Part shown: positions 1 to 64,000 of the stretch, in pieces
Position numbering within the stretch: position 1 is the first letter of the stretch
Layout: every line of letters begins with the position of its first letter
Virus record (IMG/VR): IMGVR_UViG_3300009151_000061
Location: 1-64,000 of that record
Reading direction: 5' to 3' (one strand)
Source of the DNA: a virus
DNA length: 64,000 bases
Notes under the pieces: generated by a model
Seen by the model: only the letters and a program-made list of their open reading frames with translations
What the model was told of the DNA's origin: nothing
Database searches by the model: none
Translations under genes and position numbers: made by a program

Positions 1-453
1 AGATCTGGTGTTATATATCACGCTTATAATCTATTTCCACGCGTTATACCTACAGTTGATATTGCTCCTCTAAATGAGGACTCTACTCAGGTTCTTTTAG
101 CGAAGAAATATGAGGAAGATAAGTTTAGATTTATAGGTGGGTTCGTATTACCAAGTGATTCAAGTATTACAACATCACTTAGAAGAGTTTACTATAAAGA
201 AACAGGTGGAAACTCTGAACCCAATGATTTCAAGTTCTTGGATCAAGTTAAGATAGAAGACTGGAGATACAGGGGAGAGGACGATAAAGTAATGACTTCA
301 TTCTATACTTGTAAAAGATCTTGGGGTTCAATAACTCCTTCTGATGATATTATGGAGTTAAAATGGGTGGATATTGATGAGAAGTGGATGAAAGATAATA
401 TGGTAGAAGAACATTCAACTTTAATTGATATTTTATTCAGTTTTCTTAAATAA
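1..453 (+). CDS. Nudix domain protein, C-terminal part (probable NadM: NMN adenylyltransferase/ADP-ribose pyrophosphatase)
   Basis: The frame is open from the left edge to TAA, so only the last 150 residues are visible and the true start lies outside the window. A Nudix-like segment starts at IGGFVLPSD (about residues 47-55 of the visible part) and ends with KETGG. The C-terminus (ELKWVDIDE, then EEHSTLIDI) matches the end of the Nudix domain of bifunctional NadM proteins, which make NAD+ from NMN and ATP. The next protein gene is nadV, which makes NMN, so the pair would form a two-step NAD+ salvage route. The Nudix box is degenerate: the Glu residues expected in the RE and EE positions are not all present, so pyrophosphatase activity may be lost. 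The N-terminal adenylyltransferase half is inferred, not seen. A stand-alone Nudix protein is the alternative. Confidence 0.7.
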   Translation, partial: RSGVIYHAYNLFPRVIPTVDIAPLNEDSTQVLLAKKYEEDKFRFIGGFVLPSDSSITTSLRRVYYKETGGNSEPNDFKFLDQVKIEDWRYRGEDDKVMTSFYTCKRSWGSITPSDDIMELKWVDIDEKWMKDNMVEEHSTLIDILFSFLK

Positions 454-478
454 AAAATAAAAATAAACAAAATTGTTG

Positions 479-486
479 TACCTTTG
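479..486 (+). promoter_or_regulatory. Bacteroidota-type -7 box upstream of tRNA-Leu
   Basis: TACCTTTG matches the TAnnTTTG -7 consensus of Bacteroidota primary sigma factors and lies 13 nt before the tRNA 5' end, so transcription could begin just ahead of the tRNA. No clear -33 TTTG is present at the ideal distance. Confidence 0.45.
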
Positions 487-499
487 TATAAGTAAAGAA

Positions 500-583
500 G
501 CGGGGGTGTTGTAATGGTAGCCAAGAGGGACTTAAAATCCCTTGTTCTGAAAGAACGTGTGGGTTCGAGTCCCACCCTCCGCA
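500..583 (+). tRNA. tRNA-Leu (anticodon TAA)
   Basis: A full cloverleaf can be folded by hand. The acceptor stem GCGGGGG pairs with CCTCCGC with one G-U pair. The anticodon stem AGGGA/TCCCT encloses the loop CTTAAAA with anticodon TAA. There is a long variable arm (GTTCTGAAAGAAC) typical of class II tRNAs, and a T arm GTGGG-TTCGAGT-CCCAC. The discriminator is A583 and CCA is not encoded. It reads UUA/UUG, very common codons in this AT-rich genome. It sits between the two NAD+ salvage genes. Confidence 0.93.
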
Positions 584-602
584 CAAATCAAATCATAATA
601 CT

Positions 603-2027
603 ATGAGCAATAACATTTGTACCATGAGTGATAGTTATAAAGCTACTCACTGGAAACAATATCCTAAAGGAACCACAAAAGTTTATTCTTATCTTGAGTC
701 TCGTGGTGGTAAGTTCAACAATACACTTTTCTATGGTCTTCAATATTTTATCAAAAAGTATCTTGCCGGTCAAGTAGTAACCGAAGACAAAATACAAAGA
801 GCTAAAAAATTATGGGATGCTCACCTCGGACCTGGTCTTTTCAACGAAGCTGGTTGGAGACATATCCTCACCGTACATGGTGGTAAACTCCCTATAAAAA
901 TTAAAGCTGTTCCAGAAGGACTAAACATACCAGTAAAAAATGTCTTAATGACCGTTGAGAATACTGATGACCAAGTTCCTTGGTTAACAAACTATATTGA
1001 AACCTTACTTTTACAAGTATGGTACCCGACTACCGTCTCTACTTTATCAAGAGAAATTAAGAAAGTACTCATCAAGTATCTTCAAAAGACTACTTCTTAT
1101 ACAAAAGAAGAAATAAAGGGTATAGTCAACTTTATGTTACACGACTTTGGTTATCGTGGTGTATCTTCTGTTGAAAGTGCTGGTCTTGGTGGTTCAGCTC
1201 ATATCATCAACTTTATGGGTACTGATACTGTTGCAGCTATTGAAATGGCTCAAGAGTTTTATAATACCAATAACATCTTAGCCTTCTCTATCCCAGCTTC
1301 TGAACACTCTACGATTACATCTTGGGGTGAACCTAATGAAGTAAAAGCAATGGAGAATATGTTGGATCAATATCCTACAGGTCTTGTAGCTTGTGTATCT
1401 GACTCATTTGATATCATCAAAGCTTGTGGTATGTATTGGGGTGGAGTTCTTAGAACTAAAATCCTTCAAAGGGATGGTAGACTTGTAGTTCGTCCTGACA
1501 GTGGAGACCCAGTTCAAACATTGAAACAAGTATTTAATATTCTTTGGAATCGTTTCGGTGGTACTACCAACGAAAAAGGTTTCAAGGTACTTGACCCACA
1601 CATTCGTGTAATACAAGGTGATGGGGTTAACTATGAGTCAATCATAGAAATATTGGATATGATGGTTAATGAAGGATTCTCTGTTGAGAACATTGCATTC
1701 GGTATGGGTGGAGCACTCTTACAGAAGGTAGATAGGGATACTCAGAAGTTCGCCTTCAAGTGTTCAAGTATCATAATCAATGGAGAAGAAGCTGACGTTC
1801 AGAAGAACCCTATTGAGATTGATGCTAACGGTCAGAGAGTTCAAAGTTTCAAGAAATCAAAAGCTGGTCGATTGAAACTTATGAAGGATACTGAGGGTAA
1901 CTTCTACACACAAGAACATTCCCACGACGAGGAAGGGGATTGTTTAATCACTGTATTCTTAAATGGTGACATTCTTAAAGAATGGACGTTTGAGGAAATC
2001 CGTGAAAGAGCAGAACTCGACTTCTAA
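603..2027 (+). CDS. nadV: nicotinamide phosphoribosyltransferase (NAMPT/NadV)
   Basis: Converts nicotinamide and PRPP to NMN in the cytoplasm of the infected cell. At 474 residues it is of normal family length. Typical signatures are visible: the N-terminal SYKATHWKQYP segment, YSYLESRGG, HDFGYRGVSS with the ribosyl-phosphate binding residues, ASEHSTITSWG carrying the conserved catalytic-site His, and RPDSGDP. The gene follows tRNA-Leu by 19 nt and is closed by a strong terminator. With the upstream Nudix/NadM-like gene it reconstitutes a two-enzyme NAD+ pathway. Such pathways in phages (KVP40-type NadV/NadM) support nucleotide metabolism and are reported to restore NAD+ drained by NAD+-depleting anti-phage defences. 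The start at ATG 603 gives a short extension before the conserved MSDSYKA; the second ATG at 624 is possible. Confidence 0.95.
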   Translation: MSNNICTMSDSYKATHWKQYPKGTTKVYSYLESRGGKFNNTLFYGLQYFIKKYLAGQVVTEDKIQRAKKLWDAHLGPGLFNEAGWRHILTVHGGKLPIKIKAVPEGLNIPVKNVLMTVENTDDQVPWLTNYIETLLLQVWYPTTVSTLSREIKKVLIKYLQKTTSYTKEEIKGIVNFMLHDFGYRGVSSVESAGLGGSAHIINFMGTDTVAAIEMAQEFYNTNNILAFSIPASEHSTITSWGEPNEVKAMENMLDQYPTGLVACVSDSFDIIKACGMYWGGVLRTKILQRDGRLVVRPDSGDPVQTLKQVFNILWNRFGGTTNEKGFKVLDPHIRVIQGDGVNYESIIEILDMMVNEGFSVENIAFGMGGALLQKVDRDTQKFAFKCSSIIINGEEADVQKNPIEIDANGQRVQSFKKSKAGRLKLMKDTEGNFYTQEHSHDEEGDCLITVFLNGDILKEWTFEEIRERAELDF

Positions 2028-2053
2028 AAAAGAGACCTTCGGGTCTCTTTTTT
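2026..2053 (+). terminator. intrinsic terminator after nadV
   Basis: Perfect hairpin AAAAAGAGACC-TTCG-GGTCTCTTTTT with a stable TTCG tetraloop and a T tract, starting at the nadV stop codon. Confidence 0.92.
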
Positions 2054-2091
2054 GTTTTAAAACAAATCATAGTTGAGAACATAAAAGAGAT

Positions 2092-2865
2092 ATGGCAACT
2101 AAACTATCCTTAAAATTTAATAAATCGAAGTTTTCCGATCTTGTAGATAAGTTACAAGACCTAACCTCTATTGAAGACGTTATCAAACTTAAAATACAAA
2201 AAGATACCACTCTTATCTACACAATGTTAAGTAGTGAAACACAAGTATTAGCTCTTAAAAGTTATCTAATAAATACATCAGATTATATTGAAAACTTTAA
2301 TGAAGACACCACATTTGACTTTATTATTACCTCAGCTCCAAGATTTGTAAAGAATCTAAAATTCTTTACAAGTGATAACCCAATCAAAATGGATATTATT
2401 TACAAACCTCAACCAGAAGATGAAGAAACAATGCACGTTAGATCAGCTCAGTTTACGAATGGTAAGTTGAAAATTTCGTGTGTAGGTGGTGAGGAGTATA
2501 AGATTAAGGATATTAAAAAAGAACTCTTAAATCAAAGATTAAATATCAAGAACTCTAAATGGGATTTCAAGATATCCCAATCCGATTTTAACGATGTTAA
2601 AAAACTTTGTTCTATTAATAATGAAGAAAGGATTTTAAACATATCAGTAACAGATGGTTTAGTTACTATGAATGAATCTGCTAAATGGGAGTTAGAAATA
2701 GACACAATCACTCCAATGAATACCAATCTAATCTTTGGTAAGAAATACCTATCAAATATAAATGATGGAGACTTTATTCAGTTTTATGTATTTGAAACCT
2801 TTATCTTAGTTAAAGATGATATATCAAATTTGATGCTTAGCTTTGAGACAAACTTTGATGATTAA
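2092..2865 (+). CDS. sliding-clamp-like protein (T4 gp45-like)
   Basis: 257 residues with the repeated alpha/beta pattern of a PCNA-fold clamp. The second half begins WDFKISQSDFNDVKKL and ends with the strand pattern FIQFYVFETFILV followed by LMLSFET, which parallels the C-terminal domain of T4 gp45. T4 gp45 is 228 residues, so this is slightly longer. The role would be as processivity factor for the phage polymerase and, if the T4 model holds, activator of late transcription. The assignment is based on pattern and fold-like layout, not on a strict sequence motif, because clamps have none. It overlaps the convergent HNH gene by 4 nt. A promoter-like AT-rich leader precedes it, after the nadV terminator. 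Confidence 0.55.
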   Translation: MATKLSLKFNKSKFSDLVDKLQDLTSIEDVIKLKIQKDTTLIYTMLSSETQVLALKSYLINTSDYIENFNEDTTFDFIITSAPRFVKNLKFFTSDNPIKMDIIYKPQPEDEETMHVRSAQFTNGKLKISCVGGEEYKIKDIKKELLNQRLNIKNSKWDFKISQSDFNDVKKLCSINNEERILNISVTDGLVTMNESAKWELEIDTITPMNTNLIFGKKYLSNINDGDFIQFYVFETFILVKDDISNLMLSFETNFDD

Positions 2866-3608
2866 TCACTTCTTTTATTTCCTTTAGAAATATTTTCCCT
2901 CCAGAAAAGCGGTTGAAAATTAGTATAATGGTTCAATTTATATATATCTTCCTCAGTCTCAGCCCAACTGATTGGGGTTTTATGGTCTAATTGCCAATAA
3001 GTAGCATAGTTCTCCCAACACATCTCCTCCGTGAATTGCGACTCAATATAAACTTTAAACTCCTCAAAAGAGCAACCTAATATCTGTACTGTCTTTTTTG
3101 ATTTTTGTGTATATCGAGATTTAAAAGATTGTGATATTAGTGTTCTTATAGAACAAGTAAGTCTATATAAAGGATTATTTTTCTTTTTATTTCTAACATA
3201 CTCCCTGTTTAATGAATTGAAATATTCTTTCTTCTCATTCCTCTTTTTCCTTCTTCTTTCATTTACAAATTCTTTGTTATCTTTATTATAGTCACTAATT
3301 CTTTTTTTCACCCTTTCTTTATTATTCTGATACCATATTTTCTTTTTTTCACTAATATCTTTTTTATTTTGATCCCTATAGTTTCTATGGTAATCTTCAT
3401 CATATTTCTCAGAATTATATTTACTTTTATATTCTTTTATTTTTTCTAAATTTTCATCATAATAACTTCTCACCCTTTCTTTAATAATATCCTTGTTTTT
3501 TTGATAATATTTTTTTCTGTATTCTTTAATACATGATTTACATTTTTTACCTCTTTTTGGAAATTCAGATATTTCTTTCTCAACCAAGCAGAAATTACAT
3601 CTCACCAT
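2862..3608 (-). CDS. HNH homing endonuclease (zinc-finger/coil family, copy 1)
   Basis: 248 residues. The N-terminus has a CNFC...CKSC zinc-ribbon. A long Lys/Glu-rich region follows, with repeats of the type YYxxNKexIkE, probably extended helices reading DNA. The C-terminal nuclease part contains LGCSFEEFKVYIES, then QLDHKTPISWAETEED and KLNHYTNFQPL, i.e. the D-H...N core of HNH enzymes. It is a paralogue of the proteins at 29544-30227 and 50775-51446. It stands alone on the minus strand between plus-strand genes, as expected for a free-standing mobile endonuclease. Its promoter-like sequence TTTAATATATAAATA lies about 18 nt before the ATG. Confidence 0.85.
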   Translation of the reverse strand: MVRCNFCLVEKEISEFPKRGKKCKSCIKEYRKKYYQKNKDIIKERVRSYYDENLEKIKEYKSKYNSEKYDEDYHRNYRDQNKKDISEKKKIWYQNNKERVKKRISDYNKDNKEFVNERRRKKRNEKKEYFNSLNREYVRNKKKNNPLYRLTCSIRTLISQSFKSRYTQKSKKTVQILGCSFEEFKVYIESQFTEEMCWENYATYWQLDHKTPISWAETEEDIYKLNHYTNFQPLFWRENISKGNKRSD

Positions 3609-3697
3609 AATATTCTTTTTTATTTATATATTAAATATAATGTCTTTCGAGCAAGATTTGTCCTAAGATGTTTCAGAAATTAAATTGGATTATATAG

Positions 3698-3710
3698 TTT
3701 AATATATACC
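3698..3710 (+). promoter_or_regulatory. phage promoter-like motif TTTAATATATACC
   Basis: One of the clearest copies of a motif that recurs just before start codons throughout the window on both strands. Here only 4 nt separate it from ATG 3715, so any transcript starting downstream of the box would have almost no leader. Confidence 0.5.
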
Positions 3711-3714
3711 TTTG

Positions 3715-4578
3715 ATGAAACACCTTAAACATTTTGAAGCTGTGCATTACGGGGATAAACATTTTGGTCAACTAATCAAGGATTACTTTCCTTGGTATAA
3801 CTATACTCGTTCACTTAACAATTTACCAGAAGTAAATAAGTTAATGAATGATACATTCCGCAACTCTCTACCCGAAGATTTAATCAATTTGACTTTCCTA
3901 TGGGGAGATCAAAATAATGGATATTATCATGTAATAATGGGTAGAACTCGATCATTTTATCAAACTGATAGTTTATTGATTGATCCTCAGGAACATGAAG
4001 CTATAGTTTCACTATACTCTCACCACTCCGAAGGAGATAGTTATCATACAAGAACTGAACATGAAGTTGATGATTGGGATGATGTTGAGAAGTTGAGACT
4101 TATGCACACTCTTGGTAGAAAGACTTTAGCTGAGAAATATTGGAATGTAAAATCACAAATACTAGAGTTATTTGATTATCTTCTCTATGAAATAGAAGAC
4201 AATGACTCTAACCCAAATGATATTTATATCTCTGATTTCAAATACTTAATGGATAAAGAAGGTATATCTCCCGATTATATATCAAATCCAAGAAATGTAA
4301 CTGATGAAGATGTTTACCTTTTTGTTAAGGATTATCAAGGTAGTGAGAATTTCTTTCATTCATTAGGATCTTATTTACAAAAAAATGGTAAACTAACGGA
4401 ACGTCAAATAGACGCTTGTAGAAAAACAGTTTCACAAGATTTTGTCAAAAATAAAATGGCAAATAAAATAGGAATGGTATTTAGGTATGCTAATCCTAAC
4501 ATGCCTACTATCCTAAGACTTAAAAGTAAAGGATACTTCGTATTGGATATTGAAGGTTTAATAATCGTTTATAAATAA
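3715..4578 (+). CDS. uncharacterised protein with capsid-targeting-like N-terminus
   Basis: 287 residues, no recognised domain. The start was set at ATG 3715, not the TTG one codon earlier, because it is preceded by TTTAATATATACC and yields the recurrent N-terminal motif (MKHLKHFEAVH). The body is mixed alpha/beta with a His/Asp-rich stretch (YSHHSEGDSYHTRTEHEVDD) around residue 100 that could bind metal. The related N-termini of more than 20 neighbours and the T4 precedent suggest it is packaged in the head. Function otherwise unknown. Confidence 0.75.
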   Translation: MKHLKHFEAVHYGDKHFGQLIKDYFPWYNYTRSLNNLPEVNKLMNDTFRNSLPEDLINLTFLWGDQNNGYYHVIMGRTRSFYQTDSLLIDPQEHEAIVSLYSHHSEGDSYHTRTEHEVDDWDDVEKLRLMHTLGRKTLAEKYWNVKSQILELFDYLLYEIEDNDSNPNDIYISDFKYLMDKEGISPDYISNPRNVTDEDVYLFVKDYQGSENFFHSLGSYLQKNGKLTERQIDACRKTVSQDFVKNKMANKIGMVFRYANPNMPTILRLKSKGYFVLDIEGLIIVYK

Positions 4579-4586
4579 AATAATAT

Positions 4587-4757
4587 ATGGAAAATGTACT
4601 TAATTTTGAGGACTTCGTAAACGAATCCTATAACAAACCAAGAAAGGGAATGAAAAGACGTTGGAGCGTCAAATATAAGAAATCTATTAACTGCTCTAAT
4701 CCAAAAGGATTTTCCCAGAAAAATTACTGTAGAAGAAAAAAGAGAGGTGGTGGGTAT
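4587..4757 (+). CDS. small basic protein with capsid-targeting-like N-terminus
   Basis: 56 residues from ATG 4587 to TAA. It begins 9 nt after the previous stop, so it is likely co-transcribed. The N-terminus MENVLNFEDFVNES fits the shared motif with a V-N-E site where a prohead protease could cut. The remainder is very basic (KGMKRRWSVKYKK) and ends with SNPKGFSQKNYCRRKKR, a Cys/Lys motif I recognise loosely from other phage virion-type proteins. A cleaved basic peptide inside the capsid would suit DNA condensation. Function inferred only. Confidence 0.65.
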
Positions 4758-4767
4758 AAGTCTTAAA

Positions 4768-5496
4768 CTACTTTATGAAATCCTCAAATTTTATCACCGA
4801 TTCTTTTAACATCATATCAAACTCCTTATCAAAATCTTTTGGATCCTGTTTATATCCTGATTTAGATTCATCTAATGCATCCTCCGTCCATTGATAAGAC
4901 CAAAATAAACTATCCGGTATTTTGAACCCAAAGAAGGTTAAAACCTTCTTTTCTAGTTTAATAGCTTCCACACCATTCCAGTTATGACCAACTGATACAA
5001 CACCTACTTCTATATCTTCAATTATATTCTTCTCACCCAGAGTTGCCCATCTGTTTTCAAGCCAAGTTAATCTCTCAACCAATTTTGAATAAACAGCATT
5101 CATCTTACCCCATCTTATAGACCCAAAAAATATGACTGTGTCAGATGTTAATAACTCATTTACTACTTTATATAACTCATCATCACTATTATTAAATGAA
5201 GCCCAACACCTTAATTCACCGGTTTTATCCTTAACACTTTTCAATAAAGCTTCCTTTACACCACATCCATTACCACTCCTACCACTAACATTACCCTCAC
5301 ATTGATGAATGTTTAACTTAGATACATCTATAATAGTAACAACACTTTTACCCAACTCTTCTTGCATCTTATAAGCAAGAGCCGATGATTTAGGAATCTC
5401 ATCATGACCATCCCATCTATTTGAAGTTAAAAGAAAAAGTATTTTTTCTTTTCCTCTAAGGTGACTTATCGTTTTATCGTATTTAATTTTAGACAT
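4768..5496 (-). CDS. NADPH-dependent FMN reductase / flavodoxin-fold protein
   Basis: 242 residues with a flavodoxin-like fold: a first strand and phosphate-binding loop region (ILFLLTSNRWDG), then VTIIDVSKLNIHQCEGN, and TVIFFGSIRWGKMNAVYSK, which resembles the FMN-binding segment of the NADPH-dependent FMN reductase family. The family uses FMN and NAD(P)H in the cytoplasm. The substrate is unknown; a link with the phage NAD+ salvage genes 2.7 kb upstream is possible but not shown. It overlaps the start of its own downstream partner order: its ATG at 5496 abuts the stop of the 5496-5906 gene, so the two are probably co-transcribed. Confidence 0.78.
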   Translation of the reverse strand: MSKIKYDKTISHLRGKEKILFLLTSNRWDGHDEIPKSSALAYKMQEELGKSVVTIIDVSKLNIHQCEGNVSGRSGNGCGVKEALLKSVKDKTGELRCWASFNNSDDELYKVVNELLTSDTVIFFGSIRWGKMNAVYSKLVERLTWLENRWATLGEKNIIEDIEVGVVSVGHNWNGVEAIKLEKKVLTFFGFKIPDSLFWSYQWTEDALDESKSGYKQDPKDFDKEFDMMLKESVIKFEDFIK

Positions 5497-5906
5497 TACT
5501 TAACTAATTTTTTATCTTCTAGGAACTTCATTAGACCTTCCCACTGGTCACATTTGTAATAATCAAATCTACTTCCAACAGATTGGTACTTTTGCTCACA
5601 CACATACCACCACTCATCCTTAACCTTATTAAAGAAATAAACTTTATCCGAGAAGCCTGAAGAAATGTGGTCTCCAAATCCAACTTCTATACAAGTATTA
5701 TTAAATAATAGAGAAAGATAATTTTTATCAACTATGTTATCCTCAAAAAAATAATACTCCTTATCAGTTATCTTCTCAAGACTTTCATATTCTCTAGTTA
5801 ATAAGTTTCTTCTATCTTTAGACGTTTTTTCATCATATTCATCTATACCAATCTCTTGATAAAAATCCTCTCTATTAAACGCCTCGTATAACTTTAAATA
5901 TAACAT
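5496..5906 (-). CDS. small protein with capsid-targeting-like N-terminus and KCDQ-WEGL C-terminal motif
   Basis: The start was moved to the internal ATG at 5906 because it is preceded by TTTAATATATACACTTAT and gives the shared N-terminus (MLYLKLYEAFNRED). The resulting protein has 136 residues. The C-terminus has an aromatic segment (EWWYVCEQKY) followed by YYKCDQWEGLMKFLED. The same ending occurs in the protein at 48749-49189, so the two are paralogous at least at the C-terminus. Function unknown; likely a packaged protein. Confidence 0.75.
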   Translation of the reverse strand: MLYLKLYEAFNREDFYQEIGIDEYDEKTSKDRRNLLTREYESLEKITDKEYYFFEDNIVDKNYLSLLFNNTCIEVGFGDHISSGFSDKVYFFNKVKDEWWYVCEQKYQSVGSRFDYYKCDQWEGLMKFLEDKKLVK

Positions 5907-5919
5907 ATAAGTGTATATA

Positions 5920-6687
5920 TTAAATCTCAAAATCAATCATATCACGCTTAGCAGAGTTTATACATCTCTTGGTTATACACAAATTAGATATGTCCGCAAT
6001 CTCCGAAGCCGGTATATTATTTTTGAAACCATAATAAACAGATCTTTTATGATCTATAGTTGGGTATCCATTAGATATTGGAGAATCATTAATATAACAT
6101 TTTATATACTCACCATCATAATAATCTTTACCATCCCAATTTTCATACAGTACCTTACTTGATTTTCTTGTTAGTCTTCTTACCTCATTCTTGTAAATTC
6201 TAAAAGAAATTCTATTTATCTCAGTATATCTATCCTCTGACTTCTCCACATCAACAATACTACATTTACCTACTTTACATTTCTTACAAGTATAGATACC
6301 ATCTCTCTTTTTATTTGAAATATACTTGTTAAATTGTATGTTAACTACACTCCCACAGACTTCACATATTGGATCTACCCTTACATGAGATACACTTGGT
6401 AAGTCTAAAACATTTATTTTTAGTTTGTTATTTATTATAGCATTGTACCCCAATTTTAGGTAGTGAGTTACGTTTCTATATGAAATATTTATTTCAATGG
6501 ATTCGTTTAAGAACCCCCCATCATTTTTGTTAATCTCGATCTTTGATATAAAATCATTTTCCTCTTTTCTATCTCTATCCGATCTTTTGTAGATTTTTTC
6601 AGAACTTTTACAGTTTTTGGAGCAGTATTTTTTACAAGTCCGACCAACAACCACATTATTACACTTTCTATAATTACATATTCTCAT
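5920..6687 (-). CDS. HNH-type homing endonuclease beside the interrupted polymerase gene
   Basis: 255 residues from the internal ATG at 6687, chosen because TATATATACC lies just upstream and because MRICNYRKC starts a Cys-rich zinc-binding region (RKCNN...CKKYCSKNC). A second zinc ribbon is formed by CEVCGS and CKKCKVGK. The C-terminus has PTIDHKRSVYYG followed by an Asn/Lys-rich ISNLCITKRCINSAKRD, fitting an HNH-like DH...N site. It lies head to head with the polymerase fragment starting at 6777, about 90 nt away. By analogy with T4 mobA, which sits beside the gene 60 bypass sequence, it may be the mobility partner of the polymerase interruption. Confidence 0.75.
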   Translation of the reverse strand: MRICNYRKCNNVVVGRTCKKYCSKNCKSSEKIYKRSDRDRKEENDFISKIEINKNDGGFLNESIEINISYRNVTHYLKLGYNAIINNKLKINVLDLPSVSHVRVDPICEVCGSVVNIQFNKYISNKKRDGIYTCKKCKVGKCSIVDVEKSEDRYTEINRISFRIYKNEVRRLTRKSSKVLYENWDGKDYYDGEYIKCYINDSPISNGYPTIDHKRSVYYGFKNNIPASEIADISNLCITKRCINSAKRDMIDFEI

Positions 6688-6776
6688 ATGGTATATATAA
6701 AAAACAAAAGCTCCTGTTTTATACCCCACTAACTTTTTATCTATATTTTAGTATAAATAAAAAAGAAAAATATTTC

Positions 6777-6911
6777 ATGACAAGGGAACAAAAGTTAGAA
6801 AAACTTGAGTCACTAAAAAACCAAGCGAGCGAGCTGAAGAGGGAAGTAGACTACTACAATTCCTTACAGCTCGCTCTTTTTGAACCCCCTCTGATTACTC
6901 AGAGGGGGTAA
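6777..6911 (+). CDS. family B DNA polymerase fragment: fingers helix up to motif B (upstream part of interrupted gene)
   Basis: 44 codons from ATG 6777 to TAA 6909-6911, too short to be noticed alone. The first 34 residues end with KREVDYYNSLQLAL, the helix that in family B polymerases runs straight into motif B (KxxxNxxYG). The continuation of motif B (KLVLNGSYGAF) is found in another frame from 6919. After Leu34 (CTT 6876-6878) the frame runs through a hairpin and encodes only FEPPLITQRG, which has no counterpart in polymerases. The exonuclease and palm motif A part of the enzyme is not upstream in this window, so the polymerase must be split and the N-terminal part encoded elsewhere. An A-rich leader with TATAAATA precedes the start. 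Confidence 0.8.
   Translation: MTREQKLEKLESLKNQASELKREVDYYNSLQLALFEPPLITQRG
6884..6909 (+). other. perfect GC-rich hairpin within the polymerase interruption
   Basis: The stem ACCCCCTCTGA / TCAGAGGGGGT is 11 bp without mismatch, loop TTAC, in otherwise AT-rich DNA. It begins 5 nt after the CTT codon where the polymerase homology stops and is followed by TAA, TGA and TAA in the three frames (6909, 6913, 6917). No T tract follows on either strand, so it is not a normal terminator. Placement resembles the stem-loop after the take-off codon of T4 gene 60. Confidence 0.85.
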
Positions 6912-6915
6912 ATGA

Positions 6916-8010
6916 CTAAAATTAGTATTAAATGGGAGTTACGGAGCATTCGCTACGAGTTATTTCATCCTGTTTAACAATCATGTAGCGGGAACAATTA
7001 CGGCACAAGGTCGTACACTTACACAAACTATGCACAAGGTTAATGAGGACTATTGGTATAACCAATGGCACCTTGATACCGAGTTGCACCAAAAAATGAA
7101 TCTTAAAAACGTTACTCCAATTCAACGTGGTGAGGAAGTTAGTATTTATGCTGATACCGACTCATTATTCGTATCGTTTAAACCAGCGATGGATCACTGT
7201 GAATGGAAACATGCTTATTCTACAGAGTTAGAGTTTATACATGAGTTAGACAAACAACGTTATGCTGGATACTTCAAGAAGTGTCTTGAGGAACACGCAG
7301 ATGAATATGGTGTTGATAACAAGCAGGATTTTGAGCTTGAACGTATATCAGAATCAATCATCAACATTGCTAAGAAGAAATATATTCAACATATCGTATT
7401 TGAGGACGGCATTCCATATGACCGTTTAACTTATATGTATCCTAAAGGAGTTGAACTTGTTCGATCTTCTACACCTCTTTTTGCAAGGGATAAGATTGTG
7501 GGTATTGTTAAATACTTATTTTCTAATCCGGACACGTTTAACATTAGGGAGTTATTAAAGCTAGTTAAGAACTTGAAGAAAGAATTTGATCTATGTGTAC
7601 CAGATAAGATTGACGAGATCTGTATGCAGTCTTCTGTTAATAAGTATGAAGAAAAAGTACTTCAAGATACACCGACTATAATAACGGTTCCCGGAGCTCA
7701 CTTCTCTGTTAAGTCTGCAGCTTATCATAATAACTTATTACATAAGAATAAAGCTTTACAGTCTAAGTATGAGTTTATTAAATCGGGTACAAAGATTAAG
7801 TATTATTACTGTAAGGATACTTCTATAAATGAGGTTTTTGCTTATACTCGTGGTTCTTATCCGATTGAGTTCGCGCCTCAGATAGACCTATCGACCCAGT
7901 TTGAGAAATGTATCTTATCACCTATTAACTCGATTATAGCACCACTTGGACTTCCGGAGATTACTAAAAGGTTGAGTGTTGTTATGGATATTTTTGGTAG
8001 TGGATTTTAA
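6916..8010 (+). CDS. family B DNA polymerase, C-terminal catalytic part (downstream part of interrupted gene)
   Basis: The frame opens after TGA 6913-6915 and begins with Leu (CTA 6916). It shows motif B (KLVLNGSYGAF), the conserved helix (TITAQGRTLTQTMHKVNE), motif C (YADTDSLFVSF) with the catalytic Asp pair, and a thumb domain to the TAA at 8010. The first in-frame ATG (7030) lies after motif B, so initiation there would give a dead enzyme, yet the codons upstream of it are conserved as polymerase sequence. If ribosomes pass from CTT 6876 to CTA 6916, the product joins to the 6777 fragment as a 397-residue protein with an exact motif B. Function: nucleotide polymerisation in phage DNA replication, working with the clamp and an N-terminal part not seen here. 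Confidence 0.9.
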   Translation, partial: LKLVLNGSYGAFATSYFILFNNHVAGTITAQGRTLTQTMHKVNEDYWYNQWHLDTELHQKMNLKNVTPIQRGEEVSIYADTDSLFVSFKPAMDHCEWKHAYSTELEFIHELDKQRYAGYFKKCLEEHADEYGVDNKQDFELERISESIINIAKKKYIQHIVFEDGIPYDRLTYMYPKGVELVRSSTPLFARDKIVGIVKYLFSNPDTFNIRELLKLVKNLKKEFDLCVPDKIDEICMQSSVNKYEEKVLQDTPTIITVPGAHFSVKSAAYHNNLLHKNKALQSKYEFIKSGTKIKYYYCKDTSINEVFAYTRGSYPIEFAPQIDLSTQFEKCILSPINSIIAPLGLPEITKRLSVVMDIFGSGF

Positions 8011-8028
8011 TATAAAGCATTTAAAAAT

Positions 8029-8042
8029 CTTAATATATACCC
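8029..8042 (+). promoter_or_regulatory. phage promoter-like motif CTTAATATATACCC
   Basis: Copy of the recurrent TTAATATATAC motif, ending 3 nt before ATG 8046. Confidence 0.45.
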
Positions 8043-8045
8043 TTA

Positions 8046-8900
8046 ATGAAAAGATGGACGGAATTTCTTAACGAAAACTTATTTACACCGGTTAGTCAAC
8101 CGGATAGGGATTTGTTATATAGAAAGATTAACGAACTTAAAAGATGGTTGCATTTACCAGAGGGTTTAGATTTAAGAAATGTGATAGATAAGATATTCAG
8201 AGAATATGGATATGTGAATCAACTTACTCCAGAAGAGATAGAACAATTTGGTAAAGGGTTGGAATCTCTTAAGCTTACTGATATGTCTAACAGTTATATC
8301 ACTTGGAAGTTAAATCAAGCAATGCCGTATGGTATTGAGAAGTTGACTTTAGTTAGAGATGCTAATGGAGATTGGGATTTTTTAAATAAGTTAAATACTA
8401 ACTATACCGCACTCGCTGAGTTATTAACTGAATTAATAATGAGGGGTATAGAGTATAATAAAGAAAAGGGGATGGTAATCTATGAAAAGGTGATTGCTAA
8501 TCCACAAGAAGGATTGATGGGTATTAAGAAATACTTAGAAAGACTTATAGTTTTATATTTTATTGAAAGAGGTAAAGGATTGGATGATTTCCGAATGTTT
8601 ACTTTAAAGATAAAAGAACTATCAAAACTAGGTGAGGAAGCTGAGGAAACGATAGCTGAGTTACTCAGAGAGAATGGATTTGAGGTTGTTTACCAAGGTG
8701 GTAATGGAGACTTTATTGATATGATTTTTGGATGTGATATGATAGTAAAACATGAAAAGTGGGGTTATAAATCTGTTCAGGTTAAGAATAAGTTTCCTGG
8801 ATGGAAGTCATTATCCCATTATAAAGTAGACTGGCTGGGACTTGCTTATCCTAATATTGAGTTAATTGATTTTAAGACGCAACAACCGGTTCGTCTATAA
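8046..8900 (+). CDS. PD-(D/E)XK nuclease-like protein with capsid-targeting-like N-terminus
   Basis: 284 residues. The N-terminus MKRWTEFLNENLF is one of the best matches to the shared packaging motif, with an L-N-E cleavage-type site. The middle is helical and unrecognised. The C-terminal third has the order typical of restriction-like nucleases: a helix with Glu (GEEAEETIAELLRENGF), then GNGDFIDMIFGCDMIV with acidic metal-binding residues, then SVQVKNKF with the QxK signature. The role may be to cut host or competing DNA after injection, or to act on phage DNA in the head. The nuclease call rests on motif order; the alternative is an inactive relative. Confidence 0.68.
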   Translation: MKRWTEFLNENLFTPVSQPDRDLLYRKINELKRWLHLPEGLDLRNVIDKIFREYGYVNQLTPEEIEQFGKGLESLKLTDMSNSYITWKLNQAMPYGIEKLTLVRDANGDWDFLNKLNTNYTALAELLTELIMRGIEYNKEKGMVIYEKVIANPQEGLMGIKKYLERLIVLYFIERGKGLDDFRMFTLKIKELSKLGEEAEETIAELLRENGFEVVYQGGNGDFIDMIFGCDMIVKHEKWGYKSVQVKNKFPGWKSLSHYKVDWLGLAYPNIELIDFKTQQPVRL

Positions 8901-8917
8901 ATTTTTTAACCATTTAA

Positions 8918-9160
8918 ATGATCAAAAATGACGAACTTTATCCTCTCTATATTGCTTATTTAGAGAGAAAAAATTTAAGTAAAGGAGCTCTGAGTTTATC
9001 AAAAATATCAGAGCAACTATTCTCCGAGTTTAAGGAGAAGTATATAAACTCACCTGGTTTTAGGGACAAACAAGATAAACTTTATCTAAACGTATCAAGG
9101 GATATAAAACTTGACTCTATATTAGAGGATGATTTTGATAAGTTTATGAATGATTTATGA
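8918..9160 (+). CDS. small hypothetical protein
   Basis: 80 residues, predicted mostly helical, rich in Lys, Asp and Leu. Starts 17 nt after the nuclease-like gene on the same strand, so probably in the same transcript. No recognised motif and no packaging-type N-terminus. Confidence 0.6.
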   Translation: MIKNDELYPLYIAYLERKNLSKGALSLSKISEQLFSEFKEKYINSPGFRDKQDKLYLNVSRDIKLDSILEDDFDKFMNDL

Positions 9161-9185
9161 GTTTCATAATAAAATATATACCATT

Positions 9186-9923
9186 ATGAAACATATTCTT
9201 TCTATAAATGAGTTATACAAAAGTACTTATATTAGTGCAGCTAATAAGATTAGCAAGAGTCAGGATTCAAGAAGATCCAGACTTAAAAGACATGCTGATT
9301 TAAAGGGTATTAACGAACCTATCGATAGAGAGTTCCACTATAGATTTACCTTTGATAAGGTAAAATTCCCACCTGATTTATATTACATGGTAAATCCAAA
9401 AGGATTTAACCAAGAAGAATTAAAGAAAATGGGTCCTTTTGCACCCAATCCACCTTATTTTTTCATAACTGATTTTAAATATGACAGGGATCAAGAATTT
9501 GGTGGTCATTTTGATCCAAAAGGATGGTCAGTTGTTCTAAAAGTAAATTTCAAGTCCAATTATGGTGATGTAATAGAAACAAGTTGCCGTCTTGATCTAG
9601 ATAAAGATGGTAAGACATGTCATCCTAGACTTTTTGTAAAATATGGGGATAATGATTCGAGAGGATTTTATTTTAGTAACAGAAAAGATGCTAATATGTT
9701 TAAGAAATTCCTAATTAAAGAAGTCTTACCAGAATTAGAAAGTCAAAAGATAATAGCTATAAAGAGTGAATACTTAATAAATAATTTTAGCGAAACTACT
9801 TATAAAGATAATGGAAAAGATAAACCTGTTATTAAACTAGTAAACGGGGATCCAACAAGATGTTATATACCACTTCATTATATAAATAATATATCAATAA
9901 ACGAAATATATGAAGAAGAATAA
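9186..9923 (+). CDS. uncharacterised protein with capsid-targeting-like N-terminus
   Basis: 245 residues. The start was set at ATG 9186 and not at the upstream ATG 9150, because AAAATATATACC ends 3 nt before 9186 and the N-terminus becomes MKHILSINELYKS with an I-N-E site. The body is beta-rich and includes FGGHFDPKGWSVVLKV and aromatic segments. No domain recognised. The next gene begins one base after its stop (TAATATG junction). Confidence 0.72.
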   Translation: MKHILSINELYKSTYISAANKISKSQDSRRSRLKRHADLKGINEPIDREFHYRFTFDKVKFPPDLYYMVNPKGFNQEELKKMGPFAPNPPYFFITDFKYDRDQEFGGHFDPKGWSVVLKVNFKSNYGDVIETSCRLDLDKDGKTCHPRLFVKYGDNDSRGFYFSNRKDANMFKKFLIKEVLPELESQKIIAIKSEYLINNFSETTYKDNGKDKPVIKLVNGDPTRCYIPLHYINNISINEIYEEE

Positions 9924-9924
9924 T

Positions 9925-10401
9925 ATGATACATATTAAAACATTTGAAAGTTATAATAGCCGATTAGATGATATATTAGATAAGATTAATAAGTCTGGTA
10001 AATCGTCCCTAACTCAATCAGAGTTAGAGTATTTAAATGCTTATTCTACTGATGATTTTGGCAAGATGGATTATATTAACAAGATAGAAGGTCAAAGAAA
10101 TTTTAACTCTTCTGATGGTTACTTTAGATTTAAGTATGAATATACAGAGGATTATGGTGATGAAGTTTTTTACTATGGTATTTTATATGTTCCTGATTTA
10201 GAGTGGCCAAATGGTAAAAGAATAACTGGAGAGCTTGAGGGATATATAGCTGTGTATCCTAGTAAGCAAATAGCTCCGGTATTTGAAAAGGATGGATATG
10301 ATGTATTAGAATTTTGTAATGGACTAGAATATGAACTAGACTCATTTTTAGAATATGTAATAGATACTATAGAAGATGAAAAAATGGGTTCTGATATTTA
10401 A
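9925..10401 (+). CDS. uncharacterised protein with capsid-targeting-like N-terminus
   Basis: 158 residues from ATG 9925, which follows the previous stop in the junction TAATATG seen repeatedly in this genome. The N-terminus MIHIKTFESYNSR fits the shared motif. The protein is acidic with many Tyr/Phe residues (DYGDEVFYYGILYVPDLEW). No recognised fold. Confidence 0.7.
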   Translation: MIHIKTFESYNSRLDDILDKINKSGKSSLTQSELEYLNAYSTDDFGKMDYINKIEGQRNFNSSDGYFRFKYEYTEDYGDEVFYYGILYVPDLEWPNGKRITGELEGYIAVYPSKQIAPVFEKDGYDVLEFCNGLEYELDSFLEYVIDTIEDEKMGSDI

Positions 10402-10431
10402 TATATAGAAATATAAAAATAATGATTTAAT

Positions 10432-11190
10432 ATGAAAATTAATCGTTTTGATCAATTTGTAAAGAATAGAATCAATGAAGATGTTGAAGCTATTGAGACT
10501 CCAGAAGAGTTTGAAAACGAAGAAGGTATTGAACGTACTGAAGAGATGGAAGAAGAGGATGACTCTAATCTTATCGATGAAGTAGATCAAGACTTAAATG
10601 ACGATATAGAAGATAATGAGTTTGATGAAGAACCAGAAGATGATTTTGGTTCAGAAGAAACTATGGGACAAAGACCAAGAACTGTAAAGTCTTATAATGA
10701 CTTTGAGGGAGATGACGAGTTCAATGATGAAGAAGATGAATTCCCAGGTGGCGAATGGTCTGAAGATACCGAAAATAGAGAACCAGATGAGGACTATATG
10801 TTCCATGAAGGTGGTGAAGAAGAAGAAGAGGGAGAAGAAGAATCTGGCGAATATAAAGGTGAAGTTGAAATGAAAAGACTCGCTGATATTTTAGGTACAG
10901 AAGTTGTAAACAACCAAATCGAATTCGAAGGAAAGAAAATCAACTACTATTCTGAAACTGAAAAGTTCCACGTTGGTAAGAAGAAATTTGAAACACCTGA
11001 AGAAGTTATCGATTACTTAGAATCTGGTAGTGAAGGCACTCCTATGATGGGTGAAGAAACTCCAATGCCTCATGAAGAAGAGGAAGAAATGGGTAGTGGT
11101 CACGAAGAGGAAATGCGTCATGAAGAAGAGGAAATGCCAAATGATATGGCTATGGAATCTAGAAGATTTATAAGAAGAAGATTTAAATAA
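10432..11190 (+). CDS. highly acidic head-core-like protein
   Basis: 252 residues dominated by Glu/Asp runs, with a short structured island (KRLADILGTEVVNNQIEFEG, about residues 145-200) and a basic tail (RRFIRRRFK). The N-terminus MKINRFDQFVKNRINED carries the packaging motif with an I-N-E site. Such composition resembles acidic scaffold or internal core proteins of T4-like heads (gp22, gp67 type), which are cut by the prohead protease. Two other acidic proteins occur at 16730 and 32631. The core role is inferred from composition and N-terminus. Confidence 0.72.
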   Translation: MKINRFDQFVKNRINEDVEAIETPEEFENEEGIERTEEMEEEDDSNLIDEVDQDLNDDIEDNEFDEEPEDDFGSEETMGQRPRTVKSYNDFEGDDEFNDEEDEFPGGEWSEDTENREPDEDYMFHEGGEEEEEGEEESGEYKGEVEMKRLADILGTEVVNNQIEFEGKKINYYSETEKFHVGKKKFETPEEVIDYLESGSEGTPMMGEETPMPHEEEEEMGSGHEEEMRHEEEEMPNDMAMESRRFIRRRFK

Positions 11191-11196
11191 TTTTTG

Positions 11197-11204
11197 TATA
11201 TTTG
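11197..11204 (+). promoter_or_regulatory. Bacteroidota-type -7 box TATATTTG
   Basis: Exact TAnnTTTG match ending 4 nt before ATG 11209. The string TATATTTGTAATATG is shared with gene 34629 and nearly with gene 14436, suggesting a leaderless or near-leaderless transcript. Confidence 0.6.
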
Positions 11205-11208
11205 TAAT

Positions 11209-11442
11209 ATGAACATTAAAAGATTTAACGAAGATATAGATGATAACGGTGGTCGTAAGGAAATGACTATAAGAGTAAAAAACTTAATAGAATACCTTAG
11301 TCAAATTGATCCCGAAACCCCTGTTTATTTAGATAAAGATGGTTGGGATTATGATGTTACAAATGCTAAAAACGAAGTGGATGTGATAGATCAAATAGGA
11401 CTATTTGGTAGATATAAAGACTATTTATACATATTTAACTAA
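11209..11442 (+). CDS. small acidic protein with capsid-targeting-like N-terminus
   Basis: 77 residues starting at ATG 11209, placed directly after a TATATTTG box. The N-terminus is MNIKRFNEDIDD. The core (KNLIEYLSQIDPETPVYLDKDGWDYDV) resembles small phage and bacterial proteins with a DPETPVYxD motif, whose function is not established. One nt separates its stop from the next start. Confidence 0.65.
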   Translation: MNIKRFNEDIDDNGGRKEMTIRVKNLIEYLSQIDPETPVYLDKDGWDYDVTNAKNEVDVIDQIGLFGRYKDYLYIFN

Positions 11443-11443
11443 A

Positions 11444-11962
11444 ATGAGAAACTTAATTTCATTTAATGAATCAAAAGAAACCCTACAAGGTTTCTTTTTT
11501 GATAAGTTGGACTGGAACTTTTTAGAGGAGTTTCTATCCTATGCTACCGATTTAGAAGATTCTGGTAATAAAGTATCTATTAGATGCGTTGTTAGTGGGA
11601 GTATTGGTAAATCATTTAAACATAGTAGGTATATTGTTATTTGGTCATATTCAACACAAGACCATCTCGTAAATGATATAAGACAAGAAGGAGAGTTCAA
11701 TCCCCATATTGACGAAACAAGTCTATTAAACTGGACTAAAAAGTCTTATAATGATTTTGGATTATATTATTTAATATTCACAGAGCCAAAGGGTCGTAAG
11801 GAATATCATGAGGGTGAATCCGATGAAGAATACTTATTAGCTAGAAATAAAGAAGAAAAATTAATACTTAATATTCTCAATAAGTTAAAGTCTAAATATA
11901 AAATACAACATTTACCCAAAATAACTGATGAAGAACTTATAAAAGTAAAACCTCTCATTTGA
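11444..11962 (+). CDS. uncharacterised protein with capsid-targeting-like N-terminus
   Basis: 172 residues from ATG 11444, chosen because it gives the shared N-terminus MRNLISFNESKET and follows the previous stop by one base. Mixed alpha/beta with a C-terminal helix (EEKLILNILNKLKSKYK). The stop codon lies inside the loop of a bidirectional terminator. Function unknown. Confidence 0.68.
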   Translation: MRNLISFNESKETLQGFFFDKLDWNFLEEFLSYATDLEDSGNKVSIRCVVSGSIGKSFKHSRYIVIWSYSTQDHLVNDIRQEGEFNPHIDETSLLNWTKKSYNDFGLYYLIFTEPKGRKEYHEGESDEEYLLARNKEEKLILNILNKLKSKYKIQHLPKITDEELIKVKPLI

Positions 11963-11973
11963 GAGGTTTTTTA
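11947..11973 (+). terminator. bidirectional terminator between convergent genes
   Basis: AAAACCTCTC-ATTT-GAGAGGTTTT followed by TT. It serves the plus-strand gene ending at 11962 and lies just past the end of the minus-strand gene at 11976. Confidence 0.85.
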
Positions 11974-11975
11974 CT

Positions 11976-12326
11976 TTAGTCAAGTGGTGGTTCTTCATCA
12001 GTTGGTGGTTTACTAGGAGGATTTTGAGCTGGTGGATTTTGAGCTGCAGCTGCAACAATAGTTGGTGTAGAATCATCTGAGTTTTTAGATGACATAACCT
12101 TTTTTAACCCCATTAAAGAAGCACCAATCAGAACAAATGTTATAGATTGTGTTATGATGTCAATGGATTTACTAATCCACATCTTATCAATACAACCTAA
12201 AAGAAAACATAATGTACCTACCATACATATAATAATCCCAGTAAACGATGTACCTGACGTTTTTCCATTTTGGTCACTGAATAACTCAGCCCAAGAGAAT
12301 TCTCCATGATTAGAAATCTTTTCCAT
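11976..12326 (-). CDS. small membrane protein (holin candidate)
   Basis: 116 residues from ATG 12326; two codons further upstream is only a TTG. Two transmembrane helices are evident (TGIIICMVGTLCFLLGCI and IITQSITFVLIGASLMGL) separated by a short charged loop, then a Ser/Asp linker and a Pro/Ala-rich tail (AAAAQNPPAQNPPSKPP). Size and two-helix topology are compatible with a holin or a virion membrane-interaction protein, but there is no lysin gene beside it. Upstream has TTAATATATAAATA. Confidence 0.6.
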   Translation of the reverse strand: MEKISNHGEFSWAELFSDQNGKTSGTSFTGIIICMVGTLCFLLGCIDKMWISKSIDIITQSITFVLIGASLMGLKKVMSSKNSDDSTPTIVAAAAQNPPAQNPPSKPPTDEEPPLD

Positions 12327-12396
12327 AAACAAAACTTATTTTTATTTATATATTAAGTATGAAAATAGAAAAAGGGAAAGAAAAATATATACTTTA

Positions 12397-12870
12397 ATGA
12401 GAGATTTAAGAATACTAAAGTCCCTACAAAAATCTAGACACGAACATTTTTTATCAGTTGATTTCGAATTTTATAAAAGATGGAAATACATTATCAAATT
12501 AATCTTATTTTTTAATAAGAAATATATTCCTTGTGAGATTTTTCGTAGAAAATATAAATACCAAAGAAACTTTGTAGTCGTTGGACTAAAATACTCTGGT
12601 AAAAATGTAAAACGCAGAACGTCCGGTTTTGCAAAAGAGTTCGTACAAAATCACGACAACCCAAAGTGTATCTATTGTGAGTCAAAACTCAATATGGAGA
12701 ACGCAACCTCAGACCACATCGTACCTATATCCTCCGGTGGAAATAATTGCCAAGTAAATATAATTGTTTGTTGTAAAGCTTGTAATAATGAAAGAGGGAA
12801 CATGGAGTTTAATGAGTATCTCAAAAGAAAGAATCCAAAATATAAAGACGTAAAATATCCATTTATATGA
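12397..12870 (+). CDS. HNH endonuclease (classic CxxC type)
   Basis: 157 residues. The C-terminal half holds a full HNH module: CIYCESKL, SDHIVPISSGGNN, then CCKACNNERG with four zinc-binding Cys and the DH...N catalytic core. The N-terminal half is basic and could bind DNA. It has its own AAATATATAC box before ATG and is flanked by phage genes of unrelated function, fitting a free-standing homing endonuclease. The stop overlaps the next start (ATGA). Confidence 0.88.
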   Translation: MRDLRILKSLQKSRHEHFLSVDFEFYKRWKYIIKLILFFNKKYIPCEIFRRKYKYQRNFVVVGLKYSGKNVKRRTSGFAKEFVQNHDNPKCIYCESKLNMENATSDHIVPISSGGNNCQVNIIVCCKACNNERGNMEFNEYLKRKNPKYKDVKYPFI

Positions 12871-13232
12871 TTTACTATGACCAAAAAATTGATAAGACAT
12901 TTGATATCATTTCATATACATTTACTAATCAGTCCCGGATTGAACTTACTGTTACCTTTCATGATTCTGACTCAAGATACTTAGATGAATGGTTTCGTGA
13001 TATTTACAACAGCGATGGATCATGGATTAAACCATCTGAATATAAAAGAGAACTGTATATAATTGATAAAATTGATATCCATCTAATAGGGTGTTTTATA
13101 ACAAACATAAGTTATAAACCTAATAGTACATGTGTTGTAAATATAAGTTCAGACTATTATAATAGTGGGATTGATTTATCCTCCGTTAGACATATACACA
13201 GAGACAAAAAAATAGACCAAATCTTAAACTGA
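12867..13232 (+). CDS. small protein with C-terminal RDxKIDxIL motif
   Basis: 121 residues, beta-rich, no recognised domain. It ends HRDKKIDQILN, a motif shared at or near the end of the proteins at 14436, 14745, 34982 and 59315 and more loosely at 53140, 58996 and 63251. Translationally coupled to the HNH gene by an ATGA overlap and convergent with the primase gene (9-nt overlap at the 3' ends). Confidence 0.65.
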   Translation: MIYYDQKIDKTFDIISYTFTNQSRIELTVTFHDSDSRYLDEWFRDIYNSDGSWIKPSEYKRELYIIDKIDIHLIGCFITNISYKPNSTCVVNISSDYYNSGIDLSSVRHIHRDKKIDQILN

Positions 13233-13240
13233 TTTGGTCT
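13214..13240 (+). terminator. bidirectional hairpin at convergent 3' ends
   Basis: AGACCAAATC-TTAAACT-GATTTGGTCT, lying across the overlapping ends of the 12867 gene and the primase gene. T-rich sequence follows on the plus strand and A/T-rich sequence on the minus strand. Confidence 0.65.
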
Positions 13241-14393
13241 TCTCTTTCCATTTTCTTTTTTCCTTTTTAGGAATCCATCTTATATCCATTATATCCTTAG
13301 TAAAGAAATCTTGTAGTCCTAGCTTCTTATACGGATTACTTACCAACTCTGATAGTTTGTTTAAATCTTTAACTTTACTGATTCTATATAGTAACCTATG
13401 TGGATCATCTGATTTTTTCTTATCAACTATGTCTTGAAATAGTTTCTTCCAAAGAAATACTGGATATCCTATTTTAAGTTTCTCCTCAGCCTTATCGAAA
13501 CCAGCTTGGTCATTATCATAGAAATATTGAAGCTCAAGATTATTAGATTCTAAGAACCTCATGTCTGTATTAACACCGACAACACCTATGCTGTTTGGAT
13601 AGAATAAGGAATCTAAATACCCTTCAAATATAGTTATTGTACTTCCAAAATCAACATTTAGAATGTTAAAATAGTAACTTAGCTTATTATAAATAACTAA
13701 CTGGTTTAAATCTATATCTGTTATTTCCTCTACGTCATGAATCCATTTGTATAAGGTTTCATAGTTATAGATTTTGAATAAACGTCGCTTCCCATCCTTT
13801 AGGTTTCTGATTTGTATCCCTAATACTTTAGAACCTCTACGGTTCAATAATATCATAATAGGTTCCCATCTATCAGCATTCATCCAGTATTTACCCTCAT
13901 ATATGTTTGTATGTAAATCAGATGTTATACCACGACCAACTAGATATTGAAAAATAGTTCCACCTTTAGTAATAGGTTTAAAGTCAGTTATAATTTGTTC
14001 ACTGTTATTGAATATCCTTTCTAAGTCATTAAAATCAATGAGTTTGTCAAACTCATGATCTAGGAAGTCATCCTCAGCATCTTTATATGATATAGTATAG
14101 TTAAGGTGGTCTATGAGTTCCATTTTCTTTCCGGGATCCATTCTTACGTTGAAATCCTTTAGTAGTTTGTCTAGATTGGTCTTTTTACCACAGTTAAAAC
14201 AAACAAAGATCATTTTATTCCACCATATATTTCCACGTTTAGCATTTCTGGTTCGGGAGCTATCACCACAGTATGGACAAGCGAACTGGACACGGTCTGT
14301 ATACTCATTGATCCTACGCTTTTCAGATTCCTTAAAATTTGAATCCAATACAGATTGGATTAATCCCTTTAAATAAACTTTGTCCATAGTCAT
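13224..14393 (-). CDS. DNA primase (zinc finger plus TOPRIM)
   Basis: 389 residues. The N-terminus has a zinc ribbon (ACPYCGDSS near residue 38 and VCFNCGKK near 63). The TOPRIM catalytic part shows ITIFEGYLDSLF with the conserved Glu, then YFYDNDQAGFDKA with the conserved Asp residues, around residues 250-305. This matches DnaG/T4 gp61-type primases, which make RNA primers for lagging-strand synthesis with a replicative helicase (not in this window). The C-terminus is basic. ATG 14393 is followed by a second ATG two codons later, either could start. It supports a self-contained T4-like replisome with the polymerase and clamp nearby. Confidence 0.88.
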   Translation of the reverse strand: MTMDKVYLKGLIQSVLDSNFKESEKRRINEYTDRVQFACPYCGDSSRTRNAKRGNIWWNKMIFVCFNCGKKTNLDKLLKDFNVRMDPGKKMELIDHLNYTISYKDAEDDFLDHEFDKLIDFNDLERIFNNSEQIITDFKPITKGGTIFQYLVGRGITSDLHTNIYEGKYWMNADRWEPIMILLNRRGSKVLGIQIRNLKDGKRRLFKIYNYETLYKWIHDVEEITDIDLNQLVIYNKLSYYFNILNVDFGSTITIFEGYLDSLFYPNSIGVVGVNTDMRFLESNNLELQYFYDNDQAGFDKAEEKLKIGYPVFLWKKLFQDIVDKKKSDDPHRLLYRISKVKDLNKLSELVSNPYKKLGLQDFFTKDIMDIRWIPKKEKRKWKEKTKSV

Positions 14394-14423
14394 GATATAT
14401 TTTTTGATGTTAAAGTTTTTTTT

Positions 14424-14431
14424 TATATTTG
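14424..14431 (+). promoter_or_regulatory. Bacteroidota-type -7 box TATATTTG
   Basis: TATATTTG ends 4 nt before ATG 14436, the same spacing as at 11197 and 34617. A TTTG at 14403-14406 lies 17 nt upstream, slightly closer than the usual 19-21. Confidence 0.6.
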
Positions 14432-14435
14432 TGAT

Positions 14436-14741
14436 ATGGAAAAGATCAAAGCCAAGCTAATAAAAAGAAAAGATATACGAGACGATATTAAAAAATCCTT
14501 TTTACAAGCATACTCTGAAGAAGGTCATGTCAGTGTGGGATATTTCACGGAATGGCCGGAACTTGGATCGAGTTTTCGATTTCATGAGTATTCGGATGAA
14601 CTAAATGAATATTTTTCACTTGTTACAACATTCGTAGTTGAAATGGTCGACCATCGAACATTTAAAACCAAAAATAGCATCTATGAACTTCTAACAATAG
14701 TAGATGAAAGGGATGATAAAATTGATAACTTATTAAAATAA
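14436..14741 (+). CDS. small protein with C-terminal RDxKIDxIL motif
   Basis: 101 residues ending DERDDKIDNLLK. The rest (beta strands with aromatic residues such as VGYFTEWPELGSSFRFHEY) is not recognised. Preceded immediately by a TATATTTG box, so probably leaderless. The next gene starts 3 nt after its stop and carries the same C-terminal motif. Confidence 0.65.
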   Translation: MEKIKAKLIKRKDIRDDIKKSFLQAYSEEGHVSVGYFTEWPELGSSFRFHEYSDELNEYFSLVTTFVVEMVDHRTFKTKNSIYELLTIVDERDDKIDNLLK

Positions 14742-14744
14742 TAT

Positions 14745-15218
14745 ATGAATAAAAAATCTTTAGAACTATTGAACATGATTCTAACATCTATTAAATCAGA
14801 TGAGAAGGTTAGACATAAGTGGAATACTAGACAAACATATATAAATGAAAACAGAGATTATATATCCGACAAAGTGGATTATTATGATATTACCTTAAAT
14901 AATAAGGAAATGATATATGTATATGAGATACGTATATCACGAGTACCTAGGATTTTCTTTGATAGATATATCACCCAAATAAACTTAACAAGTGCTACTG
15001 ATAGGTATGCTAGTGCAAACAATATGTTTTTTGACTCAAAAACAGCATTCTATACAAGAAGTATACAAAAACGTATATTCAAATTACTCTTGGATAGGGA
15101 AAAAGAATCCTTGCTTAAAAAAGAAGACGAAAAATTCGACATCTTAATCAAAGATGTCCAGAAATCAGTTAATAAGGTTAATCTAAGAGACGACAAAATA
15201 GATGAAGTTTTAAAATAA
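14745..15218 (+). CDS. protein with C-terminal RDxKIDxIL motif
   Basis: 157 residues, helical at both ends, ending NLRDDKIDEVLK. A beta-rich middle (MIYVYEIRISRVPRIFF) is followed by a long basic helix. Co-transcribed with the 14436 gene and closed by a strong terminator. No known function. Confidence 0.65.
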   Translation: MNKKSLELLNMILTSIKSDEKVRHKWNTRQTYINENRDYISDKVDYYDITLNNKEMIYVYEIRISRVPRIFFDRYITQINLTSATDRYASANNMFFDSKTAFYTRSIQKRIFKLLLDREKESLLKKEDEKFDILIKDVQKSVNKVNLRDDKIDEVLK

Positions 15219-15246
15219 AAAAGAGAGTCGAAATGACTCTCTTTTT
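15216..15246 (+). terminator. bidirectional terminator
   Basis: AAAAGAGAGTC-GAAAT-GACTCTCTTTT with T tract on the plus strand and a complementary T tract on the minus strand, between convergent genes ending at 15218 and 15248. Confidence 0.9.
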
Positions 15247-15247
15247 A

Positions 15248-15637
15248 TTATTTGAAACCTCTAAGGGTTTTTGCTAAGTTTAATCTTTTATATTTCTTAG
15301 CATCAGAACCTCCAAGTTGTACACCTGGCTTTTCTTTATCCTTATCTTTCTTTCTTAACTTAGAAAGTTCAGAGTTGATCTCAGTACTTGAGATTTTCTC
15401 ACCCTTCTTTTTCTTCATGCTTCTGCGTAAAGAACCCGGACTCTTGATAGCATCCTGAATCCACTTAGATTCAGTAACACCTTCTTCATGTCCTTCAGCT
15501 TCCCAGCACATTTTTTGAAGTTCTTCTTCGTGTATATCTTCAAGTTCATGTCTTTCCCAACCACAGTTACAAAGCTTACCAATCATTTCTTCTCTATTTG
15601 AAGATTCATATGATTCAAATGTTTTTAAGTGTTTCAT
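15248..15637 (-). CDS. small basic protein with capsid-targeting-like N-terminus and KSPGSL motif
   Basis: 129 residues. N-terminus MKHLKTFESYESS. A Cys/His cluster (LCNCGWERHELEDIHEEEL, C48-region) is followed by KWIQDAIKSPGSLRRSMK and a Lys-rich tail. The WIQ-AIK-PGSLR pattern recurs in many phage and viral structural proteins by my recollection, with a Lys-rich partner segment, but its role is not established. The basic tail suggests DNA or scaffold contact inside the capsid. It heads a minus-strand set with 15640-16728 and 16730-17119. Confidence 0.7.
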   Translation of the reverse strand: MKHLKTFESYESSNREEMIGKLCNCGWERHELEDIHEEELQKMCWEAEGHEEGVTESKWIQDAIKSPGSLRRSMKKKKGEKISSTEINSELSKLRKKDKDKEKPGVQLGGSDAKKYKRLNLAKTLRGFK

Positions 15638-15639
15638 AG

Positions 15640-16728
15640 TTATTTCTTTCTTTTGTATGCAAACTCTTTATACAAGTCTTCGTCTTGCTTAGTTTGGTTC
15701 TTCATTTGATTATGATAATCATCTTTAGGAGCATCCTTGGTATTTGGGTAATGCCACTGTGTATCATTATTCCACTTTGTGAAAGGCATTACTGAACCCT
15801 CCATACCCCATGGTTGAACAGATGTCTCATTCATACCTGTACTGAATCTACTTCTTTCACCACCCGGCTTAGAACGGTCAGTTGTTTTGTAGATATTGAA
15901 CTTTGTCTCGTGTTCGAAGCTATTAGTAAGTGCGGATTTCTCTTTGAAAGACTTCTTAACATGATCAACATTCTTTGGATCGTCATCTGAGAATCCGATA
16001 GATACACTCTTAGCACCAATCTTTTCACCAAAATGGTTACACTTTTCAATGAACTTATCAAGAGCCATTTCCTTAGCAACTTCTGGATTTTCTGTAGATC
16101 CCTGACCAAATTCATTTTTGAATGAGTCAGATGAAACTCCATAGAAATCACAGTTGTCTAAATAAACTTGAATAAGAGGTGAATCAGTTAGTTTATCTTT
16201 GGCTATTCTTGAAAATTGGTCTACATCACCTGGAGAGAATAAGTAAGCATTTTTAAGACAATGACTATACAAACTGAATTTTTGATCCTCAGTTAGTATA
16301 TTATTAATAATATACTCAACCGCACTTCTTATTGTTTCTGGTTCGTGTCCTCTTGCAGTTACTATCGCAAAAATAGCACCCTCACTTAAACATTTAATAA
16401 ACGCTTCCCAAGCTGGAGCAAATCTTCCTTGATTTACAGCATCCATTGTATCTTCAAGGAATGCTTTTTTACCTCTTGGTCCAAAGTCTCTGAACTCACA
16501 AAAGGCTTCCCCCGGATCATTATTCCTTAATCTATAATTTTGCTTATCATTTCTAACAGTAGCAAACTCAGCAGTTGATACGTCAATAGGCAACCATCCA
16601 TCACCGACCTTTTGATCCATGTGAATAACTGTTGACATGTGTAGGATATTATCATCCCAGTCAAAAGCGTAATAATGTAGTTCAATGTTAGCTGACTCCT
16701 TGATGTAGTCACCAAATTTTCTAATCAT
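15640..16728 (-). CDS. HAD-superfamily phosphatase-like protein with capsid-targeting-like N-terminus
   Basis: 362 residues. The start at ATG 16728 follows the stop of the acidic gene in a TAATATG junction and gives MIRKFGDYIKESANIE with an I-K-E site. HAD motifs are in order: motif I YAFDWDDNIL (nucleophile and general acid Asp), motif II AIVTARGHEPE, and motif III/IV GFSDDDPKNVDHV. This supports phosphoryl transfer with Mg2+ on an unknown substrate. The C-terminal 80 residues are Asn/Lys-rich and low complexity. With its N-terminal motif it is likely packaged. The alternative is a structural protein keeping a HAD fold. Confidence 0.75.
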   Translation of the reverse strand: MIRKFGDYIKESANIELHYYAFDWDDNILHMSTVIHMDQKVGDGWLPIDVSTAEFATVRNDKQNYRLRNNDPGEAFCEFRDFGPRGKKAFLEDTMDAVNQGRFAPAWEAFIKCLSEGAIFAIVTARGHEPETIRSAVEYIINNILTEDQKFSLYSHCLKNAYLFSPGDVDQFSRIAKDKLTDSPLIQVYLDNCDFYGVSSDSFKNEFGQGSTENPEVAKEMALDKFIEKCNHFGEKIGAKSVSIGFSDDDPKNVDHVKKSFKEKSALTNSFEHETKFNIYKTTDRSKPGGERSRFSTGMNETSVQPWGMEGSVMPFTKWNNDTQWHYPNTKDAPKDDYHNQMKNQTKQDEDLYKEFAYKRKK

Positions 16729-16729
16729 A

Positions 16730-17119
16730 TTATCTTCTTGAACGTTTTGGAGCAACTTTTCTAGATTCGTTAACTCTTTTTACTTTCTTATTCTTGTTAA
16801 AATAAGCAGAGAATGATTCTAAAGTACCTTCTTCAGCTGGAGCTTCTTCTTCCTCTTCCTCTTCTTCACCCATTTCTTCCTCTTCACCTGCTTCTTCTTC
16901 ACCCATTTCTTCTTCGTCGCCTAAGTCGGTTTCTTCTTCACCAAAAGCTTCCATGTCTTCACCATCTTCTTCAGATTCGTGACCTGGGTGATCTTCACCA
17001 CCTTCTAATTCAAACTCTTCTACGACTTCGCCGTCTTTAGAAGCGCTTACTACTAGAAGACCTTCTTCTCTTTCTTCTATTGTTATCTCGTAACCGTGCA
17101 TTTCAATAGTTGTTTTCAT
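16730..17119 (-). CDS. acidic core-like protein with basic C-terminus
   Basis: 129 residues: a small N-terminal beta domain (MKTTIEMHGYEITIEEREEG), a central run of Glu/Asp/Gly, and a basic tail ending RKVAPKRSRR. The segment SFSAYFNKNKKVKRVNES near the C-terminus looks like an internal copy of the packaging motif. Resembles acidic prohead core peptides in composition. Upstream TTTTAATATATAAAAATA. Core role inferred. Confidence 0.65.
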   Translation of the reverse strand: MKTTIEMHGYEITIEEREEGLLVVSASKDGEVVEEFELEGGEDHPGHESEEDGEDMEAFGEEETDLGDEEEMGEEEAGEEEEMGEEEEEEEEAPAEEGTLESFSAYFNKNKKVKRVNESRKVAPKRSRR

Positions 17120-17214
17120 ATTTAAATACTTTTTTATTTTTATATATTAAAATCAGATTCTCATTTTTAGAACTTTTCAATGATTATTAACTAAAAAATA
17201 AAAAACTAAATTTT

Positions 17215-17871
17215 ATGCAAGATTTTAGAAAATATGCCACCAAACATAGAGGCATTAGTAGTACTTATTTTGATTCATACCAAAAGAAAGCACTAACACA
17301 ACACATATTAGAAGACGCTGGAGAAGGAATAATGGTTGATATCTTTTCTAAACTTATAGAAAGCAGAATCATATTCCTTTCAACAGAAATGGAATCTGAC
17401 GTATGTAACATTATAAAAGCTCAACTATTATATCTTGAACAGATGGATTCTGAAGAAGACATTAAGATATACATTGATAGTCCCGGTGGATCTGTTTATA
17501 GTGGATTAGGATTACTTGATACTATGGATTATGTTAAACCAGACATTGCTACAATCAATACTGGACTAGCTGCTTCAATGGGTGCTGTAATCCTTTGTTC
17601 TGGTGCTAAAGGTAAGAGAAAGTCCCTTAAAAGGTCAAGAACAATGATTCACCAGCCACTATCGGCTAGTTATGGATACTCACAAGCATCCGATATGGAG
17701 ATAGAAGCAAGAGAGGTAAACTCACTTAAAAAAGAACTTTATGAAATTATATCAGAAAGGACTAACCAAAGTTATGATAGAGTAGAGAAGGACTCTGATA
17801 GAGACTATTGGATGACTGCTGAGGAAGCGAAGGCTTATGGTATGATTGACGAGATTATAAAGAAAAAATAA
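17215..17871 (+). CDS. clpP: ClpP-like serine protease
   Basis: 218 residues covering the whole ClpP fold. Catalytic triad residues are in place: Ser121 in GLAASMGA, His146 in TMIHQPL, Asp193 in EKDSDRD. The oxyanion-loop DSPGGSVYSG precedes them. A 30-residue N-terminal extension differs from cellular ClpP. In a phage it could act as the prohead maturation protease, processing the many tagged packaged proteins, or as a peptidase serving a host Clp ATPase. It sits between acidic core-like genes and a helicase, and no other protease candidate is visible in the window. Its role in head maturation is inference. Confidence 0.88.
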   Translation: MQDFRKYATKHRGISSTYFDSYQKKALTQHILEDAGEGIMVDIFSKLIESRIIFLSTEMESDVCNIIKAQLLYLEQMDSEEDIKIYIDSPGGSVYSGLGLLDTMDYVKPDIATINTGLAASMGAVILCSGAKGKRKSLKRSRTMIHQPLSASYGYSQASDMEIEAREVNSLKKELYEIISERTNQSYDRVEKDSDRDYWMTAEEAKAYGMIDEIIKKK

Positions 17872-17896
17872 CCACTCTAAGAGTGGTTATTTTTTA
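17866..17896 (+). terminator. bidirectional terminator after clpP
   Basis: AAATAACCACTC-TAA-GAGTGGTTATTT followed by TTTT, shared by clpP and the convergent gene ending at 17894. Confidence 0.9.
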
Positions 17897-18388
17897 TTGT
17901 TGTGATTTGTTATTATTTGACTTATTCTTTGGTTTCTTTCTGTTAGACTTTATATCCTTAACAGTTTCTTCAACCTTCTTAACTTCATTCTTAACTTCGT
18001 TAGTCTTAGCTTTAACCTTAGTCTCAACCTTCTTAACTTCATTCTTAACTTCGTTAGATTTGTTTTTAACCTTCTTAACTTCATTCTTAACCTTAGCTCT
18101 AACTTCCTCAACCTTAGTTTCAACTTGTTTAACTTCAGCTTTAACTTCTTCAACCTTAGTTTCAACTTGTTTAACTTCTTCTTCAACCTTAGTTTCAACG
18201 ATTTCTTCAACAGGTTTAACCTCTTCAATGATCTCTTCAACGCTATCTACGATAGAATCAATCTTATCCTCAACAACTTCAGCAAAGTCTTCAACTTTCT
18301 CTTCAATGTTTTGAGCAATTTCCTTAATTTTATTTTTTGGATTTATTTTTGATAACAACCAATTCCACATTTTTTTAAAATTTACCAT
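17894..18388 (-). CDS. amphipathic repeat (coiled-coil) protein
   Basis: 164 residues composed almost wholly of Lys/Glu/Val repeats such as VETKVEEV and NEVKKV with 7- and 11-residue spacing, giving long amphipathic helices similar to LEA or apolipoprotein-type sequences. The N-terminus (VNFKKMWNWLLSKI) is an amphipathic, Trp-containing helix that could touch membranes. Tail is Lys/Asn rich. No enzymatic motif. Repeats are also visible in the DNA, so the length may vary between relatives. Confidence 0.7.
   Translation of the reverse strand: MVNFKKMWNWLLSKINPKNKIKEIAQNIEEKVEDFAEVVEDKIDSIVDSVEEIIEEVKPVEEIVETKVEEEVKQVETKVEEVKAEVKQVETKVEEVRAKVKNEVKKVKNKSNEVKNEVKKVETKVKAKTNEVKNEVKKVEETVKDIKSNRKKPKNKSNNNKSQQ
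17950..18200 (-). repeat. short imperfect tandem repeats coding for KxEVKKVE units
   Basis: On the plus strand, copies of CTTAACTTCATTCTTAACTT and AACCTTAGTTTCAAC recur many times. They are coding repeats of the coiled-coil gene, not CRISPR, because spacers are not unique. Confidence 0.75.
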
Positions 18389-18475
18389 AGTTTCAATTTT
18401 TTTATATATATATATATTCTAACACATGATGTCCCTTTATAAAAACTTGGACATAGTAAAATAATATAATATGTA

Positions 18476-20116
18476 ATGAATCTACGCTATGATAAAGAAC
18501 AAGAAAAATTTGTAGTCGCTGGAGCAACCAGAATAGAATATCACCAACTAAACCTTTGGTTAACAAGACATGTCAAGGGTTATAGATTCATGCCTGCCTT
18601 TAAGATGGGGGTTTGGAATGGACAAACATCTTACTTTGATAACGGAAAAGTTAACTTAGGTCTTTGGAAGGAATGTTGGAAAGCTTGTAAGGAAATAGGG
18701 GTTACATTTAACATTGAAAATAAAGAGGACTTCCCTCTAAATAGAGAAGTTACATTAGAAGGACTAACTGAATTTTGTAAGGACTTCTACAAACAGTATA
18801 AGGTTAAAGACAGAAAAACCGGTGAGTGGATTCCATTCATGCCGTATGACTATCAGATTGAAACTGCTTTTAAAATACTTAGGAATAGATACTGTATGGC
18901 GGAAGTTGCCACTTCAGGTGGTAAATCCCTAGTTATATCTATTGTCATCTTTTACATATTAAAGAATATGAACCCAGATGCTAAATTTTTAATTATAGTT
19001 CCTTCTATTACACTAGTTACTCAGTTCTATGAAAATATTATGGAGTATAACTATGGTAATAATTATTTAGATAAATACAATAACACTGTAGAATTCAGAG
19101 ACCATCTTATTGATGCTATCCTTAATGACGACCCAAACTATAAGCCGTGTCATATCAGAATGGAAGAAATCATGTCGGATAAACCACGTAAATATACCGG
19201 ACCTTCTCAACCAAATATTTATATCGGATGTTATCAGTCATTAGAGAAATGGCCAAAGGAATTCTTCCATCAATTTCATACTGTCGCCTGTGATGAAGCA
19301 CACGGTGCAAAGGCAACCACTTTAACAACTATTCTTAAAAGAACTTTTGGACATGCTTATAACAGGTTTGGAGTTAGTGGTACATTCCCATCTGACGACA
19401 CATTAGAGATACTAACTATTCAATCTGTATTAGGGCCAAAAGTAACCCAGATTGAAGCATCTGCTTTAGTTAAGTCTGGTACGATTACTCCTATGGAAAT
19501 AAGGGCAGTTATACTAAATCATGCAACCGGTGAAATGAATGATAGGTTATCTGCTATAAGAAAGATGGGTGCCGGTGCAGAGGCTTACAGATATGAGATG
19601 GATTATATACAACAATCAGAAAAAAGATTGGAGTTTATAAAAAAGATGGTCGATAAATGTACTAGCAATACCCTGTTATTATTTAACACTATTGAATATG
19701 GTAAGAAGATCGTCAATAAACTTAGAGAAGATCTAAAGGATAAGGAATTCTATTATATTGCCGGTGAGATTAAGAATAAGGAAAGAGAAGCTATTAAGAA
19801 AGCAATGGAACGAACCGATGGTAAGGTTATTGTGCTGGTTGCATCATATGGTACACTTTCAACAGGGGTTTCCATCAACGCTATCTTTAATGTCATATTT
19901 GCAGACTCGCCTGGTAAATCCGAGGGTAAGATTATTCAATCAATTGGTAGGGCTTTAAGAAAACATGATGACAAGAAAATAGCAACTATTTTCGATATAG
20001 TAGATGTATTCGATCCAAAAGAACTAAATAATACATTATATAAGCATTTCCTAGAGCGAGAAAAATACTATAAGAATAGAAGCTATCCGTGTAAGGTTAT
20101 TAAAATGAATCTTTAG
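18476..20116 (+). CDS. uvsW: UvsW-like superfamily 2 helicase
   Basis: 546 residues, close to the 500-residue size of T4 UvsW. SF2 motifs in order: Q-like PYDYQIETA, motif I VATSGGKS (about residues 144-151), motif Ia IIVPSITLV, motif II DEAHGAK, motif III SGTFPSD, and motif VI QSIGRALRKHD. The first 100 residues match the small N-terminal DNA-binding domain of UvsW (YRFMPAFKMGVWNGQ). T4 UvsW unwinds branched DNA and R-loops and helps shift replication from origin to recombination mode. It ends with TAG and overlaps the convergent spike gene by 4 nt. Confidence 0.9.
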   Translation: MNLRYDKEQEKFVVAGATRIEYHQLNLWLTRHVKGYRFMPAFKMGVWNGQTSYFDNGKVNLGLWKECWKACKEIGVTFNIENKEDFPLNREVTLEGLTEFCKDFYKQYKVKDRKTGEWIPFMPYDYQIETAFKILRNRYCMAEVATSGGKSLVISIVIFYILKNMNPDAKFLIIVPSITLVTQFYENIMEYNYGNNYLDKYNNTVEFRDHLIDAILNDDPNYKPCHIRMEEIMSDKPRKYTGPSQPNIYIGCYQSLEKWPKEFFHQFHTVACDEAHGAKATTLTTILKRTFGHAYNRFGVSGTFPSDDTLEILTIQSVLGPKVTQIEASALVKSGTITPMEIRAVILNHATGEMNDRLSAIRKMGAGAEAYRYEMDYIQQSEKRLEFIKKMVDKCTSNTLLLFNTIEYGKKIVNKLREDLKDKEFYYIAGEIKNKEREAIKKAMERTDGKVIVLVASYGTLSTGVSINAIFNVIFADSPGKSEGKIIQSIGRALRKHDDKKIATIFDIVDVFDPKELNNTLYKHFLEREKYYKNRSYPCKVIKMNL

Positions 20117-21591
20117 TTCTTAGTTTTTTTAACCTGATTAGGATCATATTTAATTCTAATAACAGTTGATATTAGACTAACCTTTCTACTCTTTTTATAT
20201 ACACCACCGCCTTCTCTAGACCCTTTCTCATCTGTATTACCCTCTATGGTATCAACTCTACCATCTTTAAGTGTACCTACTGATAAACCTATATGACTGA
20301 AATTAAATATTATTATATCACCTGGTAATATACTAGTAAATGGTGATTTATAAACTTCTACAAAGCTTGAGTTATTCGTCGCCCAGTTTCTAAAGTCATA
20401 AGCACCGGCTGTTTGTGGTAGCCTGAATGAGTGTGGTATTCCCTTTGACGCAACAGTTTTAAACAGATAACATATAAATGCCGCACACCAAGCAAAACCA
20501 GAACCTTTTAGGAAGGTTGATCTCTGATATAATGATTCGACTTGTGGTCCACTATTTTCGTTTGCACTATAGTGTTTTCCTTCATATGACCACTCCAGTT
20601 CCTTTACTCCAACCTGTGTATAAGCATGTTTAACCATTTCCTGAGCAAACTGGTTTGTTATTCCCGAAGAAGGTCCTACTGAAGGGTCATTATAAACTGG
20701 TGGAGTTGTTGGAACTTTAGAATCATTAGTAGGGTCGTTAGTTATATTAGCTTTATTATTTTCGTCAACTTTAGGCTTAAAGTCTTCAGAATTTGCATCA
20801 ACTGTAGATTCACTATCCGTATTAAAGTCTTTTGTAGATTTTTTGAATGTATCTCCATATTGTGGAGTATTTTGTCTATTCTGAGCATTATCACTAACTG
20901 TAGATACTTTAAAGTTATCGTTTATATAAACATTGTTTGACAAGAACTTTGGATCTCTCAATGTTTTATATTGGTTTAAACAATCAATTAACTCTGGGTT
21001 TGCAACTACAGGTGAACCTAAATTACCTAAATATGGACCATCATTTGCTCCCAATAAGTTATCAACTAATGTATCAAACCAGTTCATAAAATTAGTACCA
21101 AGTATTGCTTGTTGATCCGCATTAGCGTCCCCCAAAGACAATTTTCCTTGATTATCCTTTAGGTTTAAATCAATAGTTTCTGATTTTATGTTAATATTAT
21201 TATACTTATAGTCGATCATCAACCCATCTGTGTCATTTGAGAATATCTGTGTCTTGTGATCAAACATAAGAGATCTCATGGAAGTATATTCTGATGTTGA
21301 TAAACTATCTAACTTATCCTGTAGGTTTCTATTATAATGTTGAGCGAATATATATTCCGGTTTATATGGATTACCATCATCAAATACAACTGATAAAACC
21401 TTACCAACTTCGGGTAGTATGAACATATTACCATTAAGATCTTTCCAAGGGGTTGCCCATGGTAGGTCTTCCTTAGGTATATCTTCATACACGTTCATAA
21501 CACGTACTTTAATTCTACCTATTTTCTGTGGATCTTCGTTGTCCTCAACAACTCCAACAAATATTTGATTTTTTAATTCTTCTCTTGTCAT
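20113..21591 (-). CDS. gp5-like baseplate spike protein with CHAP peptidoglycan hydrolase domain
   Basis: 492 residues. The N-terminal 100 residues form the gp5/VgrG-type OB-fold region (VVEDNEDPQKIGRIKVRVMNV, then LPEVGKVLSVVFDDGNPYKPEYI). The middle is a Ser/Asn/Thr-rich linker. The C-terminal 170 residues are a CHAP-type amidase/endopeptidase: GFAWCAAFICYLF with the catalytic Cys, and SHIGLSVGTL with the catalytic His. T4 gp5 carries a lysozyme at this place; here a CHAP domain replaces it. It would sit at the tail tip and open peptidoglycan during entry. One nt overlap with the upstream 21591-23957 gene. Confidence 0.85.
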   Translation of the reverse strand: MTREELKNQIFVGVVEDNEDPQKIGRIKVRVMNVYEDIPKEDLPWATPWKDLNGNMFILPEVGKVLSVVFDDGNPYKPEYIFAQHYNRNLQDKLDSLSTSEYTSMRSLMFDHKTQIFSNDTDGLMIDYKYNNINIKSETIDLNLKDNQGKLSLGDANADQQAILGTNFMNWFDTLVDNLLGANDGPYLGNLGSPVVANPELIDCLNQYKTLRDPKFLSNNVYINDNFKVSTVSDNAQNRQNTPQYGDTFKKSTKDFNTDSESTVDANSEDFKPKVDENNKANITNDPTNDSKVPTTPPVYNDPSVGPSSGITNQFAQEMVKHAYTQVGVKELEWSYEGKHYSANENSGPQVESLYQRSTFLKGSGFAWCAAFICYLFKTVASKGIPHSFRLPQTAGAYDFRNWATNNSSFVEVYKSPFTSILPGDIIIFNFSHIGLSVGTLKDGRVDTIEGNTDEKGSREGGGVYKKSRKVSLISTVIRIKYDPNQVKKTKN

Positions 21592-23957
21592 TATAATCTA
21601 TTGTTTAATCTAGGGTCACTTGGATTTGTAAAGAATCCTCTAACTGAGTCTCCCACAAAATTTATGAAGTCTGAATAATTACCATCATTATAATATTCAT
21701 CATAAACATTTGTTGGTGGGGATACTACCATACCAAGAGAATCACTTCCCAACGTAATTGAAATTTCACCCAATGCCTTATTTAGTAGAGCAGTAGTTGC
21801 TAGTATAGCAGCATTACCGATACCAATCACTTCCTTTAACATCTCACGCTTTAGTTTATCCCATGGTGAACCAGATACAAAAAGAGAACCACCATTTTGA
21901 TTTAATATACTATCCTCATCTGACATTGTTGTAAATGAGTCCATCAATGCCATTTCAACATTAGATCCTTGGTTTGTTCCAGTATTTACACCAAATCCAG
22001 TATCATCTTGTCCTAAGAAAGTTCCATCTTCATAGAATGCGCTTCTATCATCAACTAAAGTTGTATATGAATCCTTTAATGCGATTTCAACATTAACTCC
22101 GGATCCTGGTTGGTTTGTTCCAGTATTTACACCAAATCCGGTATCGTCTTGTCCTAAGAAAGTTCCATCTTCATAGAATGCACTTCTATCATCAACTAAG
22201 GTTGTATATGAATCCTTTAATGCGATTTCAACATTAGCTCCCGATCCTGGTTGGTTTGCACCAGCATTTACTCCGAATCCACCACCTAGAAATGTACCAT
22301 TTTCACCTTCCGATTCTGATTTTGACTTTTTATCCAAAATTCCTTGGATAGACGAAGACAACGCTATTTCAACATTAGCTCCCGATCCTGGTTGGTTTGC
22401 ACCAGCATTTACACCAAACCCACCACCTAGAAATGTACCATTTTCACCTTCCGATTCTGATTTTGACTTTTTATCCAAAATTCCTTGGATAGACGAAGAC
22501 AACGCCTTTTTAATATCATCAGCATAGTTTGATTGTTGCACTTTACTGACTTTCGATTCCTGAGTGGTTGTCTTTGTTTTATCAGCAGCTCTCAATGATT
22601 CTATAGTGTCACCCTGTGAACTGGTTCTAATAGGACCGGAAGACTGTATATTCCAAAGATCCAATGGTGTTATGTTATTACTATGCTGAATACCACCCGG
22701 TCCTATAGATGAGTTATTAGTATTTATAGATGATATTTTTCTACCTAAAGAAGAGTTGTCAATATCTATTTCAGTGTAATATTTTTCTATATTATCTGGA
22801 GATAGATCAGAATCTCTTGTTATTCTAGAAAGTGGACCCGGATCATAGAATTTAGTAAACTTCATTGTTGAGTTCTTATAGTTAAACTTTACATCATATG
22901 AATCAGCATATGCTGGTGCCGTCATATCTAATGAATCACCATGTGGTAAACCAGTAAAAAAGAACTGACACTCATACAATCTATAAGTATATTTAGATAT
23001 ATTATCAGCATACTCGTTTAATACATAACTATTATCTAATCCAGTATTTACATTTTTACCAATCTCTTTAATAACCCTATTATATTTCCTAACTTCGGTT
23101 ACCGTTATCTCAACATCAAATCTTAATAGATTCTGTGGTATTATTGACTTACCATTTATTCTTGACCACCAAAGTTGCTTATATAATGAACTTAGATATC
23201 CTATGTTCTGTGATACGTCCTCCCAAAATGTTAGAGATATAAAGTCTTTACCATAATCAACAAATGATTTTATCTCTGAACCATCCGTAGACTCGGTTAG
23301 CTTATCCAAACCAGCTATCTTCTTCAAATAATAAACTTTAACTCCGGTATTTGAATTACCATCTTGAGCTCTCTTTGGTATAAATTCAGGCGGATTATAA
23401 GATGTTCCGTCTGAGTTTGTCTTCGAAGGATTATCATTCTTTAAAAATTTAAATAACTGGCTTCTAAAAGCGTCTAAAATGGATTGCCTTGAAGCAATCT
23501 CCGAATTCCAAGCACCAAGCGTAGATATAAATTCATCTATATCACCATTAAATAGTGGTGACTCATCAACTAGTATTTTTATATCAAATCCAAGCATTGT
23601 TGGATCTTCATTATCATCTAAAGTTCTAATGAATGAACCTAAATAAGCATTAGAATCATTATTTAACTCACCTATTTTTTTCTCTGCTTTTGTCCCGTTA
23701 TATGAATCCTGAAAATCCAACAAGTGAGTAAATTGTTCCGTACCAAAGTCTTTAAACCGATCATATACTAATCTTCTGATTTCAAGAGATGTTTGAGTTG
23801 TTCCATTTGCATAACCGTGTGTATTAATAGAATGACCAATCTCAACATATCCTTCTGGATTACTTATACCCACGTAAGTACTTTTTTTATTATTCGGATC
23901 TATTATATAGTCACTTGGTGGTGTAAAACCTAATGGGGATTTTTCTTTACTTGGCAT
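21591..23957 (-). CDS. large baseplate/tail structural protein with tandem repeats
   Basis: 788 residues. The N-terminal half has a virion-like beta-rich domain (SLTFWEDVSQNIGYL, then RFDVEITVTEVRKYNRVI and YECQFFFTGLPHG) which resembles tail-tube-like subunits. The region around residues 480-670 contains repeats of about 47 residues built from FGVNxGxNQPGSG and DGTFLG units. The C-terminus has a hydrophobic helix (IGIGNAAILATTALLNKALG). It lies between the spike and the hub genes, so a baseplate or tube role is likely. No enzymatic motif. Exact T4 equivalent not identified. Confidence 0.7.
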   Translation of the reverse strand: MPSKEKSPLGFTPPSDYIIDPNNKKSTYVGISNPEGYVEIGHSINTHGYANGTTQTSLEIRRLVYDRFKDFGTEQFTHLLDFQDSYNGTKAEKKIGELNNDSNAYLGSFIRTLDDNEDPTMLGFDIKILVDESPLFNGDIDEFISTLGAWNSEIASRQSILDAFRSQLFKFLKNDNPSKTNSDGTSYNPPEFIPKRAQDGNSNTGVKVYYLKKIAGLDKLTESTDGSEIKSFVDYGKDFISLTFWEDVSQNIGYLSSLYKQLWWSRINGKSIIPQNLLRFDVEITVTEVRKYNRVIKEIGKNVNTGLDNSYVLNEYADNISKYTYRLYECQFFFTGLPHGDSLDMTAPAYADSYDVKFNYKNSTMKFTKFYDPGPLSRITRDSDLSPDNIEKYYTEIDIDNSSLGRKISSINTNNSSIGPGGIQHSNNITPLDLWNIQSSGPIRTSSQGDTIESLRAADKTKTTTQESKVSKVQQSNYADDIKKALSSSIQGILDKKSKSESEGENGTFLGGGFGVNAGANQPGSGANVEIALSSSIQGILDKKSKSESEGENGTFLGGGFGVNAGANQPGSGANVEIALKDSYTTLVDDRSAFYEDGTFLGQDDTGFGVNTGTNQPGSGVNVEIALKDSYTTLVDDRSAFYEDGTFLGQDDTGFGVNTGTNQGSNVEMALMDSFTTMSDEDSILNQNGGSLFVSGSPWDKLKREMLKEVIGIGNAAILATTALLNKALGEISITLGSDSLGMVVSPPTNVYDEYYNDGNYSDFINFVGDSVRGFFTNPSDPRLNNRL
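21945..22506 (-). repeat. four tandem 141-bp-type coding repeats
   Basis: Two almost identical units of about 141 bp (near 22225-22365 and 22366-22506) and two diverged units (near 21945-22224) encode 47-residue repeats ending in NQPGSG-NV. The near identity of adjacent copies at DNA level indicates recent duplication. Confidence 0.85.
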
Positions 23958-23983
23958 TTTATAAGAGAGATTTTATGTATATA

Positions 23984-26900
23984 TTATTTAAAGTATTCTC
24001 TTATTTGTAACCAGTTTTTACATCTTGATTGGAATCCATTATATCCACCATTAATACCTAGACATATCATTGTGAAGTTAACAAAATTGGTGTCATTTGG
24101 ACTAAAATAGGTAGCTATATCATTAGGATTCTTCGTAGTAAAAATTCCATATTTTTTGACAGCTTTTTTACTTTGTTCTACATTTTCTGGTAGATCTTCT
24201 ATAGTTGTGCCTCCAAAGTTAAATGGTTTCTTTATATCCATTTTATCAGCATATTTATTTAGATCTCCCCTAACACTACCCTTTAACCAAAACCAAACAG
24301 ATGCATTTATAGCATTCTGTATTTGATCAGGAGTATCTGCATAACGTTGATGAACCGGATTCTCTGCTGATAACAAAGAAGTATCATTTACAAAATCTTG
24401 ATTGAAGTATTGACTAGCCTTAGAGTAGTTATTTCTACCAGTTATTTGTAACAAACCTCTACCCTTGTACTTTACCCCATCTCCGGTTTTAGTATTACCC
24501 AAATCTTTTCTTGCTTCATATTGAGAACCGGCTGATATTCCTCTCTCCGTAGTATAAAATATAAATCCACTCTCAATACTTACTTGAGATAGAAATGCTG
24601 CTATCCTTTCTTTAGATGTTATTCCATTCTTAATAAGGGCATTTTTAAGTGGTTCATACCATAACTCAACTATCTTAGGTCTAGCCTTATATAGTTCTCT
24701 AAATATATCCTTGGTTAATGGGAATTGTGTATCATCTATTGGTGTACTTGATGTAGCACCAGGTGTAGTGCTTTGTGTTGCACTAACTACTGGGTTCTCA
24801 TTAATCACACCATTATCATTTGATGTTTTTTCACCACCCGTATTTTGGGCTGGTTGATTTTGTGTTGGTTCTTTTGCTAATTCTTCTGGTGACAATTCAA
24901 GCTCCCTTTTAAGAAGTTTAACTACTTGTCTAAATGACTTACCATCATAATTATATGATATATCAACTATTAACCACTCACCAGTCAATCTATTGTTTAT
25001 CTGTGGGGCAGAAGGAGTTGATATTTGATTAGATAAGAATAGGAACACCTTTTGAAATCTATAAATATTAAAGTTTGGTGTCTTCATTACAATTTCCAGT
25101 CCTACCTTTTGAAGATCTACTATATTCCTAGTATTCTGCACGTAAGAGTAATGATAGTTTTGGTGAGTATTATCCGTATCAATTCTACCAGTATATAAAT
25201 ATTGAGTATTATCATTATAAAAGGATTCATCATTTGGAGCACCTTTTAATATGATACTCTTCTGATCTGTATCGGTAATAGAACCAACATCAAATATTAA
25301 AAATGACTTAGCCTTCTCGTCATAGTATTTCATCTTTGTCTTATATCCCTCTTTAATTGAGGTTGCGGTTGAGTTATTTAAAACCTTATAACTCTCAAAG
25401 AAGATGTTTGACTCAGCCATTGATAAGTCATTTGTTAAGAATAACTTTGATACTATTTCTGGATTAGAAGTTTTAAGAGCATCTTCAATACCAATATTTC
25501 CAATACCCAAGTCTTCCTTTATATTTCTACTTAGTTCCTTTTCAATATCTATGTAGTTCAAGTTATAGTAATAATCGATATAGAAATAAAGAAAAGATTG
25601 ATCTGACTTATATGAAGTTTCAACAATAGACTCAATGAACTCAATCGATCTTTGACCTGTATTCAACCACTTCATTGAATCGTTAGTATCATCAAAGTTA
25701 CTATTAAATCCAAGTCCAGACTCCTTACATATTGACTGTAAAGTATAAAAACTGGTTGAGTTGTATGACTTAAACGTCTTTAAGTATAAGTAGTTAACAT
25801 CTAAAACTCCACTTATAGAGTATTCAGATCCATTTATCGAAAATTTAGTAATCTTAAACTGTAGAAATATTGGTTTAACCTGTTCACTCCTTGCATTTAT
25901 AAATACTTCTATTTTAGAATCATCTAATGGAAAAGCTTTATCCTTCATAAGATTTAGTGAATCAAAGAAAATTATCTTAACAGTTGGTAGATGTTCTTGT
26001 ATAGATAGATTAAAGAATCTAATATCATTATACTCAATTTGATAAGAGTTATACCATATAAACGGTATATTACCTAACCCTTGAACAATTTCATCTTGAG
26101 CATCCTCACCACTAGGTAAAGGCATCACAATAGGATTTGGTTTTATAGTTGCTGGGAATATATTAACATTGGTTAGTATCTTACCATCTAGGTTTTTTGG
26201 TTTATTCTGATTACTATTGATGTCATTACCTGTTCTTGCTTCTCTACCTTCTTCTTGAGCTTGTTGTGGAGTTTGAGATGATGTAGCACCGGTTGGGGTA
26301 GAACTTGGTGGAATGGGTCCAGCCTCTGTACCTTCAATAAGGGTAAGTTGTTGCATCACTCTGGCATAGAATAGATCCGCATATTTTTTAGCTCCTTTAC
26401 CAGATATAGCTAATGCTACCTTTCTTATTGCATCTTTTAAATTATTATCACTTTGACTAGGATCAATATAAAGATAATCAATACCCTTTTTAGCATATGC
26501 ACCACCTGATTTGTTATGAACATAGACAGCATAGTTAGCAACTATTGAGTTAGTCTTTTGAAATAAATCATCCCACTGTGTATTCGTTGACGCACTTGCA
26601 ATTTTATCTAAATTACCACCGTATTGACTCCAATTTTTCTTAACATTTAGAATTACAGAATCATTACCGGTATACGATAGAACATAACTTATTATTGGCT
26701 TATATGCTCCCCTACCAGTTGTTTGAACAAATCCTCTTCCCCTGAATTTAAAAAAGTCAGCTTCTGTTATAAATGTATTTGGTATACCAGATGGATCAAC
26801 TGCTTTTGAACTTGGTGTTGGGGTAGCAAATCCAGTTGGGAATACTGTACCACTCCATGCGGTATTGGTTGTGTTTTTTAATATGCTACCAAAAGGTTTA

Positions 26901-27355
26901 GATCCGTGCGCTAATATATAAGTAGAGTCACTGAATAAATCTAAAGATTTTTTATTAGTATCTAAAGTATTGTATGATACCTTTGTACCTGGTATTGAAT
27001 CAAACGCATATGCTATACCTGGGTGACCAGATGATCCAATATCATTAACCCCCTCTGTTACTGGGGAGAATAACCCACCATTTTCATTCATTACAATAGA
27101 GTCTAAACAAAGAAACTCTATTAGATTAATATTATCCCTACCATATATTATTTTATAATTAGACCAAAACTTATTCCAGTTAGATGGATTTTTTAGTTTG
27201 ACTCCAGTCACCTTCCCGTTCGATACGGTAAGCCAATTATCTTTTTCAGCAATCTTGGTATTAAACCAATCAGCAAATCCTTTAGATCCAATTTTTTGGA
27301 AGAAAGCATCAATATCGGATACACTTGAGAATGTTGTTGTTCTATATTTAGGCAT
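23984..27355 (-). CDS. baseplate hub (gp27-like) flanked by two GH19-type lysozyme/chitinase-like domains
   Basis: 1123 residues. Domain 1 (about 1-340) has DSIVMNENGG and FRGRGFVQTTGRGAYK, the hallmarks of GH19-like muramidases. The middle (about 390-830) matches a gp27/late-control-D type hub: FIWYNSYQIEYNDIRFFNL and RLTGEWLIVDISYNYDGKSF are typical of such beta-barrel cores. Domain 3 (about 880-1123) is a second, better conserved GH19-like domain: SQVSIESGFIFYTTE with Glu residues, then KYKGRGLLQITGRNNYSK. Linkers are Pro/Thr/Gln-rich. It would form the central hub and contribute peptidoglycan cutting. The N-terminal GH19 copy may be inactive. Confidence 0.82.
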   Translation of the reverse strand: MPKYRTTTFSSVSDIDAFFQKIGSKGFADWFNTKIAEKDNWLTVSNGKVTGVKLKNPSNWNKFWSNYKIIYGRDNINLIEFLCLDSIVMNENGGLFSPVTEGVNDIGSSGHPGIAYAFDSIPGTKVSYNTLDTNKKSLDLFSDSTYILAHGSKPFGSILKNTTNTAWSGTVFPTGFATPTPSSKAVDPSGIPNTFITEADFFKFRGRGFVQTTGRGAYKPIISYVLSYTGNDSVILNVKKNWSQYGGNLDKIASASTNTQWDDLFQKTNSIVANYAVYVHNKSGGAYAKKGIDYLYIDPSQSDNNLKDAIRKVALAISGKGAKKYADLFYARVMQQLTLIEGTEAGPIPPSSTPTGATSSQTPQQAQEEGREARTGNDINSNQNKPKNLDGKILTNVNIFPATIKPNPIVMPLPSGEDAQDEIVQGLGNIPFIWYNSYQIEYNDIRFFNLSIQEHLPTVKIIFFDSLNLMKDKAFPLDDSKIEVFINARSEQVKPIFLQFKITKFSINGSEYSISGVLDVNYLYLKTFKSYNSTSFYTLQSICKESGLGFNSNFDDTNDSMKWLNTGQRSIEFIESIVETSYKSDQSFLYFYIDYYYNLNYIDIEKELSRNIKEDLGIGNIGIEDALKTSNPEIVSKLFLTNDLSMAESNIFFESYKVLNNSTATSIKEGYKTKMKYYDEKAKSFLIFDVGSITDTDQKSIILKGAPNDESFYNDNTQYLYTGRIDTDNTHQNYHYSYVQNTRNIVDLQKVGLEIVMKTPNFNIYRFQKVFLFLSNQISTPSAPQINNRLTGEWLIVDISYNYDGKSFRQVVKLLKRELELSPEELAKEPTQNQPAQNTGGEKTSNDNGVINENPVVSATQSTTPGATSSTPIDDTQFPLTKDIFRELYKARPKIVELWYEPLKNALIKNGITSKERIAAFLSQVSIESGFIFYTTERGISAGSQYEARKDLGNTKTGDGVKYKGRGLLQITGRNNYSKASQYFNQDFVNDTSLLSAENPVHQRYADTPDQIQNAINASVWFWLKGSVRGDLNKYADKMDIKKPFNFGGTTIEDLPENVEQSKKAVKKYGIFTTKNPNDIATYFSPNDTNFVNFTMICLGINGGYNGFQSRCKNWLQIREYFK

Positions 27356-27855
27356 TATTGTATAATCATTTGGTTTCTACTCCTATCTATTGTTATAGCT
27401 GGTTGCGGTACTTCATTAAATGTTGGTGGTAATGAGTAATTCTGGTCGACAAAATCCTGTCTATTAGGATCAATTTTATTAATCTTATTAGCATTTAATA
27501 AGGTATTTCTAGCATCAACATTCTGACTAGATTTGACTCTAAAATTATCTATATTTTGAGCATCGGTATATAATATTGTATCTCCAGCCATTATATTTAA
27601 TGGGTTATCAATGTCATTAAAACTCAGGATGAAATCTAAATATTCTGTTGTAGAATAAATACTATTTGATACCAAGTCAATTCGCATCTCGTTCTCAGGT
27701 GAAACTGTTGAGTCAATCACACTATAATTTTTCATCATTTGAAAGGTTGGTTGGAAGAGATCATATAAAGGATCATTAGTTTTCACTCCCGAAGCATCCA
27801 CACCAGCCAGTTGCTGATTACTAATGGATAATTTATCTATATCATATATTTTCAT
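27355..27855 (-). CDS. small baseplate protein with LysM-like segment (gp53-like)
   Basis: 166 residues. The segment NPLNIMAGDTILYTD resembles the LysM-type ending found in T4 gp53 and P2 gpX-like baseplate proteins, in which NP-x-IxxGxxLYxP is typical. It lies between the hub and the tube-junction gene and overlaps the hub start by one base. The N-terminal 90 residues are unrecognised. A structural baseplate role is likely. Confidence 0.6.
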   Translation of the reverse strand: MKIYDIDKLSISNQQLAGVDASGVKTNDPLYDLFQPTFQMMKNYSVIDSTVSPENEMRIDLVSNSIYSTTEYLDFILSFNDIDNPLNIMAGDTILYTDAQNIDNFRVKSSQNVDARNTLLNANKINKIDPNRQDFVDQNYSLPPTFNEVPQPAITIDRSRNQMIIQ

Positions 27856-27866
27856 ATCTTAAAATT

Positions 27867-29492
27867 TTATTTAGTTGATGCAGATTGATTACTACTATAC
27901 GTTCCATGTGTTTGGTAGAACTTCTCACCTGGTTGTGAATAGGTAAACCAATCTCTACCCTCAATAGGCCTCAATACATATTGACCATTTTTATCAATAT
28001 CACCGTTTTGTAAGTATTGAACTCTTGCTTTCTCAGCTGGTGGTATGTCCATTGTTTTAAATTGATAAGATCCAGTTGCTGTAATAGAATAAGTAAATTT
28101 ATCATTAGGCACCTCGACCGCAGATAGTTGATATCTTTGGTAACTTCTTCCTCTACCTGTATTCATCCTACTATATAACTCTTGAGCACCGAGAGGTCTA
28201 GCATTTGTCAGAGTGAATGATATTTTAATACTTGATGGTAAATCATTAAATGCTAATGTTTTACCCATGTTCATAGTAACCTCACTACAAATCATATCAC
28301 CACTTGTAAACATAGGCTTCTTTGGATTACCGATTGTGATATGCCAAGGTCCTGATGGAGAACCAGTTAAAGCTTGTGTTATACCCAATAACCTAATTTT
28401 ATATTTACTTATCACACTACCTATTGTTGCAGCGAATATATTCTTTATACTACCAGCTATATTATCCACCACGTCCGAAAGACTTTCCGCCTTTTCAGTC
28501 AAGTTTTTAAGTATACTAGCTCCTAATTTACCAATAGCATTGATTAAGGCTCCCACGAAGCTCACTAACGCTCTTCCTATTGCGGCTGCATCACCACTTA
28601 TTAAGTCTTTAATAATCGGTGCTGTTGTTTCTGCAAAAGCAGTATTAAAATGAAATACCGCATCTGAAGTACCGAATGTTAAGGCATTTTGTATTATATC
28701 CATATAAACAAGAGTAGGATCAACTCCATTTATAAACTTCTGTTCATATTCAACTTCAAACTTAACAGATATAGTTGCTTTTAATCCACTACCTGCTTGA
28801 TTTTTTTCAACAGTATTTCTTCTTTTAGCTTCTCTTATTAAGTTAGGATTTCCCAATGGTGAGTTTCCTATACCAAACTCAGTTAATCCAAGTTCTTGCA
28901 TCACTGCATATTGTAAACCCTCCATCATACCACCAAATGGTATTGAGTTAAACCCTTTAGCTACAGTATCTCCTAGGTTTCCCCAATTTGATTCCTGTGA
29001 ACCTTTGGTATCCTCACCTATATCATTTAGAACTTTTGTAAAAGAAGCATCTGATGAGACCCAATCCTCACCGTACTGTACAGAAAAATATTCAGAATCA
29101 CCATCTTTTATCCAACCAACAATTGTTGCCATTGGGCTAGCCATAATAGATGTTAAATCACTTGGTGCTCCACTTGCAAATCTCCTAGCCACCATTAATC
29201 TATTATTAGGATAAACACCAACGTCTTTAAGATATGCAAAATCAGCATATCTCAACTTCATAGCTGGGTAACCACTAGTATATGATATCAATGATGATAT
29301 AGAAGTGTCATTAACATCGTTATTGTGTATATCATTAGGACCACCAATTAACTGAGGAGTACCATTAGTCTCAAGTAATCTTGGATATGGGCTGAACTGA
29401 GCATTCTCAAACATTGATTGGACATTCTTACCATTAATAACTTTGTATTGTGGTATTCTACCGGCGCCTCTTGGATTTAATGGGTTTGACAT
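27867..29492 (-). CDS. baseplate-tail tube junction protein (gp48/gp54-like)
   Basis: 541 residues. The C-terminal part contains GPWHITIGNPKKPMFTSGD, then NMGKTLAFNDLPSSIKIS and TNARPLGAQELYSRMNTGRG, a pattern I associate with tube-initiator proteins of contractile-tailed phages. The middle has a hydrophobic Gly/Ala-rich helical stretch (around residue 290-340). Preceded by TTTAATATATAAATA, which includes the T4 late-type TATAAATA. It heads the 20.1-29.5 kb minus-strand tail block. The precise T4 equivalent is uncertain. Confidence 0.6.
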   Translation of the reverse strand: MSNPLNPRGAGRIPQYKVINGKNVQSMFENAQFSPYPRLLETNGTPQLIGGPNDIHNNDVNDTSISSLISYTSGYPAMKLRYADFAYLKDVGVYPNNRLMVARRFASGAPSDLTSIMASPMATIVGWIKDGDSEYFSVQYGEDWVSSDASFTKVLNDIGEDTKGSQESNWGNLGDTVAKGFNSIPFGGMMEGLQYAVMQELGLTEFGIGNSPLGNPNLIREAKRRNTVEKNQAGSGLKATISVKFEVEYEQKFINGVDPTLVYMDIIQNALTFGTSDAVFHFNTAFAETTAPIIKDLISGDAAAIGRALVSFVGALINAIGKLGASILKNLTEKAESLSDVVDNIAGSIKNIFAATIGSVISKYKIRLLGITQALTGSPSGPWHITIGNPKKPMFTSGDMICSEVTMNMGKTLAFNDLPSSIKISFTLTNARPLGAQELYSRMNTGRGRSYQRYQLSAVEVPNDKFTYSITATGSYQFKTMDIPPAEKARVQYLQNGDIDKNGQYVLRPIEGRDWFTYSQPGEKFYQTHGTYSSNQSASTK

Positions 29493-29543
29493 GTAAAGAT
29501 TAATTTTATTTATATATTAAATAGTTAATAATCTATATTAAAA

Positions 29544-30227
29544 TTAATATTTATACATTTTTATATGTCTATTAGTATAGCTACATAATGGTTGGAGATT
29601 TGTATAATGATTTAATTTAATTATATCATCTTCTGCTTCTGCACTATCTAAAGGTATAATATGATCAACATCCCAACCATAATTTAATTCACCGCTTTTA
29701 AACTTACCATGATTTTCCCAATTCATCCATGATTCAAACTTAGATTCTAAATATAATTTGAAATCTTCAAAAGATATACCCAATATATCTTCCGTTTTAG
29801 AATTTTTAGTGTATCCATTTAATCTAAGCGAATTACCTATCATTCCACGACAAATTTGTTTTGTTTTAAATAATGGGTCTGACTTTTTCTTATTATATTG
29901 AGTTTTAGCATATTCACGATTTTTAATTGTTAATAACTCTCGGTTATTTTCTCTATATTCCTTTTGAATCAGTCTAACCTCTTCTTTATTCTCCAAATAA
30001 TATTTTGATTGATTCTCTCGTATTCTCTCTTTATTTTTAGAGTAATATTTCTTATCCGACTCAGATACAAATTCTATATTATCTATCCTATATTGTTTTT
30101 TATATTTATGAATTCTTTCCTTATTGTCAATAATATATTGTTTAGTACAAACTTTACATCTAGTTTGATTTTTATAAAAATCTTCTATTTCTTTAATTGA
30201 ATCACATATATAACATTTCTTTTCCAT
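29544..30227 (-). CDS. HNH homing endonuclease (zinc-finger/coil family, copy 2)
   Basis: 227 residues with the same layout as the proteins at 2862 and 50775: N-terminal zinc ribbon (CYICDS...CKVC), Tyr/Asn/Lys/Glu helical repeats (YYSKNKERI, YYLENKEEV), then LGISFEDFKLYLES and the HNH core WDVDHIIPLDSAEAEDD followed by KLNHYTNLQPL. Its own TTTTTAATATATAC box lies just before ATG. Inserted upstream of the tail block. Confidence 0.87.
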   Translation of the reverse strand: MEKKCYICDSIKEIEDFYKNQTRCKVCTKQYIIDNKERIHKYKKQYRIDNIEFVSESDKKYYSKNKERIRENQSKYYLENKEEVRLIQKEYRENNRELLTIKNREYAKTQYNKKKSDPLFKTKQICRGMIGNSLRLNGYTKNSKTEDILGISFEDFKLYLESKFESWMNWENHGKFKSGELNYGWDVDHIIPLDSAEAEDDIIKLNHYTNLQPLCSYTNRHIKMYKY

Positions 30228-30262
30228 AATGTATATATTAAAAATTTAATAATCCCTGATTA

Positions 30263-30655
30263 TCAATAGTCTCTTATTATTTGGCTGTTGCTAAATTTGG
30301 ATAAACTGCCCAGTACATCATCTAATAAATCTGGGTCTTTGCGGAATTCGTTGTAAAAAATTAAAACATTGAAGTTATTATCTTCTCCTAATATCTTTCT
30401 AATATTTATTAGTTTCTCTATGGAGAACTCATTATCAAAATCGGGGACATAGTATATATCCTTATTCTTCTCAATTGCTTGTTGTATTTTTTGGAATATG
30501 ATTATTTTGAGATACGTTTTTTCCTTATCAAACGATATTTCTTCTTCCTCCATTATTTTTTTAATATCAATAATATATTTGTTCCTTATTCTATTTACCT
30601 TGACATACTTGTCTAGTTTTTTGCGTGTTTTAACATATACACAGAAGAAATCCAT
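30263..30655 (-). CDS. hypothetical protein
   Basis: 130 residues, Lys/Ile-rich, helical with a strand-like DIYYVPDFDNEF followed by a helix and NVLIFYNEF, reminiscent of half of a nucleotide-binding fold but without a P-loop. No packaging motif. Function unknown. Confidence 0.55.
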   Translation of the reverse strand: MDFFCVYVKTRKKLDKYVKVNRIRNKYIIDIKKIMEEEEISFDKEKTYLKIIIFQKIQQAIEKNKDIYYVPDFDNEFSIEKLINIRKILGEDNNFNVLIFYNEFRKDPDLLDDVLGSLSKFSNSQIIRDY

Positions 30656-30744
30656 AGCTCTTTTTCATTTTTTACAGAAGCCTAATGGCCTTTCCTGTAT
30701 CACAACTATATTTATCAAAAAACACAACCTTCCTCCTAATTTAA

Positions 30745-30782
30745 AATAGAATAAGACACTGAAAAGTGTCTTATTCTATTTT
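30745..30782 (-). terminator. terminator of the DHH phosphoesterase gene
   Basis: A perfect 17-bp stem (AATAGAATAAGACACT and complement) with a GAAA-type loop, starting at the stop codon of the minus-strand gene and followed on that strand by a T-rich stretch. Confidence 0.8.
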
Positions 30783-32604
30783 ATTCAAAGTTTCCAATAA
30801 TCTTATTATTGTCTATATTCATTGAGAACCCTTTACCACCCTCACTTTTCTTAGGTTCAAACTTTGAATCAAACCCAGCTTTTATAAACTGATCTTTTGA
30901 TACTGGTTTAACGTCACCAGTTTTATCTTTTAAGAAATATTCAAAGTTTTCATTAGCAACATCAGCACTTAACTTAACATCACCGGTTTGATACTCAACT
31001 TCTTGACCATTTCTGATCGCGTCGATCTTAGCTTTCAATATGGTTAAGAACTCATCAGCAAATAATTTCATTACATCTGTATATTTATCGGTACCAAAGT
31101 ATCCTTTAAGTAAGTCATATCTACTTGACAAATAGTTAAGTCCTTGAATATTAGTTATTGAAGGGTGACCACCACTGTTAACTGTTATAATATCAAATAC
31201 TGGAATCTTCAATAATCCCATCATTGTTCTATCTCTATCAGTCCATTCAGAAAAAGGTTTGTCCATACAATCACGAACAATCTTAACAACCTGTCCACCT
31301 TGTGGGTCTTCTTCGTTGTTTAGATCTGGTATAGCAGTTGTTTTCATATCACCAGACTTTCTATTAGGTAACCACATTATTGATTTTGGATAGAAAGATT
31401 TTAAGTCACCAAATGTAAATCCAATTGGTTGATAAGCTTCACCGTATTTAGTTTTCATTTTAGCAACATCATCTTCACTAATTCTTTTAATATCAGAAAT
31501 AGGAACATAAAATCTTTTTAGTTTATCTTGATACTTAGCCAACATTTCTTGTGTGATAGCACCTAAATCTACCTTAGCTAGTTTCTTCTCCTTGAATGGG
31601 TTACATGAGACTTGAATAAGACCCATTGGGAAAATGGTACAAACGAATTCGGACTCAGGATTATTCTTAAATACGATATATCTATCATACGAACCTGGAT
31701 TCATTGCATAACCAATACCATATTGTTTAACAATCTTATAATCTTCATCATATTCAAGTTCTTTAGCATTTACTCTACTACCAATATACTTATCTAAGTT
31801 AGCTTTAAGATCTTCGACCGATGAAAGTTTTTTAGGAACATTATGCTTTCTTGCTGATTTATCATATTCTAAAGAAATCGCATTCTCCATATAATGTTTA
31901 ATATTCAAGAACATAGAAACTAATGACGGAGTTGAATCCATAACCAAACATTCCAAGAAGTTTTTATTATTATGTTCCCTTTTACCATCTAAACTAACAA
32001 CACTTATTCTCTTGTTTTTAAACACTAGAAGTAGTCTGTTTACAACAAACCCCATCATATATCTGTTTTTCTCACCAGATAGGTTTTTATTAACAGAGTA
32101 TATCATATTTTGAATATCTTCCGGTTTGATATCATACTTCAAGAAGTCAGCTGAGTCAACTGTTTTAACCAAGTCAATATCACTCTTCATGAATATATCC
32201 GAAGGAGATATTTCATCCGAAATAGTTTCCACGTTTGAACGACTTGGTTTAGCATATGATGAACCTGATGGTTCACCTGTTTGACCAGTGTGGTGATCGG
32301 TTGCTATGGTAAACATAGTCTTAAAGTGAGCAAAGTCCACAAGAACTGCCATTGAGTCTGGTCTTTTTTGCTTAATAGCATATTCCATACCACCATATTG
32401 TGTGATATGAGAATCAACCATCTTTAGTTTATATCTTTCAAGATAGCTTTTCATACCCAACGCTGAGCAAACTCCATCAAGATCCTGATGGAACCAGATT
32501 TCAAAATTGTTACTACCTGATTCAGCTTTGTGATCGGCGATTAGTTTTGTGATATTTCTTATACCAACCTCTTCATTTAGGAATTGATTATATTTCTTTA
32601 ACAT
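30781..32604 (-). CDS. DHH-family phosphoesterase with capsid-targeting-like N-terminus
   Basis: 607 residues. N-terminus MLKKYNQFLNEEVG, an excellent packaging motif with L-N-E. DHH motifs follow: IWFHQDLDGVCSALGMK (motif I Asp), AVLVDFAHF (motif II), and IATDHHTGQTG (the DHH signature), all within residues 35-115. A later segment VNSGGHPSITNIQGLNY resembles the GGH of the DHHA1 part. The family includes RecJ nuclease and nano-RNases, acting on DNA ends or short oligonucleotides and requiring Mn2+. A packaged copy could act on DNA in the head or at injection. Substrate unknown. Preceded by TATAAATA. Confidence 0.82.
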   Translation of the reverse strand: MLKKYNQFLNEEVGIRNITKLIADHKAESGSNNFEIWFHQDLDGVCSALGMKSYLERYKLKMVDSHITQYGGMEYAIKQKRPDSMAVLVDFAHFKTMFTIATDHHTGQTGEPSGSSYAKPSRSNVETISDEISPSDIFMKSDIDLVKTVDSADFLKYDIKPEDIQNMIYSVNKNLSGEKNRYMMGFVVNRLLLVFKNKRISVVSLDGKREHNNKNFLECLVMDSTPSLVSMFLNIKHYMENAISLEYDKSARKHNVPKKLSSVEDLKANLDKYIGSRVNAKELEYDEDYKIVKQYGIGYAMNPGSYDRYIVFKNNPESEFVCTIFPMGLIQVSCNPFKEKKLAKVDLGAITQEMLAKYQDKLKRFYVPISDIKRISEDDVAKMKTKYGEAYQPIGFTFGDLKSFYPKSIMWLPNRKSGDMKTTAIPDLNNEEDPQGGQVVKIVRDCMDKPFSEWTDRDRTMMGLLKIPVFDIITVNSGGHPSITNIQGLNYLSSRYDLLKGYFGTDKYTDVMKLFADEFLTILKAKIDAIRNGQEVEYQTGDVKLSADVANENFEYFLKDKTGDVKPVSKDQFIKAGFDSKFEPKKSEGGKGFSMNIDNNKIIGNFE

Positions 32605-32630
32605 AGTTATTTATTTATATTTTACCAATT

Positions 32631-33179
32631 TTATTCTTCGTCTTCTTCGTCAAATCCTTCTTCATCAAGGTCTTCTTCGTCTTCATTATAGTCAGAATGA
32701 ATGTCACCTTCTTCGTCAGTAAACATACCTTCACCTTCTTCATCTTCACTATCAACATTAATAGTTTCTTCGGTTACATTTTCATCAACCCATTTTTGAA
32801 GCATCTCACCCATATCAATACCCAACTCTTCTAAGTCAGCTAACATTTCATCAATATTAGCAAAATCTGCGTTTGATAAGTATGATTTTAAGTTAGGCAT
32901 TTCTTCCTGAATGAACTCAATAAACATTTGATAGTTTACCGCAATCTTATGCTCTTCACCATATTCGTCTTCAACCCAAACATCAAAGAAATCCATTTTA
33001 TCATCGACATCTAAATCGACATCTTGATCCATGTCTTGATCCATGTCATCTTCATGATCATAATCATCTGTTTCTTCATTATTAGTACCGTGTTCCCACT
33101 TAACCACTTTATATTGAGCACCAGAACCCATATCATCGTTTTCATCTTGGTACTCATTAAACTCTAAAATGTGTCTCAT
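32631..33179 (-). CDS. acidic protein with capsid-targeting-like N-terminus
   Basis: 182 residues. N-terminus MRHILEFNEYQDEND. Acidic low-complexity segments (DMDQDMDQDVDLDVDD, and an Asp/Glu tail) flank a more ordered domain (DFFDVWVEDEYGEEHKIAVN, about residues 60-120). Composition resembles internal core proteins. Lies directly downstream of the amidoligase-like gene and upstream of the DHH gene on the same strand. Confidence 0.68.
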   Translation of the reverse strand: MRHILEFNEYQDENDDMGSGAQYKVVKWEHGTNNEETDDYDHEDDMDQDMDQDVDLDVDDKMDFFDVWVEDEYGEEHKIAVNYQMFIEFIQEEMPNLKSYLSNADFANIDEMLADLEELGIDMGEMLQKWVDENVTEETINVDSEDEEGEGMFTDEEGDIHSDYNEDEEDLDEEGFDEEDEE

Positions 33180-33187
33180 ATATTTAT

Positions 33188-34576
33188 TTATTTTTTAAAC
33201 CCTTTTATAACACCCATATCCTTTTTTCTGTTATAAGTATCATCATCAAATGATGTATCAAAGAAGTTATCTGTATCAGTTACTATCTTTGTATCAGAAC
33301 TTATATTCCCAAAAGGACCTAGTTTACCACTACGAAATACTCCACCATACATATCAGCATTCAAATAACCATTCATAAAGAAACAATCATTTAACTCAGA
33401 AGCCTCAACACTAGTATTAAGTACTTTTGAGTTATTAATATTTGAACCATGTACTTTTGATTTAATAAGCTGTGAATCGTCTATCTCTGAATTTACAAAG
33501 TGACAGTTCTCAAATATACCATCACTAATACGACAGTTTATAAAATCATACCCTTTAATATTTTGTGTAGCTTTAATATTACCGTCTATAACCTCAATGG
33601 TTTGTGTCGTAGTTACATAGTTTATTATACAATCCTTTAAAGAATCAGTTGAATCAACCAGATTATATAGTTTTGGATATATTTTATCATAATAAGCGTT
33701 AACTACATCATAGTTATAGAACTGATCGATCTGTAATGATACAGTAGGGAAGTCAACAATAAAGTTGTCATACTTAGAGAAGTTCTTAAAATTACTGATG
33801 TTTAAGTCTAAATACTCTTCAAGCTTTTCTATATCTTGATTATTAAATGAAGCATCTATTGAATCATGTACATCAATAATAAATCTATCTAAGAAGTAAA
33901 GTATTTGACCTATATTCTTTTCGTAGTCTTTACCACCTATATAACGAAACTCTAATCTTTGAGTTTCTTTTGGATTGTTTATATGTAGAAAGTTTATACC
34001 ATAATACTTATCCTCTGGTAATCTTATGTTATTTTTGACAGAATCAATCGGGATATTATTGAAGTCATATTCCTTAAATGGTATAACCTTTTTAACTGTT
34101 TTTGCGTAAACATTATCCTTTCTTGAAGGAAAAACACGATAGATTTCATCTTCATCAACATTGAGTATAAGTTTTAACATATTCAAATCATTTAGATCCT
34201 TATCAAATTCCGGTAAGAATGATAGGTTAAAGTGAATAGAAGATTTCCCTGTTGTGTAACCATACATCTGAATAAATTTCAAGATCTTTATTAAATAAAA
34301 CTTACCTTCAAAATAAGACATAGGACCGGTTACCAACTCAACCATGTTAGCACCACCAGATAAGTCTGGTTCAATCTTAAAGTTTTCTGAATCGGGTGTA
34401 AAGTCAGAGTGATACTTCTTAAACCCCCATACCTTAACAGGTGCTAGGTACTGATTAAGGAGTTCCATAGTTTTATAATAAGACAAGTCCTTCATAAAAA
34501 ACTCAAACTCAAAACCACACCGGCTTTTCTTGAGAACGTCAGTATTATTAATGAAGGTTTCTGAATATTTTTTCAT
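33188..34576 (-). CDS. amidoligase-like protein with C-terminal pentapeptide repeats
   Basis: 462 residues. The N-terminal 250 residues look like the amidoligase (COOH-NH2 ligase, glutamine-synthetase-like fold) family: KSRCGFEFEFFMKD at the start, FKIEPDLSGGANMVELVTGP, and KSSIHFNLSF. The last 120 residues form a pentapeptide-type beta-helix with units such as FENCHF, VNSEI, DDSQL, IKSKV, HGSNI. The family forms amide bonds, for example in protein tagging or peptide synthesis. The repeats could bind a virion partner. The N-terminus MKKYSETFINN is a weak version of the packaging motif. Upstream TTTTTTAATATATAG. Confidence 0.68.
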   Translation of the reverse strand: MKKYSETFINNTDVLKKSRCGFEFEFFMKDLSYYKTMELLNQYLAPVKVWGFKKYHSDFTPDSENFKIEPDLSGGANMVELVTGPMSYFEGKFYLIKILKFIQMYGYTTGKSSIHFNLSFLPEFDKDLNDLNMLKLILNVDEDEIYRVFPSRKDNVYAKTVKKVIPFKEYDFNNIPIDSVKNNIRLPEDKYYGINFLHINNPKETQRLEFRYIGGKDYEKNIGQILYFLDRFIIDVHDSIDASFNNQDIEKLEEYLDLNISNFKNFSKYDNFIVDFPTVSLQIDQFYNYDVVNAYYDKIYPKLYNLVDSTDSLKDCIINYVTTTQTIEVIDGNIKATQNIKGYDFINCRISDGIFENCHFVNSEIDDSQLIKSKVHGSNINNSKVLNTSVEASELNDCFFMNGYLNADMYGGVFRSGKLGPFGNISSDTKIVTDTDNFFDTSFDDDTYNRKKDMGVIKGFKK

Positions 34577-34616
34577 ATTTACTATATATTAAAAAAATTC
34601 TATTGATTTTATTTCA

Positions 34617-34624
34617 TATATTTG
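34617..34624 (+). promoter_or_regulatory. Bacteroidota-type -7 box TATATTTG
   Basis: TATATTTG followed by TAAT and ATG 34629: identical to the arrangement at 11197. Confidence 0.6.
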
Positions 34625-34628
34625 TAAT

Positions 34629-34985
34629 ATGAGATCATATAGTAAAATAAAAAGTTTTTTATGTCCTGTATTTAATATAGACGATGACTCTAAAAAGGAA
34701 CAAGTAAAATCTGCTATTATTAATATAATATCTGCGTCCAAACATCCAGTTAAGCTTAGTGATATATCATTTATTTTTCTTCAACAGAATATTCTATACC
34801 GGATTTATGATACTCATTTAAATGATCAAATTCATTTTGTATATGAAGGGGTTAAATCTCTTGTAAAAGAAAAAATAATTGTAGAAGACACATCTAAACA
34901 AAAATTCTTTGATGATGGTAACGTATTATATTCTTTACCAAAAGATATCAAAAGAGAAATTCTTTTAGATCAGTTACTATCTTAA
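34629..34985 (+). CDS. small hypothetical protein, possibly winged-helix
   Basis: 118 residues, helical with a layout (KHPVKLSDISFIFLQQN, then VYEGVKSLVKEKIIVED) that would suit a winged-helix DNA-binding fold. Directly preceded by the TATATTTG box, so its mRNA is probably leaderless. Ends in a 4-nt convergent overlap with 34982. Function unknown. Confidence 0.58.
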   Translation: MRSYSKIKSFLCPVFNIDDDSKKEQVKSAIINIISASKHPVKLSDISFIFLQQNILYRIYDTHLNDQIHFVYEGVKSLVKEKIIVEDTSKQKFFDDGNVLYSLPKDIKREILLDQLLS

Positions 34986-35386
34986 TATAAGTTATTAGAT
35001 CTAATCTTTATTTCAACCAAACTAACGTTATCTGTATTATTAAGTATATTATCGATTTTTTCATCCCTTCTACTTTGAAGTGATGGACTCAAAAGTATTT
35101 TATCTCTATCTAGTGTGAAATTTACAAATACTTGCATTGACATCAAATACCCAACTGGTATATTACTTTCTATATCCTCTGGTATTGATATACCACCCAT
35201 TATTCTATTAAAAGACGGACTATCTACTAATAGATTCCAAAAGGAGGGGGATATAACCATTTCCTCCAGTTTTATATTTTTCATCGAATACTCATTTTTG
35301 ATATAAATTATATCAGTAATGAATACCCTTAATATGTCCTGATAGCTATAGGACATTGAAGTTGATTCTAAATCGATTTCAATCAT
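34982..35386 (-). CDS. small protein with RDxKIDxIL motif
   Basis: 134 residues. Beta-strand-rich, with LQSRRDEKIDNILNNTDN about 25 residues before the C-terminus, i.e. the shared motif slightly internal here. N-terminus MIEIDLESTSMSYSYQD. Convergent with the 34629 gene and divergent from the 35435 gene, with whose promoter its start overlaps. Function unknown. Confidence 0.62.
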   Translation of the reverse strand: MIEIDLESTSMSYSYQDILRVFITDIIYIKNEYSMKNIKLEEMVISPSFWNLLVDSPSFNRIMGGISIPEDIESNIPVGYLMSMQVFVNFTLDRDKILLSPSLQSRRDEKIDNILNNTDNVSLVEIKIRSNNLY

Positions 35387-35417
35387 TTGATTATTTGCTT
35401 GTTTTTTCGTATCTTTG
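35386..35417 (+). promoter_or_regulatory. full Bacteroidota-type promoter (TTTG-N20-TATCTTTG)
   Basis: TTTG at 35386-35389 and TATCTTTG at 35410-35417 with a 20-nt spacer match the -33/-7 arrangement used by Bacteroidota housekeeping sigma factor. ATG follows 17 nt later. The best host-type promoter in the window, probably early. Confidence 0.7.
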
Positions 35418-35434
35418 TTAATATATATCTAAAG

Positions 35435-36343
35435 ATGAAACTAACCTCCGAAATTATATCTACAAATCTCTTACTGTTGGAAAAAGCTAAAAAAGATTTT
35501 CCATTATTAGTTAGTTATGAAAACTGTATCGACTACAGTGAGAAAGCTAAACTAAGACAGGAAATACTTGAATTTGGACTTGGACTATACCTTGAATTTA
35601 TAGACTTTGTTAAAGAAATGACTAATAAGGAACAGGAGATATTCTATCGTAGAAAGATTAAAAATCCTGAGTTCCAAGAAATCCTTTCAAAACAAGCCAA
35701 CGATGATGATGCTAAAAAGTCTTTTAAGAGCAAGGCTGCAAAATCATTTGAGAGCTTAATGAACTCTGATAAGTGGGAAGACTTTTCTGGGTATAGATCA
35801 AACTATCGTAGGAAAAGACGTAGGTGGGCAAATAACTTTTCTGGTTCAGACGCCATTGCTTCTAATTACATTATCCAAAATGAGTTGGAAATAAAAGACG
35901 AGTATTTACATAGAGTTTGTAAATGGTATCGGATGAAACTACCTCAAGTAGACCTTACAGTTCAAAATGAGATCAACAAAACCAAAGATCTAATATCTTT
36001 TATGATCTCAAAAATGAGCGACTCTGGTATTGACTTTAGAAGATTAAACTTTACTCACCTAACATCACAGTTAAGTGATGAGATAAAGAAGAAGATACTA
36101 ACTATTGATACTGATGAGAAAATAAAACTCATTGCTAATGATTTTATCCCCTCAGGATTCACACCCGGTATTTTCTATAATGTCATTGGTAAACAGTTAG
36201 CTACCGAAGAAGCTGGTGGAGGAAACATACTTATGGTAAATGTTAGAAATGATATGGATAAAAGTGTTTGGGTAAAGTATAGATATTTCGAAACAGTCTC
36301 TAATCTAAGAGATTCAGCATTAGATTTTTTATTAAATAGTTAA
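35435..36343 (+). CDS. uncharacterised protein
   Basis: 302 residues from ATG 35435, the first ATG after the promoter; upstream extension would run through the promoter. N-terminal helix (SEIISTNLLLLEKAKKDF), a strongly basic patch (YRRKRRRWANNF, near residue 135) and a C-terminal alpha/beta portion with GGGNILMVNV. No recognised domain. It leads a three-gene plus-strand operon with 36347 and 36829 (TAATATG junction, then ATGA overlap). Confidence 0.65.
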   Translation: MKLTSEIISTNLLLLEKAKKDFPLLVSYENCIDYSEKAKLRQEILEFGLGLYLEFIDFVKEMTNKEQEIFYRRKIKNPEFQEILSKQANDDDAKKSFKSKAAKSFESLMNSDKWEDFSGYRSNYRRKRRRWANNFSGSDAIASNYIIQNELEIKDEYLHRVCKWYRMKLPQVDLTVQNEINKTKDLISFMISKMSDSGIDFRRLNFTHLTSQLSDEIKKKILTIDTDEKIKLIANDFIPSGFTPGIFYNVIGKQLATEEAGGGNILMVNVRNDMDKSVWVKYRYFETVSNLRDSALDFLLNS

Positions 36344-36346
36344 TAT

Positions 36347-36832
36347 ATGACAAAGAACGAACAAATACAAAAAATAGTTGACCGTCTAGTTGAAGGAACA
36401 AAAGACGGTTCTGTTATATGGAAAAAAACAAATTCCATTTTTAACTCAGAAACCAAACACCAATACTCTACAACAACTGAGGATGGTAAAACAACGTTTA
36501 GATTTGATATTCATCTAAATAAAACCCTTCAAATCCAATCCGGATATAACTACATATATATGGATAATCAAGATTTAGTAGACGGAACACTCCAGATATC
36601 AGGTATCACATATACTGGTTTAGATAACTTACAAGTACTTATATACAATAATTGGATTAAAGCAACCTTACCTACTAAGAATGATGAATCAATAATATTG
36701 GATGGTATTCTTACCAATATTGGTGATAAACAATTAAGGAGAGATAGAGTCTTGGGTGAGATATTTGACGAAAAAACAGAACCAAAAGAAGAACCAAAAA
36801 AGAAATCGATCTGGCAGAGATTAGGATTATGA
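36347..36832 (+). CDS. uncharacterised protein
   Basis: 161 residues: beta-rich middle (SGYNYIYMDNQDLVDG) and a charged linker ending PKKKSIWQRLGL, a terminal helix that may dock to a partner. Middle gene of the operon starting at 35435. Function unknown. Confidence 0.6.
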   Translation: MTKNEQIQKIVDRLVEGTKDGSVIWKKTNSIFNSETKHQYSTTTEDGKTTFRFDIHLNKTLQIQSGYNYIYMDNQDLVDGTLQISGITYTGLDNLQVLIYNNWIKATLPTKNDESIILDGILTNIGDKQLRRDRVLGEIFDEKTEPKEEPKKKSIWQRLGL

Positions 36833-37434
36833 TAACTAAGAACGAAATAATAAAAGCATCTGGACTGCATCCAACTAGAGTAATAAATATTTACATTTTT
36901 GGATCCAGAGTATATGGTACTTCCGGTAGAGATTCTGATTGGGATATACTTATTGTTGCAAAAACTCCGAACCCCGAAGTTGAGCTAAAAACTGATAAGT
37001 TCAATATCCACATATTGAGTCCTGACCGTTTTCAGTCTAGTTTAGACTCTCATAATATTCGGAGTATAGAATGTATCATGGCACCTGAATGGGCTAAAAT
37101 TCAAGAGTTAAAACAGTTTAACTTTGAATTAAAGTTACCAAGTTTAAGACATTCTATTTCACATATAAGTAATAACAGTTGGGTAAAGTGTAAGAAGAAG
37201 TTACAACAGGATGATTACTATATTGGTATTAAATCAATATGGCATTCACTTAGAATACCTATGTTTGGTTCTCAAATAGCTCGTTGGGGAGAAATAAGGG
37301 ACTGGGATTGTGCAAATGATTTATGGGAAGAACTTAAATCCAAAAAATGGACTTGGCAAGAACTTGATGAAAGGTTCCGAAAGTCACACAATGAGATCTT
37401 ATCTGGGTTTAGAATTTTTGCGTCAAAACACTAA
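36829..37434 (+). CDS. nucleotidyltransferase (Pol beta superfamily, RlaP/MNT-like)
   Basis: 201 residues. The signature GSRVYGTSGRDSDWDILI (about residues 25-43) is the GS...D-x-D active site of minimal nucleotidyltransferases; the third acidic residue may lie in KFNIHILSPD. The C-terminal half is a helical bundle with many Trp residues. Such enzymes add nucleotides to RNA or proteins; several act in toxin-antitoxin control or tRNA repair. Starts inside the stop of the previous gene (ATGA), so translationally coupled. Target unknown. Confidence 0.8.
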   Translation: MITKNEIIKASGLHPTRVINIYIFGSRVYGTSGRDSDWDILIVAKTPNPEVELKTDKFNIHILSPDRFQSSLDSHNIRSIECIMAPEWAKIQELKQFNFELKLPSLRHSISHISNNSWVKCKKKLQQDDYYIGIKSIWHSLRIPMFGSQIARWGEIRDWDCANDLWEELKSKKWTWQELDERFRKSHNEILSGFRIFASKH

Positions 37435-38201
37435 CTAATGGTTAACATTTTAGTTAATCCGTTTTCAATGAATAAGTACTCAACGGAAACAGTTTTACCT
37501 TCACTATAAATTTTACTAACAGTTGGTTTACTGTCTATCTTAATATTGTTGTTTATGACTACTGTTATCGAATCATAGTTAGCAAAGTAAATGATAGAAT
37601 CATTCTCATCCTCGTTTAGATAAACATTTATCTCACCTAACTTACCTTCTTTTCTAATCAAAGACTTTGAATTGTTTTCAAATTCAGTAAACCATTCAGA
37701 TTCTTTGATTATATCAAATATAAATGCCGGAACTATCATCCAACTACAATCATGTCCAAAATCTAAAATAGATTTAACTAGATTATCATCTGTATTTTTG
37801 TTGAAAATCTTTTTTAGTAAATTTTGTCTAAAAAATTTAAATGTACTCTTGACTATCTTTTTTGAAGACTTTAGTTCGGATATAAATGTTCTATTCACTG
37901 CTATGGAAGCACATTCACATATACATTTATTAGTAAATATTGTATTATTCTTAGGAACATCAGATATAACTAAATGATTATTAGAGCTCTTCTGAGTCTT
38001 AACGATAAGTCTATGTGGTTTTAACTTATAATCTATTCTTTCAGTTATTTCCCTAACAATATGACCTTCTTTCACAGTATTGGTTGTTTCTATACTACCT
38101 ACTGATTCTTCAACATATATTGTTTCTACTAACTGATTAACAACAGTTATTTTAGAAATCTTATTGATTATATTTTCTTCTTGATCTGTCTTAGTCAGCA
38201 T
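37431..38201 (-). CDS. uncharacterised virion-type protein, possible capsid-fold relative
   Basis: 256 residues. The segment CSWMIVPAFIFDIIKESEWF, then GKLGEINVYLNED and IIYFANYDSITVVI, resembles the arrangement in HK97-fold capsid proteins (W-V-PxV, gLgxIxVY, vlvGyk). N-terminal E/T-rich strands could be an arm. It might be a head-vertex or decoration protein, but only this pattern supports it. Overlaps the 38191 gene by 11 nt on the same strand, indicating coupling. Confidence 0.5.
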   Translation of the reverse strand: MLTKTDQEENIINKISKITVVNQLVETIYVEESVGSIETTNTVKEGHIVREITERIDYKLKPHRLIVKTQKSSNNHLVISDVPKNNTIFTNKCICECASIAVNRTFISELKSSKKIVKSTFKFFRQNLLKKIFNKNTDDNLVKSILDFGHDCSWMIVPAFIFDIIKESEWFTEFENNSKSLIRKEGKLGEINVYLNEDENDSIIYFANYDSITVVINNNIKIDSKPTVSKIYSEGKTVSVEYLFIENGLTKMLTIS

Positions 38202-38793
38202 TATTGAAACCTAAGTCTTTAGCTCTTTGTAAAAACTTCTCTGATATTTGAGAAAGTTTATTCGAGTAGTTTAAATATCTGCCGTCATTTTGCATTTGAT
38301 TCGCAACTAATCCTCTTAGATTAGCTTCATTTGGATCTTTAACTCTTAAAGTATATGTTTCTAATAAATCAATAAACCTTTCATCTTCACTATATGTCTC
38401 AAGAAAAGACTTAATCTTTTTAACCTGTGGTAAATGTTCTTGTAAAAGTTTTGGCCTTTTAGACTTCTCAACAATCTCATCTATTCTTTTATCAATGCTT
38501 CTCCAATCATTACTTTCAGATTTTAGAGATTCTAATGTTTGGATTTGTTCATCTGATTTCTTACCATCCATTAAATCAAGAAGAGCCTCAACAAACATTT
38601 CCTTACCAGCAATACCAATTGAGCTATTCAATAACTCAGCTCTTGCCGAACCATATGATCTAATAGATAATAGATTATCCATAAGTTTTAATATACCAAC
38701 CTTTAATTCATTAATCTCTTGTTGTTGCTTAGAGATTTCAATCTTTGGCTCTTCATTAACCTTTTGTCCTGTTATACTACTAAATTTTTTCAT
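38191..38793 (-). CDS. helical protein with capsid-targeting-like N-terminus
   Basis: 200 residues. N-terminus MKKFSSITGQKVNEEPK is a looser version of the packaging motif and resembles the start of the 58122 protein (MIKKFSEMSG). The remainder is almost entirely helical with coiled-coil potential (KQQQEINELKVGILKLMDN). Overlaps the following capsid-like gene, suggesting that the two act together in the virion. Function unknown. Confidence 0.63.
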   Translation of the reverse strand: MKKFSSITGQKVNEEPKIEISKQQQEINELKVGILKLMDNLLSIRSYGSARAELLNSSIGIAGKEMFVEALLDLMDGKKSDEQIQTLESLKSESNDWRSIDKRIDEIVEKSKRPKLLQEHLPQVKKIKSFLETYSEDERFIDLLETYTLRVKDPNEANLRGLVANQMQNDGRYLNYSNKLSQISEKFLQRAKDLGFNNAD

Positions 38794-38831
38794 TTATTTA
38801 TAGTTGTTATTTGTACTATATATTAAAAAAG

Positions 38832-38858
38832 AAACTCCATATTTTCATATGGAGTTTT
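38832..38858 (-). terminator. terminator of the Hc1-like gene
   Basis: AAACTCCATAT-TTTC-ATATGGAGTTT hairpin; on the minus strand it is followed by TTTCTTTTTT. It lies 7 nt past the stop of the minus-strand gene. Confidence 0.85.
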
Positions 38859-38864
38859 ATTTAC

Positions 38865-39095
38865 CTAAAGGTTTGCTTTATAATCTTGAACATCATCTCT
38901 GACTTCCTCAGCGGTTCTTCTAAGAAGTTGCATAAACTTTCTAACTCTTACACCAGCTGTTTTATTACCCTTAATGAAAAACTTTTCGAAATCATCTTTT
39001 AACCTCACTTTCTTACCATCAATATCGATCTCTTCGGTTAATATCTTCAATAACTCGTCATATTTATCGAGATATTCATACATTTCATTATTCAT
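38865..39095 (-). CDS. histone H1-like Hc1 family DNA-binding protein
   Basis: 76 residues, all helical. The C-terminal half (FFIKGNKTAGVRVRKFMQLL followed by AEEVRDDVQDYK) is the hallmark of the Bacteroidota Hc1-type small nucleoid protein family, in which GNKxAGxRxRK is the most conserved part. Such proteins bind DNA without strong sequence preference and shape the nucleoid. In a phage it may coat phage DNA or alter the host nucleoid. It is flanked by its own promoter-like AT box and terminator, so expressed as a single gene. Good support for a Bacteroidota host. Confidence 0.82.
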   Translation of the reverse strand: MNNEMYEYLDKYDELLKILTEEIDIDGKKVRLKDDFEKFFIKGNKTAGVRVRKFMQLLRRTAEEVRDDVQDYKANL

Positions 39096-39192
39096 ATACT
39101 ATTTTATTTTTTAGTATATATAGAATTTTTAAATTTTCCTCGCTTTAAATTTTAATCAACTTACCTTTTTAATTATCTCTTCATAAACCAGA

Positions 39193-39807
39193 TTAGTCAT
39201 CCATGAATCGATTCCGAAAATCTTCTGGTCTATTACAAAGATGTACAAATATTGCATCCTCGATTGGATAGATCTTATCTATACAATTAAGAACATATGG
39301 ATCATGTATCCTCACATAATTATTATATATTGGAACAATATACTCCGCCATAACTTTCTGTTCATATGGGAACATTTTCCACTTTACATCATCACACATA
39401 TTCCATATACCATCCTCAATTTTAACACCTTCTTTACTAACAAACTTAACCCCAGTATTAACCTTATAATCCCATGGCTTTTCATGGAAAAGATGATATA
39501 GTATATTTGGATCTGATAAATCAATTACCAACTCTATTCTAATATCAAATCTATTTACCCAAACATCAGTATCAATCCAGACAAACCATTTAGCATCTGG
39601 ATATTCTATCTCTGCTCTTTTTAGTATAACACATCTGTTATAATGTAGATGATGTATTTCCTTTTTTACTGGAGGTGTTTCATCATAGTATAACTTATAA
39701 CCATTCAAATCACAATAATCTTCAAGTGATTTTTTAGTATGTTTAGCAAATTTCTTATCTAATGGATAGTGACCACTTACTAATATAATATCCGATCCGT
39801 TTATCAT
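39193..39807 (-). CDS. glycosyltransferase (DxD, GT34-like)
   Basis: 204 residues. Features: ILVSGHYPLDKKF at the start, HLHYNRCVILKRAEI, AKWFVWIDTDVWV with the DxD-type metal site, and a C-terminal FVHLCNRPEDF. This resembles small galactosyltransferase-like enzymes. It would transfer a sugar to DNA, a virion protein or a cell surface; no acceptor is evident. It overlaps the start of the membrane protein gene by 4 nt. Confidence 0.72.
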   Translation of the reverse strand: MINGSDIILVSGHYPLDKKFAKHTKKSLEDYCDLNGYKLYYDETPPVKKEIHHLHYNRCVILKRAEIEYPDAKWFVWIDTDVWVNRFDIRIELVIDLSDPNILYHLFHEKPWDYKVNTGVKFVSKEGVKIEDGIWNMCDDVKWKMFPYEQKVMAEYIVPIYNNYVRIHDPYVLNCIDKIYPIEDAIFVHLCNRPEDFRNRFMDD

Positions 39808-40895
39808 TCGACATTAAAGTGTTTTCTTAACGTTTCTAATGTATTTTCCTTTGACTTATTAAAATATTTAGTTGAAGTCCCCCTTAATATACCAAGAGAT
39901 GAAAATAACCTAAATAAATCCTGTACGTCCCTTGGTAATAAAATTACCCCATTCATTTTACATAAATCTATTATTGACTTAATAGATGGTAATCTATCAT
40001 TTATTTTAGTCTCCTCAGTGAAAATAACATTAACAACAGAGTTACAATAGAACCACTTTTGATAAGCTGGGTTAGAGTCAATCTTTTCTTTTATTTCAAT
40101 ATAAGAACGATACTTATAATACTCATTGAAATAAACCCCAAAAAGTATAGTTAGTTCAACTAGAGTTGATATTATAACAAAGAAGAATGAGTTATTCTTA
40201 TTCTCATCTTTCTTATCTTCTCCTTCTTTTTTCAACCCTTCTTCATAAGTCTTAATACTAGATACCAACTCTTCTTTATATAACTTGATCTTTGAATCAT
40301 CCTCTTTGGATTGATCATCTAAATCTTTCATCAACTTCTCCTGTTGCTTAGTTACTTTAGACTCAACTATAGAAGATTGTAATTTTGTTTGCATCTCAAT
40401 GAGTCCATTCTTATGAGTTTCTACTAAAGCAATCTTTTTATTTGTTTCCGATGTAAGTGAGTCCTCATATCTTTTTGTATCTGTTTTAATCTCGGTGTCT
40501 ATTTGTTTAGATTTAGAAGAGAACTCTTGAGCACCTTTGATTGATGAATAAAAAGAAATAGAAACTATGATAAGACTGGTTATCATCAAAGGCATTACAT
40601 CTTTATGATTAAAACTTTTATGTTTGATTTGTTGAAGTGAGAACTTATCAAATATTTCCCTTTTTAATAACTCCAATCCACCTAATAGTATTACCGAAGC
40701 AATACTAACTAGTATAGGATTGTTTGTAATAGCTCCAGATAATATCTTAGATATTAAAAAATATGCTAAAAATATAGAAGCAATATGTCCGAATATAGAC
40801 AAGAAGAACATAACAGTATTAATGTTCTTAAAGCTTTTGCTAAAGTCTTGCTCTTGTACTGATTCCTGTAATTTTTGAAAATCACTTAGTTTCAT
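39804..40895 (-). CDS. membrane protein with coiled coil and capsid-targeting-like N-terminus
   Basis: 363 residues. N-terminus MKLSDFQKLQESVQEQD (L-Q-E). About four transmembrane helices: VMFFLSIFGHIASIFLAYFL, PILVSIASVILLGGLELL, VMPLMITSLIIVSISFY, then after a Lys/Glu coiled coil (residues about 125-225) FFFVIISTLVELTILFGVYF. The C-terminal soluble part resembles a winged-helix (KMNGVILLPRDVQDLFRLF). A membrane protein with this N-terminus is odd: either it is carried in the virion and inserted on entry, or the N-terminus has another job. Grouped with 40882 and 41231. Confidence 0.7.
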   Translation of the reverse strand: MKLSDFQKLQESVQEQDFSKSFKNINTVMFFLSIFGHIASIFLAYFLISKILSGAITNNPILVSIASVILLGGLELLKREIFDKFSLQQIKHKSFNHKDVMPLMITSLIIVSISFYSSIKGAQEFSSKSKQIDTEIKTDTKRYEDSLTSETNKKIALVETHKNGLIEMQTKLQSSIVESKVTKQQEKLMKDLDDQSKEDDSKIKLYKEELVSSIKTYEEGLKKEGEDKKDENKNNSFFFVIISTLVELTILFGVYFNEYYKYRSYIEIKEKIDSNPAYQKWFYCNSVVNVIFTEETKINDRLPSIKSIIDLCKMNGVILLPRDVQDLFRLFSSLGILRGTSTKYFNKSKENTLETLRKHFNVE

Positions 40896-41214
40896 CTTGT
40901 GTAATTATTTTTCCAGTCCATCTTTCCTTCCAAGAAAGTTTTCTGTTTTTCAACTGACCAATCTGATTTTCCAAATCAGCTTTTTTCGATAAGATATTAT
41001 CAACTTCTTTTCTTTTTAATTCCTCGATTTCCTTTATCCTTTCAGACTTGGAAAGAATATCAGATTTAAGAAGTTCATTCCTACCGGATATCGTGCGGCA
41101 ATAGTTTCTAAATTGAAACAATAGGAACCTATATTCATCCGGATTTAGACCTTCGTTAAAATCAGAGGTCATTAAATAATTAAGTATTTCTTCAGTTGAT
41201 AGATTATTCATCAT
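40882..41214 (-). CDS. coiled-coil protein
   Basis: 110 residues. N-terminal helical part (STEEILNYLMTSDFNEG) and a long Lys/Glu coiled coil ending with SWKERWTGKII. Overlaps the membrane-protein gene by 14 nt, so translation is coupled and a complex is likely. Function unknown. Confidence 0.62.
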   Translation of the reverse strand: MMNNLSTEEILNYLMTSDFNEGLNPDEYRFLLFQFRNYCRTISGRNELLKSDILSKSERIKEIEELKRKEVDNILSKKADLENQIGQLKNRKLSWKERWTGKIITQDETK

Positions 41215-41230
41215 TAGGGTATATATATTT

Positions 41231-42316
41231 TTATTTAAATCCTATATCAGATATTGGAATTAACCTGCTTCTTTTCTTAATAACATCAACAACTTTAGTC
41301 GGTGTCTTGATCTTATTCTTACTTCCCAATGTCTTAGCAAGTTCAGAAGCCTTGGATTTATCAAGAGCATCAACCTCTATTATATCAATAAGATTATTAC
41401 ACTCAAATAGATTATGATCTACTAGGCTAACATTGTCCACGTTTAATATGGTTATTATGTTTAGATCAAAACTATCAGACTGAACACCATCTACCAACTG
41501 TAATAAGTTATTAGTGAATATATTAGACTTGGTATACAACTCACTAAAGTAGATTTCAGAATCATCAATAACTATAACCGAGTTCTTATATCTCTTAATA
41601 AAACTTCTGAACTCTGGGTTATTAACTGTTACTTCTATCATAGAAGATGGTATAAAAATAACTACCTTATCCAACATAGAAGCAATCCAGTTTACAAGTA
41701 CGGTTTTGCCGGTTCCTCTTTCACCCCATATAATACTCAAACCTTTCGGAGTTTTCTTTATTGACTTAACTAACTTCTCGGCTTGTTTCATAACATCATC
41801 ATTGAAATAGTTTTCAATGTTATCATAGTCTGCCTTTAGTAGATCTATTGAATCTATCTCCAATCCTGTTTGTGATATAGTTACTGTATTAATCCTAGTA
41901 AGATTTTCTTGACTTAGTTCTATTTCAACCTCCTCAAGTTCCCCAACTAACTCTTCTACACCCTCAACACCAGAATTTGAATAGTAAATAGCGACCTCAC
42001 CGATTATTGCTTCCTCGGTTAGTTTATCGTATTGAATCCATGATACATAAATATCTTCAGTATATTTAACCAACACTTTTTCATTGACCATGTAGTCCGT
42101 ACCAGTAGGAACTACTTCGGTAAATATACCAGTGTAGTCTTCTAACTTAGGTGAGAATAACTCTAGAAATTTAGATGTCTCATAGTTATTAAACAAAGAC
42201 ATTTTATTTGGACGTGAACCGAATATTTTCCAAACATAAAGGTAATCATTAACATTATTATCATCACGACTTATGTTAATATTGGGTTGTTCGACTTTTG
42301 TATTTTTTTGAGACAT
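41231..42316 (-). CDS. AAA+ family ATPase
   Basis: 361 residues. The N-terminal 170 residues are beta-rich and acidic, probably a partner-binding domain. The AAA core has Walker A IWGERGTGKTVLVNWI (near residue 200), Walker B NSVIVIDDSEIYF, a sensor-1-like NIITILNVDNVS, and a C-terminal lid. No helicase or protease motifs. Upstream of the coiled-coil and membrane-protein genes, it could energise that complex. An AAA+ remodeler of unknown substrate. Confidence 0.78.
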   Translation of the reverse strand: MSQKNTKVEQPNINISRDDNNVNDYLYVWKIFGSRPNKMSLFNNYETSKFLELFSPKLEDYTGIFTEVVPTGTDYMVNEKVLVKYTEDIYVSWIQYDKLTEEAIIGEVAIYYSNSGVEGVEELVGELEEVEIELSQENLTRINTVTISQTGLEIDSIDLLKADYDNIENYFNDDVMKQAEKLVKSIKKTPKGLSIIWGERGTGKTVLVNWIASMLDKVVIFIPSSMIEVTVNNPEFRSFIKRYKNSVIVIDDSEIYFSELYTKSNIFTNNLLQLVDGVQSDSFDLNIITILNVDNVSLVDHNLFECNNLIDIIEVDALDKSKASELAKTLGSKNKIKTPTKVVDVIKKRSRLIPISDIGFK

Positions 42317-42368
42317 TATAAATTTATTTTTAATTTTTATATATATGTTAAATATAAATGTTTGAGAT

Positions 42369-42548
42369 ATGAATAAAGATGTAGAAACTATATTATGTTA
42401 TAATATTTATATAGCTTCCGCTAATTGTGATAAACATAGGAGTTTAGCAAGAAATCTGTTTACATGGAGAATTAAAAAAGCGTTGAATAAGAAAAAGTCT
42501 CATCCAACGCGTTTTAAATTTTGGAAGCTTATATTTGGGGGCCGTTAA
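42369..42548 (+). CDS. small basic hypothetical protein
   Basis: 59 residues from ATG 42369, preceded by TTAAATATAAATG-type AT boxes. Sequence is basic and aromatic toward the C-terminus (FKFWKLIFGGR). Single small gene, convergent with 42529 and overlapping it by 20 nt. Real coding status is uncertain. Confidence 0.42.
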   Translation: MNKDVETILCYNIYIASANCDKHRSLARNLFTWRIKKALNKKKSHPTRFKFWKLIFGGR

Positions 42549-42753
42549 CAACAGGCATACCCAAAGTCGGACCACCAAATCCCGGTAATGGTAGTGGAGT
42601 AACCGGTGAGTTAAATAACCCTTTTTGTTTTTCTTGTTCAATCAACTTCATCAAAAATTCTTCCTGAATCTTTTGAGCTTTCTTTTTTTGAATATTAGAT
42701 TGTTCGTTTCTTTTAGCAATCTTCTTACGATGTTCTTTGGCTTTCTTACCCAT
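42529..42753 (-). CDS. small basic protein
   Basis: 74 residues: a Lys/Arg/Gln-rich helix (KKAKEHRKKIAKRNEQSN) followed by a Pro/Gly-rich tail (VTPLPLPGFGGPTLGMPVV). Located just downstream of the giant virion gene on the same strand, 35 nt away. Probably a virion or assembly peptide; function unknown. Confidence 0.55.
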   Translation of the reverse strand: MGKKAKEHRKKIAKRNEQSNIQKKKAQKIQEEFLMKLIEQEKQKGLFNSPVTPLPLPGFGGPTLGMPVVNGPQI

Positions 42754-42787
42754 ATTAGTTAGATTTTTTTATTATATATCATTTTTA

Positions 42788-45700
42788 TTAAAAGTCGAAT
42801 ATAAACTGGAAATTCTTATTCTCTTCCATCCATTTTTGTAACTCATCCCGATTTAAATCTCTTATATCTCTACCATCACTTGTCTTTATCTCATAGATAA
42901 AATTACTTGGTTGTATATTTGGATTAAAACTTTGAGTACCAGACGAAAAATAGTTACCATTTAACAAGTTCATAATATCCAATGGACTCAAATCATCATT
43001 TGTTTCCTTAGTTAGTTTAATATGAGGTGGTGGATTAATAATACCACCTATTCCAAAAAGAGCCCACATAAAGTCAACTATACCATTAAATATTCCCTCA
43101 AATATACCAAGTATACCATTTAACTGTAATAAAGGAATCATCTTTGGAATAGAAGAGTTTGGAAAAATCATACTTTTTATTTGATCTAAGTTGTAAGTAG
43201 GTAAATTTGTCCAAGGAAGTTTTGATATTTGATTCATATCAAAGCTACTTTTTGAATTTGCTTTAGCTCCCGGTATCCACTCTAATAAATACTTCTGTAT
43301 ATCAAAATTAATACCAGACAACCCAAACAAACTGGTTGGAACCGTTGGGTTGAAAAAGTCAGACATCCACTTAAACGAAACAAAGTCAACTATCTTAGAT
43401 GGTAACTCAAAAGGATTTGTCAATCCTTTGAAAAAATCCATAATATATTGGACTATACCTAAAACTAACTTCAATGGTAAAGTAACCATACTCAAAACAA
43501 AATTCAGTATAGGTTGTATTCCAGCTAATGCTAATCCTTCTAAAGATTTTGCTAATAACTTTTTTAGTTCTGATATTTTATCCTTAATAAACTGGTTATT
43601 GGGATCAGACTTCTGAGCATCATTTAACGCATCAATCGCACTTGGGTAATCCCCTTGATCTTCATATTCACCAGCCTTAACCAATAATCCCCTCACATAA
43701 TCAGTAACATAAATATAAGTGTAGTCGACTCCAGGTATGTAAACACCAGTTGAATATTGTATAGATATATCTTCTGAATAAACATTAGACCCAGCTTGGG
43801 TAGTGAACGTATTACTTGATAAGTTTGAACTATAAGATGTACTATTTGCTAACACACTTAGTTTCATTTGTTGGTTAATAATGTCATGACTTATTCCTAA
43901 AATTTCAGCCAATGTCTTATCCGTACTAGGCACCGAACCACCAAGTATAGGTAGAAATGGTATTTGTGGGGTATTAGTCAGTAAACTACTTAACTGAACC
44001 TTTAGTCCGAATTTTAACCCAGGCAATTTTATTAAATCACCAAATAACTTAACACTTGATACCCCATCCAATATAAACTTAGCAACTCCAGCGTCTGTTA
44101 TATAAACATAATTTTTTAGACTAGAATTTTTTACATAAGATTTCATCTCCTTAACATCACTTGGAGTGGGATTTGTCTTAGACTTCGACCCAACCTTTTT
44201 TAAGTCATTAATGAAGTCTTTAGAAAAGAATCCAAAGTGAGATAATCCAACACCAGTCCCAAACTTATCGGTTATTATATCTAGAATAAATGTTGAAGGG
44301 TTCTTTATTAAATCTAATAATAAATCGATAGCTGGGAATAATTTAGTAAAAATCTGAATCATCAATGATATAAACGGTTTAATAGCTTTGATTGCATCTT
44401 TTATATGGTAGTTACCACCACCACCTATAGATCCCTCTGCTTGGTCTATTATACTAGATATTGGATTTTTATTCTTAGATGATAATACCCCCTCAACTAT
44501 ATAATATGTCTCAGTATCATCTTCACTAGTCATATATCGGTATATTTGTTCAATATCCTGATTAGCGTCAACGGTTTGGTTATTAGAATCAACCCCTTGC
44601 ATCGGAGTACCGTAATAACCCTTAGAATAAAGTGTGTCAATCTGTAGTTGTTTGTTGGTTATTTGATTACGATCAATAATTTTACCAAACGGATTGGTTG
44701 AGTCCTTAACTCTTATTTCAGTTGGTGGTATAACTACTCTATTCTGCGATATACTCAAATCAGTTAATTTAATACTTACTATATTTTGTTGAATATCACT
44801 TGGAAGTAAAGAAACTAAATCATTAGCATAAACCTGGACATAGTCAAATTTTAGATTGTTAAAGAACAAAACTTTCCCATTTGGGAACGTTAAGAAATTT
44901 GGATTGTAATAAATGTCAACACTAAACACCCCATTTGAATAAACCCCTCTTTGTAAAGTATATACACCATTATTATTTGTTAAGACATAAGTATAATAGT
45001 TATCTACAAATGAATAACCAGATTTAAATTCGTCCGGTATTTTATAATATCTCATCTCCAGTAAGTAAGACTGTTTTAGATCAATATTATCCCAAGATAT
45101 TTCCTTTACAGTTCCAGTTGTTGGTATATTTAAATTATTACCACTTAATGAATAATAAAAGTAATCATTATTAGATAGTGATATAGTCAAATTATTCTTA
45201 ATAAATCTTACTATTGTAGTTGATACTTCATGGCCGGATATATCTGTATACTTAATATCAGTTGAAGAATCACATTTAATAAACTTCATATCATACTCAG
45301 AATCAGGATCAATCCAAATAGAACCGGAAGGCCCACTTATTTGTTTAGCCTCATAGGCATAGTTTATATTATAATACTGAGACGGAACATAACCCAACCC
45401 ATTTGTATTACTATTGTTTGATATAGGCAGGAAACCATATTTTATTATATTATCAATATGACTTTGTAACATAGTAATTCCTTTCATTGAAGGCACACCA
45501 GAATTCGGTGTCTCAGATTGAGTACCAACTGTAGTCAACATAGTTGATAGCTGTGTAAGAGCAGAATCCTTTTGAGACTGTGTAAGACCTTGTTTATCCA
45601 TTTTTTTACTAGCATCATCTAAAAAGTATTGTAAGTAGTAATTACGAGCAACCTCATTATTTGTTGTTATCTGATTATAGTTACCATACCACTTTCCACT

Positions 45701-46603
45701 ATTGTATAACCAAGGAAGCTTTGACTTAATCTGATCCTCAGTTAATGGGGTAAATTGACTAGATGAAGTACCAACTGTATAAACCGCAAATACAACATTA
45801 TCTGGTTTACCGTCATCATCTGTTGGTATGGATTGTGTAGCATTAGAATCAGGTAGAGTTATTGAATCATCTTTAATATATCTATACTCATATTTATAAT
45901 CAACCCCCTCTTCATACTGACCTGTTGAGTAAACTATAGACTGTGTTATAGATGTATATCCTTGTGGTAAGTAATCATATGTAGTAACATCTGATTGACT
46001 TGATTGGGACAGACCTGTATTAGAGTTAGAAGTTGTAGTAGTATCTGATTTTCTTATATTGGATAGACTATTTAATTTACCTAAAGAATTACTGAAACTA
46101 TTAGTACCTCCATATCCAAGAGCGGCTGGATTTCCAATCGGCTTAGCAGATGAACCACCAAATGCTAAAACCCTTGCGATTATATCTTCAATAAGGACGA
46201 AATTGTTTAAAACTATTTTAGCTACCTCTATGTAAGGTTTCTGTGTCTCAAATATAGAAGTAATAAGAGCTTTCTCCAAGGATTTAAGACCACCTAGATT
46301 ACCACTACTAACCCCCATTGATATATCACCTGGGGGTACTTGTATTCTACCGTCTTTAAGGTATTGTTCATGTGGTCTATTAAGAGTGGTTCCAGTGGCT
46401 TTTGTAAATGTTTTTAACTGGTTAACATTATTCATTTTACCGATGTTTTTCATTAACATCTTTTTCTGAATACCATCAGCAATACCAATATCACCTTGGG
46501 CGAATTTAATTAAATACTGGATATCTGTAACAAGTAGAACTGGTTTAGGAGAAGGTTCTCGTGAATCACGAGGGTAATTTACAAGGGTAAAATTTATAGC
46601 CAT
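42788..46603 (-). CDS. giant virion-type structural protein
   Basis: 1271 residues, the largest gene in the window. Ser/Thr/Asn/Tyr-rich, with beta-repeat-like stretches such as SSQFTPLTEDQIKSKLPWLY and two similar motifs (SIVYSTGQYEEGVDYKYEYRYI, shortened here as STGQYEEGVDY, and STGVYIPGVDYTY), indicating an internal duplication. A TPR-like helix pair (DYPSAIDALNDAQKSDPNNQ) and hydrophobic helices (LNFVLSMVTLPLKLVLGIV and GIFEGIFNGIVDFMWALFG) occur toward the C-terminus. A tail or baseplate component is most likely; no tail-fibre or tape-measure signature is certain. Confidence 0.62.
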   Translation of the reverse strand: MAINFTLVNYPRDSREPSPKPVLLVTDIQYLIKFAQGDIGIADGIQKKMLMKNIGKMNNVNQLKTFTKATGTTLNRPHEQYLKDGRIQVPPGDISMGVSSGNLGGLKSLEKALITSIFETQKPYIEVAKIVLNNFVLIEDIIARVLAFGGSSAKPIGNPAALGYGGTNSFSNSLGKLNSLSNIRKSDTTTTSNSNTGLSQSSQSDVTTYDYLPQGYTSITQSIVYSTGQYEEGVDYKYEYRYIKDDSITLPDSNATQSIPTDDDGKPDNVVFAVYTVGTSSSQFTPLTEDQIKSKLPWLYNSGKWYGNYNQITTNNEVARNYYLQYFLDDASKKMDKQGLTQSQKDSALTQLSTMLTTVGTQSETPNSGVPSMKGITMLQSHIDNIIKYGFLPISNNSNTNGLGYVPSQYYNINYAYEAKQISGPSGSIWIDPDSEYDMKFIKCDSSTDIKYTDISGHEVSTTIVRFIKNNLTISLSNNDYFYYSLSGNNLNIPTTGTVKEISWDNIDLKQSYLLEMRYYKIPDEFKSGYSFVDNYYTYVLTNNNGVYTLQRGVYSNGVFSVDIYYNPNFLTFPNGKVLFFNNLKFDYVQVYANDLVSLLPSDIQQNIVSIKLTDLSISQNRVVIPPTEIRVKDSTNPFGKIIDRNQITNKQLQIDTLYSKGYYGTPMQGVDSNNQTVDANQDIEQIYRYMTSEDDTETYYIVEGVLSSKNKNPISSIIDQAEGSIGGGGNYHIKDAIKAIKPFISLMIQIFTKLFPAIDLLLDLIKNPSTFILDIITDKFGTGVGLSHFGFFSKDFINDLKKVGSKSKTNPTPSDVKEMKSYVKNSSLKNYVYITDAGVAKFILDGVSSVKLFGDLIKLPGLKFGLKVQLSSLLTNTPQIPFLPILGGSVPSTDKTLAEILGISHDIINQQMKLSVLANSTSYSSNLSSNTFTTQAGSNVYSEDISIQYSTGVYIPGVDYTYIYVTDYVRGLLVKAGEYEDQGDYPSAIDALNDAQKSDPNNQFIKDKISELKKLLAKSLEGLALAGIQPILNFVLSMVTLPLKLVLGIVQYIMDFFKGLTNPFELPSKIVDFVSFKWMSDFFNPTVPTSLFGLSGINFDIQKYLLEWIPGAKANSKSSFDMNQISKLPWTNLPTYNLDQIKSMIFPNSSIPKMIPLLQLNGILGIFEGIFNGIVDFMWALFGIGGIINPPPHIKLTKETNDDLSPLDIMNLLNGNYFSSGTQSFNPNIQPSNFIYEIKTSDGRDIRDLNRDELQKWMEENKNFQFIFDF

Positions 46604-46627
46604 ACGTTATATATTATGGTATAATAA

Positions 46628-46939
46628 CTACGTCCTTTGGTTGTATATAGATACTGGTTTATTAACATTTATACCATGCTGCCAAGTACCTAATTTTAAT
46701 GAGTTTTTATTATTGAATCTACCTCTAAGTTGTCCGGTTTGTAAATCAGTTAAATAAACATGGAATTGGTCTGCGTATTCATCATCACTATTAGGATTTG
46801 TGAAATATTGTTCATCTGCCTCAAAGTCATCAACCGAAGATATAATACCAAATCCCCATCCACGACCTTTAAGATCTTTGATAATACGTTCATAGTCGTA
46901 TTTATCTTCCATCATTTCATTAAACCTCATTATTCTCAT
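46628..46939 (-). CDS. small protein with capsid-targeting-like N-terminus
   Basis: 103 residues. N-terminus MRIMRFNEMMEDK. Contains KDLKGRGWGFGIISSVDDF and a beta-rich C-terminus (FHVYLTDLQTGQLRGRF). First of three consecutive minus-strand genes with the packaging motif (46628, 46942, 47264), 2-nt spacing to the next. Function unknown. Confidence 0.66.
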   Translation of the reverse strand: MRIMRFNEMMEDKYDYERIIKDLKGRGWGFGIISSVDDFEADEQYFTNPNSDDEYADQFHVYLTDLQTGQLRGRFNNKNSLKLGTWQHGINVNKPVSIYNQRT

Positions 46940-46941
46940 AT

Positions 46942-47277
46942 TTATTCTACTTTGTAGCCATGACCCCCATTTATATAATAAAGTCTTGTAGCATTATAAG
47001 CTTTTCTGTTTTCAAGTATTTCTCTCATAAATTCAAGAGCATTTAAAAAGTCTGGATTTTCATCAGCTGTATGAAAGTTTCTAATACCAGATTCATCAAT
47101 CATCGGTTCAAAGTTCTTATTAAACTCCCTATTTATCTCATTTATATAGAAGTTAGCTGCTTTCTCTTTAGTTGAGAAAACTCTAGTAGATTCTATATCA
47201 CCATCATAATAGACTATATTAACAATCCAAACCTCATTAAGATTAGAAGCTTCCTCAAATAGTTTAATCCTCTTCAT
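46942..47277 (-). CDS. small protein with capsid-targeting-like N-terminus
   Basis: 111 residues. N-terminus MKRIKLFEEASNLNEVW, with L-N-E at residues 13-15. The middle resembles a small domain with TKEKAANFYINEIN. Overlaps the following upstream gene by 14 nt. Function unknown. Confidence 0.66.
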   Translation of the reverse strand: MKRIKLFEEASNLNEVWIVNIVYYDGDIESTRVFSTKEKAANFYINEINREFNKNFEPMIDESGIRNFHTADENPDFLNALEFMREILENRKAYNATRLYYINGGHGYKVE

Positions 47278-48697
47278 TAGGCATTGTAGTCATTTTATCT
47301 GAAACTATTTGGCTGAAGTTATCAACTGGTTCAAAATGATACTTAGCTGATAACTTACCAGACATTTCACCACCACTAAACCTAACTGATACAAAACAGT
47401 TAATCAATGGTTTTTTATCTAGATCAAGTCTTATTTTAATAGTAAAGTCATTGTTTTCTTCTTCCTCTTCATCAACCACCATCTTAACATGGTAATCAAA
47501 TAAAGTATCTATATCTTCAAAGTGATCTCTAAAGAACTTCCTTGGAGGTATTTGGTTAAACGAGTTACCTTTATCTCCTAAATAGAATACAGGTCTTTCT
47601 AAACAACCCATCTTTTCAACAATGGTTTTTATAAGTTTCATCTTAACATTACCAGTACCCATTTTAAATCCGTCATCTAATTTCTGGATGTCGTCAATCG
47701 AGTTAGCTGATAATGATTCAGTTAATAAATGTTCTAATATCTTAGAGTTTAAGATAAAGATTTTCTTTTCCATCCATTCATTATAAACTCTATCAGTATC
47801 TAAGAAACAAGAATCTTTATGTTTCCATATCTCCGACATTAAATCAGAAAACTTTAAAATGTTTTTATCAAACTCTTTAATATGTTCTCCTAATGTTTTA
47901 TATCTTGGATCTCTATGTTTTAGTTCATAATACTCAAAATAACCAAGAGAATCCATTCTATTTGGTTCAATGAACTTTTCAATGTGTAGTTTAATGTTTC
48001 TATTAGCATTCTCATATATTATTTTAACCCAGTCTTGAGTTAGTTTATCCCACTTCTTAATGTAATCCTCATTATACATCTTTTCAGTATCATTACCGAT
48101 TAAATCATCAGCAAATTTATTGAAAGAAGCTGATTTAGAACTACTTAATCCTTTATTTAAAAATAAACTAAACTGTCTACCATCTTTTAATTCTATTACT
48201 ATATCTTCATTATGATCTTTATCACGATTAGGACCAATCCAATAAATACTTCTGATTAGATCCTCTGTTAGTTTTTGATCCGGTAATATTTTATCAATAA
48301 TATTACGAGCAGTTATTCTAGCATTAATAAGTGTATTCCAATCATCTTCTATATTAAACTTAACATCATTGAATACAGCATTGATCTTAGCTGACTCGTC
48401 ATCTGATATACACTTATCATCTTGGAAGATTCCTAAGTGTAATCTGTTTTTAGCCATTAATAGATTTTTAAGATCTGTTGTAAATACTTGAGAGTTCTCT
48501 GAATATCTAGCCTTTAGTCCTCTATCAAGAACATTGTCTAAAAACTCATTATTGATTAGTACCATACATGTACAGATTTCTGATACAAGATTTTTAGGCT
48601 TATATGTAGATTTAGATTCTGGCTCAGGTTGGGCTTGAACTTGCATTATATTATTTTGAGCTTCTAAAAATAAGTGGTATTTTCTGATGACTTTCAT
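47264..48697 (-). CDS. restriction-nuclease-like protein with capsid-targeting-like N-terminus
   Basis: 477 residues. N-terminus MKVIRKYHLFLEAQNN. The region DIVIELKDGRQFSLFLNKGL followed by SKSASFNKFAD (about residues 165-195) has the D...(V/I)xLKDG...xxK pattern of HpaII-type and other PD-(D/E)XK nucleases known from phages. The C-terminal part (PVFYLGDKGNSFNQIPPRKF, VSVRFSGGEMSGKLSAKY) is beta-rich. If the nuclease is active it joins the 8046 protein as a second packaged nuclease. The nuclease call is tentative. A palindromic TTTTAATATATATATTAAAA lies between this gene and the divergent 48749 gene. Confidence 0.6.
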   Translation of the reverse strand: MKVIRKYHLFLEAQNNIMQVQAQPEPESKSTYKPKNLVSEICTCMVLINNEFLDNVLDRGLKARYSENSQVFTTDLKNLLMAKNRLHLGIFQDDKCISDDESAKINAVFNDVKFNIEDDWNTLINARITARNIIDKILPDQKLTEDLIRSIYWIGPNRDKDHNEDIVIELKDGRQFSLFLNKGLSSSKSASFNKFADDLIGNDTEKMYNEDYIKKWDKLTQDWVKIIYENANRNIKLHIEKFIEPNRMDSLGYFEYYELKHRDPRYKTLGEHIKEFDKNILKFSDLMSEIWKHKDSCFLDTDRVYNEWMEKKIFILNSKILEHLLTESLSANSIDDIQKLDDGFKMGTGNVKMKLIKTIVEKMGCLERPVFYLGDKGNSFNQIPPRKFFRDHFEDIDTLFDYHVKMVVDEEEEENNDFTIKIRLDLDKKPLINCFVSVRFSGGEMSGKLSAKYHFEPVDNFSQIVSDKMTTMPNEED

Positions 48698-48748
48698 TAT
48701 TGTTTAAAACAATTTTAATATATATATTAAAATCAAATCATCATTTTG

Positions 48749-49189
48749 TTGAAACATTTAAAAACATTCGAATCCGCTCCAAGAAAACGAGAACTAACTA
48801 CTGGACTAACTGAAAACGAATACTATCAGAAGATTTCCGAATTTGCTTATGAAAAAGTAAAACATGAAGTTTGGAAACCCTTGATAAAATCCAGTATTCT
48901 AAGTCCCAAATCAGATGATGAAGTAGATGAATCTATTTCAAATCCTTTTACCCAACACGAACTAGAATATCTTGATAAAATAGGTAAGATAGAAATAACA
49001 CCCCATAGAACTATTATTGTAAGGATGATATATGATTGGGGATTTATTTATATGATGAAACAACCAGATGATTGGTTCTATATCAAAATAAACTATAAAG
49101 ATAACTATAGCTTCTTAGTTGATAAATTTTGGAAGTGTGACCAGTTTGATGGACTTAAACATCTATTAAAAAACATAAGTATTAAATAA
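48749..49189 (+). CDS. small protein with capsid-targeting-like N-terminus (TTG start) and KCDQFDGL motif
   Basis: 146 residues. No ATG fits; the TTG at 48749 yields MKHLKTFESAPRKRE, a near-perfect copy of the shared N-terminus, so a TTG start is inferred. The C-terminus WFYIKINYK...KFWKCDQFDGLKHLL mirrors that of the 5496-5906 protein. The gene leads a four-gene plus-strand set (48749, 49200, 49832) with the motif. Function unknown. Confidence 0.72.
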   Translation: MKHLKTFESAPRKRELTTGLTENEYYQKISEFAYEKVKHEVWKPLIKSSILSPKSDDEVDESISNPFTQHELEYLDKIGKIEITPHRTIIVRMIYDWGFIYMMKQPDDWFYIKINYKDNYSFLVDKFWKCDQFDGLKHLLKNISIK

Positions 49190-49199
49190 TATATACATA

Positions 49200-49832
49200 A
49201 TGAAACATCTTAAATCATATCTTAAATACTTAGAATCTATTAAATTTGATCTAGCAATCGTTAATGTTGATATCAATGAATCATTAGGCATATACTATGA
49301 GAATATACTTAAATCTATTGGTGCTGAAGAAATAGATATGTTCGATACATTTAAACTACCTAAAGATGATTTCGAAAAGAAACTAAACCTAGATATACTT
49401 ACCGCTAATCCAGAGTTTATTAACTCACTAGCAAGTATTGGTCTAAAGAAGTCTAACCTAATGAATACGGAGGATTTCGAGACATTTGTTAATAAACCAT
49501 CAAGATTTATGTTAATCTATCGTGTTGAAGCAAATGAACTAGAAAACCCTAACTATATTCTATTCCAATCATTTAATCAAACATTAAATAAGTGGGAAGA
49601 TTGTAAGTTATTTAAGGTAAATGGAGATATTAAATCTTTTTATGATAAGTTATCTTCAAGAGTTATTGAGGTAGAAGATGGTGATAATAAGTATATTTAT
49701 AATACATCTAATGGTAATGAGTGGACACTTCAAAATCCGGATAAAGCAAATGATATCTTCAAGAAGTATTTTAGAAAAGATGAATTTGAAAAGCTTATTA
49801 ATGATAATAAAGTAAAGATTAATATTATATAA
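49200..49832 (+). CDS. uncharacterised protein with capsid-targeting-like N-terminus
   Basis: 210 residues. N-terminus MKHLKSYLKYLESIK. Preceded by AATATATACATA with ATG 3-4 nt later. Mixed alpha/beta. A second internal INESLGIYYENI lies at residues 24-35. Its stop overlaps the next start by one base (TAATG), so the genes are coupled. Function unknown. Confidence 0.68.
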   Translation: MKHLKSYLKYLESIKFDLAIVNVDINESLGIYYENILKSIGAEEIDMFDTFKLPKDDFEKKLNLDILTANPEFINSLASIGLKKSNLMNTEDFETFVNKPSRFMLIYRVEANELENPNYILFQSFNQTLNKWEDCKLFKVNGDIKSFYDKLSSRVIEVEDGDNKYIYNTSNGNEWTLQNPDKANDIFKKYFRKDEFEKLINDNKVKINII

Positions 49833-50380
49833 TGAAACACATAAGGAGGTTTAATGAATCAAAATCATTTTCATTAGAGGATGACTTGTATGTATTCTTT
49901 GATATCGATCCAGATGTTAAAGAGGAGACCAATGATTTACATTTTTTAATATTTGATAACCGTGAAGTAGAAAGAGTTAAAGATGATAAATTTAATCCTG
50001 AGGATCTTAATAAATATTTAAGTTCCTCTCGATTTAAAAACTTTGAATTTTTGTTTGATCTAACAGATGACGGTAGAATAGTAATTCTATTGGTTACCAA
50101 AATATTTGTATCTCAACATCAAAACTTATTACTTAGAAACCTTAAAGAAGAAGATCATCCATTAAAAATTCAATTTGATGAATATCGCTCTGTATCTGGT
50201 ATGTCTGAAATTTATAACGACGCTAAAATCTATAAAGGATTACCGAGTCATTGTTCTCTAGTCAAAGGATTAAACTATGATAAATCTTATGAGTTTTGGA
50301 ATCATGAAACAATGGATGATCCTATGTATATAGATACTAAAACCGAGTTACAATATGTGATATTTAAATCATCTATTTAA
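49832..50380 (+). CDS. uncharacterised protein with capsid-targeting-like N-terminus
   Basis: 182 residues. N-terminus MKHIRRFNESKSFS. Contains a repeated pattern of beta strands (DDLYVFFDIDPDV, FEFLFDLTDDGRIVILLV). Convergent with the small ribbon-helix-helix gene at 50377 (4-nt overlap). Function unknown. Confidence 0.68.
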   Translation: MKHIRRFNESKSFSLEDDLYVFFDIDPDVKEETNDLHFLIFDNREVERVKDDKFNPEDLNKYLSSSRFKNFEFLFDLTDDGRIVILLVTKIFVSQHQNLLLRNLKEEDHPLKIQFDEYRSVSGMSEIYNDAKIYKGLPSHCSLVKGLNYDKSYEFWNHETMDDPMYIDTKTELQYVIFKSSI

Positions 50381-50550
50381 GTATCTGTTTCTTTACTATT
50401 TACATAATCAAATAGTAACTTTTCTATAAGTTTTGATCTTTTATACCCTTTTTTAGTAGATATATCATCTACTTTTTTTAGTAAATTTTCATTTATGTTA
50501 ATAGTCAATGAAGGCTTTTTCTCTTCTATAGATTTTCTATTTCTACCCAT
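50377..50550 (-). CDS. ribbon-helix-helix DNA-binding protein
   Basis: 57 residues from ATG 50550. The pattern SLTININENLLKKVDDIS followed by KGYKRSKLIEKLLFDYV is a ribbon-helix-helix (CopG/MetJ/Arc) domain: one beta strand and two helices. It probably acts as dimer on a palindromic operator. It diverges from the RHH gene at 50626, with a perfect inverted repeat between the two starts. Confidence 0.75.
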   Translation of the reverse strand: MGRNRKSIEEKKPSLTININENLLKKVDDISTKKGYKRSKLIEKLLFDYVNSKETDT

Positions 50551-50581
50551 ATCTATTATATATTAATTCATTATAAAAGTT

Positions 50582-50611
50582 ATAAAACTATGTCGAGGGA
50601 CATAGTTTTAT
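50582..50611. promoter_or_regulatory. perfect inverted repeat, likely operator between divergent regulator genes
   Basis: The arms ATAAAACTATGTC and GACATAGTTTTAT are 13 bp with a GAGG spacer. It lies 31 nt upstream of one RHH start (50550) and 15 nt upstream of the other (50626), and before a TTTTATATATATAC box. The size suits binding of RHH dimers. No T-tract, so a terminator is unlikely. Confidence 0.65.
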
Positions 50612-50625
50612 TTTATATATATACT

Positions 50626-50778
50626 ATGAAAAAGAAAAAGAAAATATCTGTTTCAATAAACAGATTTCTATTAGAAAAAATAGAAAAACTAACTACGAAT
50701 AAAAGTAGACTAATAGAACAAATCCTATTAGACTATCTAAATAAATCGGGAATAAAAACAGATGATATTATACTATGA
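50626..50778 (+). CDS. ribbon-helix-helix DNA-binding protein coupled to an HNH endonuclease
   Basis: 50 residues from ATG 50626, chosen because TATATATAC precedes it. Beta strand KKKISVSINRFLLEKIEKL, then NKSRLIEQILLDYL, fits an RHH domain. Its stop overlaps the ATG of the HNH endonuclease (ATGA), so the two are translated together. It may repress the endonuclease or guide it. A separate divergent RHH gene lies at 50377. Confidence 0.72.
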   Translation: MKKKKKISVSINRFLLEKIEKLTTNKSRLIEQILLDYLNKSGIKTDDIIL

Positions 50779-51446
50779 TATACAAAACTTGTAAAGTATG
50801 TAAAATAAACAAAGATATAAATGACTTTACCAAATGTAAAGAGTGTAGAGATGGATATACAAATCAATGTAAGAAATGTATATATGATAAACTAAGATCT
50901 CGAATAGAAAGTGATAGAGAAAAATTTAACAAAAAAGCTAGAAATTGGAGGCAAAATCCAGCAGCTAAGGGTAAAATATCCAAATATAACAAATCATATG
51001 GTGAAAAAAATAAGGATTTGAATAAAATTAGAAGAAAAAAATATACAGAAGAAAATAGAGATAAAATTAGAGAATACAATAATCAATATACAAAGGAACG
51101 TATGTTGAATGACCCTATTTTTAAATTAAAAAAGACCATAAGATCTAGAATTAAAGAAGTGTTTGATAGTAAACAATATACAAAAAAATCAAAAACACAT
51201 GAAATACTCGGATGTTCATATGATGAACTAATGGTCTATTTAGAATCCAAATTTGAACCATGGATGACTTGGGAAAATAAAGGGTTGTATAATGGAGAAC
51301 TAAATTATGGATGGGATATAGATCATATAATACCTTTATCTTCAGCTAAAACTGAAGAAGATATTATCAAATTAAATCATTATACTAATCTACAACCACT
51401 ATGTAGTAAAATTAATAGAGATATTAAAAAAGATAGAATTACCTGA
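50775..51446 (+). CDS. HNH homing endonuclease (zinc-finger/coil family, copy 3)
   Basis: 223 residues. N-terminal zinc ribbon (CKVCKINKDI...CKEC and CKKC), then Lys/Asn/Tyr-rich helices, LGCSYDELMVYLES, and the HNH core WDIDHIIPLSSAKTEEDI followed by KLNHYTNLQPL. Closely related to the 29544 protein over the C-terminal half. Coupled to the RHH gene upstream and ends in an 8-nt convergent overlap with the J-domain gene. Confidence 0.88.
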   Translation: MIYKTCKVCKINKDINDFTKCKECRDGYTNQCKKCIYDKLRSRIESDREKFNKKARNWRQNPAAKGKISKYNKSYGEKNKDLNKIRRKKYTEENRDKIREYNNQYTKERMLNDPIFKLKKTIRSRIKEVFDSKQYTKKSKTHEILGCSYDELMVYLESKFEPWMTWENKGLYNGELNYGWDIDHIIPLSSAKTEEDIIKLNHYTNLQPLCSKINRDIKKDRIT

Positions 51447-52071
51447 GTATCTGTCTCTTTATATAATGTAAAATGATAATCTCCTTTTCATTGATATTAT
51501 TACATTTAGCCCAGTTAAAAACATATGTATTCTCAAGGAATTGAGACTTGGTTTTTATAGTAGAGATTTCATCCTTTATTAGATTAGTTTCCTCTTCACT
51601 TATATCATATGGTATTCCTAACTTATCACATATCGTTAGTATTGGTAATAGACTATCATTATCATATGCCTTAGTTGCTTCCATATAAAGTTCTTTCAAA
51701 TAGAAGTCATTTACCTTATCAGGATGAGTTGATTTAACTATATTTCTATATAAACTTTTAAGTTTTGGATCTTTAGGAACCGTCACTATTTCATAGTCTT
51801 CCATATTTGGTTTATATGAAATAGGTTCAGCTGTCTCGACCAATGTCTCGACTATTGGATCGTTATTAGTTGGGATACTAACTTCAGACACTTTTGTCTT
51901 CTCATCAAAAAGGTTTTTTAACTCTGGATGTCCTTCTAAGAATATATTAACGTCTCTTATAAACTCGGCGTCGGCTCCGACAAGAAGCTCTGACTTATAA
52001 TCATAATCAGATTTAACAAAATCTAACTCTTTAATTAAACGGTGTATTTCTAGTTTGCGAATATGTTCCAC
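51439..52071 (-). CDS. J-domain (DnaJ-like) protein
   Basis: 210 residues. The segment LKSLYRNIVKSTHPDKV followed by a helix ending YDNDSLLPILTICDKLG carries the HPD signature of J domains (about residues 105-155), here at the centre of the protein instead of the N-terminus. J domains stimulate the ATPase of host DnaK (Hsp70). The C-terminal helix-rich part would hold a client. The N-terminus MEHIRKLEIHRL is only loosely like the packaging motif. The phage could use it for folding of structural proteins. Confidence 0.75.
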   Translation of the reverse strand: MEHIRKLEIHRLIKELDFVKSDYDYKSELLVGADAEFIRDVNIFLEGHPELKNLFDEKTKVSEVSIPTNNDPIVETLVETAEPISYKPNMEDYEIVTVPKDPKLKSLYRNIVKSTHPDKVNDFYLKELYMEATKAYDNDSLLPILTICDKLGIPYDISEEETNLIKDEISTIKTKSQFLENTYVFNWAKCNNINEKEIIILHYIKRQILR

Positions 52072-52111
52072 TTACATATATATCATAAAGTATCCTTTTT
52101 GATTAAAAAAA

Positions 52112-52123
52112 TTTAATATATAC
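52112..52123 (+). promoter_or_regulatory. phage promoter-like motif TTTAATATATAC
   Basis: Ends 3 nt before ATG 52127. Same motif and spacing as at 3698 and 8029. Confidence 0.5.
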
Positions 52124-52126
52124 TTT

Positions 52127-52687
52127 ATGAAAAATTTTACAATAGAAGAATTAGTAGAGTTAAGAACTAAGATGATCCTTGAGAAAAAGGATACTACAAG
52201 TATCAACTTACTTATTGAATCTAAAGAAATGGAGTATTCTCAATATATTAAAGAAGACGGTGCTACTGGTGGTCCTTCTGGATCTGTTAATGCTGCATCA
52301 GTTGGATATGGTGGTGGTGGAGTTGCTTATGCTAATGCTGCTACTGGTGGTATGGGTGCTATAACAGCTGCTCAACCAGCTAACACGGCTGGTGTTACTA
52401 CAGAACCGGGTTATACATCAGGTGGTGGGAAAACTGGCTCTGGTGATATAGGAGTTCCTTATAATGCTGGCGGAACTAAAGTATTTCAAAAAGTACCAGC
52501 TGATAATAGAACCGGTGCTTCTACTAATAGGAGAAGAAAGAATAAAATATTAGCTGGACTTAAAAGTGTATTTGCTAAAAGACAAGACTTCACTGCTAGT
52601 CAGGGCAAAAGAACTTCACCAAAAGTTATGAACTTTGGAGACTTTCAAAAAGATAAAATAAATACCGTAACAAAAGTAGATCAATAA
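52127..52687 (+). CDS. Gly/Ala-rich virion-type protein
   Basis: 186 residues. A helical N-terminus (MKNFTIEELVELRTKMILE), then a long Gly/Ala/Thr low-complexity part (GYGGGGVAYANAATGGMG), a basic patch (STNRRRKNKILAG) and a C-terminus with SPKVMNFGDFQKDKINTV, whose MNFGDFQKD resembles the packaging motif located internally. Followed in a TAATATG junction by 52689. Structural or cargo protein suspected; function unknown. Confidence 0.6.
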   Translation: MKNFTIEELVELRTKMILEKKDTTSINLLIESKEMEYSQYIKEDGATGGPSGSVNAASVGYGGGGVAYANAATGGMGAITAAQPANTAGVTTEPGYTSGGGKTGSGDIGVPYNAGGTKVFQKVPADNRTGASTNRRRKNKILAGLKSVFAKRQDFTASQGKRTSPKVMNFGDFQKDKINTVTKVDQ

Positions 52688-52688
52688 T

Positions 52689-53138
52689 ATGAAACACATT
52701 AAGAGATTTAACACATTAAATGAGGCGTCTTCAACACCCCCACCAATAGATCCAAGAATCAGAAGGGAAAAGCAAGACACCGAAGTTAGAAATAAACAAA
52801 TGGTTACTAGAGAGTGGCTTGAGAATCATCCCTTTGATGGTGTTGAAAGCATAAGTGCTAACTCACACTTTGTGACTATTAATTTTGATAGAGGTTATAT
52901 TAGCATATCTAATCTAAAAGAAAACTTCTATAACCCAAGTGGTGCCAAATCATATAAGATGAAGGAAAAAGAATCTGTATCTTCTAATCTAACATCGGAT
53001 AAATGGAGAGAATTGATTAGTAAAAAAGATGAGTTCCTCTCATGGGTAGATAAGTTACTTATCTTCTGTGATATGGATAGACAAGCAATGAGACAACTAT
53101 TAGTATTAATGTCTGAAAAAGAAAGAAATAATTGGTAA
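52689..53138 (+). CDS. uncharacterised protein with capsid-targeting-like N-terminus
   Basis: 149 residues. N-terminus MKHIKRFNTLNEASS with an L-N-E site at residues 10-12. A disordered Pro/Arg stretch follows (TPPPIDPRIRREKQD), then an alpha/beta domain. Its stop is within the next terminator. Function unknown. Confidence 0.68.
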   Translation: MKHIKRFNTLNEASSTPPPIDPRIRREKQDTEVRNKQMVTREWLENHPFDGVESISANSHFVTINFDRGYISISNLKENFYNPSGAKSYKMKEKESVSSNLTSDKWRELISKKDEFLSWVDKLLIFCDMDRQAMRQLLVLMSEKERNNW

Positions 53139-53167
53139 GTTATTCAAATAACTTACCAATTTTTTTG
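53131..53167 (+). terminator. bidirectional terminator
   Basis: ATTGGTAAGTTATT-CAA-ATAACTTACCAAT followed by TTTTTTT. Serves the 52689 gene and the convergent 53140 gene. Confidence 0.93.
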
Positions 53168-53556
53168 TCCCTATCCGTTTGAGTTATTATACCTTTAATA
53201 ATTGGAGTCTTTTCCAATTCAATAATAGTATGATATATTCTAAAATATCCTGGTTGGTGTTCCAACACATATGGGATTTTTAATAAGTCAAAATCAGGAT
53301 GTTCTAATATACAATATTCTTTTATAGCTTCCATTCTAGCATCTTCCCAACTCATATCGTTATCAAGATTCCCAATTAACTTACCGATTATTGGAGTAAG
53401 GTGTTCCATATTAATTATATTTATAGTATTCCCCTTGAGATTCCAACTGGTAAATACCATTTTTATTTCTTTAAGCGGGTAAGTGTTGTTAGGATCTTTA
53501 ATCGACCATTCACCGGGTCCGATAGTTCCCGCATTTGCTTTGTATATTGGTTCCAT
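53140..53556 (-). CDS. small protein with RDKKIGKLF C-terminus
   Basis: 138 residues. C-terminus TDRDKKIGKLFE is a divergent copy of the RDxKIDxIL ending. The body has a GPGEWSIKDPNNTYP loop and helices. Convergent with 52689. Function unknown. Confidence 0.6.
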   Translation of the reverse strand: MEPIYKANAGTIGPGEWSIKDPNNTYPLKEIKMVFTSWNLKGNTINIINMEHLTPIIGKLIGNLDNDMSWEDARMEAIKEYCILEHPDFDLLKIPYVLEHQPGYFRIYHTIIELEKTPIIKGIITQTDRDKKIGKLFE

Positions 53557-53610
53557 ATCATTTATAAACTTATAATAATATTTTGTTTATAATAATAAAA
53601 ATATTTTAAT

Positions 53611-54144
53611 ATGCCAAATACCAAAAAGGAGAAGATGATTATCCTAGGTGCTAGTGGTAGTGGTAAGGATTTTCTACTTCGTGAGTTAGTTAAAAAAAGT
53701 CTTAGATACTCACCAAAATTCACCACACGACCTAGAAGATCTCTAGAAAGAGAAGGCATTGATTATAATTATATTAACAACGATAAGTTCCTAACGATGA
53801 AAGATAAGGGAGAAGTTAAAGTTTATCAAAGCTTTCCAATCGGAAATGAGATATGGTACTATGGTATAACTAAAGAGAACTTCAATGATAATCAAGTATT
53901 CATAATGACTCCACATGAGTTATCACAATTGTCTGAAATTGATAGAGCTGGTATATTCATAGTTTATTTAGATATACCAGAAGATGTCAGAAGAAAAAGA
54001 ATATCTAACCGTAGTGATAATAACGACTCGGTTGAACGCCGAATAAGAGCAGATGAATTAGACTTCGAGGGATTTAATACTTATGACTTAAAGATAACTG
54101 ATCCGGAATTTGATGCAGATTCTCTTTATGAGTTAATGGATTAA
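53611..54144 (+). CDS. guanylate kinase-like P-loop protein
   Basis: 177 residues, similar to guanylate kinase length. P-loop ILGASGSGKDFL (residues 11-21), TTRPRR (the GMP-binding TTRxxR signature), then GIDYNYI, and a lid with RISNRSDNNDSVERRI. Guanylate kinases convert GMP to GDP with ATP; a phage copy would help nucleotide supply. Residues for GMP binding appear largely kept (EGIDYNYIN parallels the family GVDYxF). Convergent at 1 nt with 54146. Confidence 0.85.
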   Translation: MPNTKKEKMIILGASGSGKDFLLRELVKKSLRYSPKFTTRPRRSLEREGIDYNYINNDKFLTMKDKGEVKVYQSFPIGNEIWYYGITKENFNDNQVFIMTPHELSQLSEIDRAGIFIVYLDIPEDVRRKRISNRSDNNDSVERRIRADELDFEGFNTYDLKITDPEFDADSLYELMD

Positions 54145-54145
54145 T

Positions 54146-55207
54146 CTATAATGATTTTTTATACTCACTTTCCCATATAGAAACTATATTATATCCTTTA
54201 TTGATAAGGTTTTTTTCCTTATTAAGAGTTTTCTTATATAGATACCCAAATGTTGAATTGGTGAGGGGATTTATATTATTTGGATTGTAAATATTTGGAT
54301 TACCATGCCAAAAATCACCATTGAACTCATAAATTGTATTTGTTAATGGATCATATCCATCAACAATATATTTACCTATTTTATATTGTCTATGCTCATT
54401 TTTGATACTTAATGAGTCTAACCATTCTGTCTCTAATTTAGAAATCGATATTTCAGATCCACAAGATTTACATCCGAATCCACGTATATGATCATTTGCT
54501 ATTTGTTTAAATATACCATGTTTGGGACAAATTATTTCAAGTTTTAATTTAGATGATTCATATTTTGTTATTGAGTAGTCATATTTATTATTATGTACCA
54601 TATTAGAATAATCAATAAATTCAATTGTTGATCGCTTTCTATTTTTTAATGAACATTTAAAACATCCAAACCCTCTCAAATGTTGACTAGCGGTTTGTTC
54701 AAACAATCCATGTTCTTTGCATATTATTTTAATCTTTGAATGAGATCCTTTATATATTGATTGAGAGTAATCATACTTATTTTTATGTTTATTTTTGCAA
54801 ATTTCGATGAAGTTATCTGTTGTTATTTTTTTACACAAAGGGCAACCTTGTCCTCTTAAATGGTTTTTTGGTGATTTCTCAAACACTCCATGTTTTTCAC
54901 ATATAATTTTAACCTTATTGTGTGTAGTGGAATAACATACCATTGAGTAATCATATTTATTATTGTGTATTGTATTAGATGATTCAACAAATTTTAAAAC
55001 AGATGTTCTTCTATTATCATTTTTGCATTTTTTGCAAGAGTTTCCAATTAAATGTGAACCAACTCTCTGTTTAAAAATTCCATGAGTTGGACATATTATA
55101 CACACAATTGAATCATTATTTGTAAAATATACAAGAGAATAATCATACTTATTATTATGGATATCATTTGACCTTTCGATAAATTCTGATAATACTATTT
55201 TTTTCAT
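54146..55207 (-). CDS. zinc-repeat endonuclease with Vsr-like C-terminal domain (DUF723-type), copy 1
   Basis: 353 residues. The start at ATG 55207 follows TTTTAATATATACAAT. Four repeats of about 60 residues have the pattern HNNKYDYS-x-Y...KIxIICxxHGxFxQxxxxHLxGxGCxxC, each a likely zinc-binding unit for DNA recognition. The C-terminal 100 residues contain YIVDGYDPLTNTIYEFNGDFWHG and KNLINKGYNIVSIWESEY, which is a Vsr/PD-(D/E)XK-like nuclease. These proteins occur as mobile endonucleases in phages. Paralogue of 60185-61102. Confidence 0.78.
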   Translation of the reverse strand: MKKIVLSEFIERSNDIHNNKYDYSLVYFTNNDSIVCIICPTHGIFKQRVGSHLIGNSCKKCKNDNRRTSVLKFVESSNTIHNNKYDYSMVCYSTTHNKVKIICEKHGVFEKSPKNHLRGQGCPLCKKITTDNFIEICKNKHKNKYDYSQSIYKGSHSKIKIICKEHGLFEQTASQHLRGFGCFKCSLKNRKRSTIEFIDYSNMVHNNKYDYSITKYESSKLKLEIICPKHGIFKQIANDHIRGFGCKSCGSEISISKLETEWLDSLSIKNEHRQYKIGKYIVDGYDPLTNTIYEFNGDFWHGNPNIYNPNNINPLTNSTFGYLYKKTLNKEKNLINKGYNIVSIWESEYKKSL

Positions 55208-55253
55208 ATTGTATATATTAAAATCCAACCCATTACTTTGTCCATTATAATTT

Positions 55254-55985
55254 TTATGGTTCTGTAAAAATTTTATTACCATCTGTGAACTTTAATCCCT
55301 TTAACTGTCCATTAATGGAGTTACAAATATGCTCACTGTTACTAATAGTATTTTCTAATATTGAAAGCATTATATTCAATATAGAATATATTTTTAATAA
55401 ATTCTTTTCAGAAGTATAAAACTGACTATCACAAACACCACTTATTAAATCTATTGTAAGTGATATTATATCATTATTCTTTATCTTCATCTTCTCAATA
55501 ACTATCTTAGGTATTCCACTATTTTCCATTTCCCTTTCATAGTCGTAGATAGTATCATTAATAAGAGTTAATAATGAGTTCCAAAGAGTAGGATCATCCA
55601 TAGTCTCAAACTTTTTATCATCAACATATTTCTTAATATTTTCTTTGTGCTTTTTTAGATAAATAGATAAGTATTTTCTAAACACAACAGTTCTATACTC
55701 AGTTGAAAACTGAATAGTTGGGACTCTTGAATACATCCAAAAGTCAATATACTTAAAGATTTCATGGTTTAATATATCGGATTCTGTTATAGTTCTAATA
55801 TTAACAGTCTCCGTTTTTTTCTTCATTACTTTATCAAGAAAACGATCACTTATTTTAGTCATAAAACTATTGAACCATGTGGACTTAGTTAACATAAGGA
55901 CAAGAGTATAAACTACACCAGCTAGTATAGTAACCATCACACTTTGACCCAAATGTTTTTCAAAATATTGAAATATATCTTTCAT
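55254..55985 (-). CDS. membrane-anchored hypothetical protein
   Basis: 243 residues. One N-terminal transmembrane helix (VMVTILAGVVYTLVLML, residues 16-32) and a mostly helical cytoplasmic part. TTTTAATATATATTAAT precedes the ATG and is shared with the divergent gp6-like gene. No known domain. Confidence 0.6.
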   Translation of the reverse strand: MKDIFQYFEKHLGQSVMVTILAGVVYTLVLMLTKSTWFNSFMTKISDRFLDKVMKKKTETVNIRTITESDILNHEIFKYIDFWMYSRVPTIQFSTEYRTVVFRKYLSIYLKKHKENIKKYVDDKKFETMDDPTLWNSLLTLINDTIYDYEREMENSGIPKIVIEKMKIKNNDIISLTIDLISGVCDSQFYTSEKNLLKIYSILNIMLSILENTISNSEHICNSINGQLKGLKFTDGNKIFTEP

Positions 55986-56067
55986 ATTAATATATATTAA
56001 AATTGTAGACCAATTTTAATTAAGAGCTTAGAATTTTAATATATATTCAAGAAACATAATATATCAC

Positions 56068-57789
56068 ATGAATTTAACCGAGTTAAGTTTTAGTAAAGTA
56101 AAAACACAAATAGAATCATTTCTACAACAGGAGTATTCCAAGTCGGGAATACTGTATTCTAATGCTAGTCCATATGGACAGATACTATCTGTCGTTGAAA
56201 ACTTATATCAATTATCTTTTCTTTATCTAAAGAATAGTATTAAGCAATATGACTTGTCTAACTACAACTCACTTAACTCCAGAATAATCAGAAACGCTGC
56301 CATATTCGCTGGACATATTCCGGGTAGGAATATAAGCGCAACCGGAACGTTAAAGTTTACGCTAAAAACATCAGCTGATCCTTCAACTGATATACCCGGC
56401 TCAAGACTAACATTAATAAATCATCAAACTCTAAAAAATAAAACCAATGGTTTATTCTATTCAATAAATTTAGGAACAGATAAACAATCTTATAAGATAT
56501 CAACCAATTCAGTATTCTATGTGAATATTATTCAAGGTCAGTGGGAGATAACAACATTTACAGGCACGGGACAAGAAAATCAGACATATCAAATATCATT
56601 AAGAGGTAATCAAAAAGATGTAGAACAATTTAACTATTTAGTTCTTGTAAATGGTCAATATTGGACTGTTAAAAAGGGTATATATGATATGTTACCTGAC
56701 GAACAAGCTTGTGTTATTAGAACAGGATTTGACGGTGGCATTGATGTTATATTTGGTAACTCTGGTTTTGGAGCTATCCCACCAATTGGATCGGTTATTA
56801 AAGTAAACTATTTGGTAAGCGATGGTTCTGTTGGATCTATATTTAGAAGGACATTAAATGACTGGACTTTTGTAGACCCAGCAACTGATGGATTTGGTAA
56901 TACCATAGATTTATCTAAATACTTTGATGTATCCATCTATACTGATATTAACTTTGGTGCTGATAAGGAAACAACCACTTTTACCAAGAATGTTTTACCA
57001 ATAGTAAGTACCAATTTTGTACTAGGACTTCCTCAACAATATGCTTATGCGATTAAAAGACTAGGAGTATTCTCTTATGTAAATGCTTATGAATCATATG
57101 GTACTGTTTATATAGTTGCTGCACCAAATGTATTGCTATTCAAGAATGCTAACTCTGATTACTTCACAATAGATATTAGAGCTTTTGAACTTGATTCATA
57201 TGAAATATCTAAAATAGACTTGTATTTAAGAACTGGTGGTAATATTTTATTATCACAGAGATATCAAATAAGCTCACCTACCTTATCTTATTATGTAATG
57301 AATGTATTTGTTATAACTTACTCCGATGCTCAAATGGACTCGGTTAATGCTCAAATACAAGAAGTCGTGTCTAACTACTTTTTGAATTTTACTAGATTGG
57401 ATAGAGTACCTAAAAGTGACCTAGTACAGTTAATATCACAGATAAATGAGATATACTCAGTTGATGTATCTTTTATCAGTAAGAAGAATGAAGACTACCA
57501 CATTAGGAATATAACAGCTGATACAAATAGATATAACCAATATACTTCAAAAGCTGCTTTGAAACTGGTAAGACCTAACCCAACATATAACAAGAGTGAA
57601 TCATTGGGATTAGATCCAATACTAGGAGATATTATTTTTAAACCAAGTGAGATACCTGTTATTAGAGGTGGTTGGTCAGATAGAAATGGTATATACTATT
57701 CAGATCATATAGATGATTCTGGACTAAAGTCACTTAATATAATAAATAAGGGAACTATTGACGCTAATAATAGACCACAAATACAATAA
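56068..57789 (+). CDS. baseplate wedge protein (gp6/gpJ-like)
   Basis: 573 residues (T4 gp6 is 660). Features of the baseplate J family: N-terminal helical part with NASPYGQILSVVENLYQL, AGHIPGRNISATGTLKF, GFDGGIDVIFGNSGFGAIPP and YLVSDGSVGSIF. The domain YKISTNSVFYVNIIQGQW is the beta segment after the helical bundle. It would form the wedge that drives sheath contraction. Upstream TTTTAATATATATTC. The next small gene starts 6 nt later on the same strand. Confidence 0.85.
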   Translation: MNLTELSFSKVKTQIESFLQQEYSKSGILYSNASPYGQILSVVENLYQLSFLYLKNSIKQYDLSNYNSLNSRIIRNAAIFAGHIPGRNISATGTLKFTLKTSADPSTDIPGSRLTLINHQTLKNKTNGLFYSINLGTDKQSYKISTNSVFYVNIIQGQWEITTFTGTGQENQTYQISLRGNQKDVEQFNYLVLVNGQYWTVKKGIYDMLPDEQACVIRTGFDGGIDVIFGNSGFGAIPPIGSVIKVNYLVSDGSVGSIFRRTLNDWTFVDPATDGFGNTIDLSKYFDVSIYTDINFGADKETTTFTKNVLPIVSTNFVLGLPQQYAYAIKRLGVFSYVNAYESYGTVYIVAAPNVLLFKNANSDYFTIDIRAFELDSYEISKIDLYLRTGGNILLSQRYQISSPTLSYYVMNVFVITYSDAQMDSVNAQIQEVVSNYFLNFTRLDRVPKSDLVQLISQINEIYSVDVSFISKKNEDYHIRNITADTNRYNQYTSKAALKLVRPNPTYNKSESLGLDPILGDIIFKPSEIPVIRGGWSDRNGIYYSDHIDDSGLKSLNIINKGTIDANNRPQIQ

Positions 57790-57795
57790 TAAAAT

Positions 57796-58050
57796 ATGTA
57801 CTACGAAGAACAATCACTACCAGAGTTACACACTCTGAAACATAGATGGGATGATGATAAGAACTATGTTGATTATGAAAATAAAATACTTAATAATACT
57901 TTATCTCCGTTTATTTTCTCAAGTGATCTAATGAATAGTTTTTTACAGAAGTTACAGAGACCGGTATCTATACTTTTTGATAACTTTAACATCATTAAGA
58001 ACTTTAAAAACTATAATGTAGATAAATACTATTATAAACATAAGCATTAA
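57796..58050 (+). CDS. small hypothetical protein downstream of gp6-like gene
   Basis: 84 residues, acidic N-terminal half, Lys/Tyr/Asn-rich C-terminal half (YNVDKYYYKHKH). Likely co-transcribed with the gp6-like gene; maybe a small baseplate component. Unrecognised. Confidence 0.55.
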   Translation: MYYEEQSLPELHTLKHRWDDDKNYVDYENKILNNTLSPFIFSSDLMNSFLQKLQRPVSILFDNFNIIKNFKNYNVDKYYYKHKH

Positions 58051-58121
58051 TTTAAAAAAAGATAAAAAACCAGATTGATTCTTTAATATATAAGTATATT
58101 AAGATAAAAGATAAAAAACCT

Positions 58122-58742
58122 ATGATTAAAAAGTTTTCAGAAATGAGTGGACCTAACCCAGGTAAAGAGTCAACTAAGAAGCCAGCTTCTAGTCCAGTTC
58201 AACCTGATGTAGACTCAGATAGACCTATGAACCCCAACCTTCCTTATAACAAGGAAAAGGTTGAGAAGCCTATGTCTACAAAGTATATGATGCCGAATGC
58301 TGATACTGATCCACAAGAACCGTTTAGTGATATTAAGGTTGCTAAAAAAGATGATACTAATGAAAATGTAAAATTCTATGGTAAAGTTGCTAAACTTCCT
58401 AAGGGAACAAAAGCTTCTAAAGGATATAATTTCTTAGAGAATGTAAAGGTATCTAAATCTTCTATCTGGTATTTAATGGTTGAGAAACAAGACAACGAAC
58501 TTCAAATGGTTAAGTATAATCATAAGAAAGGTGTTAACCTTAGTGAGTTTGTAACTGATTTGAAAACATATTATATATCTAAGTATAAGAGCAATCCAAA
58601 GGTTTGTAAAATGATCGAAGCAATCGAGGTTGATGGTAACGATAAATACTCTTGGATTAAAAATATTCCACTGGTTGAAGTTGAAGGAAAGAAAATGATT
58701 TCTAAAATCACCGAAGACTTAATAAAACTTTTAAGTAAATAA
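58122..58742 (+). CDS. protein with packaging-type N-terminus and disordered Pro/Lys segment
   Basis: 206 residues. N-terminus MIKKFSEMSGPNPG, similar to the 38191 protein. A disordered region (residues 15-75, with PASSPVQPDVDSDRPMNPN) is followed by an alpha/beta domain (NVKVSKSSIWYLMVEKQ). TTTAATATATAAG lies upstream. One-base stop/start overlap with 58742. Function unknown. Confidence 0.62.
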   Translation: MIKKFSEMSGPNPGKESTKKPASSPVQPDVDSDRPMNPNLPYNKEKVEKPMSTKYMMPNADTDPQEPFSDIKVAKKDDTNENVKFYGKVAKLPKGTKASKGYNFLENVKVSKSSIWYLMVEKQDNELQMVKYNHKKGVNLSEFVTDLKTYYISKYKSNPKVCKMIEAIEVDGNDKYSWIKNIPLVEVEGKKMISKITEDLIKLLSK

Positions 58743-58984
58743 TGAAACATTTAAGAAAGATAAATGAAAATAGAGAAGATATAGTAAATTCATCTTTTCA
58801 CTTCCTAATCCACTCTGGTGGACACAAATTGTGGCAAGATAAATTCAACAAAGGAATCGAATTTTTAAAATCTCTTAATCTTACAGATGAACAATATAAG
58901 GAGTTGGGAAAATTATGGGAAACCTACGAAGATTTTGTAATAGAAAGGGAAGACACTAAGGACGCATACAATGAAGAATATTAA
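58742..58984 (+). CDS. small protein with capsid-targeting-like N-terminus
   Basis: 80 residues. N-terminus MKHLRKINENRED with I-N-E at residues 7-9 if processed. Helical, with LTDEQYKELGKLWETYEDF. Translation coupled to 58122. Function unknown. Confidence 0.66.
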   Translation: MKHLRKINENREDIVNSSFHFLIHSGGHKLWQDKFNKGIEFLKSLNLTDEQYKELGKLWETYEDFVIEREDTKDAYNEEY

Positions 58985-59012
58985 AAAGACTCAGATTACT
59001 CTGAGTCTTTTT
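58983..59012 (+). terminator. bidirectional terminator
   Basis: AAAAAGACTCAGA-TTAC-TCTGAGTCTTTTT, closing the 58742 gene and the convergent 58996 gene. Its core GATTACTC is the same as in the hairpin inside the polymerase gene. Confidence 0.9.
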
Positions 59013-59328
59013 CATTTAATAAATCATTTAACTTTTCTTCTCTTTCCCTTGATGTAGAATAATACTCTATACGAATCTGTGTTATCCTACCCATTCTTTT
59101 ATTATCTGGAATCGGTATAGTACTTGGGAATGTTATTTTTAAGACTTGTGTTGGTACATTATAATGAAATCCACACATATACTCCCAATCATCCTCAATA
59201 ATAGCATATACTGATGATATACTATTTGCATCTATATTAATGACGCTCTTGACTCCATGTGAGTATATCCCAGAGTATGGACTCCAAGTAAGATAATCAT
59301 AATCAATATAGTCTTTATATAGTTTCAT
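58996..59328 (-). CDS. small protein with divergent RDxKIDxIL C-terminus
   Basis: 110 residues, beta-rich (DYIDYDYLTWSPYSGIYSHG), ending SREREEKLNDLLNEKDSE, a relaxed copy of the shared motif. Overlaps the 59315 gene by 14 nt. Function unknown. Confidence 0.6.
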   Translation of the reverse strand: MKLYKDYIDYDYLTWSPYSGIYSHGVKSVINIDANSISSVYAIIEDDWEYMCGFHYNVPTQVLKITFPSTIPIPDNKRMGRITQIRIEYYSTSREREEKLNDLLNEKDSE

Positions 59329-59587
59329 TTAATATATCATCTATTTTCTCATCTCGTAAGTCGTTTAGATTAATAAAGTGTTCATTAAAAGTATCTAAAC
59401 TGTAAGGTCCTAGATAAACTGGGTTAGTAAGCGAATACTTATTAAATATCCTATCTTCAATAAAATACCCTTCCTCCTCATTTCGTATATCACTTACTGC
59501 GCTCAGCAAATGATAATGATAATCATCACCTAAATTAAAAACTCTAAGACCTCCTGCAGTTAAATCCTTCTTACATCTTACTTTCAT
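59315..59587 (-). CDS. small protein with RDxKIDxIL C-terminus
   Basis: 90 residues. N-terminus KVRCKKDLTAGGLRVF resembles small SH3-like beta domains. C-terminus LNDLRDEKIDDILNETI carries the shared motif. It sits in a three-gene minus operon (59584, 59315, 58996) with 4-nt and 14-nt overlaps. Function unknown. Confidence 0.65.
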   Translation of the reverse strand: MKVRCKKDLTAGGLRVFNLGDDYHYHLLSAVSDIRNEEEGYFIEDRIFNKYSLTNPVYLGPYSLDTFNEHFINLNDLRDEKIDDILNETI

Positions 59588-60141
59588 CCAATAACTTTTA
59601 ATATATGATCTACCCGATCTTCGAGTTTTATTAGACTCATATCGTTATGGGTTATATTCTCCAGTTCTAAATAAGATTTAATCCATCTATCAATTTTAAC
59701 AATTTCTTCTTTGTTTTGATATCTAATACCATCTTCAGTGTCAGTATCGATTGACGGAACATAAAAAATGTAGTCGATAAAGTTAATATGCTTTAGAATT
59801 TCTTTTTGTATATGATTAATTGAGGCTATATCTTTATTTGAGAGTTTACTAGGGTATAGAGATCTATAGTAGAAATAATTCAAAATAGAGCTAGAGTCAC
59901 ATATAATATAATCTTTATTTTCCAAAAACATCTTCTCTCTATTTAATTGTTTATAAAATATAACTAATTGATCAATTGGCTCATTTGGTATTCCATACTC
60001 TGCGATATAGTCAGTAGATACCTCGGAAATAAACATAGAATTTTTGCCCATTTTTTTCAGCCTAGTATGAACTTCAGCAGCAAGAGTTGATTTACCAGAC
60101 GCCGGCGGTCCAAATATTTGAATTAATTTTCCTTTCTTCAT
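59584..60141 (-). CDS. P-loop kinase / AAA_28-like (NadR-kinase-like)
   Basis: 185 residues. P-loop FGPPASGKSTLAAEV (residues 10-24), DYIICDSSSILNYFYY as a Walker B-like site, and a lid region DTDTEDGIRYQNKEE. The order resembles the NadR-type ribosylnicotinamide kinase and related AAA_28 kinases, which phosphorylate a nucleoside. In a genome with NadV and a NadM-like protein a ribosylnicotinamide kinase would be a second entry to NAD+. A deoxynucleoside kinase or polynucleotide kinase role is equally open. Confidence 0.65.
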   Translation of the reverse strand: MKKGKLIQIFGPPASGKSTLAAEVHTRLKKMGKNSMFISEVSTDYIAEYGIPNEPIDQLVIFYKQLNREKMFLENKDYIICDSSSILNYFYYRSLYPSKLSNKDIASINHIQKEILKHINFIDYIFYVPSIDTDTEDGIRYQNKEEIVKIDRWIKSYLELENITHNDMSLIKLEDRVDHILKVIG

Positions 60142-60184
60142 TTATTTTATAAAATAAAATATGGGTAAAGTTTATATATAGATA

Positions 60185-61102
60185 ATGGGAATATCTAATA
60201 AATATAATAAAGACGAATTTGTAAGGAGAGCTAATTTAGTTCATAATAATAAATACGACTATTCTTTATCTGATTATAAAAATAGCCGAGATAAAATTGA
60301 TATTTTATGTCCTAAACACGGTATATTTAGACAAATGCCATATAATCATTTACAAGGAAAGGGATGTAACTACTGTTCTATGAATCAAAAAAATACTATT
60401 AATGATTTTATAGATAAGTCGAATAAAAAACATAATAGTAAGTATAACTACCCCGATAAAAATTACATAAATAGCGTAACCCAAATATCCATAGAATGTC
60501 CTAATCATGGAGTTTTTAGACAAACTCCCGGAAATCATTTAAGAGGAGTGGGATGCCCAAAATGCAGTGGGAACAGAAAATTAACAACCGATGAATTTAT
60601 AGATAAAGCTAATAAAAAACATAACTTCTTATATAAGTACCCCAACTTAAACTATAAAAACTATGATAGTGAAATAGATATAGAGTGTCCCAAACATGGA
60701 ATATTTAAACAGATAGTCAGAAATCACTTGACTGGAAGAGGATGTCAAAAATGTAGAAATTCTAAAGGTGAGTTAAAAATATCAGAAATTTTAAGCAAAA
60801 ATAATATAAAATACAAAAAAGAATATACATTCAATGATTTAAGACACAAAGATTTATTAAAATTTGACTTTGCTATTTTAGATGATAAAGAACTAATAAA
60901 ATATCTAATAGAATTTAACGGACAACAACATTATGACTTTAAGAAAAAGTTCCATAAGGATTATGATAATTTTATTATAAATAAACATAGAGACAACCTA
61001 AAGATAGACTACTGTAGAAGGAATGGATATAAGTTATATATAATAAGATATGATGATAATATCGAAGATATTATGAATAATATATTGAATGACAATATGT
61101 AA
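60185..61102 (+). CDS. zinc-repeat endonuclease with Vsr-like C-terminal domain (DUF723-type), copy 2
   Basis: 305 residues with three repeats of the pattern HNNKYDYSLSDY...IDILCPKHGIFRQMPYNHL (shown in part) and CxxC ends, then a C-terminal nuclease part: LLKFDFAILDDKELIKYLIEF followed by NGQQHYDF and a basic end YCRRNGYKLYIIRY (core parts DFAILDD, EFNGQQHYD). The EFNG-xxHY motif is the hallmark of this Vsr-like group. Its promoter-like TTTATATATAG lies before ATG. Confidence 0.8.
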   Translation: MGISNKYNKDEFVRRANLVHNNKYDYSLSDYKNSRDKIDILCPKHGIFRQMPYNHLQGKGCNYCSMNQKNTINDFIDKSNKKHNSKYNYPDKNYINSVTQISIECPNHGVFRQTPGNHLRGVGCPKCSGNRKLTTDEFIDKANKKHNFLYKYPNLNYKNYDSEIDIECPKHGIFKQIVRNHLTGRGCQKCRNSKGELKISEILSKNNIKYKKEYTFNDLRHKDLLKFDFAILDDKELIKYLIEFNGQQHYDFKKKFHKDYDNFIINKHRDNLKIDYCRRNGYKLYIIRYDDNIEDIMNNILNDNM

Positions 61103-61103
61103 A

Positions 61104-61125
61104 AAAGAGGGTTAAAACCCTCTTT
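61104..61125 (-). terminator. terminator of minus-strand glycosyltransferase
   Basis: AAAGAGGG-TTAAAA-CCCTCTTT; the minus strand is followed by TTTTTT, the plus side only by TTTG. It mainly serves the 61128 gene and may also stop the 60185 transcript. Confidence 0.8.
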
Positions 61126-61127
61126 GA

Positions 61128-62282
61128 TTACATAAAGAACTGTGAGTTTGAATTTATCTTCATAAGATCTTCCGGTGTGAAATACTGTGGAGACTTCTTC
61201 ATTACTTCTTGAAGCTCCTTATAGTTTGCACCTGCTTCTTCTTTCCTACCAGTGTAGAAACAAGCTGCTGCATGTACCTCAAGGAATCTCCATACATAAA
61301 GTGATTCATCAACGAATAACAAACGACCAGGATAAGGGTTCTTACCATGGAATAACCCTTTAGCTGACTTAGTATAAAGGTAAGCCATATGCCATTCACC
61401 TACACTTAGATAGTAATCTATGATTGCTTTAATAGGTTCCGCTCTAAGTGGATCCATTGCATAAGCTTTAAGTAGTTCTTGGTGAGTTTCATTCCAAGGA
61501 AATTCAAGAGCTCTCATAATAGTACCTATACGGAACTGAGAATAGAATCTCTCCTCTTCATAACCATCCATACGATTAACCCTTTCACGGTAGTACTTCA
61601 TACTTCTACGAAGTCTTTCCTCATTCTCAGATCTGTTATCTGGAATAGAAGCTGAGTCATGATAAGACTGTGCTGTATAGAATACCCAACGAGCATTTCG
61701 ATCTTTGTTATCGATATAATCTTCAAGAATAGCCGAGTGCTTCTTATACTTATCCGCAATATTCCCTTTCCAAGAACCACCATCCATTTGTACTTTAACA
61801 GATATACCTTCCATCAAACCAGAAGTAATATTCTGTTGATCACATACAATGAACTCATGGACGCACCCATACCACCTGTATGGTAGTTCAGTTCTCCAAC
61901 ATTCGTTACGAGTGTATTTCATATTACCAATAAAGGTATTGAACATGTAAAGATCTTTATCAAGTTTATTCTTATTAAACGAAGGTTCAACTTGTAACAT
62001 TTCATCAGCATCTAACCAAAAAGCATACTCTGATTTATCTTTAATCATTTCCATCGCATAGTTTCTACTATTTTCAAAATTATCAAATGGTCGCTCATAT
62101 ACAAATGTTGGAATATTGTTATCAACCCCCCATTTTCTTATAATGTCCTGTGTACCATCTGTTGATCCAGTATCAACTATAACTACACAATCAACAATTT
62201 GCTTTATAGTATTAAGCATTCTTTCTATTACATGAGCTTCATCTTTAACTATTTGTGATAATCCTAATTTATATTTTTTCAT
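61128..62282 (-). CDS. family 2 glycosyltransferase with TPR-like C-terminus
   Basis: 384 residues. The GT-A core: LSQIVKDEAHVIERML, VDCVVIVDTGSTDGTQDII (GT2 nucleotide-sugar site), FWLDADEML (DxD) and CVHEFIVC. After residue 220 a helical part with TPR-like repeats (TAQSYHDSASIPDNRSEN, HAAACFYTGRKEEAGANY) could bind the acceptor. Likely modifies surface or virion glycans. Stop at 61128 followed by a terminator. GC is somewhat higher than in the nearby homing endonuclease genes. Confidence 0.85.
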   Translation of the reverse strand: MKKYKLGLSQIVKDEAHVIERMLNTIKQIVDCVVIVDTGSTDGTQDIIRKWGVDNNIPTFVYERPFDNFENSRNYAMEMIKDKSEYAFWLDADEMLQVEPSFNKNKLDKDLYMFNTFIGNMKYTRNECWRTELPYRWYGCVHEFIVCDQQNITSGLMEGISVKVQMDGGSWKGNIADKYKKHSAILEDYIDNKDRNARWVFYTAQSYHDSASIPDNRSENEERLRRSMKYYRERVNRMDGYEEERFYSQFRIGTIMRALEFPWNETHQELLKAYAMDPLRAEPIKAIIDYYLSVGEWHMAYLYTKSAKGLFHGKNPYPGRLLFVDESLYVWRFLEVHAAACFYTGRKEEAGANYKELQEVMKKSPQYFTPEDLMKINSNSQFFM

Positions 62283-62362
62283 TATACTATTTTATTTTAG
62301 ATTTATAGATAAAAATGAGTTTTTTGTTTTAATATATAATGTAATAAAAAGTAATAAAATGT

Positions 62363-63127
62363 ATGGTAATATATAAAGCCACTTTTCCTAATAATAAAGT
62401 GTACATCGGTAAAACTAAAAACTTCAAGAGCAGAAAATATCAACATATATGGAACAGTAAGAGAAATGTTAATAAACATTTGATTATGTATAAAGCCATA
62501 AGAAAATATGGCGAAGAAAATATAAAATGGGAAATATTATGTGAGTGTGATAATTTTGAGGATATGAAAGAAAAAGAAATTTTCTTTATTAAATTATACA
62601 ATTCGACATCACATAAATTTGGATATAATATGGTTTGTGGAGATAAAGAGGATTATAATAAAAGAGAAAATTTTAATAAAGAATACCAATTAGATATAAT
62701 TAAAAGAAAGCTAATATCTAACGGACATGATCCATCGAAATACATAGAAATAACAGATGAACTATCACTTGAGATATTAAATGATTATGGTAAAATTGGA
62801 ATAAGAGGATTGGCAAATAAATATAAAATATCAAGACAAAGACTAACTAGATTTATTAAATCAAAAGACATTGAAATAATTAAAGATATGGCTACAATTA
62901 CAAATTCAATTAAGATAGATGATAGTTTTATTAAAACTGTAATTCAAAAGTGGCAAAATGGTAAAACAATTAAAGATATATCAAGTGAAGAAGGACAAAC
63001 AATACAAACAATAAGTCGAATATTACACGATTCTAACATAAGAAAATCAAAAAGATTTAAAAATGGAAAAAGATATGACGGGAGACAACCGAAAAAAAGC
63101 AAACCTAACAATACGATTGGACACTAA
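62363..63127 (+). CDS. GIY-YIG homing endonuclease
   Basis: 254 residues. N-terminal GIY-YIG module: VIYKATFPNNKVYIGKTKNF (Tyr pairs), a basic helix SRKYQHIW, and EKEIFFIKLYNS with the catalytic Glu. The C-terminal half has two helix-turn-helix-like segments: GIRGLANKYKISRQRLTRFI and TIKDISSEEGQTIQTISRIL, typical of the DNA-binding tail of free-standing GIY-YIG homing endonucleases. It overlaps the RHH gene at 63063 by 65 nt in another frame. Confidence 0.88.
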   Translation: MVIYKATFPNNKVYIGKTKNFKSRKYQHIWNSKRNVNKHLIMYKAIRKYGEENIKWEILCECDNFEDMKEKEIFFIKLYNSTSHKFGYNMVCGDKEDYNKRENFNKEYQLDIIKRKLISNGHDPSKYIEITDELSLEILNDYGKIGIRGLANKYKISRQRLTRFIKSKDIEIIKDMATITNSIKIDDSFIKTVIQKWQNGKTIKDISSEEGQTIQTISRILHDSNIRKSKRFKNGKRYDGRQPKKSKPNNTIGH

Positions 63128-63245
63128 TCTATTAGAAAGATATAAGTCTCTATGTGAGAAAAATGGATTCGATATGTCCAAAAGGTTAAGAAAATTTATA
63201 GAAATGGAAATTAAATCCGAGACTGGTCAAGGCTTTAAGTTTTAA
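63063..63245 (+). CDS. ribbon-helix-helix DNA-binding protein overlapping GIY-YIG gene
   Basis: 60 residues. NLTIRLDTNLLERYKSLC followed by MSKRLRKFIEMEI fits an RHH domain. ATG 63063 or 63075 may start. The start lies inside the 3' end of the GIY-YIG gene in another frame, so the two are coupled, as is the RHH/HNH pair at 50626-51446. Probable regulator of the endonuclease. Confidence 0.72.
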   Translation: MEKDMTGDNRKKANLTIRLDTNLLERYKSLCEKNGFDMSKRLRKFIEMEIKSETGQGFKF

Positions 63246-63250
63246 GTTTA

Positions 63251-63625
63251 TCAGATACTAAAGAAATCTCCATTACTATCATATTTTGATATTTTCTTTT
63301 GATATTTACCATAACTCTCCATAATTTTTTTAATCCGGTCAAGTTCATCAGTCGATGTATTTTTCATTCTAGAGGAATTTGATAATGTTATTATTGTTGT
63401 GTAGAAAACTACGTCGCCCTCGGTTACAAAACTGATTTTTTTTGATTTTACTTCATAATCTTTACCATCAACTCCAATAATAGTTCCATTGGACGGAGCT
63501 TGGATAGGACTTTCAGTATCTATATCTTCCATAGAAGATAGAATAGAGTTCAACTTACTATCCCTCATTTCACTCTTATTAGTTTCATCAAACCTAAACT
63601 GCAATCTGTATATTACTTTTTTCAT
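63251..63625 (-). CDS. uncharacterised protein with RDSKLNSIL motif
   Basis: 124 residues. Near the N-terminus SEMRDSKLNSILSSMED is a variant of the RDxKIDxIL motif, this time internal. The following beta-rich part includes NGTIIGVDGKDYEV. Function unknown; probably in the same minus-strand operon as the gene cut by the right edge. Confidence 0.58.
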   Translation of the reverse strand: MKKVIYRLQFRFDETNKSEMRDSKLNSILSSMEDIDTESPIQAPSNGTIIGVDGKDYEVKSKKISFVTEGDVVFYTTIITLSNSSRMKNTSTDELDRIKKIMESYGKYQKKISKYDSNGDFFSI

Positions 63626-63627
63626 AG

Positions 63628-64000
63628 TTATCTTTTATGAGAATGTAACTTTGATATAATCAAGTTACAATCTTTTATATGTTTTGTATCTGGTGAAAGT
63701 TCTATCAAGTCTAACTTACCTTGAATAATACTTTCAAGTGTTGCTACTTTATACTTACCAACTTCTATATACGGAGTTTTATCACCGTCCTGAGCGACAA
63801 TATCTATTTCATGTTTAAACATAAATCTATCAGGACCACCATATCCATCAGACCCCATATTAACTCCAGTCTTTATATCAACCATTATTCTACTTGTAGA
63901 ATATTTGAAGTTAGATATGTTATTTTTACCACAAAATTTTAAGAAGGTTTCTCTATCTAAAATATAATCCCAATCTTTTGGAGTTCTACCAAGCAGAGGT
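63628..64000 (-). CDS. nucleotidyltransferase-like protein, partial (start beyond right edge)
   Basis: The frame is open from the right edge through 63885 to TAA at 63628. 123 residues are visible, beginning PLLGRTPKDWDYIL, a pattern like R-x-TxDxD of Pol beta-type nucleotidyltransferase relatives, and ending with PDTKHIKDCNLIISKL, a common end of that group. The gene is cut by the window edge, so function is tentative. Confidence 0.5.
   Translation of the reverse strand, partial: PLLGRTPKDWDYILDRETFLKFCGKNNISNFKYSTSRIMVDIKTGVNMGSDGYGGPDRFMFKHEIDIVAQDGDKTPYIEVGKYKVATLESIIQGKLDLIELSPDTKHIKDCNLIISKLHSHKR

Follow-up and report, generated by a model that had tools for sequence, protein, structure and literature searches.

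Positions 6777 to 8010 of the window, the stretch of 64,000 nucleotides analysed here, encode on the forward strand the C-terminal portion of a DNA polymerase of family B (PF00136 positions 157-451, E = 1e-14, with a further match to a PHROG DNA polymerase). The window is the start of a viral record of 72,423 bases. Within motif B of this gene the polymerase homology is lost and resumes 37 nt further downstream, which raises the question how a motif interrupted in this way is converted into protein. The original prediction described a DNA polymerase broken in motif B and proposed that ribosomes bypass the interruption. The gap in motif B stands, whereas the interrupted gene is the C-terminal gene of a split polymerase and not the whole enzyme. 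The parts of the locus, in positions of the window, are as follows.

5920-6729, reverse strand: homing-endonuclease-like gene directly upstream, 269 aa from GTG or 255 aa from ATG
6777-6878, forward strand: ORF1, the opening 34 codons of the polymerase's C-terminal gene, MTREQ...LQLAL (fingers/start of motif B)
6808-6812, forward strand: 5' arm (AGTCA) of a possible long-range helix P1, with 6913-6917 (TGACT) as partner; tentative
6827-6836, forward strand: 5' arm of the upstream stem-loop P2, counterpart of the 5' stem-loop of T4 gene 60
6867-6876, forward strand: 3' arm of P2, ending at the take-off codon
6876-6878, forward strand: proposed take-off codon CTT (Leu), the final codon of polymerase homology before its loss; CTT in 12 of 31 distinct loci
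6879-6915, forward strand: non-coding gap of 37 nt (40 nt with the landing codon), closed in all three frames
6884-6909, forward strand: take-off hairpin P3, 11-bp stem and 4-nt loop, the C-run beginning 6 nt past the take-off codon
6913-6917, forward strand: 3' arm (TGACT) of the possible helix P1, overlapping the landing codon; tentative
6916-6918, forward strand: proposed landing codon CTA, which like the take-off codon CTT encodes Leu
6919-8010, forward strand: ORF2, which completes motif B (KLVLNGSYGAF) and contains motif C (YADTDS) and the polymerase C-terminus

All predicted coordinates hold, namely CTT at 6876-6878, CTA at 6916-6918, 37 nt between them and resumption at 6919, where AAA TTA GTA TTA AAT GGG AGT TAC reads KLVLNGSY. 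The arms of the predicted 11-bp GC-rich hairpin (6884-6894 and 6899-6909) are 100% complementary. As had been stated, no frameshift can join the two halves, all frames being closed by TAA at 6909, TGA at 6913 and TAA at 6917; an intein at the gap was rejected on the same ground (all frames closed at 6909-6919). The two codons following the take-off codon are TTT GAA, with no adjacent stop codon. The segment 6777-6940 folds with -57.9 kcal/mol (z = -7.75), and none of 200 shuffled sequences reached equal stability. A second conserved stem just upstream of take-off (6827-6836 with 6867-6876) had been missed by the original prediction. A transcription terminator was rejected because no terminator-like site occurs in 6600-8200; no T-run follows the P3 hairpin. 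The sole tRNA gene found in the window is a tRNA-Leu with anticodon TAA at 500-584, which does not read CTN codons.

The close relatives of the window polymerase include very large uncultured phages (records of 634-642 kb, 65-73% identity). In the relatives the N-terminal half of the polymerase is encoded apart, by a gene of about 500-520 codons at another place in the genome, which comprises the exonuclease domain and the part of the polymerase domain that reaches profile position about 150-155; this half is absent from the window's own 72-kb fragment. Two polymerase genes are likewise annotated in Chryseobacterium phage MA9V-1. The C-terminal gene opens with a conserved short leader, MTREQKLEKLESLKNQASELKREVDYYNSLQLAL, nearly always with ATG, and this N-terminus of ORF1 with its start codon is common to interrupted and uninterrupted relatives. 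In some relatives motif C (DTDS) of the same gene is also broken, by a split intein whose halves are separated by an unrelated ORF (L203:627-3239 on the minus strand and L006:4121-4717; Pfam Intein_splicing, TIGR01445, TIGR01443), and N-pieces of matching length are present in L017, L034 and L086. Since a split intein also interrupts motif C, one polymerase would be encoded in such phages by three genes plus a bypass gap. The window polymerase (6919-8010) is without an insertion of roughly 75 residues that follows motif C in most relatives, and its match length is 1092 nt compared with about 1320 nt in most of them.

Protein and DNA-pattern searches of viral contigs, together with phage records, yielded 35 gap-bearing contigs, of which 31 are distinct after removal of near-copies. 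The comparison with uninterrupted relatives proposed along with the original prediction sets 20 loci without a gap against these contigs at the same motif. Chance or sequencing error is excluded as the source of the gap because gaps recur in 35 contigs at several positions. Hairpin gaps are located at six codon positions within ten codons of motif B (LQLA/L/KLV/LNG/S/Y/GAF), where they interrupt at a codon for Ala, Leu, Val, Gly, Ser or Tyr. Including the landing codon the gaps measure 36-48 nt with every residue modulo 3 represented, so that frameshifting or stop readthrough was ruled out as a general route. The near-identical loci L079 (gap at L079:4225) and L080 differ by one G in the G-run of the gap (42 versus 41 nt), a difference of natural or sequencing origin that shifts the frame across the gap.

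Take-off and landing codons were set by an exhaustive search for the best join between the final codon decoded ahead of the gap and the one immediately preceding resumption. The prediction that both are Leu codons in the window extends to the whole Leu position, where all 13 distinct loci are CTN/CTA (CTT/CTA in 12, CTG/CTA in one). The pairs are GCT/GCT (3) and GCT/GCA (2) at the Ala position, GTT/GTT (1) and GTT/GTA (1) at Val, TCT/TCA (1) at Ser and GGT/GGT (2) at Gly. Outside the Tyr position the first two bases of the take-off codon thus recur in phase in the landing codon in 23 of 23 distinct loci, with the families CTN, GCN, GTN, TCN and GGN at five of the six positions; full identity occurs only in GCT/GCT, GTT/GTT and GGT/GGT. 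The joint chance of the match over the five families is about 5e-9, a rough value taken against the trinucleotides of the same spacers. All five matched families are four-codon boxes, in which two bases largely define the amino acid, and this fits re-pairing by one isoacceptor. The eight Tyr loci, with TAT/AAC (3), TAT/TAA (2), TAC/GAC, TAT/CAA and TAT/AGC, are without a matched landing codon (AAC, GAC, CAA, AGC), TAA agreeing in two bases. A take-off one codon later, beside the stop codon, was rejected on inspection, since it gives no matched landing codon and an extra residue in motif B.

Every gap contains a C-rich/G-rich hairpin whose C-run starts 5-6 nt past the take-off codon at all six positions, and by this fixed spacing the codon phase of the hairpin is nearly constant across positions; the 3' spacer after the hairpin is variable in length. 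The P3 stem is kept in 31 of 31 loci with base-pair changes on both sides. An in-frame stop codon lies within two codons past take-off in 27 of the 31 loci, usually as the second codon (as the first in L062, L034, L146 and L010), the window being among the four loci without it. Pairing of P2 is found in 89% and 100% of cells in the Leu and Ala classes, compared with 42.5% at the same codons of uninterrupted loci, and in the Val class (L034, L146) the upstream stem is shifted downstream along with the take-off site. The 60 coding nucleotides before take-off fold with -23.6 kcal/mol in the Leu class, -21.7 in the Ala class and -14.7 in the Val/Ser/Gly classes, against means of -5.9 to -7.9 kcal/mol in the same test on uninterrupted genes, with no overlap (p < 0.001 for each class). 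At the Tyr loci the value is -9.3 kcal/mol and the upstream stem-loop is not above background.

In the alignment of the 13 Leu loci, 27 stem cells are changed on both sides (shuffled mean 11) and the covariation amounts to 0.237 (shuffled 0.116); none of 500 shuffles was as high on any measure, and slid structures score far lower than the actual stems. Several Leu loci (L021, L036, L062) have an upstream stem that runs with covariation through the take-off codon into the gap, and a landing region that pairs with the leader by a perfect 7-bp P1 helix, closing a three-way junction. Across the whole Leu class P1 is not significant (p = 0.1); a universal long-range helix was rejected, and P1, clear in some loci only, is kept as tentative. 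No excess stability, and hence no 3' stem-loop at the start of ORF2, was found in the 70 nt after the resume codon. The peptide encoded by ORF1 is conserved in uninterrupted relatives as well, and its conservation is for that reason uninformative on a nascent-peptide signal.

The original prediction also placed an HNH gene near the polymerase. The gene at 5920-6729 is homing-endonuclease-like by its matches to phrog_5104 (E = 6e-15) and the homing endonuclease family phrog_12131 (E = 5e-4), and relatives of it stand beside other interrupted copies; the HNH assignment was not recovered, as 5920-6729 has no Pfam HNH match. Such genes adjoin 21 of 31 interrupted but 1 of 20 uninterrupted loci (BLAST-based; Fisher p = 7e-6 without phylogenetic correction). 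They lie on the opposite strand a short way upstream, generally not more than about 100 bp away, and their proteins match PHROG homing-endonuclease families; the one in L009 is a GIY-YIG enzyme with NUMOD3. Counted among the 21 is L062, where an endonuclease-related fragment lies on the unusual strand about 250 bases upstream of position 4855 and the gap is intact, probably a decayed endonuclease with the gap retained.

When mapped on a maximum-likelihood tree, gaps are scattered in both presence and position, and the well-supported branches require the uninterrupted state to have changed at least 11 times. Two near-identical phages differ in that L024 has gap and endonuclease and L029 has neither; in another such pair, L013 carries a Tyr gap without endonuclease and L014 an Ala gap with one. 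Both pairs show very high identity beginning a little 3' of the gap and far lower identity on the leader (5') side, and because of this drop the unit of replacement appears to be endonuclease, leader and gap together.

The gap is in our judgement probably a programmed translational bypass within a mobile homing-endonuclease cassette, analogous to T4 mobA/gene 60. Judged from the sequences, the bypass reading is strongly favoured for most of the family because of the in-phase synonymous codon pairs, the stop codon by the take-off site, the constant hairpin spacing, the covarying upstream stem and the endonuclease cassette. The same features support the original prediction of an independent bypass allied to a homing endonuclease, which had named a tiny spliced element as the alternative. 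Translation of ORF1 (MTREQ...LQLAL) would halt once CTT occupies the P site, as the hairpin lying 6 nt further on borders on the A site. Peptidyl-tRNA(Leu) would then release and the ribosome slide across the gap, aided by refolding of the upstream stem-loop behind it, until the tRNA re-pairs on CTA and decoding restarts at AAA to give a continuous motif B. The free-standing homing endonuclease would cleave rival polymerase genes in their conserved motif B, the gap would break the endonuclease target in its own genome, and endonuclease, ORF1 and gap would spread jointly by gene conversion.

Other explanations have to be weighed against the bypass. The broken reading frame, together with the one-G difference between L079 and L080, might suggest a pseudogene, an assembly error or a phase-variable inactivation, to which we give a negligible chance in view of 35 contigs from many metagenomes, several positions and covariation. 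Moreover, the polymerase after the gap is under purifying selection, with dN/dS of 0.03-0.13 in interrupted pairs and 0.09 in the Tyr pair L024/L026; the value for L155/L161 (0.86) was discarded since the split intein cuts short their C-parts and their alignment cannot be compared with the others. A search of 20 gap-bearing records, most of which may be fragments, revealed no second family B polymerase, and a search of 12 records, which may likewise be fragments, no family A polymerase. Because of the purifying selection after the gap and the lack of another polymerase in these searches, the joined protein is presumably made. That the ORF1 peptide instead assembles with a protein initiated inside ORF2 might seem natural in phages whose polymerase already resides in two or three genes, but it is highly improbable: the window has no in-frame ATG, GTG or TTG between TGA 6913 and ATG 7030, and the 37 codons that precede 7030 are nevertheless kept as protein (14-23 synonymous versus 2-9 nonsynonymous differences between the window and each relative), and the break would fall inside the motif B helix.

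Removal at the RNA level, as a tiny intron of 36-48 nt cut out by a new ribozyme or by a nuclease/ligase pair recognising the hairpin (in some members of the family also a three-way junction), would account for the non-matching landing codons at the Tyr position, and flanks and gap of several loci do fold as a compact three-way junction. It is nevertheless improbable as the general explanation, as it predicts neither in-phase synonymous pairs in five codon families nor stop codons by the take-off site, nor a hairpin that stays in nearly the same codon phase at six positions. The variable length of the 3' spacer and the absence of any Rfam match in 6300-8300 at E <= 1 also count against it, and to our knowledge self-splicing introns are all far longer than 40 nt. 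One codon-matched bypass does not cover the whole family, because the Tyr loci are without codon match and upstream stem. A mixed family, in which Leu, Ala, Val, Ser and Gly gaps are crossed by codon-matched sliding and Tyr gaps by a codon-independent hop or RNA-level removal, agrees with the bypass explanation for the window itself; we hold it to be somewhat unlikely. In its favour the Tyr loci differ in two independent features, codon match and upstream stem-loop; against it they have the gene, related endonucleases and the type of hairpin in common with the others, which is not decisive. They also share with the rest of the family the 6-nt spacing, mostly the stop codon, and purifying selection. 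According to the title of a study by Herr et al. from 2004, landing can reportedly do with minimal conventional pairing, and the Tyr gaps may be a relaxed bypass that needs little of it. That they are crossed by an undescribed mechanism, either a hairpin-guided codon-independent hop or a minimal RNA splicing of ~40 nt, is rather unlikely; a bulge-helix-bulge splicing geometry was rejected by eye, since the boundaries in the Tyr loci do not fit.

T4 gene 60 is the long-standing example of efficient programmed bypassing. In T4 a homing endonuclease split the topoisomerase gene, and the resulting C-terminal gene, gene 60, has a short ORF1, a 5' stem-loop, a take-off stem-loop occupying the A site and matched codons, its gap being thought to protect against the endonuclease (PMC5009743, PMC3014915, PMC11194080). 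Like gene 60 with mobA, the locus described here is the C-terminal gene of a split gene with a short ORF1 (34 codons, 46 in T4), a non-coding gap (50 nt in T4), a take-off hairpin, a 5' stem-loop, matched codons and a neighbouring homing endonuclease. Sliding in T4 is reported to be of high efficiency up to 56 nt (PMC11194080), and gaps of 36-48 nt are within that range. There are also differences. The gene codes for a DNA polymerase instead of a topoisomerase and belongs to another phage group; the GC-rich hairpin starts 6 nt after the take-off codon, whereas that of T4 surrounds it; and in contrast to GGA-UAG in T4, take-off is usually followed by a sense codon with the stop one codon later. 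The landing codon is often synonymous rather than identical, natural variants exist at six positions, and one subtype is without codon match. A 3' stem-loop was not found, and the nascent-peptide signal required in T4 was not recognised here. By their sequences the motif B gaps would be a cassette of the gene 60 and mobA kind, yet they constitute a distinct family that sits in another gene and has an architecture of its own.

Among other systems, the byps of Magnusiomyces yeast mitochondria are likewise short inserts, many in number, that are skipped at translation with a codon match that is not always perfect (PMC5009743). They are mitochondrial, occur in many genes and are described as independent of mRNA context (PMC5009743), whereas the present gaps are confined to a single motif in a single gene, are accompanied by strong RNA structure and have an endonuclease as partner. 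Discontinuous phage genes are also known from the terminase of Streptomyces phage Hau3 (PMC5009743) and the tape-measure gene of mycobacteriophage Corndog, the latter adjoined by an HNH gene (PMC4351075); both are single unproven cases, the Hau3 gap being much shorter and with UUA (PMC5009743), and Corndog possibly using an ACG start codon instead (PMC4351075). Inteins and homing endonucleases of phage polymerases occupy the same gene and neighbourhood, and some gapped phages have the split intein in motif C; inteins are, however, translated and then spliced as protein, in contrast to the polymerase gap, which is closed in all frames.

Counterparts of the gene 60 bypass have long been presumed to exist elsewhere (PMC5009743), and bypassing in other phage genes was named a question of interest (PMC3014915). 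No description of this polymerase gap family was found in open-licence papers, and it is apparently the first family of relatives of the gene 60 bypass. About 30 natural variants with several codon families, shifted positions, two subtypes and uninterrupted relatives provide a comparative set for the features that bypassing needs. The family lends support to the view that bypass gaps originate as a form of immunity to homing endonucleases, and it presents an active-site motif that is repeatedly interrupted and apparently repaired only at translation.

Further homing-endonuclease-like ORFs of the window lie between phage genes at 2862-3608, 12397-12870, 29544-30227, 50775-51446, 54146-55282, 60185-61102 and 62363-63127; by eye they are of HNH, repeat-type and GIY-YIG-like kinds, and Pfam HNH confirms only 12397-12870. 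A general mobile hairpin was rejected after a search of 26 records for CCCCC-N11-18-GGGGG, which gave few sites outside the polymerase: 46312-46336 inside an ORF of the window record, one in G006 and three in the uninterrupted G021. The three sites inspected in G006 and G021 lie between genes and have T-runs after them.
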